In this document: in pieces, positions 1-64,000 of the stretch | How positions within the stretch are numbered: the first letter of the stretch is position 1 | Layout of the letters: every line of letters starts with the position of its first letter | Source: Akkermansiaceae bacterium | GTDB taxonomy: Bacteria > Verrucomicrobiota > Verrucomicrobiia > Verrucomicrobiales > Akkermansiaceae | Assembly (NCBI GenBank): GCA_903827375.1 | Contig: CAIKHZ010000105.1 | Coordinates: 1 to 64,000, forward strand | DNA: 64,000 bases | Direction: 5' to 3' | Made by a program: the position numbers and the translations under genes | The notes under the pieces: generated by a model | The model's database searches: none | Seen by the model: the letters and a program-made list of their open reading frames with translations, nothing else | Told to the model about the DNA's origin: nothing

Positions 1-388
1 CAATGTTCCGGCTGTCGCTGTCGAGTTGCGAGGTGGTGAGCAGATCGCGGAAAGCCTCCAACGCCTGCTTCGGCGTGTCCTCGATGAGCCGGTTCATCTC
101 CGTATTGGCGGCGTGGAACGCGTCCTCGGTTTCGGCCAGATGGGCGGCAAGCTCGGCCTGCAATCGCGGCTCGCGGGCCTGCTTGACGATGACGGTTTCC
201 TCGGCGCGGGTCAGGTCGCCCAGGTGCTTGCGGGCTTCCGCCTCGTTGCGGCAGTCGCCCATGCGGGCCCGGATCGCGTCACGCTCACGGGTGGCGGTGT
301 CGAGGGTGGCGATTTCGGCGTGAAGCGTGGCGGCCTTCTGGACGAGGGAGCGGAACGCGGCGATTTGGGGAGTTGGTTGGTATGTCAT
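1..388 (-). CDS. Coiled-coil protein of unknown function (N-terminal part, cut by window edge)
   Basis: This minus-strand gene starts at an ATG at 388 and runs off the left edge, so only the first 129 or so residues are visible. It begins MTYQPTPQIAAFRSLVQKAA and is dominated by Ala, Glu, Arg, Leu and Asp in a heptad-like pattern, so a long alpha-helical coiled coil is likely. No signal peptide or catalytic motif is visible. The frame is open through all 388 bases, with codon use like the neighbouring genes, whereas the plus-strand ORFs here read as low-complexity antisense. A 7-bp inverted repeat overlaps its start codon. A small gene lies 58 bp upstream on the same strand, so the two may be co-transcribed. 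I do not recognise the family. Confidence 0.6.
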   Translation of the reverse strand, partial: MTYQPTPQIAAFRSLVQKAATLHAEIATLDTATRERDAIRARMGDCRNEAEARKHLGDLTRAEETVIVKQAREPRLQAELAAHLAETEDAFHAANTEMNRLIEDTPKQALEAFRDLLTTSQLDSDSRNI

Positions 389-398
389 AACACCAACC
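375..398. promoter_or_regulatory. Inverted repeat over a start codon
   Basis: GGTTGGT (375-381) and ACCAACC (392-398) form a perfect 7-bp inverted repeat around a 10-nt centre that contains the minus-strand start codon at 386-388. It could be an autoregulatory operator or an mRNA hairpin that hides the start. It could also be chance; only the symmetry is seen. Confidence 0.3.
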
Positions 399-446
399 GT
401 GCCGTGTCAACGAATCGTCGGTTTTATTTCCGCCGAATCGCAGCCG

Positions 447-647
447 CTATGCCTCGGGGCGTGTCACCTTGCCCGGTGCCGCGTCGCCGCGCCCGTCGCG
501 GGTCAGGACAGGGCGAGCGCCGTTCAAGCCGTCAATGGTCCGGGCGACGGCCATCGCCCCCTTGCGGTAAACCGTGACGGCGAGCAGTTCACCGTTTACG
601 ACCACCGCCCAGTTGCGCGTGGCGTATCCATCGGCTTTCTGCTGCAT
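447..647 (-). CDS. Small hypothetical protein (66 aa)
   Basis: The encoded protein starts MQQKADGYATRNWAVVVNGE and continues with a beta-strand-rich stretch (LLAVTVYRKGAMAVARTIDGL), which looks like real protein rather than antisense noise. A longer start at 692 is possible, but the first 15 residues it adds look random, so I prefer the ATG at 647. No good Shine-Dalgarno precedes either. The likely fold is a small beta sheet plus one helix with no membrane segment. The gene lies 58 bp upstream of the coiled-coil gene on the same strand. Its start overlaps a 16-bp repeat that occurs again upstream of the RAYT transposase, so a past insertion may have set its 5' end. Function unknown. Confidence 0.45.
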   Translation of the reverse strand: MQQKADGYATRNWAVVVNGELLAVTVYRKGAMAVARTIDGLNGARPVLTRDGRGDAAPGKVTRPEA

Positions 648-660
648 GGTGACAGATAAA
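645..660 (+). repeat. 16-bp direct repeat, copy 1 (ATGGTGACAGATAAA type)
   Basis: CATGGTGACAGATAAA occurs here and again, identical, at 2007-2022, about 50 bp upstream of the RAYT transposase start. The two copies bracket the HipA remnant and the VapBC pair. A related word on the other strand (CAGAGGGACAGAGAAA) occurs at 1194-1209 and 1962-1977. Confidence 0.6.
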
Positions 661-818
661 TTGTGAAGAAATCCCGCCCGCGCACTGCTCATCCTTCATG
701 GTTGGAACGACAAGAGCCGCTTGCTGCCGGTGGGTGGCCGCGCCGCCTGGTGGCAAGGCGACTGCCTGACCCCGGTTGCGTTCCAGTCCCCCAAGGGTGC
801 AGGACGAGACCGTGTAGC

Positions 819-1184
819 TCACGCGAGTTTCCCGGCTTCCGCTATGAGCGGATTGTCGAAGGCGGTGGCGTAGGCATCGAGTGTGGAGGCCTTGATGCGC
901 AAGGCTTTGCCGGCGTGGCGCCAGCCGGAGACAGCGGTAAAGACTTCGCGGAGAATCGCCCGAGCGGCCGTGGCGTGTAGCCCGAAGCAGGGCGCGGCAG
1001 CAAGTGCGGCGGCGATGGCGGGTGGCTCCTGCCGTTCGGAAATGGGTGTCGCAGGCATCTGCGTTCGATCCATTTCCGGCACCGGGTTCAGGTCGTAGGC
1101 AGGGGAAAGCGCCCAACGTCCGGGTGCCAGCATGAGAAAACCGTGGTTGCGGAGGCGGTCGTCATAGTTGCTGACGAGAAGTGA
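819..1184 (-). pseudogene. HipA-like kinase toxin, C-terminal remnant
   Basis: Reading down from about 1184, the minus strand encodes HSLLVSNYDDRLRNHGFL, then W.LSPAYDLNPVPE and a C-terminal helical stretch ending at the stop at 819-821. This matches the C-terminal kinase domain of HipA toxins, where the motif is usually N.DDH.RNHGFL followed by LSPAYDLNP. The N-terminal two thirds of HipA (about 440 aa in total) and the ATP-binding loop are absent. The frame stays open to 1349, but residues before HSLLV do not resemble HipA. The usual DDH is DDR here, so an important active-site residue is changed. No HipB partner is visible. A 16-bp repeat and a REP-like unit abut the break, consistent with truncation by rearrangement. 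Probably non-functional. Confidence 0.7.
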
Positions 1185-1193
1185 ATGTGACAG

Positions 1194-1209
1194 TTTCTCT
1201 GTCCCTCTG
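1194..1209 (-). repeat. 16-bp direct repeat flanking vapBC (left copy)
   Basis: TTTCTCTGTCCCTCTG at 1194-1209 recurs exactly at 1962-1977, on either side of the vapBC pair. Its reverse complement resembles the CATGGTGACAGATAAA repeat seen at 645 and 2007, so all four may be versions of one mobile-element end. Confidence 0.55.
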
Positions 1210-1210
1210 T

Positions 1211-1232
1211 CGCGGTCACAGACCACCGCTAC
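1211..1232 (-). repeat. REP-like palindromic unit
   Basis: On the minus strand this reads GTAGCGGTGGTCTGTGACCG followed by CG. It closely resembles the two tandem units at 60767-60830 and the partial unit at 1985-2003. GCGG and CCGC can pair to form a short hairpin. Such elements are typical targets of RAYT transposases, and one is encoded just downstream. Confidence 0.55.
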
Positions 1233-1275
1233 AAACCATCTCAGATGCCTTGCGACAGCCAAGGGGGAAAGCTCC

Positions 1276-1304
1276 TTGCCAAGTATCAATCGCCGGTATA
1301 TACT
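1276..1304 (+). promoter_or_regulatory. Sigma-70-type promoter of vapBC
   Basis: TTGCCA (1276-1281) and TATACT (1299-1304) are separated by 17 bp, a near-ideal -35/-10 pair. The expected transcription start, 6-7 nt after the -10 box, falls at about 1311, which is the A of the vapB ATG. The message would therefore be leaderless or nearly so. No Shine-Dalgarno is visible before the ATG. Confidence 0.6.
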
Positions 1305-1310
1305 CCCCAC

Positions 1311-1547
1311 ATGAATGCGGCAAAGCTTTTCACCAATGGTCGCAGTCAAGCTGTCAGGCTGCCGAAAGAATTTCGCTTTGAGGGATCCGAAGTGATGGTG
1401 ACGCGGCTAGGTTCGGCGGTGGTTCTGTTGGCGAAAGATCAGGGTTGGGACGTGCTGTTCGAAGCCGTGGAAGGCTTCTCCGAGGATTTTATGGCACAGC
1501 GGGAACAACCCAGCATTGAAAACCGCAATCTCGAATGGGAAGCATGA
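1311..1547 (+). CDS. vapB: VapB-type antitoxin (AbrB-like DNA-binding domain)
   Basis: The product is a 78-aa antitoxin. MNAAKLFTNGRSQAVRLPKE is the classic start of VapB swapped-hairpin AbrB proteins (KLF.NGRSQAVRLPKEFRF), which bind their own promoter as dimers. The acidic C-terminal tail (DVLFEAVEGFSEDFM...) is expected to wrap around the toxin. The ORF is open upstream to 1245, but homology begins at the 1311 ATG and a promoter ends just before it. The stop overlaps the vapC start by ATGA (1544-1547), so the pair is translationally coupled. Autoregulation through the promoter at 1276-1304 is expected from the family. Confidence 0.92.
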   Translation: MNAAKLFTNGRSQAVRLPKEFRFEGSEVMVTRLGSAVVLLAKDQGWDVLFEAVEGFSEDFMAQREQPSIENRNLEWEA

Positions 1548-1945
1548 CTCACATGCTCGACACCTGCATCTGTATCTTTCTGATCCGGCGCAAACTGCCG
1601 GACATGCGGGGTCGCTTCGCCATGCATCCGCTCGGCGCTGTGGGCATCTCCTCGATTACCGAGTCCGAACTGCGCTGTGGTGCCGAGAAAAGCGCGGATC
1701 CGTCACGCAATCACCGCCAACTCAATCACCTGCTGTTGACGTTGCCAGTGCTGCCCTACGACACCGGTTGCGCCACGCACTATGGCGAAATTCGCGCCCA
1801 TCTGGAGCGGGTCGGTACGCCCATTGGTGCCATGGATTTGCTCATCGCCGCCCATGCCCGCGCTCTGGGATTGACCCTGGTGACCAACAATACCGGGGAA
1901 TTCTCCCGAGTGCCGAGGCTGCGCTTGGAGGACTGGAGTCTGTGA
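1544..1945 (+). CDS. vapC: VapC-type PIN-domain toxin (ribonuclease)
   Basis: This is a 133-aa PIN-domain protein. Family knowledge says VapC toxins are Mg-dependent RNases that cut tRNA or rRNA and are held inactive by VapB. The acidic PIN residues are visible: Asp in MLDTCICIFLIR near the N-terminus, Glu in ITESELRCG, Asp in GAMDLLIAAHA and the C-terminal VTNNTGEFSRVPRL block. Length is normal for the family (about 130 aa). I chose the ATG at 1544 (MTHMLDT) because it overlaps the vapB stop; the in-frame ATG at 1535 lies inside vapB. The gene appears intact and the pair probably active. Confidence 0.92.
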   Translation: MTHMLDTCICIFLIRRKLPDMRGRFAMHPLGAVGISSITESELRCGAEKSADPSRNHRQLNHLLLTLPVLPYDTGCATHYGEIRAHLERVGTPIGAMDLLIAAHARALGLTLVTNNTGEFSRVPRLRLEDWSL

Positions 1946-1961
1946 GATGATGGGCAGACTA

Positions 1962-1977
1962 TTTCTCTGTCCCTCTG
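1962..1977 (-). repeat. 16-bp direct repeat flanking vapBC (right copy)
   Basis: An exact copy of the 16-mer at 1194-1209, 17 bp after the vapC stop. Together they enclose vapBC and its promoter in about 750 bp, as target duplications or recombination sites would. Confidence 0.55.
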
Positions 1978-1984
1978 ACAAGCT

Positions 1985-2003
1985 GTAGCGGCGTGTCTAT
2001 CAG
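1985..2003 (+). repeat. Partial REP-like unit
   Basis: GTAGCGGCGTGTCTATCAG matches the first half of the unit at 60767 (GTAGCGGCGTGTCTGTGACC) and then diverges. It sits between vapC and the RAYT transposase, a few bases before the 2007-2022 repeat. Confidence 0.45.
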
Positions 2004-2006
2004 TTA

Positions 2007-2022
2007 CATGGTGACAGATAAA
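2007..2022 (+). repeat. 16-bp direct repeat, copy 2, upstream of RAYT
   Basis: Identical to 645-660 and in the same orientation. It lies 49 bp before the RAYT start codon and may mark the left end of the transposase element. Confidence 0.55.
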
Positions 2023-2071
2023 AAGTAGAGAATCTTGTGGATTGTGCGGTTTTCGGTGGTACGGTGGTTAC

Positions 2072-3169
2072 ATGCGTAAATCCCGATGGTTGGCGGGTTG
2101 GAAGGGTTCGGTTACGAAGCCGGTGATCTACCACTGTATTTCGAGGGTGGTGGATCGGCGGTTTGTGTTCGAGGAGAGAGAATGCGAGGCGTTCCGGATG
2201 TTTTTTCGGATGTATGAGAATTTTTCGGGTTGCCGGGTATTGTCGTATTGCGTGATGTCCAACCATTTTCATTTGTTGCTGGAGGTGCCGCCGATGGCGG
2301 ATGGCGGGTTGAGTGACGAGGAGCTGTTGCAACGTCTTGGGGGGCTTTATTCCGAGGTGGTGGTGGCGGGAGTGGCGGCGGAATTGGCAGAGGCGAGGAA
2401 GCTATCTATCGGAGAGATAGATGGTGCAGCTAACGCGCGGGTGGCGGCCATTCACGCCCGATTCACCTACCGGATGCATGACCTGAGCGAGTTCATGAAG
2501 GGCTTGTTGATTCGCTTCACGCGGTGGTTCAACCGGATGCATTCACGGTCAGGAACATTGTGGGAAGAACGGTTCAAGAGCGTGATCGTGGAAAGCGGGG
2601 TGGCAGCGCGAACGATGGCGGCCTACATCGACCTCAATCCGGTGCGGGCGGGCATGGTGAAAGACCCGGCGGATTATCGCTGGAGCAGTTATGGGGAAGC
2701 GGTGGGCGGTGGTAAGAAAGGGAACGGAAAAAAGGCCCGCGAGGGCTTGGTGCGGGCGTATTTTTGCGATCAGGGAGTGGGCTTCGAGACGGAAAAATGG
2801 CAGGATGTCTCGCGCCTATACCGGCGGTTGATGGGACTGGCCCTGGGACGCAAGCCGGGGCGGGCCGACATTGCCGAAGCCGGAAATTGTGCGGGCGAAA
2901 ACACCCTGAACACGGCCGAGATGTTAGAAAGCAAAGACAACGGCACGGTTTTGAAGGATCTTGGATTGGCGAAAATGTTGCATTGTCGGGTGAGATATTT
3001 CACGGACGGGGCGGTGATCGGCAGCAAGGAGTTTGTGAACGAGGCGTTTGCACGGGCGAGGGAGCGATTCAGCGCCAAGCGCAAGGATGGAGCGCGGGCG
3101 ATGAGGGGCAGCGGCAGCGGCGCGAAGGGGCTGCTGTGGAGTGCCAGGGATTTGCGCGTGAGGGTCTGA
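2072..3169 (+). CDS. REP-associated tyrosine transposase (RAYT, IS200-like HUH nuclease)
   Basis: This 365-aa protein belongs to the Y1 transposase superfamily, which nicks single-stranded DNA at REP hairpins through a tyrosine and a metal-binding HUH pair. The start is KPVIYHCISRVVDRRFVF, followed by the YCVMSNHFHLLLEVP block (HFH is the HUH motif) and AAYIDLNPVRAGMV, which contains the likely nucleophilic Tyr. W-S-S-Y after the core is also typical. Beyond about residue 220 there is an extension (VRYFTDGAVIGSKEFVNEAF) that I recall from larger RAYTs and that may bind DNA. I use the ATG at 2072 (MRKSRW); an in-frame ATG at 2042 adds ten residues without similarity. REP-like units and direct repeats flank it. 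It looks intact. Confidence 0.88.
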   Translation: MRKSRWLAGWKGSVTKPVIYHCISRVVDRRFVFEERECEAFRMFFRMYENFSGCRVLSYCVMSNHFHLLLEVPPMADGGLSDEELLQRLGGLYSEVVVAGVAAELAEARKLSIGEIDGAANARVAAIHARFTYRMHDLSEFMKGLLIRFTRWFNRMHSRSGTLWEERFKSVIVESGVAARTMAAYIDLNPVRAGMVKDPADYRWSSYGEAVGGGKKGNGKKAREGLVRAYFCDQGVGFETEKWQDVSRLYRRLMGLALGRKPGRADIAEAGNCAGENTLNTAEMLESKDNGTVLKDLGLAKMLHCRVRYFTDGAVIGSKEFVNEAFARARERFSAKRKDGARAMRGSGSGAKGLLWSARDLRVRV

Positions 3170-3352
3170 AGTTCATCCAAAACCTGGCACCGGAATCAGG
3201 GCAAACGATGACGGTGGTGGTTGAAACCAATCATTGCCGACGCGGACCATGCCTCCCACCCAATTTTCCAACTCCGGATGTCTTCACCACCGTCAGTTTC
3301 CTCCAAGCGCTCCGCGACCAAACACGTCAGTCCCATCGCTGTGGCTGGCATG

Positions 3353-3766
3353 TCAATCGATGAAAGGATTGTAAGTCTTCACTTCCGCTGGAAAATCAGC
3401 GGTGTTGCGCGTGACCACGGTGAGTTGATGCACCAGCGCGGTCGCCGCAATGAGACTGTCCATCACGTCCAAATTGAAACCTTTGGCCTCGTGCATGGCG
3501 TAAAGCTTGCCCCAAGACTTCAGGGTGATCGTATCGAGTCCGAGAATTTGCTCGGCGAAGTCATTTTCCAAGCCATCAGCCCACTGGACACGCCCCCGTT
3601 TCCGCTTGCCTTCGGGCAAACGATGCAGCCCCTTCCAAATCTCGCCCAACGACACACTGGAGAGGAAACATTCGTGGGCATGAGTTTCGATCCACGCCAG
3701 CACAGTCGATGCGGGTTGTTTGGCGGTGGCGTCACAAACCACATTGGTGTCCAACAGGTATTTCAT
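3353..3766 (-). CDS. PIN-domain toxin (VapC/FitB-like)
   Basis: The product is a 137-aa PIN-domain protein, predicted to be an Mg-dependent ribonuclease. It starts MKYLLDTNVVCDA (first catalytic Asp), with Glu in SLGEIWKGL, Asp in NLDVMDSLIAATA and Asn/Asp in VVTRNTADF. That order and spacing fit the FitB branch of VapC toxins. The Phd-like antitoxin gene lies directly upstream, with 6 bp between its stop and this ATG. The gene converges with the RAYT gene across a 183-bp gap. It is unrelated at close range to the VapC at 1544, so the island carries two independent toxin-antitoxin pairs. Confidence 0.9.
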   Translation of the reverse strand: MKYLLDTNVVCDATAKQPASTVLAWIETHAHECFLSSVSLGEIWKGLHRLPEGKRKRGRVQWADGLENDFAEQILGLDTITLKSWGKLYAMHEAKGFNLDVMDSLIAATALVHQLTVVTRNTADFPAEVKTYNPFID

Positions 3767-3772
3767 GAGCCA

Positions 3773-4030
3773 TTACCCGAAATTGACTTTCCGAGCGATC
3801 TGCTTCGGCCGCTTGCCAAGCAATGGTGCCAGATCCTCGGGACAAGCCTGCAACGCGGCGGCCAACGATTTTCGAGGAGCCAGACTCCGCCGGTACTCCT
3901 CTGCCGAAATGACGACCACAGCCGGTTTCCCATGCTTGGTCACCGTCTGCGCCCCCTTCAGGAGCACCGTTTCCACGAGTTCACTAAAGCGGCTCTTTGC
4001 TTCCTGCAATTGCCATACACGAGTCGTCAT
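3773..4030 (-). CDS. Phd/YefM-type antitoxin
   Basis: The product is an 85-aa antitoxin. MTTRVWQLQEAKSRFSELVE followed by G.QTVTKHGKPAVVVISAEEYRRS is the signature of the Phd/YefM fold, in which the N-terminal half binds DNA and the C-terminal half (SLAAALQACPEDLAPLL...) binds and masks the toxin. It precedes the PIN toxin by 6 bp and is almost certainly co-transcribed with it. A 7-bp inverted repeat at 4052-4072, 22 bp upstream of the start, is a good candidate for the site of autoregulation. Length and start are normal for the family. Confidence 0.9.
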   Translation of the reverse strand: MTTRVWQLQEAKSRFSELVETVLLKGAQTVTKHGKPAVVVISAEEYRRSLAPRKSLAAALQACPEDLAPLLGKRPKQIARKVNFG

Positions 4031-4051
4031 GGCTTGATGATATCACCCGGG

Positions 4052-4072
4052 TTCTGACCTGTCTAGTCAGAA
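4052..4072. promoter_or_regulatory. Inverted-repeat operator candidate of the Phd/PIN pair
   Basis: TTCTGAC (4052-4058) and GTCAGAA (4066-4072) form a perfect 7-bp inverted repeat with a 7-nt centre. It lies just upstream of the antitoxin start at 4030 (minus strand), where type II antitoxins of this family usually bind. Confidence 0.5.
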
Positions 4073-4306
4073 TCTTGATCAATGCGGCAATTGCCGCCGA
4101 TCCTCAAGTCCGCCAAGCCCGTCCGCAGCCGAGACGGCGGAACGAATGCGAACCCATGGCATGGCACCGGGACGGGCAAGCACATCGGAGTTGCGGTGGA
4201 CCAAAGGACCGGTACCATCAGCATCTCTCTGGCGGGCTTGTTCTGGGTGACCAACCGGCAAATCCCTACTAAAGCCACCCCTGATCCCGTAATCCATTCT
4301 CTCGAA

Positions 4307-6955
4307 ATGAAACAATCGCTACTCATCTTTCTCCTCGCCGCCGGGATCATTGCAAATGGCCTCTGCGCCGATCCATCCGCCACCCCGCTCGCTGGTCTCG
4401 CGCCCGATTCAAACGCCCAAGGCTGGGGCACCTTGCAGATTGACAAGGCGGTCTCCGGCAGTCCGCTCGTGATTGCCGGACGCACGTTCACTCACGGCCT
4501 CGGCACCCACGCCGCGAGCGAGATCGTCTATACTCTGGAGGACGAATGCGAGACATTCACTGCCTGGGTCGGCGTGGATGATCATTTGAAAGCCCATCTG
4601 GACGCGAAAAACGCCAGCGTGGTGTTCCAAGTCATCGGCGATGGCAAGACCCTCTTCGAGAGCGGCATCATGCGCATGGGCGATGCCGCCAAAGAGGTCA
4701 AGGTGCCGCTCAAGGGTGTCACCCAATTGAAATTGATAGTCACCGATGCCGGTGACGGCAACTCCTGCGACCACGCAGACTGGGCCGATGCCACCCTCAC
4801 CGGAACTGCCGTCCCCACCACACCCGCCGTGATCGCACACACCGTCGAAGCCTGCGGTTTCTCCCTCAATCTTGCGAAGACCGGCCGCATCATCAGCGGA
4901 AAGATCGGCAACACCGGGTGGCCGCTCTCCGGGGACACACGACTCCGGGGCTTCCGTCCACAGGGAGAGGCCGTGGTGAATAGCTCACTGCCTAATCGAG
5001 CCCTCGCCTTCACCCGCACCCTGGTGGATACCAAAGGCCACACCTGCACTGTCACCGACCGCTTCACCCCAACCCTGGACAGCATCCGCTGGGGAGTGGA
5101 AATCACCAGCGTCGGCAAGCCGTGGAGCACCACCATCACCACCGGATTCAATTACGCCGCGACCGCTAACAGCCGATTCTGGACCACTTGGGGGCACCCG
5201 GACAATGACGCTACGACATGGGCGGACCCGTTGGCATGGCAGCCCTTCGCCAACCGCACCTGGGGGTATCAGTTTCCTGATTGGACCCAGATGGGATCCA
5301 CCGCCAAGTGCAACCTCAGCATTCCCATGTTCACCGTGGCCGAGCCCGGGCAGGACATCGCGCTCACCTTCATGCAATCCCCCGAGGACACGCTGCTAGA
5401 TCTCAGCCTGAGTGAAACTTCCAGCGGCAGCATCCGCTTCCAACGTGACAATTACCGCTTGGGAGAAGGCCGGACCGTCACGTTTCATATGGATCTCGCC
5501 CCACATCCGGCGGACACCCGGGCTGGCCTCGGTTGGGTCGTGGCGCGCTACCCGCAATTCTTCAATCCAGGCATCCCACAAGCCGACGCATTGTCCGGCA
5601 GCGCGGCCTATTCCGGCAGCGAGAATGCGATCGACGTAGCCGCCTTAAAGAAGATGGGCTTCGCCTACAATTGGAAACTCTCCGATGATTTCCCCTACAT
5701 GGGAAACTTCATCCCGCCCGTCAAAAATATGGATGAAAAATGGACCCGCTCCTGCGCCGAACCCGCGCCACCCGGCAAAGGCGCTGAGACGTCATGCCGC
5801 CTGTTGAACGATTATGCGAAATATATGAAAGACAACGGCTTTCATGTGTTGAGCTATTTCAATGTCACCGAATACGGGAAAGACATGCCCTGGCCCGTGC
5901 CGCCCAAACAGGCCAAGACCGCTGCCGACCTATGGAAAAATCCCACAGACTATCTCTATCACGGCGGCATGGAGCCCGCAGTGCTGATGAACGGCGAAAA
6001 GCCGTTCTACTCGAATTGCTACGGCGCGGTGATAGTCGATCCCGGCGAACCGTGCTACATGAATCACATCGTCGAGCAAGTCCGCCGCAACAACACCCTG
6101 CTGCCGGATGTGGCTGGCATCGGCATCGATCGCCTCGACTGGCTCGGCCATTACAACGAGCGCGGCGATGACGGCGTGTCCTGGGTCAACGACAAACCCG
6201 CTCGCTCGATGTTCGTCTCCTTCCAAAAGCTGGCTGATCAGATCGTTCCGGAACTTCACCAGGCCGGCAAGGTGTTGTTTCTCAACAACTGCACACCACG
6301 TATCGAAATTGTCGGTCGTGGTGATGGCATCTTTGCCGAATGGGCTTCCGACATGTTCTGCCTGCCGCACTACATCAACTACGCAGCACTCGCCGGTGTG
6401 CGTAAGCCCACCAACCTGTGGACGGCTGCCGGCGAGTGCACGGACTTCTATTTCCAGCGCTGTCTTTACCTCGGCGTTTTCCCGATCGCTCCCTATCCGA
6501 ACAACAATCATTGTCTATCGCCGTCCGCAGAGGGTCAGAACATGGTGAAAAACATGTATGCCAAAGGCAAGGATGATGAATACATCGCCACGCCCGCCGC
6601 CGCCGCCAGCCCTGAAGGAATGTCCATCGCTTACGGCCCGCTGTTCACCGCCATGCGCGCCAGGAAATGGGTGCTCGCCCCGCACTGCGTGGAAACCACG
6701 GCTTCCGGCGTGAAGCTCAACCTCTTCGAAGTTCCCGGCGGATATGCCTTGCCGGTCACCTTCGGCGACAAATTGGAATCCGCCACCGTGCAAGTGCGCA
6801 ATCTAACCAGCTTGGATAAACTCAAAGCCGCGGCCATCCATCCCGGTGCCGAGCACCCACAGCCGGTCAGAACACAATTCAAAGATGGCATCCTCGAACT
6901 CACCGTCCCGCTCAAGCATGGTTGCGCGTTGGTTCAGTTGATTCTCCCAAAGTAA
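4307..6955 (+). CDS. Secreted NPCBM-domain protein, putative glycoside hydrolase
   Basis: The 882-aa product starts MKQSLLIFLLAAGIIANGLCA, a clear signal peptide. Residues of about 25-145 form an NPCBM-like carbohydrate-binding domain: G.TF.HGLGTHA.SEI, then F.AWVGVDD, and VTDAGDGNSCDHADWADATL near its end. The rest has beta-sandwich-like then barrel-like character (aromatic and Asp rich, with GIGIDRLDWLGHYNERGDDG and LFLNNCTPRIEIV), as in large glycosidases of the melibiase or DUF6259 type. I cannot assign catalytic residues. The frame is open upstream to 4082, but the signal peptide fixes the start at 4307. It stands alone on the plus strand and converges with the HEAT gene. Confidence 0.75.
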   Translation: MKQSLLIFLLAAGIIANGLCADPSATPLAGLAPDSNAQGWGTLQIDKAVSGSPLVIAGRTFTHGLGTHAASEIVYTLEDECETFTAWVGVDDHLKAHLDAKNASVVFQVIGDGKTLFESGIMRMGDAAKEVKVPLKGVTQLKLIVTDAGDGNSCDHADWADATLTGTAVPTTPAVIAHTVEACGFSLNLAKTGRIISGKIGNTGWPLSGDTRLRGFRPQGEAVVNSSLPNRALAFTRTLVDTKGHTCTVTDRFTPTLDSIRWGVEITSVGKPWSTTITTGFNYAATANSRFWTTWGHPDNDATTWADPLAWQPFANRTWGYQFPDWTQMGSTAKCNLSIPMFTVAEPGQDIALTFMQSPEDTLLDLSLSETSSGSIRFQRDNYRLGEGRTVTFHMDLAPHPADTRAGLGWVVARYPQFFNPGIPQADALSGSAAYSGSENAIDVAALKKMGFAYNWKLSDDFPYMGNFIPPVKNMDEKWTRSCAEPAPPGKGAETSCRLLNDYAKYMKDNGFHVLSYFNVTEYGKDMPWPVPPKQAKTAADLWKNPTDYLYHGGMEPAVLMNGEKPFYSNCYGAVIVDPGEPCYMNHIVEQVRRNNTLLPDVAGIGIDRLDWLGHYNERGDDGVSWVNDKPARSMFVSFQKLADQIVPELHQAGKVLFLNNCTPRIEIVGRGDGIFAEWASDMFCLPHYINYAALAGVRKPTNLWTAAGECTDFYFQRCLYLGVFPIAPYPNNNHCLSPSAEGQNMVKNMYAKGKDDEYIATPAAAASPEGMSIAYGPLFTAMRARKWVLAPHCVETTASGVKLNLFEVPGGYALPVTFGDKLESATVQVRNLTSLDKLKAAAIHPGAEHPQPVRTQFKDGILELTVPLKHGCALVQLILPK

Positions 6956-7097
6956 GTTGCTGAGAAAGACAAACCAACTTTATGAATAAAAGAGATATCA
7001 CTCAAGTTAATCGTATGCTTGGGCGATGCGGTGGAAGATGTCGGCGATCCAGGCCGGTGCGCAGGCGGCATCGGCAGGTAGGGCGGCGGTGGTTGGG

Positions 7098-8939
7098 CTA
7101 TTTTGCGTTGATCCTGGCCTGCACTTCTCCTAGCAATTTTTCCACTTCAGCTTTCCTATCGCCATCTGCGACTTCAAGCAAGCCCTGCAAACCGGATATG
7201 GCCCGCGTGTGATCCGGGTCAAAGGCCAAGTTTCGGATCATTCCCCAATAGGCGTCGCGGACCACGCTTTTCACTGCTTCATCCCGCAGCAGTGGCGCAA
7301 GCAGTGCCAAGTGTTCAAAGCTGCTAGATCCTGCTACGCTGGCGCAAAACAGCAATTTCTCTTCGGTCCGGTTAGCCAAAGGGGCAATTTCACGCAAAAT
7401 CTGCAAGCGATCTTGCGGGGAAGTTTCCTTTGCACCGGCCAGGCGGATGCAACCCCGATATGCCAACACCCGATGAGTGAGCTTGGGAGAGTTTTTGGCC
7501 AGTGTGGCCAGGAGAGTCCATGCCGCAACGTCGTCGAGTGAACTCAAAGCACGCACGGCGGCATCTTGGACGGCGGCATCGGAGTCTGCCAGTGCGGCCT
7601 GCAGTGCCTGGCGGAGTTCACTGCCGGATAGGCGGGCGGAGACATTGAACAAGGAGATCCTGAGTGCTCTACTCGCGCCATCCAGCGCCGCCATCAGGGG
7701 TTTGGCCAGCGCCTCTTTTTTGCTGCTGCGCAGTGCGATGGCCACCAGCGTCTTTTCCAGTTGGGAACACTCGCTTGGCGATTGCGCCGCCTTGAGAAGC
7801 CTGATGAGTTCGCCAGCCTGCGCATCGTCGCCGAGGAATTCCAGCGCCTTGAACAGCTTGAGACGAAGCTCCTCGCCGGCGCTTGTGGCCAGAACTAACA
7901 AACCCGCTCCGGCCTTAACATCGAAACGGCTGGTCATTGATTCCAACAATATATCTTGTTGTGCCGGGGCTGCATTGGGCAACAGCGCGAGCAACGCCGC
8001 ACTGATTTCCGGGCCGCGCAACCGACAAAGTGCCCGGCAAATGCTCTTCTGTTCATCGGCGCTCGCCCGCTCCGCGCCGTCGATCATGCAGGGAATCGAT
8101 TTGGCGTCGCCCAGTATTCCTAACGCTTCGCGGGTCGTCATCCGCAATTCCGGGTCCGGGCTTTGCAGCAATGCTGCCATGGCCGTGACGGCCTGTGTTG
8201 CCTGGCGTCGCACCAAGGCGGCGATCAAGGCGGCCTGAATGCCGGGCGGTGAAGATTTCAGGGCATCGGTCAACCCATGAGTGACGTCATCCCCCGGCAA
8301 TTCTCCGCCCAGTTGCAATGATGCCAGCAAGGCCCCGCGATCGTTTCCGGCTAGACCCGCCGCGATGAGCCTGCTAGGCCCGCCTTGATCCGTTAGGATC
8401 TTTCCCCGATAGGCCCCGGCCCTAACCGCGTCATCTTTGCTGCCGGCGTAGATGTCGGAAAATAGGACGTAAGCCGCAGCGGAATCACCGGCCAAGCGTT
8501 GTTGTTCGGCGCAAGTGAGCAAGCTGTTAGCGAGGGTCGCCTGGTGTGCGGCAGCCATTCCGGCCTGTGCCGCCCGCAAGGCCGCCACGGCCTGAGCCCC
8601 GCCGATTTTCCCCAGCGCAGCGATCGCCGCCTCGGCCACCAGCGGGTCGGCATCGCGGGTGTAAGGGGCGATGGCCGCCACCGATTCGGCCTCGCGCCGG
8701 ATGGCTAGCGAATCGAGAATGCCGGCCCGGGTGGGACCGGTGCTAGTGACCAGCGCGTCGCGCAGGGCTTGGCCCGCCGCCGGATGGGGCCTGTTCTGCA
8801 AGGCCTCACGGGCCGCTTGTGATGGCAGCCCGGCCGACAAATCCGGGGTGGAAGCGCCGACAGTCCTGGTTAGGGCGAGGGCAAGGACGAGTGAACAAAG
8901 TGGCACAACGCTCGGACTGCGGGGAAGGAGGCGTCGCAT
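7098..8939 (-). CDS. Secreted HEAT-repeat protein
   Basis: This 613-aa protein has an N-terminal signal peptide (VVPLCSLVLALALTRTVGA) followed by almost continuous HEAT-like alpha repeats. Examples are DPLVAEAAIAALGKIGGAQAV, DPELRMTTREALGILGDAKSI and DAAVQDAAVRALSSLDDVAAW. It should be a periplasmic alpha-solenoid scaffold; no enzyme motif is visible. It follows the Gfo/Idh/MocA gene by 23 bp on the same strand and is probably co-transcribed with it. HEAT proteins of this kind often sit beside secreted oxidoreductases in Verrucomicrobia and Planctomycetes, but the partner here is unknown. Confidence 0.8.
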   Translation of the reverse strand: MRRLLPRSPSVVPLCSLVLALALTRTVGASTPDLSAGLPSQAAREALQNRPHPAAGQALRDALVTSTGPTRAGILDSLAIRREAESVAAIAPYTRDADPLVAEAAIAALGKIGGAQAVAALRAAQAGMAAAHQATLANSLLTCAEQQRLAGDSAAAYVLFSDIYAGSKDDAVRAGAYRGKILTDQGGPSRLIAAGLAGNDRGALLASLQLGGELPGDDVTHGLTDALKSSPPGIQAALIAALVRRQATQAVTAMAALLQSPDPELRMTTREALGILGDAKSIPCMIDGAERASADEQKSICRALCRLRGPEISAALLALLPNAAPAQQDILLESMTSRFDVKAGAGLLVLATSAGEELRLKLFKALEFLGDDAQAGELIRLLKAAQSPSECSQLEKTLVAIALRSSKKEALAKPLMAALDGASRALRISLFNVSARLSGSELRQALQAALADSDAAVQDAAVRALSSLDDVAAWTLLATLAKNSPKLTHRVLAYRGCIRLAGAKETSPQDRLQILREIAPLANRTEEKLLFCASVAGSSSFEHLALLAPLLRDEAVKSVVRDAYWGMIRNLAFDPDHTRAISGLQGLLEVADGDRKAEVEKLLGEVQARINAK

Positions 8940-8962
8940 GAGGTTGGTGTGTTAGATGAGTC

Positions 8963-10276
8963 TCAAACCAAGATATAGGGTGCGCGGTATGCTTGGGTGA
9001 GCATGCGTTTGGCATCGTCGTCATGGGTGAAGTGTTCGGCCACAGGATCCCAGTGCAGTGAGCGGTCGGGAAATTGAGCGCCGATGTAAGCCAGCATCGT
9101 CAGGGTGGCGGCGCGGCAGGCCGTCTCTTCATGGCAGATGGGGTGTTGGCGGGTGCGGACGCAATCGAGGAAATTGCCGCTGTGGCTCAGAGAGGTGAGT
9201 ACTTGAGCATCGTCGGGCCGGACTGGCTCACGAACCAGTTGCGGCGGATTTGAGATGATGAAATCGCGATCCACGGCGATTTGCCCATCGCTTCCGACAA
9301 ACACGACGCCGCCTTGGGTCAAGTTTGACTGTTGGCCGGGGATGCCCAAGGTGGGATCAGGCGGCGCACCAGCGATCACCTCCACGCCATTGGCAAAGGT
9401 CAGCCGTTTGCCCTTGATTTCGAGCGGGCCGGTGTGGTCGCCATCCAAGCCCCATTGGACGATGTCATAATGGTGTTGGCCCCAGTTGATGCCGCCAGCA
9501 CTGAAGTCGTGCGCCGCCCAGCCACTGCTGTGGGGTGGTGCCCATGGACACGGCCCGACCATCGGGTCCCAGAACAAGTCAGGATTTTCTTTGCCATCGG
9601 TTTGGCGCTGGCCCATCAACACCATACCACCGTCGCAACAAGCATACACCTGTTGGAGTTTGCCGATTCTTCCGCCTCGCACCAACTGGACTGCACGGCG
9701 GAATTTGCCGCCGTATTCCGACCGTTGCTGGGTGCCGGCTTGAAACACCCGGCCGTAACGGCGCATGGCATCGCGAATGGCTTTGGCCTCGGCGATGCTG
9801 CCACCGGTTGGTTTTTCGCAATAGACATCCTTGCCGCACTTGGCGGCAAGCGTGGCCTGCACGCCGTGTTGCCAAATCGGAGTGGCAATGAGCACCGCGT
9901 CGATATCGGGTCGCTGCAGCAGTTCGCGGTAATCTGCGTAGGCCTCGCACGAACGGTAGGTTCCTTGGCCAGCTTGGCGGGCGTAGTGCTCATTGACCCG
10001 TTGTTTGGCACCCTCGCGTTTGTCGCGCCATACGTCGCACACGCCTAACACCTGGACCGAGGTGCGGCCGAGGTAGCCGCCGTCCACATACGTCCAGCCC
10101 CCGCCGAACAAATGTCCCGAGCCTTGCCCGCCGAGGCCGATAAAGCCCATGCAAATCCGCTCGCTTGGGGCGAGCCAGCCGTCCCGGCCAAGGACCCGTG
10201 AGGGGACGATCATCGGTGCGAGAGCTGCGGCGACCCCGGCACCGGCTGCATGGCCGAGGAAGCTGCGGCGATTCAT
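8963..10276 (-). CDS. Tat-exported Gfo/Idh/MocA-family oxidoreductase
   Basis: The product is a 437-aa NAD(P)-dependent dehydrogenase-like protein. The N-terminus MNRRSFLGHAAGAGVAAALA is a twin-arginine signal, so it is probably exported folded with its cofactor. The Rossmann motif GFIGLGGQGSGH follows, then DAVLIATPIWQHGVQATLAA and the family hallmark CEKPTGGS. Such proteins act on sugars or inositols; the substrate here is unknown. An ATG at 10297 would add seven residues (MNTRCSS); the RRSFLG position favours 10276. The gene sits 20-40 bp after rph and 23 bp before the HEAT gene, suggesting a three-gene unit. Confidence 0.88.
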   Translation of the reverse strand: MNRRSFLGHAAGAGVAAALAPMIVPSRVLGRDGWLAPSERICMGFIGLGGQGSGHLFGGGWTYVDGGYLGRTSVQVLGVCDVWRDKREGAKQRVNEHYARQAGQGTYRSCEAYADYRELLQRPDIDAVLIATPIWQHGVQATLAAKCGKDVYCEKPTGGSIAEAKAIRDAMRRYGRVFQAGTQQRSEYGGKFRRAVQLVRGGRIGKLQQVYACCDGGMVLMGQRQTDGKENPDLFWDPMVGPCPWAPPHSSGWAAHDFSAGGINWGQHHYDIVQWGLDGDHTGPLEIKGKRLTFANGVEVIAGAPPDPTLGIPGQQSNLTQGGVVFVGSDGQIAVDRDFIISNPPQLVREPVRPDDAQVLTSLSHSGNFLDCVRTRQHPICHEETACRAATLTMLAYIGAQFPDRSLHWDPVAEHFTHDDDAKRMLTQAYRAPYILV

Positions 10277-10317
10277 GGAGCTGCAACGGGTGTTCATGGG
10301 TTTGGGAACACGGGGAG

Positions 10318-11097
10318 TTACTGGCCGAAGGCTGCGGCAAGGGATGCGAGATCAGCCGGGCCAGCGCGTTCGGCGTCGAGGATGGCTTGTTTTTGGAGGG
10401 TGATGAGTTGGGCGATGCCGTTGCGGGAGAGATCGAGCATCGAGGACATTTCCGCGCCGGAAAACACCGCCTCTTCACCGCTGCCCTGGATCTCCACATA
10501 TTCTGACGATTCCGTCATCACCACGTTGAAGTCCACCGCCGCAGCCTTGTCCTCAAGATAGTTCAAATCCAGCAGGGGGGCTCCATTCACAACGCCGGCT
10601 GACACCGCAGCCACCAGCTTTTTGAGGGGAAAATCGCGGATTTTTCCTTCAGCGAAGAGCCGGTTGAAGGCAATGGCCACCGCCACGCAGCCACCGGTGA
10701 TCGAGGCGGTGCGGGTGCCGCCATCGGCCTGCAGGACGTCGCAATCGATCCAGAGTGTGCGCTGACCGATTTTTTTCAGGTCGATCACGGCGCGCAGGGC
10801 CCGTCCGATGAGGCGCTGAATCTCGGATGAGCGGCCGTCGAGTTTGCCGCGGGAAATGTCGCGCGGTTTGCGGTCCAGGGTGGAATAGGGCAACATCGAA
10901 TATTCGGCCGTGAGCCAACCACCCTCCACCCGCTGCGCCCGCATCCAACGCGGCACATCATCTTCCACGGTGGCCGAGCAAATCACCCGGGTCTGGCCAA
11001 AGGACACCAGCACCGAACCGGTGGCATGCGCCGCCACGTTGGGGATGAAGGAAATATTGCGAAGCTGGTCAGGTTGGCGTCCATCGGGGCGAGTCAT
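10318..11097 (-). CDS. rph: Ribonuclease PH
   Basis: RNase PH is a phosphate-dependent 3'-5' exoribonuclease that trims tRNA 3' ends in the cytoplasm. The protein starts MTRPDGRQPDQLRNISF, the expected start, and carries GSVLVSFGQTRVICSATVED, EYSMLPYSTLDRKPRDISRGKLDGRSSEIQ (phosphate-binding Arg residues), CDVLQADGGTRTASITGG and DLNYLEDKAAAVDFNVVMTE. At 259 aa it is slightly longer than the E. coli protein (238 aa) because of a C-terminal helix. The ORF is open upstream to 11205, but homology begins at 11097. It is the one clear housekeeping gene here and the first gene of the rph-oxidoreductase-HEAT run. Confidence 0.96.
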   Translation of the reverse strand: MTRPDGRQPDQLRNISFIPNVAAHATGSVLVSFGQTRVICSATVEDDVPRWMRAQRVEGGWLTAEYSMLPYSTLDRKPRDISRGKLDGRSSEIQRLIGRALRAVIDLKKIGQRTLWIDCDVLQADGGTRTASITGGCVAVAIAFNRLFAEGKIRDFPLKKLVAAVSAGVVNGAPLLDLNYLEDKAAAVDFNVVMTESSEYVEIQGSGEEAVFSGAEMSSMLDLSRNGIAQLITLQKQAILDAERAGPADLASLAAAFGQ

Positions 11098-11297
11098 GCC
11101 GGATTGAACGCCACGAGTGTCCACAGTGCAAGCACGGATCGTGTACCCGAGATGGAAAGCAGGTAGTTCATGAATAAGATACTTCTCCTTCTCTATGATC
11201 GGCATACGAAGCGAGGATGGGCGATATCAGCGGGAGAAGAACCTTATTGGTGAGGAGGTGCATAGGTTTCATGATTGGAGGGGTCTTGTTGATATTT

Positions 11298-13754
11298 TCA
11301 GGGTGTGCTTTTCTTTGTGTTGTCAGAAGCATCTCCGTTTTTAGCTGCCTGAGCGATGAAATCCTTCATATCGACCAACGTCGGCGACACCTTGCTGGAT
11401 TTGATTTGGGCAATGCGGTCACGCAGGAGTTTCAGCAACTTGCTTTCGGGGTGGGTCTTGATGAGATTGCTGCGTATCTCCTGCAATTGGGGCACAACCG
11501 CATTGGCCTGTTTGCCGTAGCGTTTGAGAGAATCCAGGCAACTCAACGTTCGCTCTTCTTCATTCCAGCGTTCAACTTCCATCACCGACACGCACAACCG
11601 CATGCCTTCGCGGATATGCAAGCGAGAAAGGACATCGAGACCCGCCAAGCGGATGACGTCGCCAAACATCTCGTCGCTGGGTGCCAACTTTTCGATCGCC
11701 TTGACGATGGCCGGCAGAAGTACAGCCAGATCGCGCTCGGTCAACTTCTCATATATATGCTCGAGCGTTAGACGAGTTGCGCCGTCATCATTCTCCAATA
11801 CTGACAGGATGGCGGGGTAGAGCAATTGGCGGTCAACTCCCGTCAGAGAGTCGGCCAGGATGCCCTGCGGGTCGTCGGAACCGGGATACGGCTCGAACAG
11901 TGCCCCGGCGTCGGCACGTTGTGTCATCCCCCGCGGATCATCAGGATTCTTGCGCGCTGCCAGCACCAGTAGATCGTTCACACTTGCCTTGCGGGCCTCC
12001 GCGCTGAGATGCGTAATAGCGTTGCATGCCAAGCTTTTCATCCATGCATCCGGCTCCTTGAGTAGCGCTCGCAATTGCGGCGCGGCCACGTCAGCCCGCG
12101 ATTCCTGGCGGCCCAATGCTTCGCAGGCACCGTAGCGGGCATAGCGGTCGGAACCGGCGAGCATCTTCAGAAGCGACGGCACAGAATTGCCCTCGCGCCG
12201 ACCCAGCGCCATGGCGGAGCGATAGCGCATCGCCGGCGACCAGCTTGACAACCCGGCCAACAACTCATCGTTCGTGCGCGAATCGTATCCATTCTTTCCG
12301 TTCACGGGATAGACGTCGCGCCCGGCAGCTATGACATCCTTGACCTCATCAGCATTCATCATGGGCACAGCCGATGGCTTCTTGCCCGTCACATACAGAC
12401 TTTTGAGCGGCAGTCCGTAGGTTAAAAGATAGGCGCCAGTCACGTCCCAATCCGTATATTCGTCGTCATTGCCTTCCTTCCCAGGCTGTCGCTGATAAAC
12501 AAATCCGCCTTTCCAATTTCTAGCCAAATCATAGTACCAGCTCTGTTCTTTCAGATATGCGCCAGTGGCTAACGAGCCGCAGCGGGATGCTCCGGGAAGT
12601 GCCCACAACAAGCTCCAGACAATGCCACAGTGCCCGTGTTCCCGATCATCATAAGCCGCCGTGGCCATCCGGGAATAAAATGATGCCGCCTCGCTATCCC
12701 CCAGCAGGTCAAACAACACTGCCGCACAGGATGTTTTCCCGTTATCCTCGTGGACATTCACGCCCGGCTGATGATCGCCATAAGGAATGGCACCCTTGTT
12801 GACATAGTACCGCAAGAATCCTGCCGACTTCTCAATCGCCAGGTCGAGAGCGGGATCGTTCACTCCCGCCTGCCGGGCCAACACCAGCGCAATGGTAAGG
12901 GGAACCCCCGGTTGGTTCATGTTACCATAGCCACCCAAGTTGCCACTCGGCATGGCGAACCCGTGGCCCCAAGTGCCAACAGCACTTTGCCCCAGCGCCA
13001 CTTCCATCGTGGTGCGCTTGAGTTCGGGCAATATCGACTTGTCTCCGGTGGCCAAAACGTACTCGGCCAGATAGATGTTCCCGTAACCATAAAACCATGT
13101 CCACACGTCTGGATGGAGCGATGCCGCTACGCTTTTGGCATAAGCGGCCAACATCGGACGATACTCCTCCTTGCCGCTGGCCAGCAGAGCCAGCGCATTG
13201 AGATCGTTATAGATTGCGTTGTCTTCAGTCAGTTCTTCAGGCAACCCCTTCTTGGCAATGAGCCGGCAGCCTTGCTCAAAGATCGCCTTCGACTTTGGGC
13301 ATTCGTATGGCGCGGCGTCGCTGTAGGTCCCCATGACCGGCAACTTCACTTCCACGTTAGTGATTTTCCCCTTCCGCCAGATAGTCAACTGCAGGACGCC
13401 GGTCTTTTCCTCGGCAGCCGTGATGGCGCGGCCAAAGGATTTTCGGGCATCGTCCGAGAACAACTTGCCATTCACGCCCAGGATCACGTCTTTGGAGCGC
13501 AGGATGCCGTCCGCCGGAGAGCCCGCAGCAACCGCTGTTATTAATATCTGCCGAGACGCATTTGTCAGATCCTCATCTCGGGTGAAAATCCAGCCGCGCG
13601 CTCCCGTCGGCCCAAGCAGCCAATCGTGAATATCATCCTTCTTGCCACCGTGCGTCAGATCGGGCGGCGCGGCCTGAAGCAAAAAAATGGAGGCTAACAG
13701 CAGGGTGAGGCAAAGCGTGCCCCATGAGATTCGGATTCGGTGGCTCGGGATCAT
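11298..13754 (-). CDS. Secreted PDZ / DUF6288 / HEAT-repeat protein
   Basis: This 818-aa protein has a signal peptide (GTLCLTLLLASIFLLQA). A PDZ-like domain follows at about residues 45-130 (SPADGILRSKDVILGVNGKLF). The middle, about 150-480, is an alpha-toroid-like region with WTWFYGYGNIYLAEYVLATGD, GTWGHGFAMPSGNLGGYGNMNQPG and GHCGIVWSLLWALPGASRCG, matching what I recall of DUF6288. HEAT repeats follow (YRSAMALGRREGNSVPSLL, YGACEALGRQES), then a helical tail ending in a charged stretch. The alpha-toroid fold resembles terpenoid cyclases and polysaccharide lyases, but activity is unknown. It is separated from rph by 200 bp and is probably transcribed alone. Confidence 0.8.
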   Translation of the reverse strand: MIPSHRIRISWGTLCLTLLLASIFLLQAAPPDLTHGGKKDDIHDWLLGPTGARGWIFTRDEDLTNASRQILITAVAAGSPADGILRSKDVILGVNGKLFSDDARKSFGRAITAAEEKTGVLQLTIWRKGKITNVEVKLPVMGTYSDAAPYECPKSKAIFEQGCRLIAKKGLPEELTEDNAIYNDLNALALLASGKEEYRPMLAAYAKSVAASLHPDVWTWFYGYGNIYLAEYVLATGDKSILPELKRTTMEVALGQSAVGTWGHGFAMPSGNLGGYGNMNQPGVPLTIALVLARQAGVNDPALDLAIEKSAGFLRYYVNKGAIPYGDHQPGVNVHEDNGKTSCAAVLFDLLGDSEAASFYSRMATAAYDDREHGHCGIVWSLLWALPGASRCGSLATGAYLKEQSWYYDLARNWKGGFVYQRQPGKEGNDDEYTDWDVTGAYLLTYGLPLKSLYVTGKKPSAVPMMNADEVKDVIAAGRDVYPVNGKNGYDSRTNDELLAGLSSWSPAMRYRSAMALGRREGNSVPSLLKMLAGSDRYARYGACEALGRQESRADVAAPQLRALLKEPDAWMKSLACNAITHLSAEARKASVNDLLVLAARKNPDDPRGMTQRADAGALFEPYPGSDDPQGILADSLTGVDRQLLYPAILSVLENDDGATRLTLEHIYEKLTERDLAVLLPAIVKAIEKLAPSDEMFGDVIRLAGLDVLSRLHIREGMRLCVSVMEVERWNEEERTLSCLDSLKRYGKQANAVVPQLQEIRSNLIKTHPESKLLKLLRDRIAQIKSSKVSPTLVDMKDFIAQAAKNGDASDNTKKSTP

Positions 13755-13795
13755 GGTGGGTTGAATTATCAGTTGTCAGTTGCTGGAATGAGCCC

Positions 13796-14098
13796 TCAAT
13801 ACTTGGTGGCATGGAGGCGACCGAAGATTCCGCCGTCGGGCGATGCCGCGCCGACGGGAGTCTCCGCCCGAACGTTGATGAAAGATGGATGGGTGTCGAG
13901 AGCAATGGTGAAAACCACATCGCCTACCGGGCTTTCCGCATCGGGCACCACCGCCTTGTGGCTGACCCACTCCCCCCATGTTTCATAGGCAGCCGTCGGC
14001 GATGGCTTGACTGCAAGCGATTGCGCCCTGTCAGCGGGTTCATGCCTTCTCCTCCTGTACTTTCTTCTTGCCAGACTCTCATCGGCGGCGCTGAATGC
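13796..14098 (-). pseudogene. Fragment ending in an FGRL-x-ATK type C-terminus
   Basis: No start-to-stop gene covers 13755-14243, but one minus-strand frame reads protein-like up to a stop at 13796-13798. It gives LAVKPSPTAAYETWGEWVSH, then VGDVVFTIALDTHPSFINVR and SPDGGIFGRLHATKY. The ending resembles the C-terminal module of the two PATR proteins (KLFGRLVATK, KLFGRLQAVK). Upstream of about 14040 the frame becomes Arg-rich and unconvincing, so a frameshift or deletion is likely. I read it as the decayed 3' end of a secreted-protein gene. The remaining sequence to 14243 holds nothing else I recognise. Confidence 0.45.
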
Positions 14099-14243
14099 TT
14101 ACCGATGAACCGAAAATCGAAAAAATCCAGCCATCCGGGAAGAATTTCTCCCTTTGGTTCACGATCGGTCGTGTACCCGGCAACCCGACCGTCCGTTCTA
14201 CAAAACTGTTGGGCATGTGAAGCATAGGGAGAAAGTCGATACT

Positions 14244-15689
14244 ATGAATAAACTCGAAATTCTCATTCTTATGGCCACGCTGTCGGGAGCGGTGCAGACC
14301 CACGCCACAGAGTGGATGAAAGAACCGATCCAACTGCATCCTGACAACCCGCATTACTTGCTGTGGCGAGGTAGGCCAACGGTGCTGATCACTTCAGGCG
14401 AGCATTACGGGGCGGTGATGAATGCGCCTTTCGACTATGTCGCGTACCTGAACGAGCTGCAGTCTGCGGGACTGAACCTGACACGCATCTTCAGTGGGGT
14501 GTATTGCGAGGCTGCCGGCGATTTCGATATCAAGGACAACACCCTCGCTCCAGGACCAGGGAACCTCCTTTGTCCTTTCGCCCGCAGCAAGAAACCCGGC
14601 TACGCCAACGGGGGAAATAAGTTCGATCTGACCATGTGGGATGAGAAATACTTTGCGCGCCTGAAGGATTTTGTTGACCAAGCGAACAAGCGGGGCATCG
14701 CGGTTCAGTTCAGCTTTTTCTGTCCATACTACATGGGCTCGCAATGGAACCTTTCGCCTCTCAACCCCGGCAACAACATAAACAATATGAATGTCGCTGT
14801 TGCTCCATCAAGCAATGGGGCCTGGAGGAAAGATGCAACAAAAGTCCTGTTTGACCCGGCATTCCTGGACATGCAAAAGGCTCTCGTCCGGAAAGTTGTG
14901 ACGGAACTCAAGGACGCTGACAACCTCTACTACGAAATCTGCAATGAAGCATATGGAGTTCCCGTTCCATGGCAGCAAAAGATAGCGGCCGCCATCGCTG
15001 AAGCGGAGAAGGATTTGCCGCGCAAGCATCTGGTCGCGCAAAACACTGTTCCAGTTTATGATTCCGTTGATCCGTCCGTGTCGATCTTCAACTTTCATCC
15101 GGGCGCACACGATGTCTCGGTATCGAGAAATGATGGGCTCAACAAGCTCACCGGCTTGGATGAGACATCTCCTCGGGGGAAGCCGCTCGGCGCAGAAACG
15201 ACGGCCTTCGACTATCGGCGATGGGGGTGGACACACCTGCTGGACGGCGGGGCGATCTATAACAATCTGGACTACTCGTTTACCGTCGAACAGCCCAGGG
15301 GCGCATACCAACCCTGGGACAAGCGGCCCGGCGGAGAAATGGCGGACATGCGGAAGCAACTCCAGATACTCAAGAACTTCATTGAGGGCTTCAACTTCGT
15401 CGGCATGAAGCCTGCCGCCTCACTCGTCCGCGGCGGCGTGCCGGACGGCGGGGCTGTTCATGTACTGGCGAAGGCTGGCGAAGAATATGCCCTCTACCTC
15501 CATGGCGGGACCAACGCGGTTTTAAGGCTCGATCTGCCCGTCGGCCGGTATCGGGCCGAATGGGTCAGTACACTCCACGGAACCGTCGAAAAAGCTGAAG
15601 CTCTGACACACGGCGGCGGTGTGCTCACGCTGAGCAGTCCCGAGTACAAGGAAGACGTAGCGCTCCGGGTGAAGAAGATCAAACCATGA
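14244..15689 (+). CDS. Secreted glycoside-hydrolase-like (beta/alpha)8 protein with C-terminal beta domain
   Basis: This 481-aa product has a signal peptide (ILILMATLSGAVQTHA). Residues of about 25-400 look like a clan-A TIM-barrel glycosidase of the DUF4038/apiosidase or GH5 type: PHYLLWRGRPTVLITSGEHY, FDYVAYLNELQSAGLNLTRI, LYYEICNEAYG with Glu235 as likely acid/base, and LGAETTAFD with Glu318 as candidate nucleophile. The C-terminal part (EYALYLHGG...LPVGRYRAEWVSTLHG) resembles the putative collagen-binding beta domain (PF12904) that often ends such enzymes. I chose the ATG at 14244 because of the signal peptide and an AGGGAG box upstream. It converges with the next gene. Substrate unknown. 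Confidence 0.8.
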   Translation: MNKLEILILMATLSGAVQTHATEWMKEPIQLHPDNPHYLLWRGRPTVLITSGEHYGAVMNAPFDYVAYLNELQSAGLNLTRIFSGVYCEAAGDFDIKDNTLAPGPGNLLCPFARSKKPGYANGGNKFDLTMWDEKYFARLKDFVDQANKRGIAVQFSFFCPYYMGSQWNLSPLNPGNNINNMNVAVAPSSNGAWRKDATKVLFDPAFLDMQKALVRKVVTELKDADNLYYEICNEAYGVPVPWQQKIAAAIAEAEKDLPRKHLVAQNTVPVYDSVDPSVSIFNFHPGAHDVSVSRNDGLNKLTGLDETSPRGKPLGAETTAFDYRRWGWTHLLDGGAIYNNLDYSFTVEQPRGAYQPWDKRPGGEMADMRKQLQILKNFIEGFNFVGMKPAASLVRGGVPDGGAVHVLAKAGEEYALYLHGGTNAVLRLDLPVGRYRAEWVSTLHGTVEKAEALTHGGGVLTLSSPEYKEDVALRVKKIKP

Positions 15690-15842
15690 GGACGTGGCTT
15701 CCACCGAAGTGCGCCATACCAAATCTCTGGGAGCCGTGGGAGCCAACCGCCCTTCAACACCGAATTTACACCCCTAACGCACATCAACCTCGCGGTGCCA
15801 TCACATCAATCATGACTCCGAGCCGAAGCAACGTTTTGAGGA

Positions 15843-16577
15843 TCATTCCTGGATTTCTGACAATTCCCTGACTCTTCCGGCCCATGGCGGGAAATCACTG
15901 AACGTCTGGACGGTGGGTTGCCTGAACCTCTGGTCCACCAGCGTGACAACAATCTCCCGCCGGCGCTCGTTGGCTTTCCAACTCACCGACTGCCCCTTCA
16001 CCCACTTGCCGTCCGCACTCTGAAATTCAATGACCACGGGATACATGTTATATGCATCCACTTTCGCAGGATGCGGGAACAACGCATACTTCACCGGCGG
16101 AATCTGCGGCGTAGTCGCACCAGCCAGAATGAAGCGAACGGGCACCGGTGCCAAGTTGATTACTCTAACGCTTCCCAACGCAAATGTGGATAGCTCATCA
16201 TCATAGGCACGCACCTGATAGGGCAGTTTGCCTTCGCCGCCACCACTAGGAAGAAACAGAAGCAACTGCCGCTGCGCTTTGCCGAGGGTCACCTGACCAA
16301 CTGAAACCCGCAGGGGTTTGCCGTCGGGGCCGGGTTTTTCCGTGTAAAAGATGGCTTCATTGGAATTGAAGACCCCCTCGATGACCGGCGACACATCTGT
16401 GTACAGGACCACCTCTTGGGCTTTTGGCAGTTCCATGCCTGTCCATAACAGGACTGTCCCGAGTTCTTCGATTTGCCCGAGGCAGAGGGTTCTGAATTGA
16501 ACCTTGCGTGTCTGTTCGGCACATACTGAGGACACCAGCGCACACAGAGCGACGCTGGCAATGATGAGTTTCTTCAT
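15843..16577 (-). CDS. Small secreted protein, unknown function
   Basis: The 244-aa product starts MKKLIIASVALCALVSSVCA, a standard Sec signal peptide. The mature part is beta-rich: VQFRTLCLGQIEELGTVLLW, VSVGQVTLGKAQRQLLLFLP, ALGSVRVINLAPVPVRFILA. There is no catalytic motif, membrane segment or repeat. The start was set at 16577 by the signal peptide, since the ORF is open to 16619. It lies 57 bp downstream of the cassette A-type gene on the same strand and may be the last gene of that unit, which would make it a candidate accessory or surface partner. I do not recognise the family. Confidence 0.7.
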   Translation of the reverse strand: MKKLIIASVALCALVSSVCAEQTRKVQFRTLCLGQIEELGTVLLWTGMELPKAQEVVLYTDVSPVIEGVFNSNEAIFYTEKPGPDGKPLRVSVGQVTLGKAQRQLLLFLPSGGGEGKLPYQVRAYDDELSTFALGSVRVINLAPVPVRFILAGATTPQIPPVKYALFPHPAKVDAYNMYPVVIEFQSADGKWVKGQSVSWKANERRREIVVTLVDQRFRQPTVQTFSDFPPWAGRVRELSEIQE

Positions 16578-16634
16578 AAAATTTTGATTGGGTAAATGGG
16601 GTTGAATCATGACCAACATTAGATCAGGCGATGC

Positions 16635-19600
16635 TCAAATTTCAGAGTTATTCAGCCAACGGAATGCCCGCACCTTGAATTGGCGGCCGAAGTTGATATT
16701 GGCAGGTGTCGTGGCAGCGGCTTCGGCAATATCTGTGGCATCCACATATTCCGGCACGCGTTGCACCGTCGCCTCGCACCAAGCGCGGGCCGTGACCTTG
16801 CCACTGGCGTCCCTTGCCTCGCCGCAGGCGCGGATCCGGAATGTGTCTGAGCGAACGGTGGCGAATGATCCGATAGATGATAGGATATCGCCTTGGGAGA
16901 TCTCGCCGGGAGCCCCGGAACCGGTGTTGCCCGTCACGGCGACTGGGTTCTGCCAACCGTACTTTGCAACGTCGCCGGGCACAATAAGAGTGGCATCGGC
17001 CACCATACCGGCATTGAGGTTGGATTGGTTGAGGGCTGCTTGAAGCGCTCCGTTGCTAGACAGATCACCGGCCGGGCCGAGGCGGCGATTGACGAATTCC
17101 GCCATTGAAAGAAAGGGTCCGCGGGCACGAACTTGAGCGACGATATTTTCTGCGAGCTGTTTGACTTCATCCGCTTGCAGCGTCCGATAGCTGTTCCAAA
17201 GCAGATCCTTGCCGACACCCACTTGCAGGCCAAGCGCTGGGCGACGCATCCTGAGAAACGGAATACTGCTAGACATCACTTCATCAGGGCCGGACGCCAG
17301 CGGCACGTTGCAATCCGCCAGCCCGGACAAGACGGAGGTCCACGCGGCCACGGAGGTGCTGTTGACGTTGAAGCCGCCCGCTGTCATCATATAGGCGGCA
17401 GATGGTTTGCCATTGGTGTTCAACACGCCCGCCGCTGCATCCTTGGCGGTTGCACCGCTAGGGAGGCAGGGGATGTTGCGTGCGTTAGGCAACTGGCGTT
17501 CACCGGCAAAGAAATCGCTCGCCAGATCTTTAAGACTCACAGTGGACGGGCCGGAATACATCATGCCTTCCAGGGTCGCGAGGGTGGAGAACCAATAGCG
17601 ATCCCACAATTGGTCGTTGGCTAACCACGAATGATCCAGCACCATCCGCGAGGTATCGACTTTGTAGCTTGCCACGTCCGGCGGCAGTGCCGGATGGGCT
17701 CGGCTTTCGCCGATGGAATAGGTCACATAGGGAATGCTGCCGATGCTGGCGCCGTTGGCATGACGCAGTTGCGCTAGCGACTGCATGGGTGCCATCGGGA
17801 TTTCATAGATGGTTGCAGCAGTGGTGCCGTTGATGGCGCCATGGCCGCCGAAGAAGTAGCCTTTCTCACCGTCGGATTCGATGGCATTGCCACCGCCTCG
17901 GATCGGCACGAGGGCAAACTCCAACGGACTGGAGCCCTGGCTTTCCGCAGTGGTGAAATCACAGGTAGCCATCTGCATTGCCAGCCCCGTATCGGCAACC
18001 GGGCGAGAGCGGGTAAAGGACTCGACGGTGGTCTTGCCGCCGATGCTGAAGACCGCGAACGGTCTGGCTCTGGAATAGTCCTTCACTTGGGTGGCGTTTG
18101 CTTCGTAAATCGCTGATGAAGTGATCGGGACATCCACCCCGGGTTTTGGATAGGTCTCCGGAAAGCGCCTCACTGTCTTGAACCGTGGCGAAGTGCCCTC
18201 CTGCGCAATCTCGGTGAGTCTGGCTTGATCCTTGTAGAAAATTTGGGTGGTTCCTACCGGTGGAGCCACCGTTCCGGTGGCAGCTCCGGGAGGAACCAAA
18301 GTCACTGATATACTGAACTGGTTGTCAGCGGTGGCAGGCGGCTTCGGGCCATATCGCACACCTATCAAATCATCAGGACTCAGCAAAATGATGCTCTCGG
18401 ATGTGCGGGCTTTGAGCCAATCCGCTTTGGATCCCGGCGCAATCCAGTCCACGTCGAAGCCAACCGCGTCTTTTGGGCCGGTGATCATACCGGTCATGAT
18501 TTTCGCACTATTGGTGAAGGTGTCCCGCCAGTCGAACATTTTTGTGCCGTTGGCACCGCCCTCCACTTCCTGGGCAAACGTCCATTCAGGCGGAAACGGC
18601 TTTCCAAAGATACGGGTTTCACCCGCTCCCATCACCACCTCGGTGGCATCGCTCAGACTACTTGACAACGTTAGGCCGAAGGATTTTTTCTGCGAACCGG
18701 ACAGATACAAGTCGTTCAACGATGTTAGGTCCGTGCCGGTTGTTGCGGACTGACCATTGACGATGAATTGGAAGGCCATCGGAATATCGGAAAACGAGAC
18801 TTGGAGATTGGTGAAACGCAGTGGAACGTTGTATGGGTTGTGGAGGGTGATCACCGGAAGATACATCATGTGGAGCATGTATGGCATGCCTGGTTTTGCG
18901 CGACCTTGGTGTGCATCCCGTACGATCAGGGAAAATAGCACATCGATCCTGACGACAGTTGGCATCAGCATGGCGGTCTTGAGCCTCTTCATGTTCGGCT
19001 CGTATCGGTTTGCATGGACCGTCCTGTCCAGTATGGTACTCAACGCATAGTTCAAAGGCACCACCGCCTTGAGTCCCTCCTTCGGATTGTCTTTAGTCGT
19101 GGTCTTTCGGTACAATTTGGCATAGTCAGCGTAGATCGCCCACAACGGATCAGCGGTGGCCAGCCCGGCCGTATTGTTGTCGGAGTAAAGGAAGCGCGTG
19201 GCATAGTCACTTGGCAGAGCGGCCGCATCAAACAGAACACTCAGGTCGGTCTTCAAGCCGCCGTTGACCACATCGGACTGGACCGAAGCCGAGTCCACAC
19301 TGAAATCGTGAAAATAGGGCGCCAGCGCCTGACTGGCACCGGTTGCCAGGTTTGCCTCGCCGAGGCTCACCAATTTTGGCAGGACGTCGCTGAGTTTCAC
19401 CTTGTTGCCTGATAGAAATTTGAGACTAGCTATGCTCTTAAAGCCATTGTGTGCCGGTGCCCCCACTTGGGTGATCTTATCGGCAGGACAGGTGGGATTG
19501 CTAGCAGGTGATAGGTTGATCCGGCCCTTGACGCCTTCATCTAGGACGACCCAGGCGAGTGAGCCAGAGGCGGCGCTGGTCTTGGAAGGGGTGATGGGCA

Positions 19601-20096
19601 GAGTCGGCACGCTGATCTCGCTCTGTGGGCTGCCAGCGCCTACGCTGCCAGGACCCACCAAGCGCTGGTCGCTTGCCGATGCTTGCGGCAACACCGCAGG
19701 ATCAGGCTGGCCCGTGCGATCCGGGTTTGACATCAGATACCCGAGAAAATTGTTGCGGGTTTTCGCTAGTGTATAATTTGGCGTTGCAGATGGCGGCCTC
19801 CAGGATTTCCACACGCCGGTGATTCCCGCCGGCGCTTTGGCACTGACCAGATTGGCGGGGGCAGTGATTCGCTGGTCCAGGCCGGCGTTCCTCTGCAATT
19901 CACCGATGGCCAGCATCAGGGCCAAACGGGCGTTGGCGCGGGCGGTGGCCAACGCTTCACCCCGGCCCGCCGTGCGCGACGCGACACTTGAGAGGGTCAG
20001 AAGCCCGACCACAAGGACGGTTAGAAGAACCATCAGTGACAGGGTCATGACAAGGGCAAAGCCGCGCGACTGAGGTTTCCCGGGAGGGAGGGGCAT
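16635..20096 (-). CDS. Verru_Chthon cassette protein A-like, pseudopilin-type anchor
   Basis: The 1153-aa product starts MPLPPGKPQSRGFALVMTLS followed by LMVLLTVLVVGLLTLSSVASR, a type IV pilin/PilX-like N-terminal anchor with a short basic leader. The next 100 residues (ATARANARLALMLAIGELQR) continue the pilin helix. The bulk (VVLDEGVKGRINLSPASNP, FLSMAEFVNRRLGPAGDLSS, AWCEATVQRVPEYVDATD near the end) matches my memory of the Verru_Chthon cassette A family (TIGR02600), found in Verrucomicrobia beside proteins B, C and D. None of those is in this window. The ORF is open to 20333, but the pilin leader fixes 20096. It lies 115 bp downstream of a PATR gene on the same strand. The role is probably cell-surface assembly or secretion; this is inference. 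Confidence 0.8.
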   Translation of the reverse strand: MPLPPGKPQSRGFALVMTLSLMVLLTVLVVGLLTLSSVASRTAGRGEALATARANARLALMLAIGELQRNAGLDQRITAPANLVSAKAPAGITGVWKSWRPPSATPNYTLAKTRNNFLGYLMSNPDRTGQPDPAVLPQASASDQRLVGPGSVGAGSPQSEISVPTLPITPSKTSAASGSLAWVVLDEGVKGRINLSPASNPTCPADKITQVGAPAHNGFKSIASLKFLSGNKVKLSDVLPKLVSLGEANLATGASQALAPYFHDFSVDSASVQSDVVNGGLKTDLSVLFDAAALPSDYATRFLYSDNNTAGLATADPLWAIYADYAKLYRKTTTKDNPKEGLKAVVPLNYALSTILDRTVHANRYEPNMKRLKTAMLMPTVVRIDVLFSLIVRDAHQGRAKPGMPYMLHMMYLPVITLHNPYNVPLRFTNLQVSFSDIPMAFQFIVNGQSATTGTDLTSLNDLYLSGSQKKSFGLTLSSSLSDATEVVMGAGETRIFGKPFPPEWTFAQEVEGGANGTKMFDWRDTFTNSAKIMTGMITGPKDAVGFDVDWIAPGSKADWLKARTSESIILLSPDDLIGVRYGPKPPATADNQFSISVTLVPPGAATGTVAPPVGTTQIFYKDQARLTEIAQEGTSPRFKTVRRFPETYPKPGVDVPITSSAIYEANATQVKDYSRARPFAVFSIGGKTTVESFTRSRPVADTGLAMQMATCDFTTAESQGSSPLEFALVPIRGGGNAIESDGEKGYFFGGHGAINGTTAATIYEIPMAPMQSLAQLRHANGASIGSIPYVTYSIGESRAHPALPPDVASYKVDTSRMVLDHSWLANDQLWDRYWFSTLATLEGMMYSGPSTVSLKDLASDFFAGERQLPNARNIPCLPSGATAKDAAAGVLNTNGKPSAAYMMTAGGFNVNSTSVAAWTSVLSGLADCNVPLASGPDEVMSSSIPFLRMRRPALGLQVGVGKDLLWNSYRTLQADEVKQLAENIVAQVRARGPFLSMAEFVNRRLGPAGDLSSNGALQAALNQSNLNAGMVADATLIVPGDVAKYGWQNPVAVTGNTGSGAPGEISQGDILSSIGSFATVRSDTFRIRACGEARDASGKVTARAWCEATVQRVPEYVDATDIAEAAATTPANINFGRQFKVRAFRWLNNSEI

Positions 20097-20211
20097 GAGG
20101 TAGCTGGTGAATTGGCTAGGCGCGGGGAAGCGCCGGTGGATCGGGTGGCAAGACAGGAATCGGCTTGTCGTTAGTGATACAAGAGGCGGACAGCCCGCGA
20201 TGCGTGACGGA

Positions 20212-23200
20212 TTACTTTGTCGCCACGAGGCGGCCGAAGAGTTTGGCACCGACGGCGTTGCTGCGGGGTACAGTGATGGTGATGATGTCGGGCTGAGTCG
20301 CCGGGGTGCCTGGGTTGATATTAACAACCACACCGTGGGCGTCCGCAGCGGAACTGGTGGCAGGCACCGGAACCATGGTCCAACCCGCTAGATTTGAGCC
20401 ATATTGGAAGCTCAGGGCAACTTCTGCTAGGGAGTCATCCGAGCGGTTAAAGGTAAAGACAAAGGCAACGGGGGTTACAGTTAGAGCTGGAAGGATCGAA
20501 GGATTCGACGCCAGAGGATTGCCTCCGAGGACGAACTTGAGCAAATTGGGGATGCCATCTTTAGCCGGATTCTGGGTTGGTCCGTCATTCACACCCGGGG
20601 TGAGGCCCTTGGCGAGCGCCCAAGTCCCGTACGCGGAAGTTGACGGGCCTGTTGTTACTGTGAGTGTTCCGGTGCCAGAGAAGTGAACGTCGTCGATATT
20701 TGCCGCGCCAGAGCCGCTTGCCCCGTAGGTACCGGCGGGTTTTTGGGTCGCACCAATTGTCAAGGCATGGACGGTATCGGAGACACCGGTGCTAAAGCTC
20801 AGTTTGAGGACGGCATTGGCAGCGATCAAGACATCCGCTGCATTTGCTAGGAATGGAGTTGTCGTTTCGAGGGTACCGGCAATAACAGTGGTGTTTCCGG
20901 TGTATGTGTTTCCTCCCGAAAGCGTGGTGGTTCCGGTTCCAATCTGAATGACCGAGCCTGTGCCGGATATCACATTGGCGAAAGCAAGTCCATCACTGCG
21001 GTTGAAGACTAGAGTCCCGGCGTTGGCGACCTCCGCAGGGCTTGCCAGGCTGCCGCCGGTGGAGCCATTGCCAATTTGCAATGTACCAGCGGAAATCGTG
21101 GTGGTTCCGGTGTAAGTGTTAGCACCCACAAGCGCCATGGTACCGGTGCCGCTCTTGATCACGGAATTTGCCCCTCCACCAATAACTCCTGAGATCACCA
21201 GATCGATGCCGTCTGGTACGCTGCCTGCTGCGACATTGATAGGCAATGATCCTGAGCGGATTGTGATTCCCGCGCTGATCACCGAGGCCGTGGAACTGGC
21301 GAGCGTCGTCACTCCAAATCCATTCATCGAGTCGAAGTGATAGGTTCCAGCGATGGCGGCCATGGTCCCACCGGTGAGATAAAAATGGGTGGAAAACCCC
21401 TGATTGCCGCCCATATCCGTCAGAGTCCCACCGTTGATGTTAACCGTATCCACCCGCAAACCGCTGCTGTAGCCGAGGGCATCCCCTGAAGCCAGATTCA
21501 CGGCTGCACCGGAGTTGATATTGAGAGCGCCACGGATCGCGCCGGTTCCACCACCGGTCCCCAAAGCCAGTGTCCCTCCATTGACGGTGGTTCCGCCGGT
21601 GTAAAGGTTATATCCGGAAAGCGTCAACTTGCCGTCACCGGTTTTAAGCAAGCTGCCGGCAGTCGCCGCTGCCGCTCCGCTGATGGTCAAATTGGCGCTG
21701 ATATCAGGAACATCGAAGGTGGCAGAAGTGCCAGATGAAATCGTGAAGCCACGGTCCGTAAATGAAGTTGCCGTCGCCGCATATCGCAGTGTTCCTCCGG
21801 TGAAGACGAGGTTTGACGCTGCATTGCTTGATTGGCCAATGTCACTGGGATTCCCCCCGCTACTCAATCGATTGACGATTAACACCCCTCCATTGATCGT
21901 GGTCGGGCCGCTATAGGTATTGAAAACCGGGCCGTCGATAACCAAGGTGCCACTGCCATTTTTGACAAGTCCGCCCGTGCCGGTGATCCCGGATCCATCA
22001 TCGGTGGTGAGGGTGTAATTCACGGAGGAGTTATTGAAGACGCACGAGGACGGGCTGACATCCGTGACATCACCGCTGTGGATGGTGATGGTTGATAGAG
22101 GCGCGCTGACGACTCCGCCGATATTCACTGTGTCATTGAATTCCACACTATCGGCGGGCCAGAAATCCGTCTGGGCGTGGGCGGCTTTCAAGGCCCAGGT
22201 TGGCGTTCCGCCAACACTGTTAGCAATTCCTGTAGTCCAGATCCCACCGTGGGCACCGCTCCACACTGCGGTGTCGCCGCTGAGGTTGAGCGCTATGTTG
22301 TTGCCATTGACAAAAAGGGGGCCGGACACGGCCTGGCGGGCAGTCAGGCCGGTCACGGTGCCCAAGGTAAAGTTTCCAACAGCACCGCTAAAGCTGCCAA
22401 AACTGACCAGATTGTTAGGCCCTGGCACCCAATTGGATCCGGAAACGTTCAGCACGATCTGGCCGTTGGCGGGGGTCGTCGTCAACGCGCCAGTGATCGG
22501 TAGGCCCGCTGAACCACCGGTCACGTTGAGATTCACCGTGGCCGCGCCACCAAACGTCAGGGATGCCATCGTGAGAGCGCCGGGCCCACCGTTGCCACTG
22601 GCCACGATGTTTGATAGATCGTTAGCCACTGAGACCGCGCCGACCGTGCCATTTCCATCCAAGGTCCCCAGCGCCAGCGTGACTGGTGGAGTTGAGGCCA
22701 CCGAACTGGTCATCACGAATTTAGCGCCGCTGCCATGGATGATGATGCCATTGCTGGTGTTGATCGCCCCAGCAGCGTTTACCAGCAAAGTGCCGCCAGT
22801 CACGCTGGTTGGCCCTGTGTAGGTGTTAGTTCCAGACAAGGTAACGATGCCCGCCCCAGTGGTAGTCAGGGCGCTGGCATTTGTGCCGTTATTGGAGATT
22901 GGGGCGGCGATGATGATATCTGCTGCGGCTGTGTTCAGCACCAGATCCAGGGAAGCTCCGATCGTGACAGAGCTACCAATGGTGAACGAGCCGGCACCGG
23001 TATTTAGAAACCCGTTCATCGTGATGGAGGAACCTGCCTGGGAACCATCTGCCGTGCCATTGTATTGAATGGTGTTGACATTGCGTGCTGCGACAGAAGC
23101 CGGATAGATACCGCCACCTCCTGTCATCACAAAATTGAGGGTGTGGCTGTCACCGCCACCAATTCCATCCCAGGTGCTGGTTGCTAGTGTGAGAGACTGG

Positions 23201-23805
23201 ACGTGGCCTGTGTAAGGGGCCAAATTGCCAGCAGTCACCTTTGCATAGGTTGTTGCGGTGCCGGTCCCCATGGTTGCCCATGGTCCCACCATGCTGTTCA
23301 CTAGTGTTAGGCCAGCTGTGACCGTTCCCGATCCCGGGATATTGAGAGTTGCTCCGGGGCTGCGGGTGAAAGTGCCTGTGTTGAGCGTGAGAGTCCGGCC
23401 GGTGGCGACGTTCCACGTTTGGCCGCTGCTACCCAGAAGTATCAGCCCGGAGCTAACGGTGAGGTTCTGGGTAGCCGCGCTCATGTCGATGCCGGATGAG
23501 CCGAGGGTGAGCGTGTTACCCACGCCGATCGTGACTGCAGCACCTGGGTTGGTGATTGAGATCCCACTCCAGCTCAGGTCTGCGCCGAGAGACACGGCAT
23601 TCGCAGAGGTAACGATTGCACTCCACGTCGCGATGTCTGACGCCGTCGGCAGCACCGCCCCGCTCCAGCTCGAGGCGAGGTTGAGACTGCTCGCGTTATT
23701 GGCCTTCTGGCGGCTGGCGGCTTGCGCGGGATACGCAAGGCCAGCAACGGTGAGTCCGACAACCATGGGACGGAGATGATGGAGTGATCGGCTTCTGAGT
23801 TTCAT
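20212..23805 (-). CDS. PATR-repeat surface protein (1197 aa)
   Basis: After a signal peptide (VVGLTVAGLAYPAQA) comes a beta-helix-forming protein built from autotransporter-associated beta-strand repeats. I count five core motifs of the type N-T-Y-[TS]-G-x-T-[TS]-[VI]-x-x-G-[TV]-L, for example ANTYTGTTTISAGTL. The C-terminal module has WALAKGLTPGVNDG, then DGIPNLLKFVLGGNPL, FTFNRSDDSLAEV, FQYGSNLAGWT and PRSNAVGAKLFGRL, ending VATK. There is no 12-strand autotransporter barrel. Start 23805 fits the signal peptide; 23823 is also in frame. It lies 45 bp after the larger paralogue and shares the module and an internal segment with it, so the pair arose by duplication. Likely secreted or surface-attached. 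Confidence 0.85.
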   Translation of the reverse strand: MKLRSRSLHHLRPMVVGLTVAGLAYPAQAASRQKANNASSLNLASSWSGAVLPTASDIATWSAIVTSANAVSLGADLSWSGISITNPGAAVTIGVGNTLTLGSSGIDMSAATQNLTVSSGLILLGSSGQTWNVATGRTLTLNTGTFTRSPGATLNIPGSGTVTAGLTLVNSMVGPWATMGTGTATTYAKVTAGNLAPYTGHVQSLTLATSTWDGIGGGDSHTLNFVMTGGGGIYPASVAARNVNTIQYNGTADGSQAGSSITMNGFLNTGAGSFTIGSSVTIGASLDLVLNTAAADIIIAAPISNNGTNASALTTTGAGIVTLSGTNTYTGPTSVTGGTLLVNAAGAINTSNGIIIHGSGAKFVMTSSVASTPPVTLALGTLDGNGTVGAVSVANDLSNIVASGNGGPGALTMASLTFGGAATVNLNVTGGSAGLPITGALTTTPANGQIVLNVSGSNWVPGPNNLVSFGSFSGAVGNFTLGTVTGLTARQAVSGPLFVNGNNIALNLSGDTAVWSGAHGGIWTTGIANSVGGTPTWALKAAHAQTDFWPADSVEFNDTVNIGGVVSAPLSTITIHSGDVTDVSPSSCVFNNSSVNYTLTTDDGSGITGTGGLVKNGSGTLVIDGPVFNTYSGPTTINGGVLIVNRLSSGGNPSDIGQSSNAASNLVFTGGTLRYAATATSFTDRGFTISSGTSATFDVPDISANLTISGAAAATAGSLLKTGDGKLTLSGYNLYTGGTTVNGGTLALGTGGGTGAIRGALNINSGAAVNLASGDALGYSSGLRVDTVNINGGTLTDMGGNQGFSTHFYLTGGTMAAIAGTYHFDSMNGFGVTTLASSTASVISAGITIRSGSLPINVAAGSVPDGIDLVISGVIGGGANSVIKSGTGTMALVGANTYTGTTTISAGTLQIGNGSTGGSLASPAEVANAGTLVFNRSDGLAFANVISGTGSVIQIGTGTTTLSGGNTYTGNTTVIAGTLETTTPFLANAADVLIAANAVLKLSFSTGVSDTVHALTIGATQKPAGTYGASGSGAANIDDVHFSGTGTLTVTTGPSTSAYGTWALAKGLTPGVNDGPTQNPAKDGIPNLLKFVLGGNPLASNPSILPALTVTPVAFVFTFNRSDDSLAEVALSFQYGSNLAGWTMVPVPATSSAADAHGVVVNINPGTPATQPDIITITVPRSNAVGAKLFGRLVATK

Positions 23806-23850
23806 AATCAATGGCTGGAGCAAAGACCCGCCGCGTGAGGATTCTCTTGA

Positions 23851-26800
23851 TTATTTAACTGCCTGGAGGCGACCAAACAGCTTGCCACCCACCGCATTGC
23901 TGCGTGGAATGGTGACGGTCACGGTGTCGAGGGGCGAACCATTGGCGATGCTAACTTCCGGGCCGCTGCTGGCGGTGTCTGCACCGATCGCCACATTCGT
24001 CCAACCGACGACGTCCGAGCCATATTGGAATGTTGCGGTGATTTCCGCTTCGGATGCCACGGCGCGGTTGAAGGTGAAGATGAAGCCCGTTGGGGTAAGC
24101 GATTCACGCGGCAGGATCGAAAAGTCCGAGACGAGGGGGTTGCCACCGAGCAGGAACTCGAGGGCATTCGGAATGCCATTGTTGTTCGGATCTTGGTTAG
24201 GTCCGTCGTTCACCCCCGGGGTGAGACCCTTTGCGAGAGCCCAGTTATCATAAGCACTGGCGATCACCGCGCCATGGCTGACACTCAGGATGCCGGTGCC
24301 GGTGATGCGAGCGGTCTTGTGAGCTGCGGAAGATGTGAGGCTGCCCCATGTTCCGGCAACTTGCTCCACTCCGTTGATGTAGAACGAGTCCACCACATCG
24401 GTCGCTCCGGATGTTAGGTTCAGAGTTCCCGACACACCGATGCGAACCGCCGCAGTGTCGGAGAGGAAAGCCGTCGGAATCGTCAACACGCCGCCTGTGA
24501 CTGAGGTCTCGCCGGTGTATGTGTTAGCACCCGACAGAATCGTTGTTCCAGCACCCAACTGGTTGACCGACCCTGTGCCGGAAATGGCATTTGCAACAAT
24601 GAGCGAATCACTGCGGTTGAAGGCGAGGGTCGCATTGTCCACCACATCCGCAGTGCCCAAGTTGCCAGTGGTGGAGCCGCCGCCGATTTCCAGAATTCCT
24701 CCTGAAATGGTGGTGGTCCCGGTATAGACATTCGCGCCGGTAAACGTCCAAGTGCCGGTATTGGACTTGGTCACCGTCAGAGGAGTGTCGCTTTCAGAAA
24801 GCGCGCCTGAGACCACGTTGGCGGTGTTGGTACCATCAAGGATCAGCGATGCGGTGCTGTGGCTGGCAGCAACATTGCCAAGAATCAGCGCCGCACTCGT
24901 TGGATTGTATTTTACCTGCGCGCCTGGGTGCCAGTTTTGGAAGAATACATTGTCTAATTTGAAGCTGTATCCATTGGCACCGGTCACGTTCATCACTGTG
25001 GTGTAATTGTCTCCCATCCACCAACTGCCGCTGGCCTCAATCACGCCTTCGTTGCTTCCGTCGCCGTTGTTATTCACATCCACGGTGAAGGTCGTGCTAC
25101 CATAGTTGTTAAGATTGTTAGCAATGACACCGCCGCCGTTAAAATGCAACGCGATCGTGGAAAGGTTGGAGCTGGACCACAAAGTACCGGATCCTGCAGC
25201 TTGCGGGTGGGTGATCGTCAGGGCGATATTCCCGCCAATTGTGGTATTCCCCGAATAGGTGTTAGGACGGGACAGCGTCACTGCGCTCTGTGCGATCAAG
25301 CTTGCCGTGCCGCTGATTGCGTTATCGACGGTTTCCTCAAGAGCCCCTGTGCCGGATATGGTGATGGTATTCTGGCTGACCGCTCCGGCGGCCTGCATGC
25401 TCAAGATGCCGCCGCTGACGTTCACCACGCTGTTGGCGAGTGGCGCCGCTAGGGCAAGCGTGCCGTTGGTGACGGTAGTGGCACCGGTGTAGGTGGTGAC
25501 GCCCGAAAGCATCTGAGTGGAGGGGCCGCTCATGGTAAGTGAGAGTTTACCAGCGGTTCCGTCTTGGAGTGTCCCGAGGAAGTCACTGTTTATAGCACCG
25601 TTAAGGGTGAGCGTGGCGTTCGTGGCATTCGAGTTCTCGACGGTCGCCTGGCTGTCTGAGGACGCCAGCCCGCCGAGGGCGACCGAGAATCCGTCCAATT
25701 GAAGAGCCCCAAAGCTCGCCGAACCGAATGTCAGCAAACTCCCATTGCCAAGAGCACTGGCATTGCCGACCTTGAGGCGGCAGGTATCGGAATTGATGTT
25801 GATTCCGCCACTGAAGGTATTGGCACCACTCAATGTTAGGACATGTGCGGCACCGCCCAAGCTCACACTGCCCGTGCCGCTGATGATTCCGTTGAAACTC
25901 TGATCGGCACCTGCCAGGTTGTAAACAAGGCTGCCGTTATCCACGATGCCGGCGCTGCTCGCAATCGAGCCGTCCGTCGTGCCATCGCCAAGCTGCAATG
26001 TGCCGCCGTTGATGGTTGTGACACCGGTGTAGGTATTCACCGTCGTCAACGTCACCGTGTTGCTGCCATTTTTGGTTAGGTTACCCGTCTGGATTCCGCT
26101 GGCGTCATGGCTCTGAATGGTGAAGGGCAGCAGCGAGTTGTCAAACGTAGTCGTGCTGGGACTCACACCGCCTTGAATCGTCACCGTGGTCGAGGTCGGT
26201 GCCGCCGGAGCGCCAGCGCCAATCTGAACCGTGTCATTGAACTCGACATTGTCTGTGGCCCAGAAATTGGTCGGCGCGTGAGCGGTTTTGGTGGCCCAAT
26301 TGGTGGCACCGCCATTGTTGCCGGTGGCGCTGGTGGTCCAGAATTCGCCGTTAGGACCGCCGTGGGCACCGGTCCAAACCGGGGTATCGCCGGTGACGGT
26401 CAGCGTGATGAATGAGCCGGAGTTGCCCAATGTCGGCGTCTGGCGACTCGAGAAGCCAGTCCCAACCGCAAAGTCCGACAGGGATCCGGTGAAGTTGGTA
26501 TAGCCGATCAAGTTATAGACGAGATCATTTGCAAATGGGTTGGCTGGGGCGGCATTGATTGTGATTCCACCCGCACCTGCGCCGGAAGTATCCAATGTGC
26601 CGGCGACCAAGGGAGCCGTGGTTATCGCGCCGCCGATCGGGACGATGGAGATTTGGCCAGATCCACTGAAGGACAAAGTACCGATATTGAGTGTCGCCGG
26701 GGTGCCGTTGCCATTGGCCACCGTGGAGCCGTTTCCTCCAAACACAGTCACCGAAGAAACTGAATTGGAGCCGTCGAAGGTGCCTTGGGTCAGATTGACC

Positions 26801-29800
26801 GGCGCACCCAGAGGCACGGTGCTAACCAGCTTCGCGGTGCTGCCGTTGATGGTGATGCTACCGGTGGCGGTGGTGTTTGACATCAACAATGTTCCACCGA
26901 ACACCGCAGTCTCGCCGGTGTAGCTGTTTGCTCCGGAAAGCGTGGTGAGGCCCGTTCCAGACTTGATGAAACCACCCGTACCGCTGATGGCACCGGAGAA
27001 GGTATTCACATTGCTTCCATTGCTATCCACAACACCCGCATTGGCGATGGTGTTAGGCATAACGGCATTATTGGCGAGATTGACGCCCAGGGCAGCAGGG
27101 GCGGCGATGGAGATCGGAGAGGAGGTTGCAAGACTGCCACTGGCACCATTTCCAATTTGCAATTTACCATCCGACACGGTGGTGGCACCTGTGTAAAGGT
27201 TGATCCCGTTGAGAAGCAAGGTGCCCGGGCCACTCTTGACGAGGCTGCTATTGCCATTGCCACCGCCATAGGTTGTGATAGCTCCGGAGATAGCCAGATC
27301 GGTGCCACTGGTAGCGCCGGAGGCGACCACAATCGCCAGGGATGACCCGCGAATCGCAATCGGGGCATTGAAGAGTGATGTCGTGGGACTGCTGAGACTG
27401 GTGATTCCAAATCCGGTGTTAAAGTTATATGCACCGCCCGATGAGCTCACCGTGGCACCCGTCAGATTGAAGTTGCTGACAAATCCCTGGTTGCCTGACA
27501 AATTCGACAGAGTGCCGCCATTCACGTTGACGGTGTCCGTGCTGACCCCACCCGTATTGTATCCGAGAGCATCGCCATTGTGCAAAACCACCGTGCCACC
27601 CGAGTTAATGGTAAGAGTGCCGCGGACGACACCTGAGCCGCCGCCATTGTTCAGATTGAGCGTGCCCCCGTTGACCGTGGTGCCGCCGGTGTAGCTGCTG
27701 ATTGCGGTGAGGGTCAGCGCCCCGGCTCCGGCCTTGGTTAGGCTAACTGCGCCACCGCCAACGACGCCACCCACCGTGAGGGCTGCGCTACCTTGGCTGG
27801 TCACGGTGCAGTTAGCTCCAAGTGTCACCGCGCCTGTTCCGAGATTGAGATCATTAGCACCACCGAAGACGATGTCGGCGTTCCAACTCTGAGGCATATT
27901 TCCATTCAGAGTGAGCGCGGAACCACTCGTGTTGTCAAAAGATCCGCCGGTGATGGTTAAGGCACCCGAGCCGATGGCGGAAGCACTGTTCAAATTTAGG
28001 ACGCCGCCGCTAAGAACCGTCGGGCCGTTGCGGGCGTTCGTGCCGGCGAGGGTGGTCGTGCCAGCCGTTGCAAACGAGGCCGAACCGCTGAGAATACCAC
28101 CAGAAATTTCCGTAAATGTCGCTCCGGACGCCACGTTGATCGGCGTGCCAATGAGCGAACCAGTTGCACCGAGATTCAAGGTGGCACCGGAGGCCAAGGC
28201 GATCGGGGTGGCTGTGAATGAGCCATTGAGGTCCAGTGTGCCGGCGTTGATTGTCGTCGTGCCGCTGAAGGAATTGGCCGTGTTGATCGTGACGGTGTTC
28301 GTGCCGTTCATGATCAAACCGCCTGTTCCCACAATGCCAGTGCCGTTCGCGCTAGTTAGAGTGTAAGGCAGGGCAGAATTGTTAAAGGTTGTCAGTCCCG
28401 GGCTGACGTTGGTGGTGATATTTACTGCGGTTGTGGTGGGTGCCACGGGTCCTGCACCGAGGTTCACCGTGTCATCGAATTCCACCGTGTCTCCGGCCCA
28501 AAAATCGGTTGCGGTATGGGCGCTCACCAGCGCCCAGTCTGGAGTGCCACTGACTGAACCGGTGGTGCCCGTGTTCCAAGTACCGGCACTTGCACCCGAC
28601 CATGCAGGACTGTCGCCGACGACGTGAAGTGTGAGGGTGTTGCCGCTTTGTCCGAGCGTAGATAGCCCTGCCTGTCGGGAGGTCAGACCGTTGCCCAGCG
28701 TGAAATCAGCCAGGGATCCCGAAAGACTGCCGTAGCTGAGCAAGTTATAGGTATCGCCACTCACAAAGGGATTGGCCGGAGTCACGTTGATCGTGATTGG
28801 GCCGCCACCTGTTGTCAGAGCTCCGGTGACCACCAGCGGAGTTGTGCCAGTAGCTGCGCCGCCTGCCGGCTTGAGGGCCAGTTTGGCCGAGCCGCTGAAC
28901 GTCAATGCTCCAGTTGTCAGAGTGCCGGATCCGTTGGCCACGGTGTTACCGACACCACCTGCCACGGAGATTGAGGAGACGGTGTTCGATCCGTTGAAGG
29001 TTCCTGACGTCAGAGTGATGGCGCTGGCGCTGGTGCCCGTCTGCACCAAGGTTCCGCCGGTGATGGTGGTCGCGCCGGTATATGTGTTATTGCCGGAAAG
29101 CGTCTGCGTGCCCGCACCGGTTTTATTGACCGCGCCGCTGCCGCTGATCACCCCGGCAAAGGTGGGAGAACCGACGACCGGGTTGAGAATCAAAGTGGCA
29201 TTATTGACGATTGATGTGCTGGCCAGGCTACCGTCGCTGGTGCCGTTGCCGAGTTTGAGCGTGCCAGCGTTGATGGTTGTTATGCCGGTGAAAGTATTGG
29301 CACCAGCAAGCGTCTGAGTGCCTGCGCCGATCTTGATCAGGCTACCCGCGCCGCTCAGGACACCGGAAAATGTTTGATCCGTCCCGTTATTGCCCACCGT
29401 GAGTGCCACGGCGGTCAAGGACGTCGTATTGCCTAACGTGACACCACCAAAGGCACTGACCGCGCTGCCGCTCGAGAGCCCGCCAATGGTCGCCGCAGTA
29501 ATGCCGTTGCCAAAAATCAGCGGCCGCCGAATGCTATTTTCAACTTTGTTCGAGTTGCCCTGGGCGTTTTGCACATTGATGGTTGCATTGGCCAACGCAC
29601 TGGTCGCATCGATATATAAGTTACTCCAACCATCACTGGCGATCGTCACCGTCCCATTGTAGGTGCTGACGCCCGCATTGCTAAAATGGACGTTGTTTCC
29701 CGCATAGTTCGTGTCGATCATGGAGGTTCGGGCAATCGTCACATCGCCGCTGCCTGAAACCGCACCACTATACGTTTGAACCTTGCCGTCGTAGGTCCCA

Positions 29801-30771
29801 CCCAAATAGGAAGTCGTGCTGCCGGCATTGATGGTGAGCGAACCAGATAGGGTCGTGTTGCCGTTGCCGCCAAAAATCCCGCCGCCGGCAAGGACCCAGT
29901 TATTTGTGGGGCTCACCGTACCAACCATGAGCAAGCCGCCATTGAGGGTCACCGTGCCGGTGCCGAGTGACGACACATTGCCGCCAACGAGTGACAAAAC
30001 TCCGCCGTTGAGCGTCGTGCCACCACTGTAGGTGTTCGCGGCCTTGAGAGTCAACGCCGCCGTTGCCGTTGCGGCGGTAGGAAGGGGAATAACAGATTCA
30101 TTGAGAATGATGGATCCCGTTCCAGAGATCACGCCCGTCTGGAACGTCTGAGCTGCACTGCTGCCATAGTTGAGAGTGCCGTTATCGATGATCGCGGCCG
30201 AATACGTGCCATTGCCCAATTTTCCCGCGCCGCTGATTTGCAGCGTGCCTCCGGTGTCGATGCTCGTCGCGCCGGTGTAGGTGTCCACACCCGATAGATT
30301 GAGCGTGCCAGGCCCGACCTGGGACAGGCCGCCGGCCGTGCCGCTGACGACACCCGACAGCAGGACCTGGCCGCCCGCGACGGTCGTCACGGTCCGCACG
30401 GCAGTGGTGACGATTGGCAGGCTGATTGTTTGCAGGTTGGCGGCGGCGCTGCTGATATTTCCGGCTAGGGTGATCGAGTTACCGGCGAGGGTGAAGGGGG
30501 TTGCGGCAGCATCGAAGGTGATACCGGCAAAGCTGGTGGCAGCGGCGAAGTCATTGCTTGTGCTGGTGTTGGCCGCGCCGGTAAAGACCAGTGCATCTCC
30601 AGCAACAGGAGGGGTGTCCCAGTTCGCGGCGCTCCACAGATTGCTGGCGGCACTTGCACTCCATGTGCGCGTCGCGGCTTGGGTGGTTTGACTGCTGACT
30701 GCCATCACGACTGCGGCGAATGCCAGAGCTGTGTTGCGGAGAAACGGATTGGACTTATAATTGGATTTCAT
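23851..30771 (-). CDS. Giant PATR-repeat surface protein (2306 aa)
   Basis: A signal peptide (TALAFAAVVMAVSSQTTQA) and WSAANWD..P.AGDALVFTG precede a very long array of PATR motifs. I count about 15, such as ANTYSGGTTLNGGVL, NNTYTGATTITGGTL and ANVYTGTTTISGGIL. Two larger internal repeats (each ANPF...YNL...G.L.DF...SRQ...W.GA...ATDFWA.D.VEF.DTV) resemble one in the smaller paralogue. The C-terminus repeats the paralogue's module: WALAKGLTPGVNDG, GIPNALEFLLGGNPL, FQYGSDVVGWT, PRSNAVGGKLFGRL, ending QAVK. No barrel domain is visible, so export probably does not follow the classical type V route. Likely a long beta-helical fibre or adhesin. It is the first gene of a minus-strand run of four, divergent from GH2. 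Confidence 0.88.
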   Translation of the reverse strand: MKSNYKSNPFLRNTALAFAAVVMAVSSQTTQAATRTWSASAASNLWSAANWDTPPVAGDALVFTGAANTSTSNDFAAATSFAGITFDAAATPFTLAGNSITLAGNISSAAANLQTISLPIVTTAVRTVTTVAGGQVLLSGVVSGTAGGLSQVGPGTLNLSGVDTYTGATSIDTGGTLQISGAGKLGNGTYSAAIIDNGTLNYGSSAAQTFQTGVISGTGSIILNESVIPLPTAATATAALTLKAANTYSGGTTLNGGVLSLVGGNVSSLGTGTVTLNGGLLMVGTVSPTNNWVLAGGGIFGGNGNTTLSGSLTINAGSTTSYLGGTYDGKVQTYSGAVSGSGDVTIARTSMIDTNYAGNNVHFSNAGVSTYNGTVTIASDGWSNLYIDATSALANATINVQNAQGNSNKVENSIRRPLIFGNGITAATIGGLSSGSAVSAFGGVTLGNTTSLTAVALTVGNNGTDQTFSGVLSGAGSLIKIGAGTQTLAGANTFTGITTINAGTLKLGNGTSDGSLASTSIVNNATLILNPVVGSPTFAGVISGSGAVNKTGAGTQTLSGNNTYTGATTITGGTLVQTGTSASAITLTSGTFNGSNTVSSISVAGGVGNTVANGSGTLTTGALTFSGSAKLALKPAGGAATGTTPLVVTGALTTGGGPITINVTPANPFVSGDTYNLLSYGSLSGSLADFTLGNGLTSRQAGLSTLGQSGNTLTLHVVGDSPAWSGASAGTWNTGTTGSVSGTPDWALVSAHTATDFWAGDTVEFDDTVNLGAGPVAPTTTAVNITTNVSPGLTTFNNSALPYTLTSANGTGIVGTGGLIMNGTNTVTINTANSFSGTTTINAGTLDLNGSFTATPIALASGATLNLGATGSLIGTPINVASGATFTEISGGILSGSASFATAGTTTLAGTNARNGPTVLSGGVLNLNSASAIGSGALTITGGSFDNTSGSALTLNGNMPQSWNADIVFGGANDLNLGTGAVTLGANCTVTSQGSAALTVGGVVGGGAVSLTKAGAGALTLTAISSYTGGTTVNGGTLNLNNGGGSGVVRGTLTINSGGTVVLHNGDALGYNTGGVSTDTVNVNGGTLSNLSGNQGFVSNFNLTGATVSSSGGAYNFNTGFGITSLSSPTTSLFNAPIAIRGSSLAIVVASGATSGTDLAISGAITTYGGGNGNSSLVKSGPGTLLLNGINLYTGATTVSDGKLQIGNGASGSLATSSPISIAAPAALGVNLANNAVMPNTIANAGVVDSNGSNVNTFSGAISGTGGFIKSGTGLTTLSGANSYTGETAVFGGTLLMSNTTATGSITINGSTAKLVSTVPLGAPVNLTQGTFDGSNSVSSVTVFGGNGSTVANGNGTPATLNIGTLSFSGSGQISIVPIGGAITTAPLVAGTLDTSGAGAGGITINAAPANPFANDLVYNLIGYTNFTGSLSDFAVGTGFSSRQTPTLGNSGSFITLTVTGDTPVWTGAHGGPNGEFWTTSATGNNGGATNWATKTAHAPTNFWATDNVEFNDTVQIGAGAPAAPTSTTVTIQGGVSPSTTTFDNSLLPFTIQSHDASGIQTGNLTKNGSNTVTLTTVNTYTGVTTINGGTLQLGDGTTDGSIASSAGIVDNGSLVYNLAGADQSFNGIISGTGSVSLGGAAHVLTLSGANTFSGGININSDTCRLKVGNASALGNGSLLTFGSASFGALQLDGFSVALGGLASSDSQATVENSNATNATLTLNGAINSDFLGTLQDGTAGKLSLTMSGPSTQMLSGVTTYTGATTVTNGTLALAAPLANSVVNVSGGILSMQAAGAVSQNTITISGTGALEETVDNAISGTASLIAQSAVTLSRPNTYSGNTTIGGNIALTITHPQAAGSGTLWSSSNLSTIALHFNGGGVIANNLNNYGSTTFTVDVNNNGDGSNEGVIEASGSWWMGDNYTTVMNVTGANGYSFKLDNVFFQNWHPGAQVKYNPTSAALILGNVAASHSTASLILDGTNTANVVSGALSESDTPLTVTKSNTGTWTFTGANVYTGTTTISGGILEIGGGSTTGNLGTADVVDNATLAFNRSDSLIVANAISGTGSVNQLGAGTTILSGANTYTGETSVTGGVLTIPTAFLSDTAAVRIGVSGTLNLTSGATDVVDSFYINGVEQVAGTWGSLTSSAAHKTARITGTGILSVSHGAVIASAYDNWALAKGLTPGVNDGPNQDPNNNGIPNALEFLLGGNPLVSDFSILPRESLTPTGFIFTFNRAVASEAEITATFQYGSDVVGWTNVAIGADTASSGPEVSIANGSPLDTVTVTIPRSNAVGGKLFGRLQAVK

Positions 30772-34776
<4,005 letters not shown>

Positions 34777-34886
34777 CCCCTTTCAAGTCGGCCCGCCGGA
34801 CAAAAGCTCGGACCCCGGGGCGGGTATGGAGTGGGCAATAACTTCAACTTTAGCGAGGTGGAGCCTCAAACCAGACGACAGGTGAA

Positions 34887-34944
34887 AACGACTTCGGCGG
34901 GCGCTCAGTCGAACGACTTCGGCGGGCGCTCACACCGAAGTCGT
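34887..34944. repeat. Short tandem repeat with inverted end, upstream of sensor kinase
   Basis: AACGACTTCGGCGGGCGCTC plus A occurs at 34887-34907 and again at 34912-34932, a period of 25 bp. ACCGAAGTCGT at 34934-34944 is the inverted form of its first half, so a hairpin can also form. The rest of the 263-bp gap between the GH2 gene and the kinase shows nothing I can name. It could be a regulator-binding site or a small dispersed element. Confidence 0.5.
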
Positions 34945-35039
34945 CAATCCATCCGGTTCTGGAAAACTCGACTCCCTCACACGGACGCTAGGCACGACAG
35001 GGGGGATTGGAAAATAGCCGCTTTTTTAACTCTTTGAAA

Positions 35040-38000
35040 ATGAACATGTTAATTTATGTTACTCAGGAGGAGACTGATTCCCCATTGCATCACCCACCAT
35101 CCATTTCCGTCCCTTGCGGCCATCATCTTCCGGCGTTGCCAACGCTGGTCGTTACCATCCTGTTAGCACTTTTCTCCCTGTCCGTCTGCCGGGCTGCCGA
35201 GGAGCGGGTGTACCTCAATCGGTTCTGGCAAACGAGCGACGGCATGCCGAGCAATTCGGTGTCACGCATCGCCAAGGACCGCGATGGTTTCCTGTGGATC
35301 GCCACCGGTGCCGGCGTCGCTCGCTTCGACGGCCTCCGCTTCGAAACATTTTACTCCACGGACGGACTGCCGGACACCCAGATCTACTGCCTGCAGGTTG
35401 ACCAACACAACCGCATCTGGGTCGGCACCCGGCGGGGTGTCGCCTATCGTGAAAATGGCTTGTGGATCATTCCTGCTGGCTTGCCGGCGGCCCCGGTGTT
35501 CTCGCTGGGCGAAGGTGCAGACGGCAGCATCTGGGTCGGGACCTACACCGGTTGCTGGCGCTGGGCCGACGACAAATTCTCGCCGATCGACTTTGGCGGA
35601 AAAACGCCGGATGTGCGTGCATTCCTGCGCGACGGCTCCAACGCGATGTGGGTCCTAACGCAAAATTGTTTGTATCGCTGGAGTGCGGATCGCCCCAACC
35701 ACGTGCAAGAGATTGCCGGGCCATGGAGCGGCAAGGACCTGCGCGACCTCGCCTGTGACAACGACGGCCGCCTGATGGTTTGTGGCAGCAGCCTGCTGCT
35801 GCGCCAACAGGACAACGCCTGGGAAGACCTCAACCGCAGTGTTCCCGGAGGTGAACAAAACGCTTATCTCGCCTGCGCCGTCGCTCCAGACCACACCCTC
35901 TGGCTCGCCACCCGCAATCACGGCCTTGTTTTCCTCAACGGCCCGGAATCCGGTGCCGTCGATACCACCAACGGTCTTTCCCTCAACGACGTCCGCAGCG
36001 TCATGATCGATGCCGATGGCCTCATCCTCGCAGGCACTAACGGCGGCGGCATCAACCTTCTTCGCCGCCGACTCTTCGACACCTACTCGACCATCGAAGG
36101 CCTCGGCAGCACCATCACCACCGCCTTGGTTGTTAGTCGAAGCGGCGCGGTTTTTGCAGGCACCGACGGCAGCGGTATCTTCATCAAACAAGAGGGCAAA
36201 TTCGTGCCACACTTCTGCAAGCCGGACCTGCCGGAAAATGGACTCATCTGGTCCATGTGCGAGTCACCGGATAAGAGTTTGTGGGTTGGCACCCACCACG
36301 ACGGACTCTTCCGCTGCCAACATGACCAGATGCAACACATTCCGTTAGCCCCGGAACTCACCAACCAATCCATATCTGCTCTGCTTGCAACCCACGACGC
36401 CGGCCTGCTCATCGGCACCCATGGCGCCGGTGTCCGCAAGTGGAAGGACGGCCAATTCGATCCCTCGTTCCCCCGCCTCGTTCCCGGCGAACAAAGCGTC
36501 GTCTATGATATGCTAGAGGACCCGCAGGGCCGAATCTGGGTCGCCACCGGCACTTTCGGCCTGTGGACGCTCGAAAACGACGCTTGGATCGATATGACGC
36601 GCCGCCTCAACATGCCCAGCCTCATCGCCGCTGTCCTTCACCTATCATCTAACGGCGACATCTGGGTCGGCACCCTCGGCCAGGGCCTCGCCCGCATCCA
36701 TGACGGCCACCTAGCGCAGTGGCAGCAGCGCGATGGCATGGTGAGTGACACAATTTGTCAGATCCTTGAGGACGATGCCGGCTGCCTGTGGCTGGGGTCA
36801 GACCGCGGCCTGCAGCGGGTGTCCCGCGCCGCTCTGGACGCCTACCACCGAAACAGCCGCGCCCTGCCGGTGGAAAGCATGCGCTTCAACCGTGAGGACG
36901 GGCTGCCCACACCCCAATTCAGCGGCGAACACGGCAACCTCGCGGTGCGGGCCGCAGATGGCTCGCTGTGGTTCTCGCTGGCCTCCGGTGCCGTCCGCGT
37001 GGACCCCCAGCATTTCGCCAAATCCACCCCCCTGCCATGCCTCCGCATCGAAAGCGCCACCGCGGATAAAAATCCCATCTGGTCCTTCGAAGGCATCCAC
37101 GCGCGCCGCCCAATCGTCCTCGCCCCGGGCGCCGGTACCCTGCAAATCCGTTTCACCTCGCCCAATTTCATCGCCCCCGAACATAGCCGATTTCAATACC
37201 GCATGACCGGCGTGGAAAAAGAGTGGCAAGAGGTGGAAGGCACGCGGGTGGCCAGTTACGCCTCGTTGCTGCCCGGCACCTATCAGTTTGAGGTGATCGG
37301 CGCCAACTCCGATGGCACTTGGAACCCCAGCCCCACTCGCATCACCGTGCTCGTCCAACCCTTCCTCTGGCAAACCCTCGGCTTCCGCCTAACCGTTGCC
37401 CTATTCGCTCTATCAGCCGCAGGGATGGCCATCCGCGTCGCCTCATTGCGCCGCTTGCAACGCCGCATGGCCGCCGTCATGAACGAAATGCGCGTCGATA
37501 AGGAACGCACCCGCATCGCCCGTGACCTCCACGACGACCTCGGCGCGAGCCTAACTGAAATCAACTTTCTCGGCACCCTCACGGCCAACGCGGTGAGTGA
37601 CAACGTGGTGCGCCAGCGCATCGAGGGCATGGTCGAACGCGCCCAGCGAATGACCAAGGCGCTCGATGAAATTGTCTGGACCGTCAATCCGGCAAATGAC
37701 TCGCTGTCCTCCACCGCCAATTACCTCTGCTCCCGCGCTCAGGAAAGCCTCGTCACCGGCGGCATCCGCTGCCGCCTGGATGTCGCCGACGACCTGCCTG
37801 CGACCACCGTCGACTCCGAACTCCGCCACAATCTGCTGATGGCCGTCAACGAGGCGATCCATAACGTCCTGAAGCATTCCAAAGCCACCGAATGCTCCCT
37901 CTCAATCCAAATCGACCTAGGCGCTCTGCAGGTGACCGTCGCCGACAACGGCGGCGGCTTCGTGCCGGTTGGCGCTCCTGATGGCCATGACGGACTGGTC

Positions 38001-38096
38001 AACTTGCAGCGCCGCATGGAAGCGTCCGGCGGCTCTGTGGACATTGCCAGCACCCCGCACGGCACCGTGGTCACCCTCCGCGTCCCTTTGCCATGA
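35040..38096 (+). CDS. Propeller-type sensor histidine kinase (Reg_prop/Y_Y_Y/HisKA_3)
   Basis: This is a two-component sensor of about 1018 aa. After a signal or membrane segment (TLVVTILLALFSLSVC) come repeats of the two-component regulator propeller type: GLPDTQIYCLQVDQHNRIWV, DGSIWVGTYTG, NGDIWVGTLGQGL. A Y_Y_Y domain (RFQYRMTGVEKEWQEVEG...YASLLPGTYQFEV) precedes a membrane helix (TLGFRLTVALFALSAAGMAI). The cytoplasmic part has RIARDLHDDLGASLTEINFL with phospho-His831, and HATPase boxes NEAIHNVLKHS and VADNGGGF. In Bacteroidetes and Verrucomicrobia such sensors detect sugars from polysaccharide breakdown. The start could be 35007, 35040 or 35046. The response regulator gene follows 85 bp downstream. 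Confidence 0.92.
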   Translation: MNMLIYVTQEETDSPLHHPPSISVPCGHHLPALPTLVVTILLALFSLSVCRAAEERVYLNRFWQTSDGMPSNSVSRIAKDRDGFLWIATGAGVARFDGLRFETFYSTDGLPDTQIYCLQVDQHNRIWVGTRRGVAYRENGLWIIPAGLPAAPVFSLGEGADGSIWVGTYTGCWRWADDKFSPIDFGGKTPDVRAFLRDGSNAMWVLTQNCLYRWSADRPNHVQEIAGPWSGKDLRDLACDNDGRLMVCGSSLLLRQQDNAWEDLNRSVPGGEQNAYLACAVAPDHTLWLATRNHGLVFLNGPESGAVDTTNGLSLNDVRSVMIDADGLILAGTNGGGINLLRRRLFDTYSTIEGLGSTITTALVVSRSGAVFAGTDGSGIFIKQEGKFVPHFCKPDLPENGLIWSMCESPDKSLWVGTHHDGLFRCQHDQMQHIPLAPELTNQSISALLATHDAGLLIGTHGAGVRKWKDGQFDPSFPRLVPGEQSVVYDMLEDPQGRIWVATGTFGLWTLENDAWIDMTRRLNMPSLIAAVLHLSSNGDIWVGTLGQGLARIHDGHLAQWQQRDGMVSDTICQILEDDAGCLWLGSDRGLQRVSRAALDAYHRNSRALPVESMRFNREDGLPTPQFSGEHGNLAVRAADGSLWFSLASGAVRVDPQHFAKSTPLPCLRIESATADKNPIWSFEGIHARRPIVLAPGAGTLQIRFTSPNFIAPEHSRFQYRMTGVEKEWQEVEGTRVASYASLLPGTYQFEVIGANSDGTWNPSPTRITVLVQPFLWQTLGFRLTVALFALSAAGMAIRVASLRRLQRRMAAVMNEMRVDKERTRIARDLHDDLGASLTEINFLGTLTANAVSDNVVRQRIEGMVERAQRMTKALDEIVWTVNPANDSLSSTANYLCSRAQESLVTGGIRCRLDVADDLPATTVDSELRHNLLMAVNEAIHNVLKHSKATECSLSIQIDLGALQVTVADNGGGFVPVGAPDGHDGLVNLQRRMEASGGSVDIASTPHGTVVTLRVPLP

Positions 38097-38181
38097 ACCC
38101 GGCAAGCTCCGCTGTTCTACCCATTCGGGGGGCTGGTATTTCTCGGACTAGCCGGTATCATCAAACCTCATTCAGTTCGCT

Positions 38182-38823
38182 ATGCCGTCATCAGTAGTCA
38201 TTGTGGAGGACAACAACGTGGTCCGCGGTTGTCTGGAGGAATTGGTCAATTCCATACCCGGCTTCAATTGCCTGGCCACCTTCAGCTGTGCAGAGGACGC
38301 CATCCGGATGGTGCCTCGCCTCGCACCCGATCTCGTGATGATGGATATTCAACTGCCCAACCTGTCCGGCATCGAGTGCGCCGCCAGACTCAAGGAATCC
38401 CTGCCCGCCCTCTTGATCCTCATGCTCACCGTCTATGAGGACGAACAACGCATCTTCGAGGCCTTCAAGGCCGGTGCCAGCGGCTATATCCTCAAACGCG
38501 CCAGCGCCGCCGAGGTCGTCCAAGCCATCAAGGACATGCTCGGCGGCGGCGTCCCTATGACCAGCACCATCGCCCGCAAGGTCGTCGAGTCGTTCCGCCA
38601 AGTCAGCTCCAGGCAACCCGATGAACCCGCCCTCTCGCGCCGCGAAACCGAAGTCCTAAAGGGCCTGTCCAAGGGATTATCTAACAAGGACATCGCCGAT
38701 TCCCTCAATATCACCCTGGAAACCGTGCGTTGGCACCTCAAACAGATCTACGAAAAACTGCACGTCCACGGCCGCACTCAGGCCACCCTCAAATTCATGA
38801 GCATGCAAGGCACCAAACCTTGA
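38182..38823 (+). CDS. LuxR/NarL-family response regulator
   Basis: This 213-aa protein has a receiver domain (SVVIVEDNNVVRGCLEEL; DLVMMDIQLPNLSG with phospho-acceptor Asp55; Thr in LMLTVYEDE; Lys105 in GYILKRAS) and a C-terminal LuxR helix-turn-helix (LSRRETEVLKGLSKGLSNKD, then IADSLNITLETVRWHLKQIY). It is the expected partner of the sensor kinase immediately upstream. Its stop is directly followed by an ATG of the next reading frame (TGAATG at 38821), hinting that the beta-helix gene belongs to the same transcript. Targets may include the flanking GH2 and MoxR cluster genes; this is inference from position. Confidence 0.94.
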   Translation: MPSSVVIVEDNNVVRGCLEELVNSIPGFNCLATFSCAEDAIRMVPRLAPDLVMMDIQLPNLSGIECAARLKESLPALLILMLTVYEDEQRIFEAFKAGASGYILKRASAAEVVQAIKDMLGGGVPMTSTIARKVVESFRQVSSRQPDEPALSRRETEVLKGLSKGLSNKDIADSLNITLETVRWHLKQIYEKLHVHGRTQATLKFMSMQGTKP

Positions 38824-38874
38824 ATGCAAGCGGCGCAATCCGACATCGGCCCAACCGCTCCACCACCCGCATCC

Positions 38875-40281
38875 ATGTCCTCCCCACTTACCTGTCTCTT
38901 CTCGCTCACTCTCGTCCTGACGAGCGTTTGCCAAGCCCGCATCTATCACATTGATGCCGCCGCAAGCGACGACTTGCGAGATGGATTGTCCCCCGCCACC
39001 GCATGGAAGTCCCTGAACAAGTTCAACGCCACCGTGTTTCAAGCAGGCGACCAGATCCTGTTCAAGTCCGGCCAACATTGGCTTGGCCAACTTCGGCCTC
39101 AAGGATCCGGTAAATCCGCGGCCAATGCGGCCAACGCGATCCTTCCCATCACCATCGGCCGCTATGGCGAGGGCAGCCTGCCAGAAATCCGTGGCGCCGG
39201 CCTCTCTCTGGACACCGTCCTGATCGAGGACATCGAATATTGGACCATCAAAGATCTAGCCGTCACTAACAAGGGGGCTGCCACCGCTCCAGGCCGCAGC
39301 GGTGTGCACATCCACGCCCAGGCACTCAAGCTGATGCGCGGCATCACCCTGCGCGGACTCCATGTCTATGACGTCAATGGCGACCTGCGAAAAAGCCACG
39401 AGGGACAAGGCATCCTGTTCGAGGCCAGCGCCAAGAACCATGCCGCGTTCGACGGGATTTTGATAGAGAACTGCCGCCTTGAGCGCACCGACCGCAACGG
39501 TATTTGCCAGCGCGGCCTCGGCGACACCCGCAGCAAAAACGTGATCATCCGATCTAACATTCTTAATGACATCGGCGGAGACGCCATCAAACTGTGGGGA
39601 ACCAACGGGGGCATCATTGAGAAAAATATTGTCCGCAACGCTCGGGCCCGCTGCAGTGATAATGCGGCGGCGATTTGGCCGTTTGCCTGCGACGACACCC
39701 TCATTCAATACAACGAGGTAAGTGGCACCAAAGGCACCAAGGACGGCCAAGCGTTTGATTCGGACTACCAGTGCAAGCGAACGATCATTCAATACAATTA
39801 TAGTTATCAGAACGAAGGTGGCTTCATTCTTATTTGTTCGCCCGGCAATTCCTATAATCTGGATACCATCGTCCGCTACAACGTCAGCGTCCATGACGGC
39901 GTCAACAGTGGCAGAATCATCCAAATCGGCGGCAACCCGGCTAACACCCGCTTCCACAACAACACCATCGTCATCGGACCCCAACAAAACCTCCCCATGA
40001 TTTCATTCAACGAATGGGATGGCGGCAAAGCAAACAACACCAGCTTTTCTAGCAACTCGATGATTGTCGCGGACGGTGGCACGGCAACCTACAATCTGGC
40101 TCTCGGCACCAACACCCGTTTCACTGACAACTTGTTCGTCGGGCGTCACGAGGGCCTGCCGGACGGGGCCAAGGCGGCGCTTCCCGTCCCGGCCGGCGGT
40201 GGCGAGCCGGTGCCAGAGGCGAGTGCAGCCACTGACTCTAACGATCATTCCAAGCCACTCTCCCCCCGTCCCAATCCATGA
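38875..40281 (+). CDS. Secreted right-handed beta-helix protein, pectate-lyase-like
   Basis: The 468-aa product starts MSSPLTCLFSLTLVLTSVCQA, a signal peptide. It continues YHIDAAASDDLRDGLSPATAWKSLNKFNA, the usual opening of parallel beta-helix proteins of the DUF1565/pectate lyase type. Beta-helix rungs are visible: NVIIRSNILNDIGGDAIKLWGTNGGIIEKNIVRNA, NTRFHNNTIVI. No lyase catalytic set can be named. An in-frame ATG at 38824 touches the regulator's stop and would add 17 residues without a signal, so I prefer 38875. The stop overlaps the MoxR start by ATGA (40278-40281), so the gene is translationally coupled to the MoxR cluster. Possible roles are polysaccharide binding or cleavage. Confidence 0.82.
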   Translation: MSSPLTCLFSLTLVLTSVCQARIYHIDAAASDDLRDGLSPATAWKSLNKFNATVFQAGDQILFKSGQHWLGQLRPQGSGKSAANAANAILPITIGRYGEGSLPEIRGAGLSLDTVLIEDIEYWTIKDLAVTNKGAATAPGRSGVHIHAQALKLMRGITLRGLHVYDVNGDLRKSHEGQGILFEASAKNHAAFDGILIENCRLERTDRNGICQRGLGDTRSKNVIIRSNILNDIGGDAIKLWGTNGGIIEKNIVRNARARCSDNAAAIWPFACDDTLIQYNEVSGTKGTKDGQAFDSDYQCKRTIIQYNYSYQNEGGFILICSPGNSYNLDTIVRYNVSVHDGVNSGRIIQIGGNPANTRFHNNTIVIGPQQNLPMISFNEWDGGKANNTSFSSNSMIVADGGTATYNLALGTNTRFTDNLFVGRHEGLPDGAKAALPVPAGGGEPVPEASAATDSNDHSKPLSPRPNP

Positions 40282-41333
40282 TCCATTCCATCACAGCCAC
40301 GCCGCCTCAATCTGCTGGTGCTACGGGCGGGCCGTCGCACGTCATCGAGCCCACCGTTGTGGAGGATTGCCTCAGAATTTACCGCTGCGTCCAACACGAG
40401 TTGGCCAAGGTGATTGTCGGCCAGGATGAGGTGATCGAACAGATCCTAATTTCCATACTAACCAAGAGCCATGCGTTGTTAGTAGGGGTTCCCGGGTTGG
40501 CCAAGACCCTGATTATTTCGACGTTGGCGGACACGCTCCACCTGTCGTTTCGCCGGATTCAGTTCACCCCGGACCTGATGCCTAGCGACATCACCGGCAC
40601 CGAGGTCATTCATCAGGACCCTGTCAGCGGAGCTAAGGAATTCAAATTTCACCCGGGCCCGTTGTTTGCCAATATTGTTCTGGCAGATGAAATCAACCGC
40701 ACCCCGCCCAAAACCCAGGCTGCGATGCTGGAAGCGATGCAGGAGCGGCGGGTCACGGTGGGCGGTGTCACAAGACCCCTGCCTCTGCCATTTTTTGTTT
40801 TAGCAACTCAAAACCCGCTTGAACAGGAAGGCACCTATCCGCTCCCCGAGGCCCAACTGGATCGTTTCATGTTCCTGATCCATGTCGGCTATCCGTCACC
40901 GGAGGAGGAGATACAGATCATGAAACGCGGCACCGGGCAGCCGTGCGGACAACCTCAGGCAGTGCTTGATGGCGAAATGATCCTCAAAATGCAGGAAACC
41001 GTCAAAGCCCTGCCCGTGGCTGATCACGTCTATCAATACGCCCTCGCCATCGTCCGGGCCACCCGTGCCAAGGAAATCGGTGCCATGGATTATTGCGCCC
41101 GCTACCTCAGCTTTGGTGCCGGCCCGCGTGCCAGCCTCAATCTAATCATGGCGGCCAAAGCCCACGCCATGATCCACGGTCAGGTATATGTTGGATGCGC
41201 GAATGTGGCCGCAGTTGCACCAGCCATCATGCGCCATCGCATTGCGGTAAACTTCAGCGCGCAGAGCGAGGGGATCACCCCCGACGATGTGATCGCCAAA
41301 GTGCTGACCACGGTTCCCCAACATGAACACTGA
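40278..41333 (+). CDS. MoxR-family AAA+ ATPase (cluster 1)
   Basis: MoxR ATPases act as chaperones that mature or insert metals and partners into VWA proteins. This 351-aa protein shows the Walker A variant GVPGLAKT (residues 70-77), [20 protein letters not shown] (Walker B and following helix), [26 protein letters not shown] (sensor 1 region) and the C-terminal lid with GAGPRASLNLIMAAKAHA. Length is typical. It overlaps the beta-helix gene by 4 bp and the DUF58 gene by 11 bp. MoxR-DUF58-VWA order is the classic Bat-like arrangement. It is a paralogue of the FHA-linked MoxR at 59152. Confidence 0.94.
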   Translation: MIHSITATPPQSAGATGGPSHVIEPTVVEDCLRIYRCVQHELAKVIVGQDEVIEQILISILTKSHALLVGVPGLAKTLIISTLADTLHLSFRRIQFTPDLMPSDITGTEVIHQDPVSGAKEFKFHPGPLFANIVLADEINRTPPKTQAAMLEAMQERRVTVGGVTRPLPLPFFVLATQNPLEQEGTYPLPEAQLDRFMFLIHVGYPSPEEEIQIMKRGTGQPCGQPQAVLDGEMILKMQETVKALPVADHVYQYALAIVRATRAKEIGAMDYCARYLSFGAGPRASLNLIMAAKAHAMIHGQVYVGCANVAAVAPAIMRHRIAVNFSAQSEGITPDDVIAKVLTTVPQHEH

Positions 41334-42213
41334 CCTGCTGGATCCGGACGCCGTTTCCAAGGGCGACGCACTCGGGCTGTTGGCCCGAAAAATCGTCGAA
41401 GGTTACAGGGTCGGTGAGCATCGATCGCCTTTCCACGGCTTCGCCATCGAGTTCGCTCAACACCGCGAATACACACCCGGCGACGATACCCGCCATCTCG
41501 ATTGGAAGGTTTTCGGGCGCTCCGAGCGCTACTACATCCGCCAGTACGAACAGGACACAAACTTTGTGGCGCATCTGGTCGTGGATGGCAGCGCCTCCAT
41601 GAACTACGGCTCCGGAAAAATCACCAAGCTTCACTACGCGAAGGTTCTGGCGGCTTGTCTCGCCCATGTCATCCTCACCCAGCGCGACGCGGTGGCTCTG
41701 GCTCTAGTGGGCGAGCAAATCCTGGATTATCTTCCGCGAACCGACAATCTCCAGCGCATCCAACACATCATGGAACGCCTCGCCGCATTCCGTGGCAACG
41801 GCGCCACTCATCTGGGCAACTCCCTCCAACAGGTCGCCAGAGAAGCCCGCCGCCGCGGCATCGTCATGATCATCAGTGATCTCTTCGACGACGAAAACGG
41901 CCTGGCCAGCGGCCTGGAACGCTTCGCATACAGCGGCAACGAAGTCATCGTATTCCAAACACTCGACCCCTACGAACTCACGTTTCCCTTCGACGGCACT
42001 TGGGAATTTCACAATTTGGAAGGCGCGGACCGCCTGCGATTGGCTCCCGACGATTATCGAAAAGCCTACCTCAAAAACTTCGGCGACTTTCAATTGCGGA
42101 TCCGCCGGATGTGCAAAAAATTCCAAGCCCACTACGTGTTGGCAGACACCAGCAAGAGCCTCGCAGAAACCCTCAGCGCTTATCTGGCGTTCCGACATCG
42201 GGCCCGAAAATAA
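41323..42213 (+). CDS. DUF58 protein (cluster 1)
   Basis: This 296-aa protein is of the DUF58 type, which almost always follows moxR and is thought to work with it. The hallmarks are SPFHGFAIEFAQHREYTPGDDTRHLDWKVFGR, then YYIRQYEQDTNFVAHLVVDGSASMNYGS. The DGSASM stretch is a VWA-like metal site. LGNSLQQVAREARRRGIVMIISDLFDDENG follows. No membrane segment is visible, so it is cytoplasmic or membrane-associated. The ATG at 41323 overlaps the moxR stop by 11 bp and the next gene begins 3 bp after its stop, so the four genes are tightly coupled. Cluster 2 has no DUF58 gene in this window. Confidence 0.93.
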   Translation: MNTDLLDPDAVSKGDALGLLARKIVEGYRVGEHRSPFHGFAIEFAQHREYTPGDDTRHLDWKVFGRSERYYIRQYEQDTNFVAHLVVDGSASMNYGSGKITKLHYAKVLAACLAHVILTQRDAVALALVGEQILDYLPRTDNLQRIQHIMERLAAFRGNGATHLGNSLQQVAREARRRGIVMIISDLFDDENGLASGLERFAYSGNEVIVFQTLDPYELTFPFDGTWEFHNLEGADRLRLAPDDYRKAYLKNFGDFQLRIRRMCKKFQAHYVLADTSKSLAETLSAYLAFRHRARK

Positions 42214-42216
42214 CCC

Positions 42217-44325
42217 ATGAGCTTCCTCTCTCCCATGGTCCTCGCTGGCTTGGCGGCTCTCGGCATCCCCGTCGCCATTCATTTGCTTAACAAGTTCCGC
42301 GTTAGGAAAACGGACTGGGGCGCGATGCGGTTCTTGCACGAAGTGGTCCAGACAAACCAGCGGCGGGTCCAGCTCGACGACCTGCTCCTGCTGATCCTCC
42401 GTTGCCTGCTAGTAGCGGTGGCGGTTTGTGCTTTCGCCCGGCCGGTTCTCAAAGGGCCCGGCGGCAGCGGCAGCACCAGTGGCCCCATCGCGGCTGCCAT
42501 TCTGCTAGATAACTCCGCCAGCATGGGCCAAACCGGCGGAGCTCTGAACCGCTTTGAGATGGCGAAAGCCGCGATCCGCGATTGGCTGGCGGGCGTCGAT
42601 GCCCAGTCCCAAGTTGCGCTCTATCTCGTTTCCAACCGCCCCACCCCGTTGGTCGGCAAGCCTTCTGGCGACTTCGGACTGTTGCGCAAAGCCCTGGATG
42701 ACGCGGCGCTGAGCGATGACGGCAGTGATCTGATCCAAGGCGTTCAGTTAGCAGCCCAATCCCTGAAATCCATCACCGGACGGCCAAAGGAAATCAGGAT
42801 TTACACCGACGGCCAAGCCGCCACGCTGCTTCACCACGATGCGCTCAAGAAGCTCGCGCTGGACTACCCGGACGTTGTTATCAGGCCGATTCTCATTGGC
42901 GGCAAAGGCGAGGACAATCTCGGAATTGTCACCTTTCGCGCTGAGGATGGCATCGCCTCGGTCGGCCAACCCTGCCGCTTCCGCATCGAAGTCATCAACT
43001 CAGGGGCCTCCACTGCCACCGAATTGAAAATCAACCTGATGCTTGATGGCACGACCCCGGCCGGCACAGCCACAATCCCGCTGATAGGCTCTGGAGAGAC
43101 CCAAGGCGTCACGATCCCGGTGAGTTTTACCACGCCCGGGCCGCACTGCATCACTGCAAGCATTCCGCTGGATGGTTTCGCGGCGGACAACCAGAGAACT
43201 GCCGCCGTGGAGGTGATTCGCCGCATGGACGTGGTGATAGCCCAGAACGAAACAGGCGAACAAAGTGGTTTTTTCATCAGTCGCGCTCTGGTCCCCCTCG
43301 CCCCCGAGCAAGCATCTCGATATTATCTCGCGCCACAATTCATGCTGCCCGCCGAGCTTCCCGCCGCTCTTTCCATCCCCCCGGAAAACCGCCCAGCCGT
43401 GGTCTTCCTTTGCGATCCCGGCCCACTCCTGCCAAACGTCACCTCCGCCCTCAATGCCTACGTCAACGATGGCGGCAACCTCGTGATATTCCCAGGCAGT
43501 CACAGCGACGTCAGCACCTGGAGTGACGACCCCGCTTTCACCCAACTGCTGCCAGCGACGCTCGGCCCGATCATCGAAACCACCGCCAACCAACCTCTAA
43601 CCTGGCAGTCGCGCGGATTTTCCCATCCCATCACTGCATTCTGGAATGATGCCGCCAATGGCAACCTCGCCACTGTGACGTTCAACCGATATTTTCCGCT
43701 AACGCTCAAGCCGGGTGCTTCAGCCAATGTCATTGTGGCTCTATCCGGTGGCCAGCCGGCCGTCGTGGCATCATCATATTCAAAAGGAACCGTGCTGCTC
43801 TTTAACGCCAGTTGCTCACCCGAGTGGACGAACTTCCCGCTGCACCCGGCGTTTGTCCCGTTCGTCCAGCGCTTGATGGGATTCCTCAACCGCAACAGCG
43901 CGTCACGCCTCATCCTCGCCCCTGGCGAAACATTCCGCTTGCCAGTGGCAGCCGCGCTTCGAGGCAAGGATTTCTCAGTCAAACGGCCGGGCAACGATGC
44001 CGCACGCAGCGCCGGCCAGGTAACCGGTGACGATGCTGGCGCATATATCCGCTATACCGCCACCGAACGGGCCGGAGCCTATCACATCACAGTCGATGCC
44101 GAGCCCATCACCTCATTCGCGGTCCAGATAGATGCATCCGAGAGCGATCTGAGGACGGCCAACACATCTCTCTTTGATGACCTCGCCAATGTGCCTCATG
44201 CCGCATCCCAGGGGCCTGCCATGCTCGTGATTCTCAAGGAATATTGGACGTCACTGCTGGGGTGTCTGCTTATCATCTTCATCGTCGAGGCAGCACTCGC
44301 CCACCGCATCAGCTTTGCCCGCTAG
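42217..44325 (+). CDS. BatA-like membrane protein with VWA domain
   Basis: The 702-aa product begins MSFLSPMVLAGLAALGIPVA followed by IHLLNKFRVRKTDWGAMRFL, the BatA/aerotolerance N-terminal domain (PF07584) with two membrane helices. A VWA-like domain follows from about residue 90 (AAAILLDNSASMGQTGG, a MIDAS-type DxSxS). Beta-sandwich and class-I-amidotransferase-like segments occupy the middle (PPENRPAVVFLCDPGPLLPN, VNDGGNLVIFPGSHSD). A C-terminal helix (LLGCLLIIFIVEAALAH) anchors it. Most of the protein should face the periplasm. In other bacteria such proteins act with MoxR in envelope stress tolerance. It sits 3 bp after DUF58 and 1 bp before the next gene. Confidence 0.88.
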   Translation: MSFLSPMVLAGLAALGIPVAIHLLNKFRVRKTDWGAMRFLHEVVQTNQRRVQLDDLLLLILRCLLVAVAVCAFARPVLKGPGGSGSTSGPIAAAILLDNSASMGQTGGALNRFEMAKAAIRDWLAGVDAQSQVALYLVSNRPTPLVGKPSGDFGLLRKALDDAALSDDGSDLIQGVQLAAQSLKSITGRPKEIRIYTDGQAATLLHHDALKKLALDYPDVVIRPILIGGKGEDNLGIVTFRAEDGIASVGQPCRFRIEVINSGASTATELKINLMLDGTTPAGTATIPLIGSGETQGVTIPVSFTTPGPHCITASIPLDGFAADNQRTAAVEVIRRMDVVIAQNETGEQSGFFISRALVPLAPEQASRYYLAPQFMLPAELPAALSIPPENRPAVVFLCDPGPLLPNVTSALNAYVNDGGNLVIFPGSHSDVSTWSDDPAFTQLLPATLGPIIETTANQPLTWQSRGFSHPITAFWNDAANGNLATVTFNRYFPLTLKPGASANVIVALSGGQPAVVASSYSKGTVLLFNASCSPEWTNFPLHPAFVPFVQRLMGFLNRNSASRLILAPGETFRLPVAAALRGKDFSVKRPGNDAARSAGQVTGDDAGAYIRYTATERAGAYHITVDAEPITSFAVQIDASESDLRTANTSLFDDLANVPHAASQGPAMLVILKEYWTSLLGCLLIIFIVEAALAHRISFAR

Positions 44326-44326
44326 C

Positions 44327-46747
44327 ATGAATCCACTTGCCACATATCTAGCAACCTTGTCCAATCCGCAGCGGACTTGGACGTTCAGCCACGAGGGACT
44401 CGCACCGTCGTGGGCGTTGCTGCTGTTCGTGGTGCTAGCTGTGGCCAGCGCGATGGGGTACCTTCGTTGCGCCCCGAATGTCACCACCTCGAAACGCTCT
44501 TTAATGACGGCATTGCGAATCAGTTCGGCTGCTATTCTATCCGGATTGCTAACCAAACCTGTCATTCAATTCACCGATTTTCAACCAGTGAAGCAACCGA
44601 TTGCAGTCATGGTGGATGCGTCCAGCAGCATGGCCTTGGTAGATCGTCGGGAATCCCCCATCGACATCCATCGAGCCGCCATCGCCTCCGGCTTGGTGAG
44701 CCCCGAGAGCGATCCAGCCAATCCCATTCCCTCGGAACTTTTCGATCAACTGCACGACCTATCGAGACAGGACATGGTGCGCCGGATTCGCAGCAACCCC
44801 AAATTCAACCTCTGGTCACGCCTCGCCATGTTGGCGGATTTACAGGTCTATCAATTCGGCGCGAGCGCCCAACAGGTGGGAACCGCCATTACCAAAGAGC
44901 CAAGCAACACCAGCGCGGCGCATGTTGATTTCCCTGACGTAAAATCCGATCAGCCATCCACGGCCATTGGCGAATCCCTGCGCCAGGTGCTGCAAGAACC
45001 CCGCAGCCAGCCACTAGGCGGCGTATTGCTCATCACCGACGGCGGCAACAACAGCGGCTCATCACCCATCGAAGCCGCCCAAATCGCCAAGGAACAGCAC
45101 GTCCCGCTCTTCATCTATGGCGTGGGGGTCACCTCCCCACCAGACATAGAGGTGAAGGAAGTAAGCGCGCAACGCCTCGCCTTCATCGATGAACGGTTAG
45201 AAGTCCGCGCTCATGTGGTATCGAGGAACATTGCAGACAAGCCAACCACTGTCACCCTCAAAGCCGACGGCCAAGTAGTGGACCATTTCGATGTATCCAT
45301 CGGCGGTTATCGCGAACAAGATATCACCCTCCATCTGCTGCCAAACAAGGCTGGCGAGGTGAAACTCGAAGTTTCTGTGCCAGTCCGCGACGAGGAAGCG
45401 GGCAAGGAAAATAACACCGCCTCAACCACTATTAGGATTACTGATAGTAAATTCAACGTGTTACTGATAGAGCGTGAGCCGCGCTGGGATTTCCGTTATC
45501 TGCTGGACTACTTGCAACGTGACCCGCGCCTCGCCGTGAAGTGCGTGATGATCGACGGCGAGCCCGGCCTGGATCGCTTGCCCAACTCACCATTTCTGGC
45601 AGGCATTCCTAACACCCGTGAGGCATTATTCAAATTTCAGGTGCTGATCCTTGGCGACGTGAACCCGTCAGACCTTGGTGCGGAGCGGATGCAGATGATC
45701 GCCGAGTGGGTGGAAGCTGGTGGTGGCATGATCTTCCTCGCGGGTGCCTCCTACAATCCCTCGGCCTATGCCGGAACCGCGCTGGAACCGCTTCTGCCAG
45801 TGGTGGCACCGAGCGCCGGCCCAGCCACCTGGAAATCCCCTCGCGAGGCGGAACCTTTTCCGCTGGAACTCACCCCACAAGGCCGCCGCTCCGCTTACCT
45901 CGAAATGGACAGCGATCCGAAAGCAAATAACAAGATCTGGGAGAACTTTCCGGGCGTCCATTGGGTGGCACCCGTGACACGGGCCAAACCGGGAGCTGAG
46001 GTCCTGCTGGTGGATCCCCGCCCGTCGAGCGCCGGCCGCTATGGCAACTTGCCGGTCTTCGCCATGCATGGGTATGGCTCCGGCAAGTGCGTCTATTTCG
46101 GAACCGATGAAACATACCGCTGGCGCAGCAAAACCGGTGAAAAATACTACTCGATCCTGTGGGGGCAAATCATGCAGACGCTGGCACTTCAATTGCTAGA
46201 TAATGCCTCGTCGATGACTCAGCTCAAGACGGACCGCAAGCAATACCTGGTGGGAGAGAAGGTTGTGATTGCCGGCAACGTGTTTTCCGCTGGCTACGCG
46301 CCGTTGATCGTCCCGGGAATTGAAGGTATGCTAACGATTTCAAAATCACCTGGGGACCCGGCACCCACTACCAAGCCATTGAATCTGCTGGCTGTTGAGA
46401 AAAATTTCTTTCGAGGAGGGTTCACGCCCACGGAAGCTGGCAGCTACACATTTCACACACTGCGTGATCCGGCCGGCTTGCTCAAGTTTGATGTAGTCGA
46501 TAACAACCTGGAACGAACGCAAACCGCGCTCGACGATCGATTGCTCCAAGGCATGGCCGCAGCGGCCGGTGGCCGCTTCCTGCGAGAGGAGGAATTGCAC
46601 CTCCTCCCGGACTGGATATCCGCGACAAGTACCCGGGTGGCCAGTTATCGAAATGTCGATCTTTATGCCTCCCCATGGATCCTCGCGGGGCTTCTGGCGA
46701 TCTTGTTTTCTGAATGGCTCATGAGGCGTCTCACCCGGCTGAAATGA
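44327..46747 (+). CDS. VWA/amidotransferase-like membrane protein
   Basis: This 806-aa protein has two N-terminal membrane helices (APSWALLLFVVLAVASAMGY, ALRISSAAILSGLL) and one at the C-terminus (SPWILAGLLAILFSEWLMRR). Between them lie a VWA domain starting at PIAVMVDASSSMALVDR (MIDAS DxSxS) and GGVLLITDGGNNSGSSP, Ig-like segments, and a region like class I glutamine amidotransferases without the catalytic triad (FNVLLIEREPRWDFRYLLDY, EWVEAGGGMIFLAGASYNPS). This order is known from the large second VWA protein of Bat-like operons. The start at 44327 was chosen because it follows the previous stop by one base. The next gene starts 1 bp after its stop. Confidence 0.86.
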   Translation: MNPLATYLATLSNPQRTWTFSHEGLAPSWALLLFVVLAVASAMGYLRCAPNVTTSKRSLMTALRISSAAILSGLLTKPVIQFTDFQPVKQPIAVMVDASSSMALVDRRESPIDIHRAAIASGLVSPESDPANPIPSELFDQLHDLSRQDMVRRIRSNPKFNLWSRLAMLADLQVYQFGASAQQVGTAITKEPSNTSAAHVDFPDVKSDQPSTAIGESLRQVLQEPRSQPLGGVLLITDGGNNSGSSPIEAAQIAKEQHVPLFIYGVGVTSPPDIEVKEVSAQRLAFIDERLEVRAHVVSRNIADKPTTVTLKADGQVVDHFDVSIGGYREQDITLHLLPNKAGEVKLEVSVPVRDEEAGKENNTASTTIRITDSKFNVLLIEREPRWDFRYLLDYLQRDPRLAVKCVMIDGEPGLDRLPNSPFLAGIPNTREALFKFQVLILGDVNPSDLGAERMQMIAEWVEAGGGMIFLAGASYNPSAYAGTALEPLLPVVAPSAGPATWKSPREAEPFPLELTPQGRRSAYLEMDSDPKANNKIWENFPGVHWVAPVTRAKPGAEVLLVDPRPSSAGRYGNLPVFAMHGYGSGKCVYFGTDETYRWRSKTGEKYYSILWGQIMQTLALQLLDNASSMTQLKTDRKQYLVGEKVVIAGNVFSAGYAPLIVPGIEGMLTISKSPGDPAPTTKPLNLLAVEKNFFRGGFTPTEAGSYTFHTLRDPAGLLKFDVVDNNLERTQTALDDRLLQGMAAAAGGRFLREEELHLLPDWISATSTRVASYRNVDLYASPWILAGLLAILFSEWLMRRLTRLK

Positions 46748-46748
46748 T

Positions 46749-48434
46749 ATGCAAAGCCACCCCTCCAATTCGCCGCAGCTGCCCGCTGCGCTGGCCCGAA
46801 TCCTCGATCATATCCGCAAGCGCCATCTCGCCATCTCGCTGGCCGAGTTTCCTCTTTTCCTCTCCGCCGCAATCGCCACCGCCTGGTCGTTGCAAGGAAT
46901 CGCAGACCGCATTTTCGACCTGCCATGGCCAACACGCTGCGGCTTGCTCGCACTCGACGGGCTCGGCGTGCTGTGGCTGGTCGGCCGGTGCATCGTGCGG
47001 CCATGGCGGCAACGGCTGGACCGGAGAGCTGCCGCCCTGCTTGTTGAGCGAGGCATCCCGGAGTTCCGTTCGTCATTGATCTCGGCAGTCGAACTATCTG
47101 ATCCTCAGGCCGATCTGCTGCCCCAGTCGCTCCCACTTGTGGAACGCCTGTTGGAAAATGCGACGGCGCAGGCTCTCACTTCCGATGTGGTTTCGCGGGT
47201 GCTGCCGCCAGACCGGCTCAAGTCGTTAGCCTGCCGAATGGGATGGCCGGTGGTCACTGCGTTGGTCTTGTTCTTCGCCTGCCTGCCAATTTCTGGTCTT
47301 GTGTGCCGTCGCATTCTGTTATCGCGTGAAGTCTTTCCCGCCCGAACCGTCGTAGGCTCCGTAACGGCAGATATCTGCGTGGATGCAGGTGGTGAAGCCA
47401 CGCTAACCGCTCGCGCTAAAGGCGTGATTCCTCACATCGGCAAACTGGTGATCGTGCGGTCCGGCAGCGCGCCGGAGATCATTCCCCTCAACGCGGCGAC
47501 TCCCCTCAGCGACGAATTCACCCAAGTCGTACGCAATATCCGCCAGCCGTTCATATATCATTTTGAACTCAACGACGGCGTTGGAACCAGCCACTTATTG
47601 TCAGTCCACTATCCGCCGGTGCTCAAGGACATCCATTTCACCCAAATCTATCCAACCTACACCGGCCTGCCGGAAACCGTCATGTCGCCTACCTCCATGA
47701 AGTTGCTCGAAGGCTCCATCTTGCGGATAGACGTCACCGCCTCCAAGCAACTGCATGCCGCCATGGTTAGGATCAACGGGGCTGACACTCCGGTCATCGC
47801 CAAATTCACCAATCCGGAGAGAACCGCCTTCAGCGCCGAGTTGCCGATTCCCGCTGCCAACTGGAAATCTATTTCGGTCCATCTCGAAGGCATCGAGCAC
47901 GATCTATCAACCGATGACCCCGAATATCCCATCCAGATCGAGCGCGACAAACCACCCTCTGTGAACCTCAGCGAACCCAAAACAGACTCGATCAGCGTCG
48001 TCACGAACTCCACCGTGCCCGTGTCCTTCGATGTGGCCGATGACTTCGGATTCTCCTCAGTGAACTTGTCCTATCAAGTATTTCGGCCGCTGCCAGATGG
48101 CTCAATCGAACAAGCAGAATCGAGCACCATCCCTTTCAAAACACCTGATAGAGCACATTCCTGGAAACATGCCTTCAAATGGAATCTGGCACGCCTCCTT
48201 CCCGCCGTGCCCATCGGAGGCAGCATCGTCTTCTGGGTCAACGTCGCCGATAACAATGGCAGCAAAGCAGGCCCCACCACCGTCCGCAGCCAGGAAAAAA
48301 CCATCCGCATCGTCTCCGAGGAACAAAAACGCATCGAACTGCTCGAATCCATGACCGAAAAAGCCGCCCAAATCGAACGACTTTACGAGCAACAACGATC
48401 TATCAACAGCCAAACCCAATCCGTGATCAAATAG
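46749..48434 (+). CDS. Membrane protein, DUF4175-like N-terminal half
   Basis: This 561-aa protein has membrane helices near residues 30-55, 65-85 and 155-175, then Ig-like domains (IHFTQIYPTYTGLPETVMSP; VPVSFDVADDFGFSSVNLSY) and a short coiled coil that ends abruptly (RIELLESMTEKAAQIERLYE). The same plan, helices then P-[TA]-Y-T-x-L-P then a DD-[FY]-G segment, appears in the first half of the 1200-aa protein at 52729. There the chain continues into a long coiled coil. Here the coiled coil is a separate gene starting 23 bp downstream. I infer that the pair 46749/48457 is the split counterpart of that protein. Function is unknown, probably envelope-linked with MoxR and VWA proteins. Confidence 0.78.
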   Translation: MQSHPSNSPQLPAALARILDHIRKRHLAISLAEFPLFLSAAIATAWSLQGIADRIFDLPWPTRCGLLALDGLGVLWLVGRCIVRPWRQRLDRRAAALLVERGIPEFRSSLISAVELSDPQADLLPQSLPLVERLLENATAQALTSDVVSRVLPPDRLKSLACRMGWPVVTALVLFFACLPISGLVCRRILLSREVFPARTVVGSVTADICVDAGGEATLTARAKGVIPHIGKLVIVRSGSAPEIIPLNAATPLSDEFTQVVRNIRQPFIYHFELNDGVGTSHLLSVHYPPVLKDIHFTQIYPTYTGLPETVMSPTSMKLLEGSILRIDVTASKQLHAAMVRINGADTPVIAKFTNPERTAFSAELPIPAANWKSISVHLEGIEHDLSTDDPEYPIQIERDKPPSVNLSEPKTDSISVVTNSTVPVSFDVADDFGFSSVNLSYQVFRPLPDGSIEQAESSTIPFKTPDRAHSWKHAFKWNLARLLPAVPIGGSIVFWVNVADNNGSKAGPTTVRSQEKTIRIVSEEQKRIELLESMTEKAAQIERLYEQQRSINSQTQSVIK

Positions 48435-48456
48435 TGCGCCAACCCGTTGCCTCAAC

Positions 48457-50244
48457 ATGAACACCGCATCCATCCTCATCACCGCAATCTGCCTCCAAAT
48501 CTCCGCTCATGCCTACGAGACGATCCCATCTACCACCAACACCACCGCCTACCAAAACGCCGTCGCCCAAGAAGAACTCCGGCTCGCCTCCCAACGCCTG
48601 AAACAGGAAATGTCCACCCTAGCCGACGAATATCGTGGCTACCATGCCGCCGCTCCCGAAGTCGCAAAATTGCAATCTGTCATCGATTCCCTCGATCATG
48701 TCAGCAACCTGGAGATGGCCCAAGTCGTCAAAGCCCTCATGACCGCCAGCCACAACGACGACCCCACAAGCATTCGCAATGATCTGGTTAGAGTCAACGC
48801 CAGCCAAAAAGCGATTCAGGTAACCCTCCGCAGCCTGGCCGACAAACTTTCCCAACAGGCCGACGCCGCTACCCTGCAAAAGCGCATTGAGGAGCTCGCC
48901 GTGCGCCAAAGCACCAACCTGCATGCCACCAGCAAACTAGCCGCCAGCCCGCCCATTCCTAACATTTCATCCGAAACGGCCCGGATGCTGGCCATCGAGG
49001 AACTGTCCATGCGAAAGACAGAGCAAACAACCCTCGAGAATGAGATTGGCAGCACGACGGAAACCCTGCGAAAATCAGCCAATACCGCAGATCCCACAGC
49101 GGCCAAACCTCTTGCGGCAACCCTTGCCACTGCCGAAGCAGGCCAACTCGAGCAACATGCCAAAGACGCCTCCATGTCCCTTGAGCAGGCACCCGGAGCG
49201 TCATCCAAACACCAACATCAGGTACTAGATAACCTCATACAAATGGCCAATCAACTCGCTGAATCCCGCAACGCCGAAGAGCAAATCCGTGAACTCGCCG
49301 ACGCCATCAGCGAACTCTCCCAAAAAGAACAATCCCTCGCAGCCAAAACCCCGAGATTGGACCAACGCAACCAAAAACAAGCCCAACAAGGCCAGCAGGA
49401 CGTCGCCTCCCGCCTCGATATCCTCAGCCAGCGCGTCGCCAATCTCAACTCACAGGCCGCCACGGATACCAACCACGCCCTCGAACAAGCGCAGCACCTC
49501 GCCCATCAACTCGCCGACCCAAATTTTGTCAGCGATGCGAACCACCTCGTTCTAACATCAGACACCCAGAAGGGGCTGGCCGCGCAGCTGGCAAAGATAA
49601 GCAACACGCTGCAACAACAAGCCGATGCCCTGGCCGCCGCCAGCCATCCTTCGCAGCTCACGGAATCTTCCATCAGCCCGGAAGAACAGGCGATTCAAGA
49701 TGCCATGGCCGAACTCCTCAATGCCAAGGCAGACAACGCCCTCGCCGGACGCCTGAACGATCAGAAACAGGACTATCAACAACGCCTCGCCAAGAGCCGC
49801 GAGGAAATTGCCGCCGCTAACCAGAAAGTCGCCCAAGCGGGATTGGAAGTGGCCAAAAACGTCCAGCAGGCGCTTCATGATGCCGAAGGTCATGCCGCCC
49901 TCGCCGCCGACAAGAAGGAACCCGGCCACAACCTCTATCATGTAAACGTCAACATCGACAAAGCCCTGGCAACCCTGCAGGAGGCCGCCAACCAACTCGC
50001 CACAGCCGAGACCAAGGATCAGATCCCGCAGGACGCTCAAGGCGCTGGCATGGGCATAACCGGCTCCGGCTCGGGCTCAGGCCCCGGGCATGGCAAGGGC
50101 GCTTACTCCGGCGGCAGGGCCACCAGCGATGCCCTGCGCGAGGCTCTATCATTGCTCAAACAAGAAAAGGTCGCTCCCGAGTACCAGCTGATGGTCAATC
50201 AATACATGACAAACCTGGCCGACGACACCCCGCCCGACCACTGA
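48457..50244 (+). CDS. Secreted long coiled-coil protein (cluster 1)
   Basis: The 595-aa product has a short signal peptide (MNTASILITAICLQISAHA). It is then almost entirely helical and rich in Ala, Gln, Asn, Glu and Leu, with heptads through residue 530 or so. A Gly/Ser-rich hinge (GAGMGITGSGSGSGPGHGKG) precedes the conserved-looking tail APEYQLMVNQYMTNLADD. The 1200-aa cluster 2 protein ends in a similar way (PAGFQQPVDDYFRSLDTP) after its own Gly-rich linker, which supports a common origin. It probably forms a periplasmic filament or tether. It follows the membrane-half gene by 22 bp and closes cluster 1. Confidence 0.75.
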   Translation: MNTASILITAICLQISAHAYETIPSTTNTTAYQNAVAQEELRLASQRLKQEMSTLADEYRGYHAAAPEVAKLQSVIDSLDHVSNLEMAQVVKALMTASHNDDPTSIRNDLVRVNASQKAIQVTLRSLADKLSQQADAATLQKRIEELAVRQSTNLHATSKLAASPPIPNISSETARMLAIEELSMRKTEQTTLENEIGSTTETLRKSANTADPTAAKPLAATLATAEAGQLEQHAKDASMSLEQAPGASSKHQHQVLDNLIQMANQLAESRNAEEQIRELADAISELSQKEQSLAAKTPRLDQRNQKQAQQGQQDVASRLDILSQRVANLNSQAATDTNHALEQAQHLAHQLADPNFVSDANHLVLTSDTQKGLAAQLAKISNTLQQQADALAAASHPSQLTESSISPEEQAIQDAMAELLNAKADNALAGRLNDQKQDYQQRLAKSREEIAAANQKVAQAGLEVAKNVQQALHDAEGHAALAADKKEPGHNLYHVNVNIDKALATLQEAANQLATAETKDQIPQDAQGAGMGITGSGSGSGPGHGKGAYSGGRATSDALREALSLLKQEKVAPEYQLMVNQYMTNLADDTPPDH

Positions 50245-50285
50245 TCAGCCTGAACCGAACGAGTCATTATCTAACACCCAAACCT

Positions 50286-51077
50286 ATGCCCCGCAAATTC
50301 CTAACGATTCTAACATTTCTAGCGCTTGGTATCGGCATCTTGGCCGCCGATGACGAGAGTGCTTTTGGTTCATCTATCAAGACCGCCGGGACCATGCTTG
50401 GCATCTTCTATGATCTGAAGCAAACCCAGAAACGCCAGCCCATCCCCGGCTACGTGGATCACTTCAAGACGATGGGGAAATTTCTCGATAGCGGCTGGGA
50501 CGAGCGCTCGCTGAGCCACTACTTCCGCGGCACCAAACCGGTGTATGCCACCGAAGTTCTCATCCCCTCAATGAGCGCTGATGGCGCTCCCGCCGCCTTC
50601 GGATTGTCCGGCATCGTCAAGCCCTCGAATTGGTTTGTGATTTACAAAGCCCAGGTGACGCCTCCGGTTGATGGGGTTTACCGCTTCGTGGGCATTGCCG
50701 ATGATTGCCTGGCAGTCGGCGTGAATGGCAAGACTGTGCTTGTCTCAAACTTCGGTTCCTCGGGCAACTACAGCCGTTGGAAAGAGCCATCGCCCGGCGA
50801 AAACATCAAGGTGTGGGCTGGCAACCTGAAGCGGGGCGATTGGTTTGCCTGCAAGAAAGATCAAATCATTGACCTCGACATCCTGATAGGTGAGATCCCT
50901 GGGAACCTTTTCGGCGCGTGGTTACTTATCGAAAAGCAAGGCGCAAGCTACCCCGGAAGCGCCGCTCAACCGCTGTTGCCGCCTTTCCAAGTCCGCGCAC
51001 GTCCCATCAAAACCTCCCCAGGTGAGCATTACATTCCTTTCCAAGTCAATAGCTCCCCTTGGATCTGCCACCCGTAA
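50286..51077 (+). CDS. Secreted PA14-like protein
   Basis: This 263-aa protein starts MPRKFLTILTFLALGIGILAA, a signal peptide. The body has a PA14-like core: VIYKAQVTPPVDGVYRFVGI, ADDCLAVGVNGKTVLVSNFG, and a helix/strand segment DQIIDLDILIGEIPGNLFGAWLLIEKQG. PA14 domains bind carbohydrates. The C-terminus ends oddly (FQVNSSPWICHP). In the next frame the DNA reads LDLPPVIKPMGSVLAW before a stop, which looks a more natural ending, so a late frameshift near 51055-51060 is possible. It sits 41 bp after the coiled-coil gene and may belong to cluster 1. Confidence 0.72.
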   Translation: MPRKFLTILTFLALGIGILAADDESAFGSSIKTAGTMLGIFYDLKQTQKRQPIPGYVDHFKTMGKFLDSGWDERSLSHYFRGTKPVYATEVLIPSMSADGAPAAFGLSGIVKPSNWFVIYKAQVTPPVDGVYRFVGIADDCLAVGVNGKTVLVSNFGSSGNYSRWKEPSPGENIKVWAGNLKRGDWFACKKDQIIDLDILIGEIPGNLFGAWLLIEKQGASYPGSAAQPLLPPFQVRARPIKTSPGEHYIPFQVNSSPWICHP

Positions 51078-51451
51078 TCAAGCCGATGGGGTCAGTCCTC
51101 GCATGGTAACATTTGTTGGAGTTGTTGAGCTTCCGCCCACTGCTGGCAGTTAGGGAATCCGACTTGGTCGCTCCGTTGGCGGAAGCGAGGATGGACGCTG
51201 AGTTTTGAGTATTTTTCGGGACTTGCCAATCCCCGGAGGCGGCGCAGATCGTGAAGGGAGGGGGGAGATGAAATGGCTGGTGGAAGACCGGAACACGTAT
51301 GTTCTGCGCCGCGAGGCACCGAAAGAGCCCCGTGGTTAGAGGGAAGAATCCGATAACTATTGGAACTTCCGGACGAAAGTTCTTGGCAAAGCTGGCCGGA
51401 TTCCTATCGTCCCGGGGCAGGACGCCATCTGGAGTCCTTGAAAAGCCAAAT
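51078..51451. other. Intergenic gap between PA14-like and PH-domain genes
   Basis: These 374 bp contain no gene I can support. A 22-codon ORF near 51268 (MKWLVEDRNTYVLRRE...) follows a purine-rich GGAGGGGGGAG stretch that could act as a ribosome site, but it is too short to judge. The sequence GGAAGCGAGGATGGACGCTG at 51180 has the look of dispersed intergenic elements. No hairpin terminator with a T-run was found. Confidence 0.35.
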
Positions 51452-51814
51452 ATGAATGACCTGATCTATCAAGCAAATCCCGTCATGTTCAGGAACAGGC
51501 CGCTGTCCTTTATTCTGTGCTGTATCGTGCCGGTGATTGGCTGGGCCGTGCTGCTTGTCTGGTGGATCAAGTGCAAGGGTGAATCGGTGACGGTAACCGG
51601 GAGCTATATCCGGCAATGCCGCGGAATCATGGCACGAACCGAAAATACCATCATGCTTGAACACGTCCGCGACGTGGAACTGCGGCAGAATGTCTTGCAG
51701 CGGTTTTTCGACGTTGGGCATCTGGGTGTGTCAAGCGCGGCAGCCGTTGATGGCAGTATCGAATTGTTCGGTTACGCGCATCCAACCAAGATACGCGACC
51801 TCATCTACAAGTAG
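51452..51814 (+). CDS. Small PH-like domain membrane protein (bPH_2/DUF304)
   Basis: The 120-aa product starts MNDLIYQANPVMFRNRPLSF. A hydrophobic segment (ILCCIVPVIGWAVLLVWWI) is followed by a compact PH-like domain: GESVTVTGSYIRQCRGIMAR, ENTIMLEHVRDVELRQNVLQ and the typical end VGHLGVSSAAAVDGSIELFGYAHPTKIRDLI. It is a membrane-anchored bPH_2 protein, usually tied to membrane stress or polysaccharide genes. The ORF is open back to 51299; the residues before 51452 do not fit. It stands alone between clusters 1 and 2 and has no clear partner. Confidence 0.85.
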   Translation: MNDLIYQANPVMFRNRPLSFILCCIVPVIGWAVLLVWWIKCKGESVTVTGSYIRQCRGIMARTENTIMLEHVRDVELRQNVLQRFFDVGHLGVSSAAAVDGSIELFGYAHPTKIRDLIYK

Positions 51815-51962
51815 CGAATGGTGGATCAAACGGGCAACCGTCCTCATGCTGGGCGGCGGGAAACTAGATCTGGAGGCTCGTTTGTTTCCCCACAATCAAG
51901 CATCGACGCGGCGGCAAAGAGGGGCCACAGTCGGGGCGAACAGCAGCAACTTGCCCGTCATC

Positions 51963-52670
51963 ATGTCCCACCCAGTCATGCCACCCAACCTATTTTTGGC
52001 GGCCGCGTTTGCGGGTTTTTTGCTAACGGCGTCGTTGGCGCACGGCGGTGGTCCGGTGAACCTGTTGCCCAACGGAGGATTTGAGGGCAAGGACCCGTTG
52101 CACGGATGGCTCAAGGTGTTTCCGGACGAGGAATTTTACAAGGACAACGGGCCGTACGTGAAACTCGCGCCGGCTGGGGAGGTCGGAGGCCGCCGGGCGG
52201 TGTTGCTTGATTTACCGGCCGGGATTGCCGGGAATCAGGGCGGCAAAATCGAGAGTGTGCCGGTGCCAGTGGAGCCTGGGGCGAGATATCACATTGAGGT
52301 GGATTGCATGACCTGGGATTTGTCCGCCAAGATTCATGCGGAGGCGTGGAGTCCTGACCCGCACCCGGAGCAAAAGCGGACGATTTTCCGTCGGGCACCG
52401 GCGGACGGACGGCCTGCGCTGATGATGTGCTTCCGGGCGCAGGTGCCCTCGCCACCAGACGGATCTAAAGTATGGAGCAGCGCCGGCCGGGATTTCACCG
52501 TGCCCAAAACCGTGTTGGTCGCCGGCAAGGACCAAAAACCCGAGTTCATTTCAGTCAAAGTCGTCAATTTCGGCGCTACCATGGGTCCTGGTAAATCGTA
52601 TTTTGCCAACTTCCGGCTGTTTCGCTTGGAGCCCAAGGCCGCCCCAGAAGGCCCCCAAACCAAGCCGTAG
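51963..52670 (+). CDS. Secreted carbohydrate-binding-module-like protein
   Basis: The 235-aa product starts MSHPVMPPNLFLAAAFAGFL followed by LTASLAHG, a signal peptide. The mature protein opens LLPNGGFEGKDPLHGWLKVF, typical of galactose-binding-like beta-sandwich carbohydrate-binding modules (N-G-x-F-E, then G-W), and ends with a strand-rich part (KSYFANFRLFRLEP). No catalytic domain is present, so it is a free-standing binding protein. A start at 51978 is also possible. It precedes cluster 2 by 58 bp. The ligand is unknown. Confidence 0.72.
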   Translation: MSHPVMPPNLFLAAAFAGFLLTASLAHGGGPVNLLPNGGFEGKDPLHGWLKVFPDEEFYKDNGPYVKLAPAGEVGGRRAVLLDLPAGIAGNQGGKIESVPVPVEPGARYHIEVDCMTWDLSAKIHAEAWSPDPHPEQKRTIFRRAPADGRPALMMCFRAQVPSPPDGSKVWSSAGRDFTVPKTVLVAGKDQKPEFISVKVVNFGATMGPGKSYFANFRLFRLEPKAAPEGPQTKP

Positions 52671-52728
52671 CCCTTGAGATAGAAATGAATGGTGCTACAT
52701 AGTAACAACTCCTCTTCAAGTCCTGCCG

Positions 52729-55700
52729 GTGAATCCCAATCCCCCATCAGCCAATACGCCAGGTGCCGCTCAGGCCCCGCGACAAATCCTCGCCCGGGCC
52801 GGCCGCGCGTTGAAGGTCGGCCGGGGCTTCACCGCCCTTGCCTGTGGGCTCGTCGCCTCAGCGGTGGTGCTCGGAATTTGGCTGGTGGCCGATGCCCGTG
52901 TCCGCTTCGGTGCCACTGGCCGCTGGCTCGGGTTTAGCGCCGTCGCCGTGCCATTGGCGGCTGCACTCGTCCAAGCCCTGCGGGCCGGGCTCAGGCAGAT
53001 GGACGACGCTGCCCTTGCCCGGCGCATCGAAACAAGCACCGGCCGCAGCGATAACGCCCTGGTCAACGCGGTGCAACTCGACCGCTCATTGGATGCTGCC
53101 TCGCCGTGGCGCGCCATTTTGTTAGGCGAGCTGGCCGGTCTGTGGCGGGGCATCGCCTGGCAGCGGGTGTACGATTGGCGCGTGTTGCGGCGGTGGGCAA
53201 CGGCTGCCGGCGTGATTTTTTTGCTAGGACTGGCCATGTTTGCGTGGCGGCCCAACGAATTTCGCCAGCGGATCGGGCGGGTGTTGCTGCCGGCGAGTGA
53301 AATCGCGCCGATTACCCGCACCCGGGTGGTGGCTGTGATGCCGGGGGACCGGGTGGTGAGTCGCGGCACGTTGCTGGCGATGCAGGTGACGCTGGCGGGC
53401 ATGGCCCCGGCCGACGTCTGGCTCGTGGTGGCCAAGGCGGATGGCAGCATCGACCGACTTGCCGCGAAACGGCTGGGGGGAGCGATGACGTGGGCGGTGG
53501 ATTGCAAGTGGTCGGAGGCCGGTCGCTACTGGTTCGAAGCTGGTGACGCACGCTCGTTTGAGCGGCGCATTGATGTGCAAGCCCCGGCCAAGGTGCTGGC
53601 CCGCCAACTGACGATTGTGCCGCCGGCCTACACTCGGTTACCAAGCGTCCAGGTGCCCGATGGCAAGGTTTGGCCCGCGATTCCGGAAGGGTCCGATGTG
53701 ACCCTGGACTGGACGTTTGACCGTGGCGTCAAGGAATTGTCAGTGGATGATGGTGCCGCCAAGACGAGCCCGGCAGACAAGCCAGAGGTCTGGAAACTCA
53801 GCGGCCGTCCGGCCCTCAACCGGGCGTGGAGCACTCATTGGAGCGATGTTTCCGGCTTGACGGATCAGGCGAAAGTGACCTTCAACCTCAAGCCCGATGA
53901 GGCACCGCGAGTGCGTTTGATCCAACCAACGGGCGAGGAGGAAGTGCTGCTCACCCGTGATGCGGCATTGCATCTATCATTCGAGGCCAGCGACGATTAT
54001 GGCCTAGCGGAAGTCGCCGTGTTCCGCGGCAGCCCGGAAAAACCGGACGGTCGAGTCATTGAAAGTTGGAAACCCGGCACTCCCTCATTCAAACAAACGA
54101 TCGACATCCAGGTATCGCGCTGGCTCGCCAAGGAGGAATGTGAAGCGTGGTTCTGCGTTGCCGCCCGCGATGGCAACGACGTCACCGGTCCCGGCCGCAC
54201 CCTTTCGCGCATGCTGGTGCTGCGCATCGTCACCCCGGATGAATTGCGCCGTGCCACCGAAAACCGCCAGGGAGAGGCGTTAGGCGGTCTAGACGACCTG
54301 CTTCGCCTCCAACAAACGAACCTCGACGCCACCCGTGCTCTGCTTCACGCCAGCGATCACGCCGACGACGGCGCTGTGGCGACAGTCGCCGAACGCCAAG
54401 TCCAAATCGAGCTGGCAGCAGCCAAGTTGGTCGCCAACACTCCAGCCGGATCGGCGGCTTGGCGCGAGGTGCTTGCCGCGTTGTTAGACAAGGAGATGCC
54501 CCAAGCACAGCTGGCATTGCGCGAGGCGGTGACGGCAAAAGCCGCTGCCCGCCGCAGCCCGCTGGCCAAGGCCGAGGCACTGGAGACTGCGATTTTAGCC
54601 CGCTTGAAGAGCCTGCCGGCAGACTTGCGAGATGAGGCCGCCGGTGCCGCTGTGCGCGACCTCATCGGCCGCGTCGAAGCCTTGTTCACCCGCCAAAAGG
54701 CTCTCCACTCCCGCACCATCAAAGCCGTCAAAGGCGAGGGCTCGGCCATCGCCGGCGACCAAGACACTCTCGCCGATGAGTCGCGCAACGTGCGCCAAGC
54801 CTTGGCCGATGGTGCCCACAACGCCTCGCTGGGCGATGCTGCCTTCCGGGTGGTGTTAGAGAAGGCTGCCTCTCTGATGGGGGAAACCAAAATTTACGAA
54901 CAAATGATTCGAAGCGCGGAACAAATCGAGGCTGAGCAATTTTCCGATGCCTCGGCGCTTTGCAAACAAGTCCTGGTGGACTTGGCGCGGGTGCTCGAGT
55001 TGTTGAATACCTCACAGCATTCGACTGCGGGTGACAAGGCCGACTCATTGAAAGAAACCGCCGCTGATATCCACGAAAAACTCGAAGCCCTTGTCGAACA
55101 ACAACGCGCCGTGGTCGAAAAAAGCAAGGCGCTGGCCGCCAAAGACCAGTTCAGCCCCGAGGACGTCGCCGTGGCCAAGGAGCTGGCCGCCAAGAAGGAA
55201 GAAATCGCCAAGTTGATCGAGCAAATGCTCACCGATGCCCACGCCTTCCCCGACCTTCGCCCAATGAATGAATTGCGCGAGGAACTCACCAAGATATTTG
55301 AAGACGTTATCCAACAAGACACCGCTCAGGCCGCCGCAGGTGAGTTGAAGCCTAGCGAAATAGCCGTCCAAAAAGAAGAAAGCCTCCTGTCAGATTTGGA
55401 GAAAGCCGCCAAAACCGCCGCCGATATGGAAATGTGGCTGCCAGATAAAAATGAAACCACCAAGTGGCTAATGGAAAATTTTGATCTGTCCGAAATGCCG
55501 GAAATTCCGAACCTGCCGCTGCCAGATGCCTTCACCGACCTCGTCGGCGATTTGCTCAAAGAACAGGAAGGTCTCGCCGAACAAGTCCAGGATGCCGCAT
55601 CTAACAATGCGTTCGCGATCAATCCCGCCAACGGCTGGGAAGTCGCCGACGGACCGATGCCCGGCTTCAATGCTCAAGGCAAGAGTGGTAACACTCCGCC

Positions 55701-56331
55701 TAACAAAAATGAGCAAACCGGCCGTTCCAGTGGGGGTCGTGAAGGCATGTCTAGCGGTGAAATGGTTAACCAGCGCGCCGATCGCCTGGAGGGCAGTTCC
55801 ATCGACGCGCGGCGCACCAACGACCCGATGCAAAAAGGCCAGGTGCAGGATGACGGCCCGCCTGCTGATGCCAAGGCCACGGGCGGAGGCAAGGCCGGTG
55901 GAGCGAGCCAGCGTGCGGGCATGACTGGCGAGGCTCCGCTGCGTGCGGTTAACTCACCGGACCGGATTCTCAACAACGCATTGGCGGCTGAGCAGGCGTT
56001 GTTGGCGCAGCAGACGGCCAAGAGTTATGCCACGGCGCGTTTATTCTATCTGCGCAGCGGTGCCATGCCGGAGGTCGCCAAACTGATGGATGAATCGCGC
56101 GATGCCCTCAAGAGTGGCCGCCTCGCCGATTATGAGGCCCTGCACCGGCGCATCGTGGCAGGCCTGCGAAAACTCGGGGAGGGTGCCACCACCCATGATG
56201 TGCAAGTGTTAGGCGGGCCAGCCAGCCGCTTCGTCGGCGAAAAGCGCCTGCCCGGTGGTGCCGACGTCGCTGTGCCAGCTGGCTTCCAGCAACCGGTCGA
56301 TGATTACTTCCGCTCCCTTGACACGCCATGA
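52729..56331 (+). CDS. Large DUF4175-like membrane/coiled-coil protein (cluster 2)
   Basis: This 1200-aa protein has membrane helices at about 33-54, 62-83 and 155-177. Ig-like segments follow (IVPPAYTRLPSVQVPDGKVW; LHLSFEASDDYGLAEVAVFR), then about 550 residues of coiled coil, a Gly/Ser-rich linker (GKAGGASQRAGMTGE) and the tail PAGFQQPVDDYFRSLDTP. The order matches genes 46749 and 48457 joined end to end, and sequence landmarks agree. It starts with GTG at 52729 (MNPNPPSANTPG). The stop overlaps the next ATG by 4 bp. The protein should span the inner membrane and extend into the periplasm. Function unknown; the cluster carries a MoxR ATPase, so a shared envelope task is likely. Confidence 0.8.
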   Translation: MNPNPPSANTPGAAQAPRQILARAGRALKVGRGFTALACGLVASAVVLGIWLVADARVRFGATGRWLGFSAVAVPLAAALVQALRAGLRQMDDAALARRIETSTGRSDNALVNAVQLDRSLDAASPWRAILLGELAGLWRGIAWQRVYDWRVLRRWATAAGVIFLLGLAMFAWRPNEFRQRIGRVLLPASEIAPITRTRVVAVMPGDRVVSRGTLLAMQVTLAGMAPADVWLVVAKADGSIDRLAAKRLGGAMTWAVDCKWSEAGRYWFEAGDARSFERRIDVQAPAKVLARQLTIVPPAYTRLPSVQVPDGKVWPAIPEGSDVTLDWTFDRGVKELSVDDGAAKTSPADKPEVWKLSGRPALNRAWSTHWSDVSGLTDQAKVTFNLKPDEAPRVRLIQPTGEEEVLLTRDAALHLSFEASDDYGLAEVAVFRGSPEKPDGRVIESWKPGTPSFKQTIDIQVSRWLAKEECEAWFCVAARDGNDVTGPGRTLSRMLVLRIVTPDELRRATENRQGEALGGLDDLLRLQQTNLDATRALLHASDHADDGAVATVAERQVQIELAAAKLVANTPAGSAAWREVLAALLDKEMPQAQLALREAVTAKAAARRSPLAKAEALETAILARLKSLPADLRDEAAGAAVRDLIGRVEALFTRQKALHSRTIKAVKGEGSAIAGDQDTLADESRNVRQALADGAHNASLGDAAFRVVLEKAASLMGETKIYEQMIRSAEQIEAEQFSDASALCKQVLVDLARVLELLNTSQHSTAGDKADSLKETAADIHEKLEALVEQQRAVVEKSKALAAKDQFSPEDVAVAKELAAKKEEIAKLIEQMLTDAHAFPDLRPMNELREELTKIFEDVIQQDTAQAAAGELKPSEIAVQKEESLLSDLEKAAKTAADMEMWLPDKNETTKWLMENFDLSEMPEIPNLPLPDAFTDLVGDLLKEQEGLAEQVQDAASNNAFAINPANGWEVADGPMPGFNAQGKSGNTPPNKNEQTGRSSGGREGMSSGEMVNQRADRLEGSSIDARRTNDPMQKGQVQDDGPPADAKATGGGKAGGASQRAGMTGEAPLRAVNSPDRILNNALAAEQALLAQQTAKSYATARLFYLRSGAMPEVAKLMDESRDALKSGRLADYEALHRRIVAGLRKLGEGATTHDVQVLGGPASRFVGEKRLPGGADVAVPAGFQQPVDDYFRSLDTP

Positions 56332-58367
56332 GATGGACGACACTAGGCTTGCTGCCACTGTTGTTATGCAGCCTCCAGGCTGTTCGTGCCGCACCCAAGA
56401 CCAAGGACACGGGATGGGCGGTGGAGAGTGCGCCCTACCGGGTGGTGCTGCATGCCAACGCGCCGCCCGGCGTGGCCGCCGCTGGCTGGGAAATCCGATT
56501 GCCAGACTTTGGGGCGGGGCGGCCCGATATGCGCGATGTGGTATTGTTGGGACCGGACCGCAAGGAAATCGCGCTGGACGCGGTGTGGCGCGGCGCGGGT
56601 CACTCGTTGCTGTTGTTAGCCGAGACCATGCCCGGAGCCGCTGCCCCAGCAACCCTCTACTTTGGCGGCAACGTCCAACGGCGGCAGAGTTCGTGGACGG
56701 CACAGCGGAGTTTATTGCTAGAGACACGACGACTGCCCGAGGGGGCCAACGTCGCCACCTACGGCGGCTGGCAGGCGGCTTGGAACAAGTCCCGCGAGGT
56801 CGATGGGGTGGCCTTCGTTCCGCTCATCTTCCACGGCGACAACCCCTTCGGCGAGTCCCATCATTTCTTGAGCCGCTACACCGGCCTGTTGCAAACCGGC
56901 GATGGCGGAGAACTCAAGTTTTATACTCTATCCGACGACGTTTCCTATGTGATGATCGACGGCCACCCGGCCATCCAATGGCAGTCTAACAACCCTCCCC
57001 CGCTCGCTCCGGAGAAAGTGCCAACTGCCAAGGTGCGTGTTCCGCAGGGCACGGCGAAAGTCGAGTATTTTCATGCGGTCGCCGATCCGCCAGCAGCGAT
57101 GGTGCTTGGCTGGGAACAAGCCGGAAAACTAGGAAACGTGCCACCTGAAGCCTGGGTGCATCCGGGCAAGGTGAGTGCCGGGCCCATCGAATCTCATGAC
57201 GGCGCGCCGGTGCCGCTAGGCACGCTCACCGCTGAGCGCTACCTCGGGTATGGCGGCGAGTGGTACGTCATTGTCAAGGGTAGCGTAACCAAGCCGGCCG
57301 CTGGTTGGGAAGTTGAGTGGGTATGGCAGGACGGGCAAAGGCCACTGGATCAAGGGCCCGACGTCTGTCGCCTGTGGATGAGCCTCGACCCGCTGAAGGT
57401 GACGTTGCGATTGCGCAACGGCCAGAGAGTCATTGAGGGCCACAGTGTGCTGGTGATCCCGCGCAACATGGAGGCATCATCTATCAATAATGAGAAACAA
57501 CTCGCGGAAGTTATAGGTTTGTTAGCCAAGGAGGACCCTGGCACGTTGCCCGAAACTGCGCGCCGCGCCGGTTTCGTGTTAACAACCGCGTTCCAGTCGG
57601 CAGCCACGGCAGCGCGCTGGGCGGAGGCATGGCTGGCGGTGGCCAAACCAGCTGGTGAACCATGGGTCTCTGCCATGACCACAGTCATCCGGGAAACCGC
57701 CAAGAAGGACCCCAAGGCTGCCCTCGAAAGACTCAAGAATCTATCCAAGCCGGCCTCCGATGCCATTGGCAGGACGGGGAGCTTGTTAGAGTTGGACTTG
57801 CTGGTGTTCGGGCTCAAGGATGCGGCTCTGCTCGGTTTGGTTGAGCGATTGCGCAAGAGTGGCGACAAGCCGCTTGCTGCAATGGCGGGGATCCGATTGG
57901 GAGACTATCACCTTCTCAACGGCCGCATTGAGGAGGCGGCACGTTGTTTTGCCGAGGCGGTGCCCGGGCGTGAGTCCACCGCAGGCAAGGCCCCGGTGAT
58001 TGACCGCGCCCATTCCTTGGCCATCGAGGATCTGGTCAATGGCAATCATCTCGACGAAGCCCGCGTCAAACTCGACGAGTGGGAACGCCTACGACCCGCC
58101 GCCAAACTCGAAGGCGACCAATTGTTGTGGCGTGCCCGTGTGATGTTTCTGGCTGGCGAGTGGCAGCGCGCCTTGCTGGATCTGCAAACCAGCCTCAAGG
58201 TGCGGCCCGGTTCGCCCGAGGAAATAGACGTGCGCTTTTGGCAAGCCAGAGCGCTTTTTGAGCTGGGCCGCAAAGACGAAGCTCGCAACATCTGGAATGC
58301 ACTGGTGAAGGATTATCCGAAACACGAACGCGCCGAAGCGGCTAAACTATGGACAGCAAAACCTTGA
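56328..58367 (+). CDS. Secreted PA14-like / TPR protein (cluster 2)
   Basis: The 679-aa product starts MRWTTLGLLPLLLCSLQAVRA, a signal peptide. The first half has beta-rich segments, including a PA14-like stretch (SHHFLSRYTGLLQTGDGGEL then YTLSDDVSYVMIDG) that recalls the separate PA14 protein at 50286. The C-terminal 200 residues form TPR-like helices: AMAGIRLGDYHLLNGRIEEA, ALLDLQTSLKVRPGSPEEID, ARALFELGRKDEARNIW. The ATG overlaps the stop of the preceding gene (ATGA at 56328-56331). Together with its neighbours it forms a coupled cluster. It may bind a glycan and scaffold partner proteins; inference only. Confidence 0.76.
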   Translation: MRWTTLGLLPLLLCSLQAVRAAPKTKDTGWAVESAPYRVVLHANAPPGVAAAGWEIRLPDFGAGRPDMRDVVLLGPDRKEIALDAVWRGAGHSLLLLAETMPGAAAPATLYFGGNVQRRQSSWTAQRSLLLETRRLPEGANVATYGGWQAAWNKSREVDGVAFVPLIFHGDNPFGESHHFLSRYTGLLQTGDGGELKFYTLSDDVSYVMIDGHPAIQWQSNNPPPLAPEKVPTAKVRVPQGTAKVEYFHAVADPPAAMVLGWEQAGKLGNVPPEAWVHPGKVSAGPIESHDGAPVPLGTLTAERYLGYGGEWYVIVKGSVTKPAAGWEVEWVWQDGQRPLDQGPDVCRLWMSLDPLKVTLRLRNGQRVIEGHSVLVIPRNMEASSINNEKQLAEVIGLLAKEDPGTLPETARRAGFVLTTAFQSAATAARWAEAWLAVAKPAGEPWVSAMTTVIRETAKKDPKAALERLKNLSKPASDAIGRTGSLLELDLLVFGLKDAALLGLVERLRKSGDKPLAAMAGIRLGDYHLLNGRIEEAARCFAEAVPGRESTAGKAPVIDRAHSLAIEDLVNGNHLDEARVKLDEWERLRPAAKLEGDQLLWRARVMFLAGEWQRALLDLQTSLKVRPGSPEEIDVRFWQARALFELGRKDEARNIWNALVKDYPKHERAEAAKLWTAKP

Positions 58368-58447
58368 GCAAATGGCCGTTTATTGGGGAGCGCCGGCGTC
58401 CCTCCGGCAGAGTTTGCCATCCTGCCAAACTCTCTTCCACCCATGCA

Positions 58448-59155
58448 GTGACAAAGCGAGGTCTATCAAAAACTTGCCCGATCTTGCTAGCTTGTCTCCT
58501 AACATGCATCCCCCACCCCGCCCGCGCCGACGGCCCAGGCCGCATCTATACCAACCCCCTAACCACCGATGCCGGCGCCATCTCCGCCAAGGTGAAAGGC
58601 GCGACGCTGACCCACGCACTCGCCGTTGAGCGCGACCGGTCCCGCGTCTATCTGGCAGCGCTGGACCCCGACGGAGCTGGCTTCCGATTTGTCAATTTGC
58701 CGGTGGGTCGCTTCGATCTGGTGCTCGTCACCAAGGATCACCGTGTGATCGAAGGACTCGCCCTCGGTGCCGAGCCAACGCTCTCTCCGGAACGCGCCAA
58801 ACACCTCGACGATGGCGTCGCCAAGGCGGATTCCTTTTTCAACCGTCGCATTCTCCACCGCTGCGGCGTCGCCGACGGCGTGGCGCTGGTGTTTGTCGAG
58901 CGTTTGCGCGACCGTCAGATCCTGCGGGGTTCCGGCGAGGACCTCAACGCCGGGCTGCGCCGCTTGGAACTCATCGAGTTGCATGAGGCCGACGACGAGT
59001 GGCAAATGTTGCGCACCCGTCATATCTATCGGGAAGAAACACCCCGCCAACCTGATATCCCGTTTTTCAGTCATCGCCACCTTCCAACCCTCGGCGGCCT
59101 GCGCATCGCCTCCACTCCGCGCGACCTCGGAATCCTCGACCTAACACAATCATGA
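58448..59155 (+). CDS. Secreted protein of unknown function (cluster 2)
   Basis: I place the start at the GTG at 58448 because it gives a good signal peptide ([19 protein letters not shown]), yielding 235 aa. An ATG at 58349 would overlap the previous gene by 19 bp but gives a poor N-terminal extension, and that stretch contains a GCCGG/CCGGC hairpin at 58391-58407 like intergenic DNA. The mature part has a carboxypeptidase-regulatory-like strand pattern at first ([20 protein letters not shown] then [16 protein letters not shown]) and a mixed second half ([20 protein letters not shown]). I do not recognise the family. The stop overlaps the FHA-MoxR start (ATGA at 59152). Confidence 0.65.
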
Positions 59156-60738
59156 ACACTCCGAAATGTTTGAGAATCATAGCCGGCAAATACAAGGATA
59201 TACGCATCCCTCTGATATCACCGCCCGTCACCATCGGTCGTTCCGACGACAATCGCGTCGTCCTCTCGCCGGAAACCGCAGCCTCGCGCCATCATGCCGA
59301 ATTTAGCGAAGATGACGGCTCCTGGGCCGTGCGCGACCTCGGCAGTTTGAACGGAACCTACGTCAATGGCGAACGCATCGAGTGGCCACGCTTGTTGCAC
59401 CTCGGCGACAAAATTAAAATTGCCAGTGAAATGTTAGTCTTTGAGGAGGACGCGGGTGACAACTCCGGCGGCATCCTTCCGACCCAAAGTGCTTCGGCAT
59501 CCGAAGCGCCCAAATCCGGCAGTTCGACCGTCATTCTGGAGAGTGATGCAGGCGGCCAGTCGGAGGCCAAAGAGACCTCGGTCCCAGATCGGAAAGCTGG
59601 GATCCCGCCAGTGATGGAAGGCAGTGCGTCCCGCCGGCCTGCACGCGAGACAACAGGCAGGATGCCCGTCGTCCCCGACAGGCAGGATGCCTATGCTCAT
59701 GCCAAATCATCAGGATCGGGCCACGACGAGTCTGCCGAGGAAAGTGCCGCGCAACTGCAAGTGCTGGTGCCCAAGCTGGAAAGCGTTGTGGCCGAGATTG
59801 GTAAAGCCATCGTCGGCCAGAAGGAGATTCTGCACAGCTTGATGCTGGCCCTCATGTCGCGGGGACATGTGCTCATGATAGGTCTGCCCGGCCTGGCCAA
59901 AACCCTGATGATCCGCACCCTCGCCGAGGTGCTCGACCTGCGCTTCCGCCGCATCCAGTTTACCCCGGACCTGATGCCCACCGACATCACAGGCACTGAT
60001 GTGCTGGAAGTCGATGAGGCCAGTGGCCGCAAAAATTACCGCTTCATCCGCGGCCCGGTCTTCACTAACATTTTGCTCGCCGACGAGATCAACCGCACCC
60101 CACCAAAAACCCAAGCCGCTTTGTTGGAGGCGATGCAGGAATGCCACGTCACCGCCGCCGGCGAAACCTATCCGCTGGCCCCGCCGTTTTTCGTGCTGGC
60201 CACCCAGAACCCGCTTGAGCAGGAGGGCACGTACCCCTTGCCAGAGGCCCAACTCGACCGCTTCATGTTCAGCCTGCGCGTCAATTACCCGAGTGAAGCG
60301 GAGGAAGAGGAAATTGCCACTAGCACCACCTCCGACCGCTCCGTCGAATTGCATAAACGCATGAGTGGCGCGGAAATCCTTCTGCTCCAACGCCTCGTCA
60401 GACGCCTGCCGGTATCCACTCATGTCGTCAAATATGCCACCCGCCTGGCGCGTGCCACCCGCCCGGCCGACCCCCGCGCTCCAGAGGCTGTTAGGAAATG
60501 GGTCCACTGTGGTGCCGGACCTCGGGCGACCCAGTACTTGCTGTTAGCCGCGAAGGCCGGCGCGATCATGCGCGGCAGTTTGGTGGTCAATTGCAACGAC
60601 GTGCGCTTGGCCGCTCTGCCGGTGTTGCGCCATCGGATGTTCACAAACTTTGCTGCGGATTCTGAAGGCGTTGACGTCGATGACATCATTGCCAAGGTCC
60701 TCAAGGAAGTCCACGAACCGAGTGAAAAAGACTATTAA
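59152..60738 (+). CDS. FHA-MoxR fusion ATPase (cluster 2)
   Basis: The 528-aa product joins an N-terminal FHA domain, residues about 8-100 ([20 protein letters not shown], then [21 protein letters not shown]), to a MoxR AAA+ ATPase. FHA domains bind phosphothreonine. The ATPase has GLPGLAKT (244-251), [20 protein letters not shown] with Asp311, [20 protein letters not shown] and [19 protein letters not shown] linker of about 110 residues between them is Gly/Ser/Pro-rich and contains two repeat-derived stretches (59653-59691). The paralogue at 40278 has no FHA. The gene is last in cluster 2 and has no DUF58 partner downstream. The fusion suggests phosphorylation-dependent control or recruitment. 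Confidence 0.92.
59653..59691 (+). repeat. Repeat pair inside the FHA-MoxR linker
   Basis: ACAGGCAGGATGCC occurs at 59653-59666 and again at 59678-59691, a 25-bp period. Because 25 is not a multiple of three, the two copies are read in different frames (TGRMP and DRQDA). GGCAGGATGCC is semi-palindromic and has the look of a dispersed intergenic element. It seems to have become part of the coding linker. Confidence 0.55.
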
Positions 60739-60766
60739 CACCAGAATTTGGCATCTGAGAAATAGG

Positions 60767-60830
60767 GTAGCGGCGTGTCTGTGACCGCCGATGTGCATTG
60801 TAGCGGCGCTCTGTGACCGCCGATGTGCAT
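60767..60830 (+). repeat. Two tandem REP-like units
   Basis: A 32-bp unit at 60767-60798 and a 31-bp unit at 60800-60830 differ by one gap and one base. Each starts GTAGCGGCG and ends GACCGCCGATGTGCAT, so GCGG/CCGC or CGGCG/CGCCG can pair. Variants occur at 1211-1232 and 1985-2003 near the RAYT gene. The rest of 60739-60941 holds no gene. The pair lies between the convergent FHA-MoxR and LysR genes and could stop transcription or protect mRNA ends. Confidence 0.65.
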
Positions 60831-60941
60831 GAAATGCCGCTCGTCGAATAGGCGGATTCATTGGCGGCTCATGGTCATCGGCAGTCATAGAAACGCAGCT
60901 GCAATGCGACAGATACTCTCGACCCAGTGGCTATCTCGAGG

Positions 60942-61838
60942 TCAGAACATTGCGGTCTGTCCTTGGATTTTCATTTCCTCGATGAATGCGAGAACGTGGG
61001 GCGGCGGTGCATAGCGGGCAATGACTCCGGCGGAGATGGTGATGGGTTGGAGCTCGGGGGTCATGGGGCGGGACATGACGCGCTTGTCCTCATCGCGCAC
61101 CACCCGGGATGTCTCGGCGATGATCGCGCAGCCCAGGTTCGCCTCGACTGCCGCTGTTAGGCTTTCTATACCATCGAATTCCCCCGCCACTTTTGCCTGG
61201 ATCTTGTGCTCTTTGAAATATCTCGTCACCTGCGCCCAATAATCCGGATACTGTTCATGATCGTATAACAGCATCTTCTCGTTATCAAGATCGGCTGGGG
61301 TGATCGTTGGAGCGGTGGCCAGCCGGTGGCGTGGACTCACTGCCAGACGCCAGCCACACTCCTTGAGGGTTGTCCAGTGGATGGCATCGCCAGATGAGCA
61401 GGGCACGGTCACGATCAGGTCGAGCTTGCCGATGAGAAGCGATCGTTGCATTTCGAGGGATGAAACCTCGTGAAGACTGATGCGAACGCCGGGGTGTAGC
61501 TGGTTGAAACTCTCAATGGCCAAGGGCAGAAAATCCGCGGCGAGCGAGGGCGAATAGCCAATCCGAAGGGGTAGCCCGCTGGCTGCGGCCCGCACCCGCT
61601 GGGTCATGCCATCACAATATTCCAATAGTTTCCTGGCATCTGCCACCAGAGCTTCGGCGGCAGGGGTTAAGGTGAACGAGCGGGCTCCACGGTCTAGCAG
61701 AATGACGCCGAGATCCTCCTCCAAGGCCTTGATTTGCCGACTCAGGGCGGGCTGGGAGAGCCGGAGTCGGCGGGCGGCGGCACTGATGCCGCCACCATCT
61801 GCGACAGCCAAGAAGTGCTTGAGGTGTTTCAATTCCAT
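60942..61838 (-). CDS. LysR-family transcriptional regulator
   Basis: This 298-aa regulator starts MELKHLKHFLAVADGGGISA, then AARRLRLSQPALSRQIKALE, the LysR helix-turn-helix. The effector domain begins PLRIGYSPSLAADFLPLAIE and includes GKLDLIVTVPC. The ORF is open to 61961, but the conserved start is at 61838. The gene is divergent from the pirin gene with 317 bp between, the usual layout for a LysR protein that controls its neighbour. Inducer unknown. Candidate operators are at 61975-61987 and 62025-62064. Confidence 0.93.
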   Translation of the reverse strand: MELKHLKHFLAVADGGGISAAARRLRLSQPALSRQIKALEEDLGVILLDRGARSFTLTPAAEALVADARKLLEYCDGMTQRVRAAASGLPLRIGYSPSLAADFLPLAIESFNQLHPGVRISLHEVSSLEMQRSLLIGKLDLIVTVPCSSGDAIHWTTLKECGWRLAVSPRHRLATAPTITPADLDNEKMLLYDHEQYPDYWAQVTRYFKEHKIQAKVAGEFDGIESLTAAVEANLGCAIIAETSRVVRDEDKRVMSRPMTPELQPITISAGVIARYAPPPHVLAFIEEMKIQGQTAMF

Positions 61839-61974
61839 GCGGCGAACATGAGGGAAAGCTGCGGAAAGCACCAGCCGGAATGTGAGCGTTGCTGATCCGG
61901 AGGCGGGATGACAAGGCCAGAACTCAGGATTTGACCTCAATACAGCCACGTCGCCAAGCAAGCTGGCTTTGCTG

Positions 61975-61987
61975 ATGAATTATTCAT
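61975..61987. promoter_or_regulatory. Candidate LysR operator (13-bp palindrome)
   Basis: ATGAATTATTCAT is a perfect 6-bp dyad around one base, AT-rich, with LysR-box-like T...A symmetry. It lies 136 bp upstream of the LysR start, inside the divergent region. Confidence 0.45.
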
Positions 61988-62024
61988 TCCGCCGGGATGG
62001 CTGATAGGAGCCTAGGTCTCAGAC

Positions 62025-62064
62025 GCGACATTGCACTGGTCCGATCGGACCGGTGAAATGTCGC
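62025..62064. promoter_or_regulatory. 40-bp near-perfect palindrome between lysR and pirin
   Basis: The two 20-base arms (62025-62044 and 62045-62064) match at 18 of 20 positions with no loop. The centre, GGTCCGATCGGACC (62038-62051), is a perfect 14-bp palindrome and the outer ends are GCGACATT and AATGTCGC. With no T-run after it and no loop, it is more like a protein-binding site than a terminator. It lies 91 bp before the pirin start. Confidence 0.55.
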
Positions 62065-62155
62065 TGGACACTGCCGGGTCATGCGTTGCGAACATGGAGT
62101 GCATGTGATCAAAGCATTGGCCGGTATCGGTGAGCCGCGATAGAGTCGGGGCGTG

Positions 62156-62884
62156 ATGATCCCCCCGACATTCAACCCTACGACATTGAAGATCCGCCGC
62201 GCCGATGAGCGCGGACATGCCAACCATAGCTGGCTGGATAGCCGCCACACGTTTTCCTTTGCGGATTATTATGATCCAGCGCACATGGGATTCCGATCCC
62301 TGCGGGTGATCAACGATGACCGAGTGGCGCCTAGAGGAGGTTTTCCGACCCATCCTCACCGTGACATGGAGATATTTTCCTATGTGCTGGCGGGGCGTCT
62401 TGCCCATCAAGATTCGCTCGGCAACCGCCGAGAACTCAAACCCGGCGAAATCCAATTGATGCGCGCCGGTAGCGGCGTCAGTCATTCCGAATTCAATCCC
62501 AGTGCCACCGATGAGGCCCGCTTCCTGCAAATCTGGATCACTCCCTCGTCACGCGGACTCGAGCCAGCCTATACCGAGTGGACGCCGCCGACAGCGACAG
62601 TCACCTCCCCGAAAACTTTGGTCATATCCCCTGATGGACGCGATAACTCAGCACGTATCGCCCAAAACGCCGAGGTCTATCTGATCCGTTGTGAAGGCGG
62701 GGTGACCGTGCAGCATCAACTGGCTGCGGAGCGCGGCGTGTGGCTGCACGTCACGCGGGGGTCGGCCACTCTGGCGGGCGAGGTGCTCCACCCCGGTGAC
62801 GCGGCATCGCTCGAAGAACCAGCACTTATCGAAATCCAGGCCGGAGCCGACGGCCTCGAAGCCCTTCTATTTGATCTCCTCTGA
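62156..62884 (+). CDS. Pirin-family protein (cupin, putative quercetin dioxygenase)
   Basis: This 242-aa pirin has the bicupin order of bacterial YhhW-type proteins. RRADERGHANHSWLDSRHTF, then SFADYYDPAHMGFRSLRVIN and GFPTHPHRDMEIFSYVLAG supply the metal ligands (His-x-His, later His and Glu in GSGVSHSEFN). The C-terminal half is a degenerate cupin (DNSARIAQNAEVYLIRCEGG). Such proteins oxidise flavonols such as quercetin or act as cofactors. A GTG at 62153 and the ATG at 62156 are both in frame; I use the ATG. Control by the divergent LysR gene is likely. Confidence 0.93.
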   Translation: MIPPTFNPTTLKIRRADERGHANHSWLDSRHTFSFADYYDPAHMGFRSLRVINDDRVAPRGGFPTHPHRDMEIFSYVLAGRLAHQDSLGNRRELKPGEIQLMRAGSGVSHSEFNPSATDEARFLQIWITPSSRGLEPAYTEWTPPTATVTSPKTLVISPDGRDNSARIAQNAEVYLIRCEGGVTVQHQLAAERGVWLHVTRGSATLAGEVLHPGDAASLEEPALIEIQAGADGLEALLFDLL

Positions 62885-62930
62885 ATGAACCGATAACAAC
62901 CACAACCTGAATAACAAAACTAACAGAACC

Positions 62931-63557
62931 ATGAATATAAAATCACTGATCCTACTCCCGGCCGCCTCGCTCTTGTTCGCTGCCTGTGAGAATCCCGCTG
63001 ACAAAACCACCAAGGCGACTGTGAAAGACGCAGTCGAAGTCACTGCATCAACCTCCGCACAAGGTGTGAAATACGTCCTATCATCCAACTCCGAGATCCT
63101 GTTTGTCGGGTCCAAGGTGACCGGCAGTCACAATGGCGGCTTTAAGAGCTTCACCGGCTCCTTCACCGTGGCAGATCATGCCTTGGTCGGCGGCGGCCAG
63201 CGGATCGTCATCGACATGAATTCGCTGTGGACCGACACCGAGAAGCTCACCGGCCACCTCAAGAGCGAGGACTTCTTCAATGTGGCGAAAAATCCCCAAG
63301 CCACCTTCGAGCTGACCAAATTGAATTCGGTCGCCGCCGAACAGTTCGAGGTGTCTGGCAATCTAACACTTAGCGGAACCACCAAAAACATTACATTTCC
63401 GGCCACTGCCAGCCTAGCAGACGGCAAGGCAAAGGTTCACGCGAAGTTTAACATCAACCGCAAGGATTTCGGTATCATTTACGCAGGCAAGGCAGACGAC
63501 TTGATTCGCGATGAAGTGGTGCTGGAACTCAAACTTGAGGCAGCCCCGGAAGCCTGA
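62931..63557 (+). CDS. YceI-family lipoprotein
   Basis: The 208-aa product has a lipoprotein signal with lipobox FAAC (Cys19), so it is probably membrane-tethered. YceI features follow: EILFVGSKVTGSHNGGFKSF, then GSFTVADHALVGGGQRIVID, HLKSEDFFNVAKNPQATFEL and LTLSGTTKNITFPATASL, ending in DDLIRDEVVLELKLEA. YceI is a lipocalin-like beta-barrel that binds isoprenoids or amphiphiles in the periplasm. It follows pirin by 46 bp on the same strand and could be co-transcribed. Length is normal. Confidence 0.92.
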   Translation: MNIKSLILLPAASLLFAACENPADKTTKATVKDAVEVTASTSAQGVKYVLSSNSEILFVGSKVTGSHNGGFKSFTGSFTVADHALVGGGQRIVIDMNSLWTDTEKLTGHLKSEDFFNVAKNPQATFELTKLNSVAAEQFEVSGNLTLSGTTKNITFPATASLADGKAKVHAKFNINRKDFGIIYAGKADDLIRDEVVLELKLEAAPEA

Positions 63558-63850
63558 TATCATAACCCAGAGTATTAGGAAATGAGCAAACGTGGTGACT
63601 GCGAAAATTTTCCATTGCCTTCTGATTGATGATTGCTGAATGATTATTTTTGATTTTTGATGGGACATCATGACACATCAAATACTTGAAAAAATTTTGT
63701 GAGCAGCACAAAAGCACAAAAACGGCTGGAGCAAAAGCCCATTGACACATCAACAATCAGCAATCGTCAGTCGTCAATCATCAATCAAATTGTGGAGCTC
63801 ATGTTTTTAGATATCTCTCTTTCGAGTCTTACTTGGCTAAGTTAGCGCTT
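63558..63850. other. AT-rich intergenic region with inverted repeats
   Basis: No gene is visible. TGATTGATGATTGCTGA at 63623-63639 has its complement split downstream: TCAGCAATC at 63757-63765 and CAATCATCAATCA near 63775-63787. A stem-loop of over 100 nt could form. The base composition is much more AT-rich than the rest of the window, consistent with a foreign or repetitive insert. Confidence 0.5.
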
Positions 63851-64000
63851 ATGGGGCGCTGCCCTAGGCTCCCATCCTGCCGAATGGGCACAAGGAACGC
63901 GCCTGAAATGGCCAAAATCCTGCGCTTCGAAATGGGTGCCGATGGAGCGAGCGGCTATCTCAGGGTGCGCCACCTGTGCTTTGCATTGCGGCGGGACGCC
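63851..64000 (+). CDS. Possible small ORF or repeat remnant at right edge (partial)
   Basis: An ATG at 63851 opens a frame that stays open to the window edge (50 codons, MGRCPRLPSCRMGTRNAPEM...). The DNA (GGGGCGCTGCCCTAGGCTCC, CCATCCTGCCGAATGGGCAC) looks like a dispersed verrucomicrobial element rather than a typical gene. No family recognised. The continuation is outside the window. Confidence 0.25.
   Translation, partial: MGRCPRLPSCRMGTRNAPEMAKILRFEMGADGASGYLRVRHLCFALRRDA

Follow-up and report, generated by a model that had tools for sequence, protein, structure and literature searches.

A C-terminal module on diverse exported proteins of Verrucomicrobiota, exchanged with PEP-CTERM tails, as a candidate localisation domain

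A module of about 130 residues closes two large secreted proteins of an Akkermansiaceae bacterium. It forms a separable appendage at the C-terminus of exported proteins, exists in many copies and is exchanged with a known sorting tail, PEP-CTERM. It seems rather probable that this appendage serves as a modular localisation domain of the C-terminus, for sorting or for attachment, and functionally parallel to PEP-CTERM; we infer this role in location from its restriction to protein tails, the diversity of its passengers, their signal peptides, the predicted fold, the exchange of tails and the pairing of genes.

The window, a stretch of 64,000 nucleotides, makes up most of one contig (CAIKHZ010000105.1) of an assembly of 6.11 Mb in 370 contigs. 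Two genes on its minus strand carry the module. The first encodes a giant secreted protein of 2306 aa (23851..30771) with a Sec signal peptide-like N-terminus and 13 PATR repeats, and its end is module A (23854..24252; 133 aa up to the stop at 23851), defined by translation, profile match and an AlphaFold2 model. The second encodes a secreted protein of 1203 aa with five PATR repeats (20212..23823, counted from a mechanically assigned TTG, with an ATG at 23805, six codons inside), which ends in module B (20215..20631; 139 aa up to the stop at 20212), defined by translation and profile match. Over 133 residues modules A and B are 59% identical, and the genome search gave E=3.2e-44 for the match; this is far above chance and bears out the first-pass annotation of a common module at the ends of both PATR proteins. 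Its further remarks, that neither protein has an autotransporter barrel or a PEP-CTERM tail, also hold: Pfam recognises PATR and one sub-threshold DUF only, and there were no PEP-CTERM matches on the whole contig. The loop motif that it gave stands with corrected letters, NGIPNALE in module A and DGIPNLLK in module B. The loop of module A reads DPNNNGIPNALE (24157..24192, minus strand) and was placed by alignments, the family consensus being DxDxDGxxNxxE; that of module B, NPAKDGIPNLLK (20536..20571, minus strand), is degenerate at the acidic positions when its translation is set against the consensus, and two of the acidic residues that the consensus has are missing. Both modules finish on a terminal strand with the motif FGRL, at 23866..23877 in module A, where alignments place an invariant Arg five residues before the C-terminus, and at 20227..20238 in the translation of module B (both minus strand). 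Sequence of the non-terminal PATR region is also common to the two proteins, so that within the window alone the common end could be ordinary paralogy; this objection was removed by the genome-wide survey of module carriers. Elsewhere in the window, the plus strand at 31009-38096 encodes a LacZ-type β-galactosidase with an inserted Laminin_G_3 domain; beside it lies a large ORF that resembles sensor histidine kinases and whose N-terminal part is weakly PorZ-like.

For the source genome, a profile of 25 modules at a cut-off of E up to 0.01 returned 137 module matches, and reading of 78 genome stretches gave 81 module ORFs in full, 77 of which have the module as their C-terminal end to within 5 residues. 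By a crude hydropathy rule, a signal-peptide-like N-terminus was called in 62 of 75 complete carriers versus 65 of 108 neighbouring ORFs of at least 300 aa. Pfam annotation of 52 carriers yielded 60 families, including Laminin_G_3, SASA, GDSL lipases, esterase, Big_1/invasin, LRR_5, RCC1, HYR, cyclophilin and NAGPA; compact proteins of 320-500 aa and enzymes are carriers as well. Because the passengers are so diverse, with PATR on only 14 of the 52, the module is no feature of PATR proteins but an added end of unrelated exported proteins. The first-pass annotation had proposed a search for unrelated secreted proteins with only this end in common, and many were found, both in the source genome and in other Verrucomicrobiota; the two outcomes that it named as adverse, a module confined to PATR paralogues or equal to a known structural domain, were not encountered, the domain being uncatalogued although the fold of its sandwich is generic and FN3-like. 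Two or three module copies occur in around ten proteins, a few of the copies being internal. Multi-copy proteins were noted at eight loci, some again with internal copies.

The C-terminal end of the carriers is itself fixed. Among 205 complete carriers, 195 show the pattern [FLYMI]xR[LVIAFM] within their final 16 residues, versus 37 of 436 other proteins, and the conserved Arg is followed by 4-7 residues in 178 of these 205. Pro closes 89 of 195 carriers, against a background of 15%, and one of the residues P, E, Q, K and N closes 174. Near-invariant positions of the module are W7, D24, D28, G29, N32, E35, P42, P51, R66, L84, W87, F129 and R131. Since the search that gave the named loci used a seed over the loop, the loop part of their alignment is biased; the alignment from the source genome also keeps D21, D25, G26, N29, W84, F126 and R128. 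The loop motif D.[DN].[DNG]G is found in 160 of 195 module ends, module B of the window being a degenerate copy.

The AlphaFold2 model, computed from 86 aligned rows that came from the window and the named loci (pLDDT 97.2, pTM 0.90), predicts a helix at residues 3-10, an EF-hand/TSP3-like loop, a second helix at 32-38 and a seven-strand FN3-like sandwich, the last strand of which (129-135) forms the C-terminus. Residues 50-136 of the model superpose on FN3 domains such as those of cytokine receptors (Z 7.7, 2.7 Å over 77 residues); the likeness lies in the arrangement of the predicted sandwich, whereas identity is about 9% and Z stays below 8, and an arrangement as common as this is no sign of kinship. 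The DxDxDGxxNxxE loop with its following helix resembles TSP3/EF-hand-type loops, for instance those of dockerins, but the module has a single loop fused to an FN3-like sandwich. A weak profile similarity to a calmodulin-type loop was seen (E 0.21), and from the loop pattern the module is probably stabilised by Ca2+. Searches of Pfam with six module representatives at E up to 10 gave no match for five and two chance-level matches for the sixth, NCBIfam at the same limit returned only weak unrelated matches, and PDB sequence searches with two module profiles gave nothing significant. No description of the domain was found in the literature, and its novelty is provisional since subscription papers lay outside the scope of that search.

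The module is widely distributed in the phylum. A sample across Verrucomicrobiota showed it in 71 of 115 genomes, belonging to 44 of 62 genera, and it was identified in 127 of 145 genomes of the source family. Close named matches come mostly from Akkermansiaceae and Verrucomicrobiaceae, the named loci including Luteolibacter, Rubritalea, Opitutaceae, Puniceicoccaceae and one Kiritimatiellae MAG; a match labelled Pelagibacteraceae is probably a mis-binned MAG. Among ORFs from other genomes with a real stop, 118 of 125 end within 5 residues of the module. One small-genome genus of the source family looks like Akkermansia, and up to 8 modules were found in such Akkermansia-like genomes. One Akkermansia-like locus encodes a sialidase-like protein with BNR repeats, BACON domains and the module at its end. 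The plasmid records that were searched contained no module match.

The closest functional parallel is the PEP-CTERM/exosortase system (TIGR02595, PF09721; Haft et al. 2006, PMC1569441). Like PEP-CTERM, the module occupies the extreme C-terminus of many signal-peptide proteins, occurs in high copy number on diverse passengers and is common in Verrucomicrobiota. The PEP-CTERM tail, however, is a stretch of about 24 aa with a PEP motif, a transmembrane helix and a basic tail, whereas the module is a soluble folded domain of 130 aa; when these features were sought in 195 module ends, PEP was present in two, a TM-like stretch in one and a basic pair in three. The source genome encodes about 20 PEP-CTERM proteins (19 over the cut-off) and two exosortases, and homologous passengers were found that end either in the module or in PEP-CTERM, with homology stopping where each tail begins. 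Such pairs are formed by adjacent genes on contigs C148 (72% identity) and C36 (52%) and on contig NZ_JAENIJ010000006.1 of Luteolibacter pohnpeiensis (62.5%), and by genes on separate contigs in C138 versus C180 (50%) and C180 versus C256 (45%). Eight distinct PEP-CTERM genes end flush with a module passenger, compared with 4 of 476 other ORFs, and these four are tailless versions; four passengers occur also with neither tail.

The two kinds of genes are also paired. In the named loci, a module gene is the direct neighbour, in the same orientation, of 10 of 15 PEP-CTERM-like genes, the rate given by other genes of the same loci being 0.20 (P about 1e-4), and the paired proteins are possibly differently localised partners of one assembly. 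Operon-like pairs of this kind were noted at ten loci, several of them with homologous passengers. Exosortase was detected in 56 of 58 genomes with at least two modules versus 24 of 57 others in the phylum sample (Fisher 3e-11), and in 109 of 115 genomes with at least five modules versus 19 of 30 in the source family (Fisher 3e-5), phylogenetic confounding being only partly controlled. No exosortase match was obtained in six genomes of the family with 5-29 modules, although some genomes may be incomplete. Four exosortase-negative genomes (G132, G138, G151 and G210) hold 10-29 modules each, which makes a direct dependence of the module on exosortase unlikely. The link is an association that is not obligatory and is partly phylogenetic. 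The module does not behave as a PEP-CTERM signal itself: its ends lack the PEP-CTERM features, and it is not restricted to genomes with exosortase/EpsH, as module-rich genomes that are exosortase-negative exist.

Within the localisation-domain reading, two sub-cases compete, and each taken singly is rather doubtful. The module may be a strict export signal, which by analogy with the type IX CTD would be recognised by an undescribed outer-membrane secretion system and perhaps cleaved after transport. The extreme C-terminal restriction with its fixed end argues for such a signal, as do the many copies on diverse passengers with signal peptides, the phylum-wide spread and the swapping with another sorting tail; however, no machinery was found, tandem and rare internal copies exist, and the presence of T2SS secretin-like proteins does not track the module. 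T2SS was discarded as a tracked partner, secretin-like matches being nearly universal and hence not discriminating; in Akkermansia-like genomes only weak matches to GspD were obtained, although as many as 8 modules are present. In Bacteroidota, the type IX CTDs are folded β-sandwiches that sit, as the module does, at the extreme C-terminus of a variety of Sec-exported proteins, but the module has a helix-loop-helix N-terminal part and no CTD sequence match in Pfam or NCBIfam, and T9SS was set aside as a general partner on the lack of such a match. SprA_N had no match in the source genome, in a search run without a positive control genome; the fold comparison returned FN3/Ig-like sandwiches, with no T9SS CTD among the matches listed, which excludes nothing. 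A classical autotransporter (type V) was also rejected, as there is no β-barrel, Pfam finds nothing beyond PATR and the sub-threshold DUF, and the module is modelled as a soluble sandwich.

The other sub-case, no less tentative, is a surface- or matrix-binding domain on proteins exported by another route, the module retaining them on exopolysaccharide, on LPS or on a partner such as the adjacent PEP-CTERM protein. It is consistent with the predicted FN3-like sandwich and EF-hand/TSP3-like hairpin, with the operon-like pairing with PEP-CTERM genes and with the association with exosortase, which is itself tied to exopolysaccharide production (PMC1569441). Tandem and internal copies are easier to reconcile with binding than with a strict export signal. 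A binding module is not as a rule restricted to the last residues, however, and the constant end of 4-7 residues past the Arg calls for a further reason. The sorting signal proposed in the first-pass annotation is favoured by C-terminal restriction and diverse secreted passengers but held back by two points, namely that no receptor was found and that a surface- or matrix-binding domain would look alike in sequence.

A passive C-terminal cap or autochaperone, which would stabilise long repeat proteins and have no part in localisation, is improbable. Many carriers are indeed long repeat proteins with the module after the last repeat, but the compact carriers and the enzymes do not fit this explanation, and an exchange with PEP-CTERM at the same junction would be unexpected.

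Downstream of the module B gene lies the gene for a giant GspK-like or Verru_Chthon-A-like pseudopilin of about 1160 aa (16635..20126, minus strand) with the prepilin motif RGFALVMTLSL and a TIGR02600 match confined to its N-terminus, followed by one for a small secreted protein of 258 aa (15843..16619, minus strand; assigned by ORF order and size only). Sixteen full-length members of this pseudopilin family, of about 1200 aa, were read in the source genome, in many cases with an ORF of 250-300 aa coming next (again by order and size only), and some of the genes cluster with module or PEP-CTERM genes; a literature search on Verru_Chthon found no papers. As a general partner of the module the pseudopilin was rejected, since no more than 29 of the 115 genomes encode it and just 4 of the 78 named module loci contain it. 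That it is a dedicated partner selecting module proteins is very improbable, for although it directly follows module B and a module gene is in the same cluster at about six pseudopilin loci read in the source genome, it is missing from many module-rich genomes (five such were noted) and some of its genes follow PEP-CTERM genes rather than module genes. The pseudopilin is locally linked to the module genes of the window and is not a general partner.

For the localisation-domain reading, the following course of events may be proposed. Carriers would enter the periplasm via their N-terminal Sec signal peptide, and the folded, probably Ca2+-stabilised C-terminal domain, in which the last strand and the free end keep a set distance to the invariant Arg, would then direct or attach the passengers (adhesins, PATR β-helices and hydrolases) to the outer surface or the exopolysaccharide of Verrucomicrobiota. 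The module would thereby do in soluble folded form what PEP-CTERM does as a membrane tail. The surface destination and a receptor are what we infer, and no receptor or recognising machinery was found among the partners examined, namely exosortase, pseudopilin, T2SS and T9SS. The reading is further weakened by the module-rich genomes that are exosortase-negative, by the proteins with two or three modules, by the passengers with neither tail and by the incomplete loop of module B. It is conceivable, if short of an even chance, that Verrucomicrobiota possess an undescribed export or surface-attachment pathway that recognises the folded module, serves up to 100 or more proteins per genome and operates beside exosortase/PEP-CTERM with exchangeable tails; as part of the same conjecture, this pathway would also serve Akkermansia-like proteins such as the sialidase-like one.

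To our knowledge, it is largely unknown how giant repeat proteins and polysaccharide-degrading enzymes are placed at the surface of Verrucomicrobiota, and the mechanism of PEP-CTERM sorting is still poorly understood. A domain that marks more than 100 proteins in one genome would make a surface proteome predictable from sequence, and it offers a handle for a search for the machinery by phylogenetic profiling or genetics. The module reaches genomes that appear to be those of Akkermansia, a human gut symbiont, and the exchange of tails ties it to the PEP-CTERM sorting system. Found at the end of so many otherwise unrelated exported proteins, and so widely in the phylum, the module is a strong candidate for an undescribed localisation tag used alongside PEP-CTERM.
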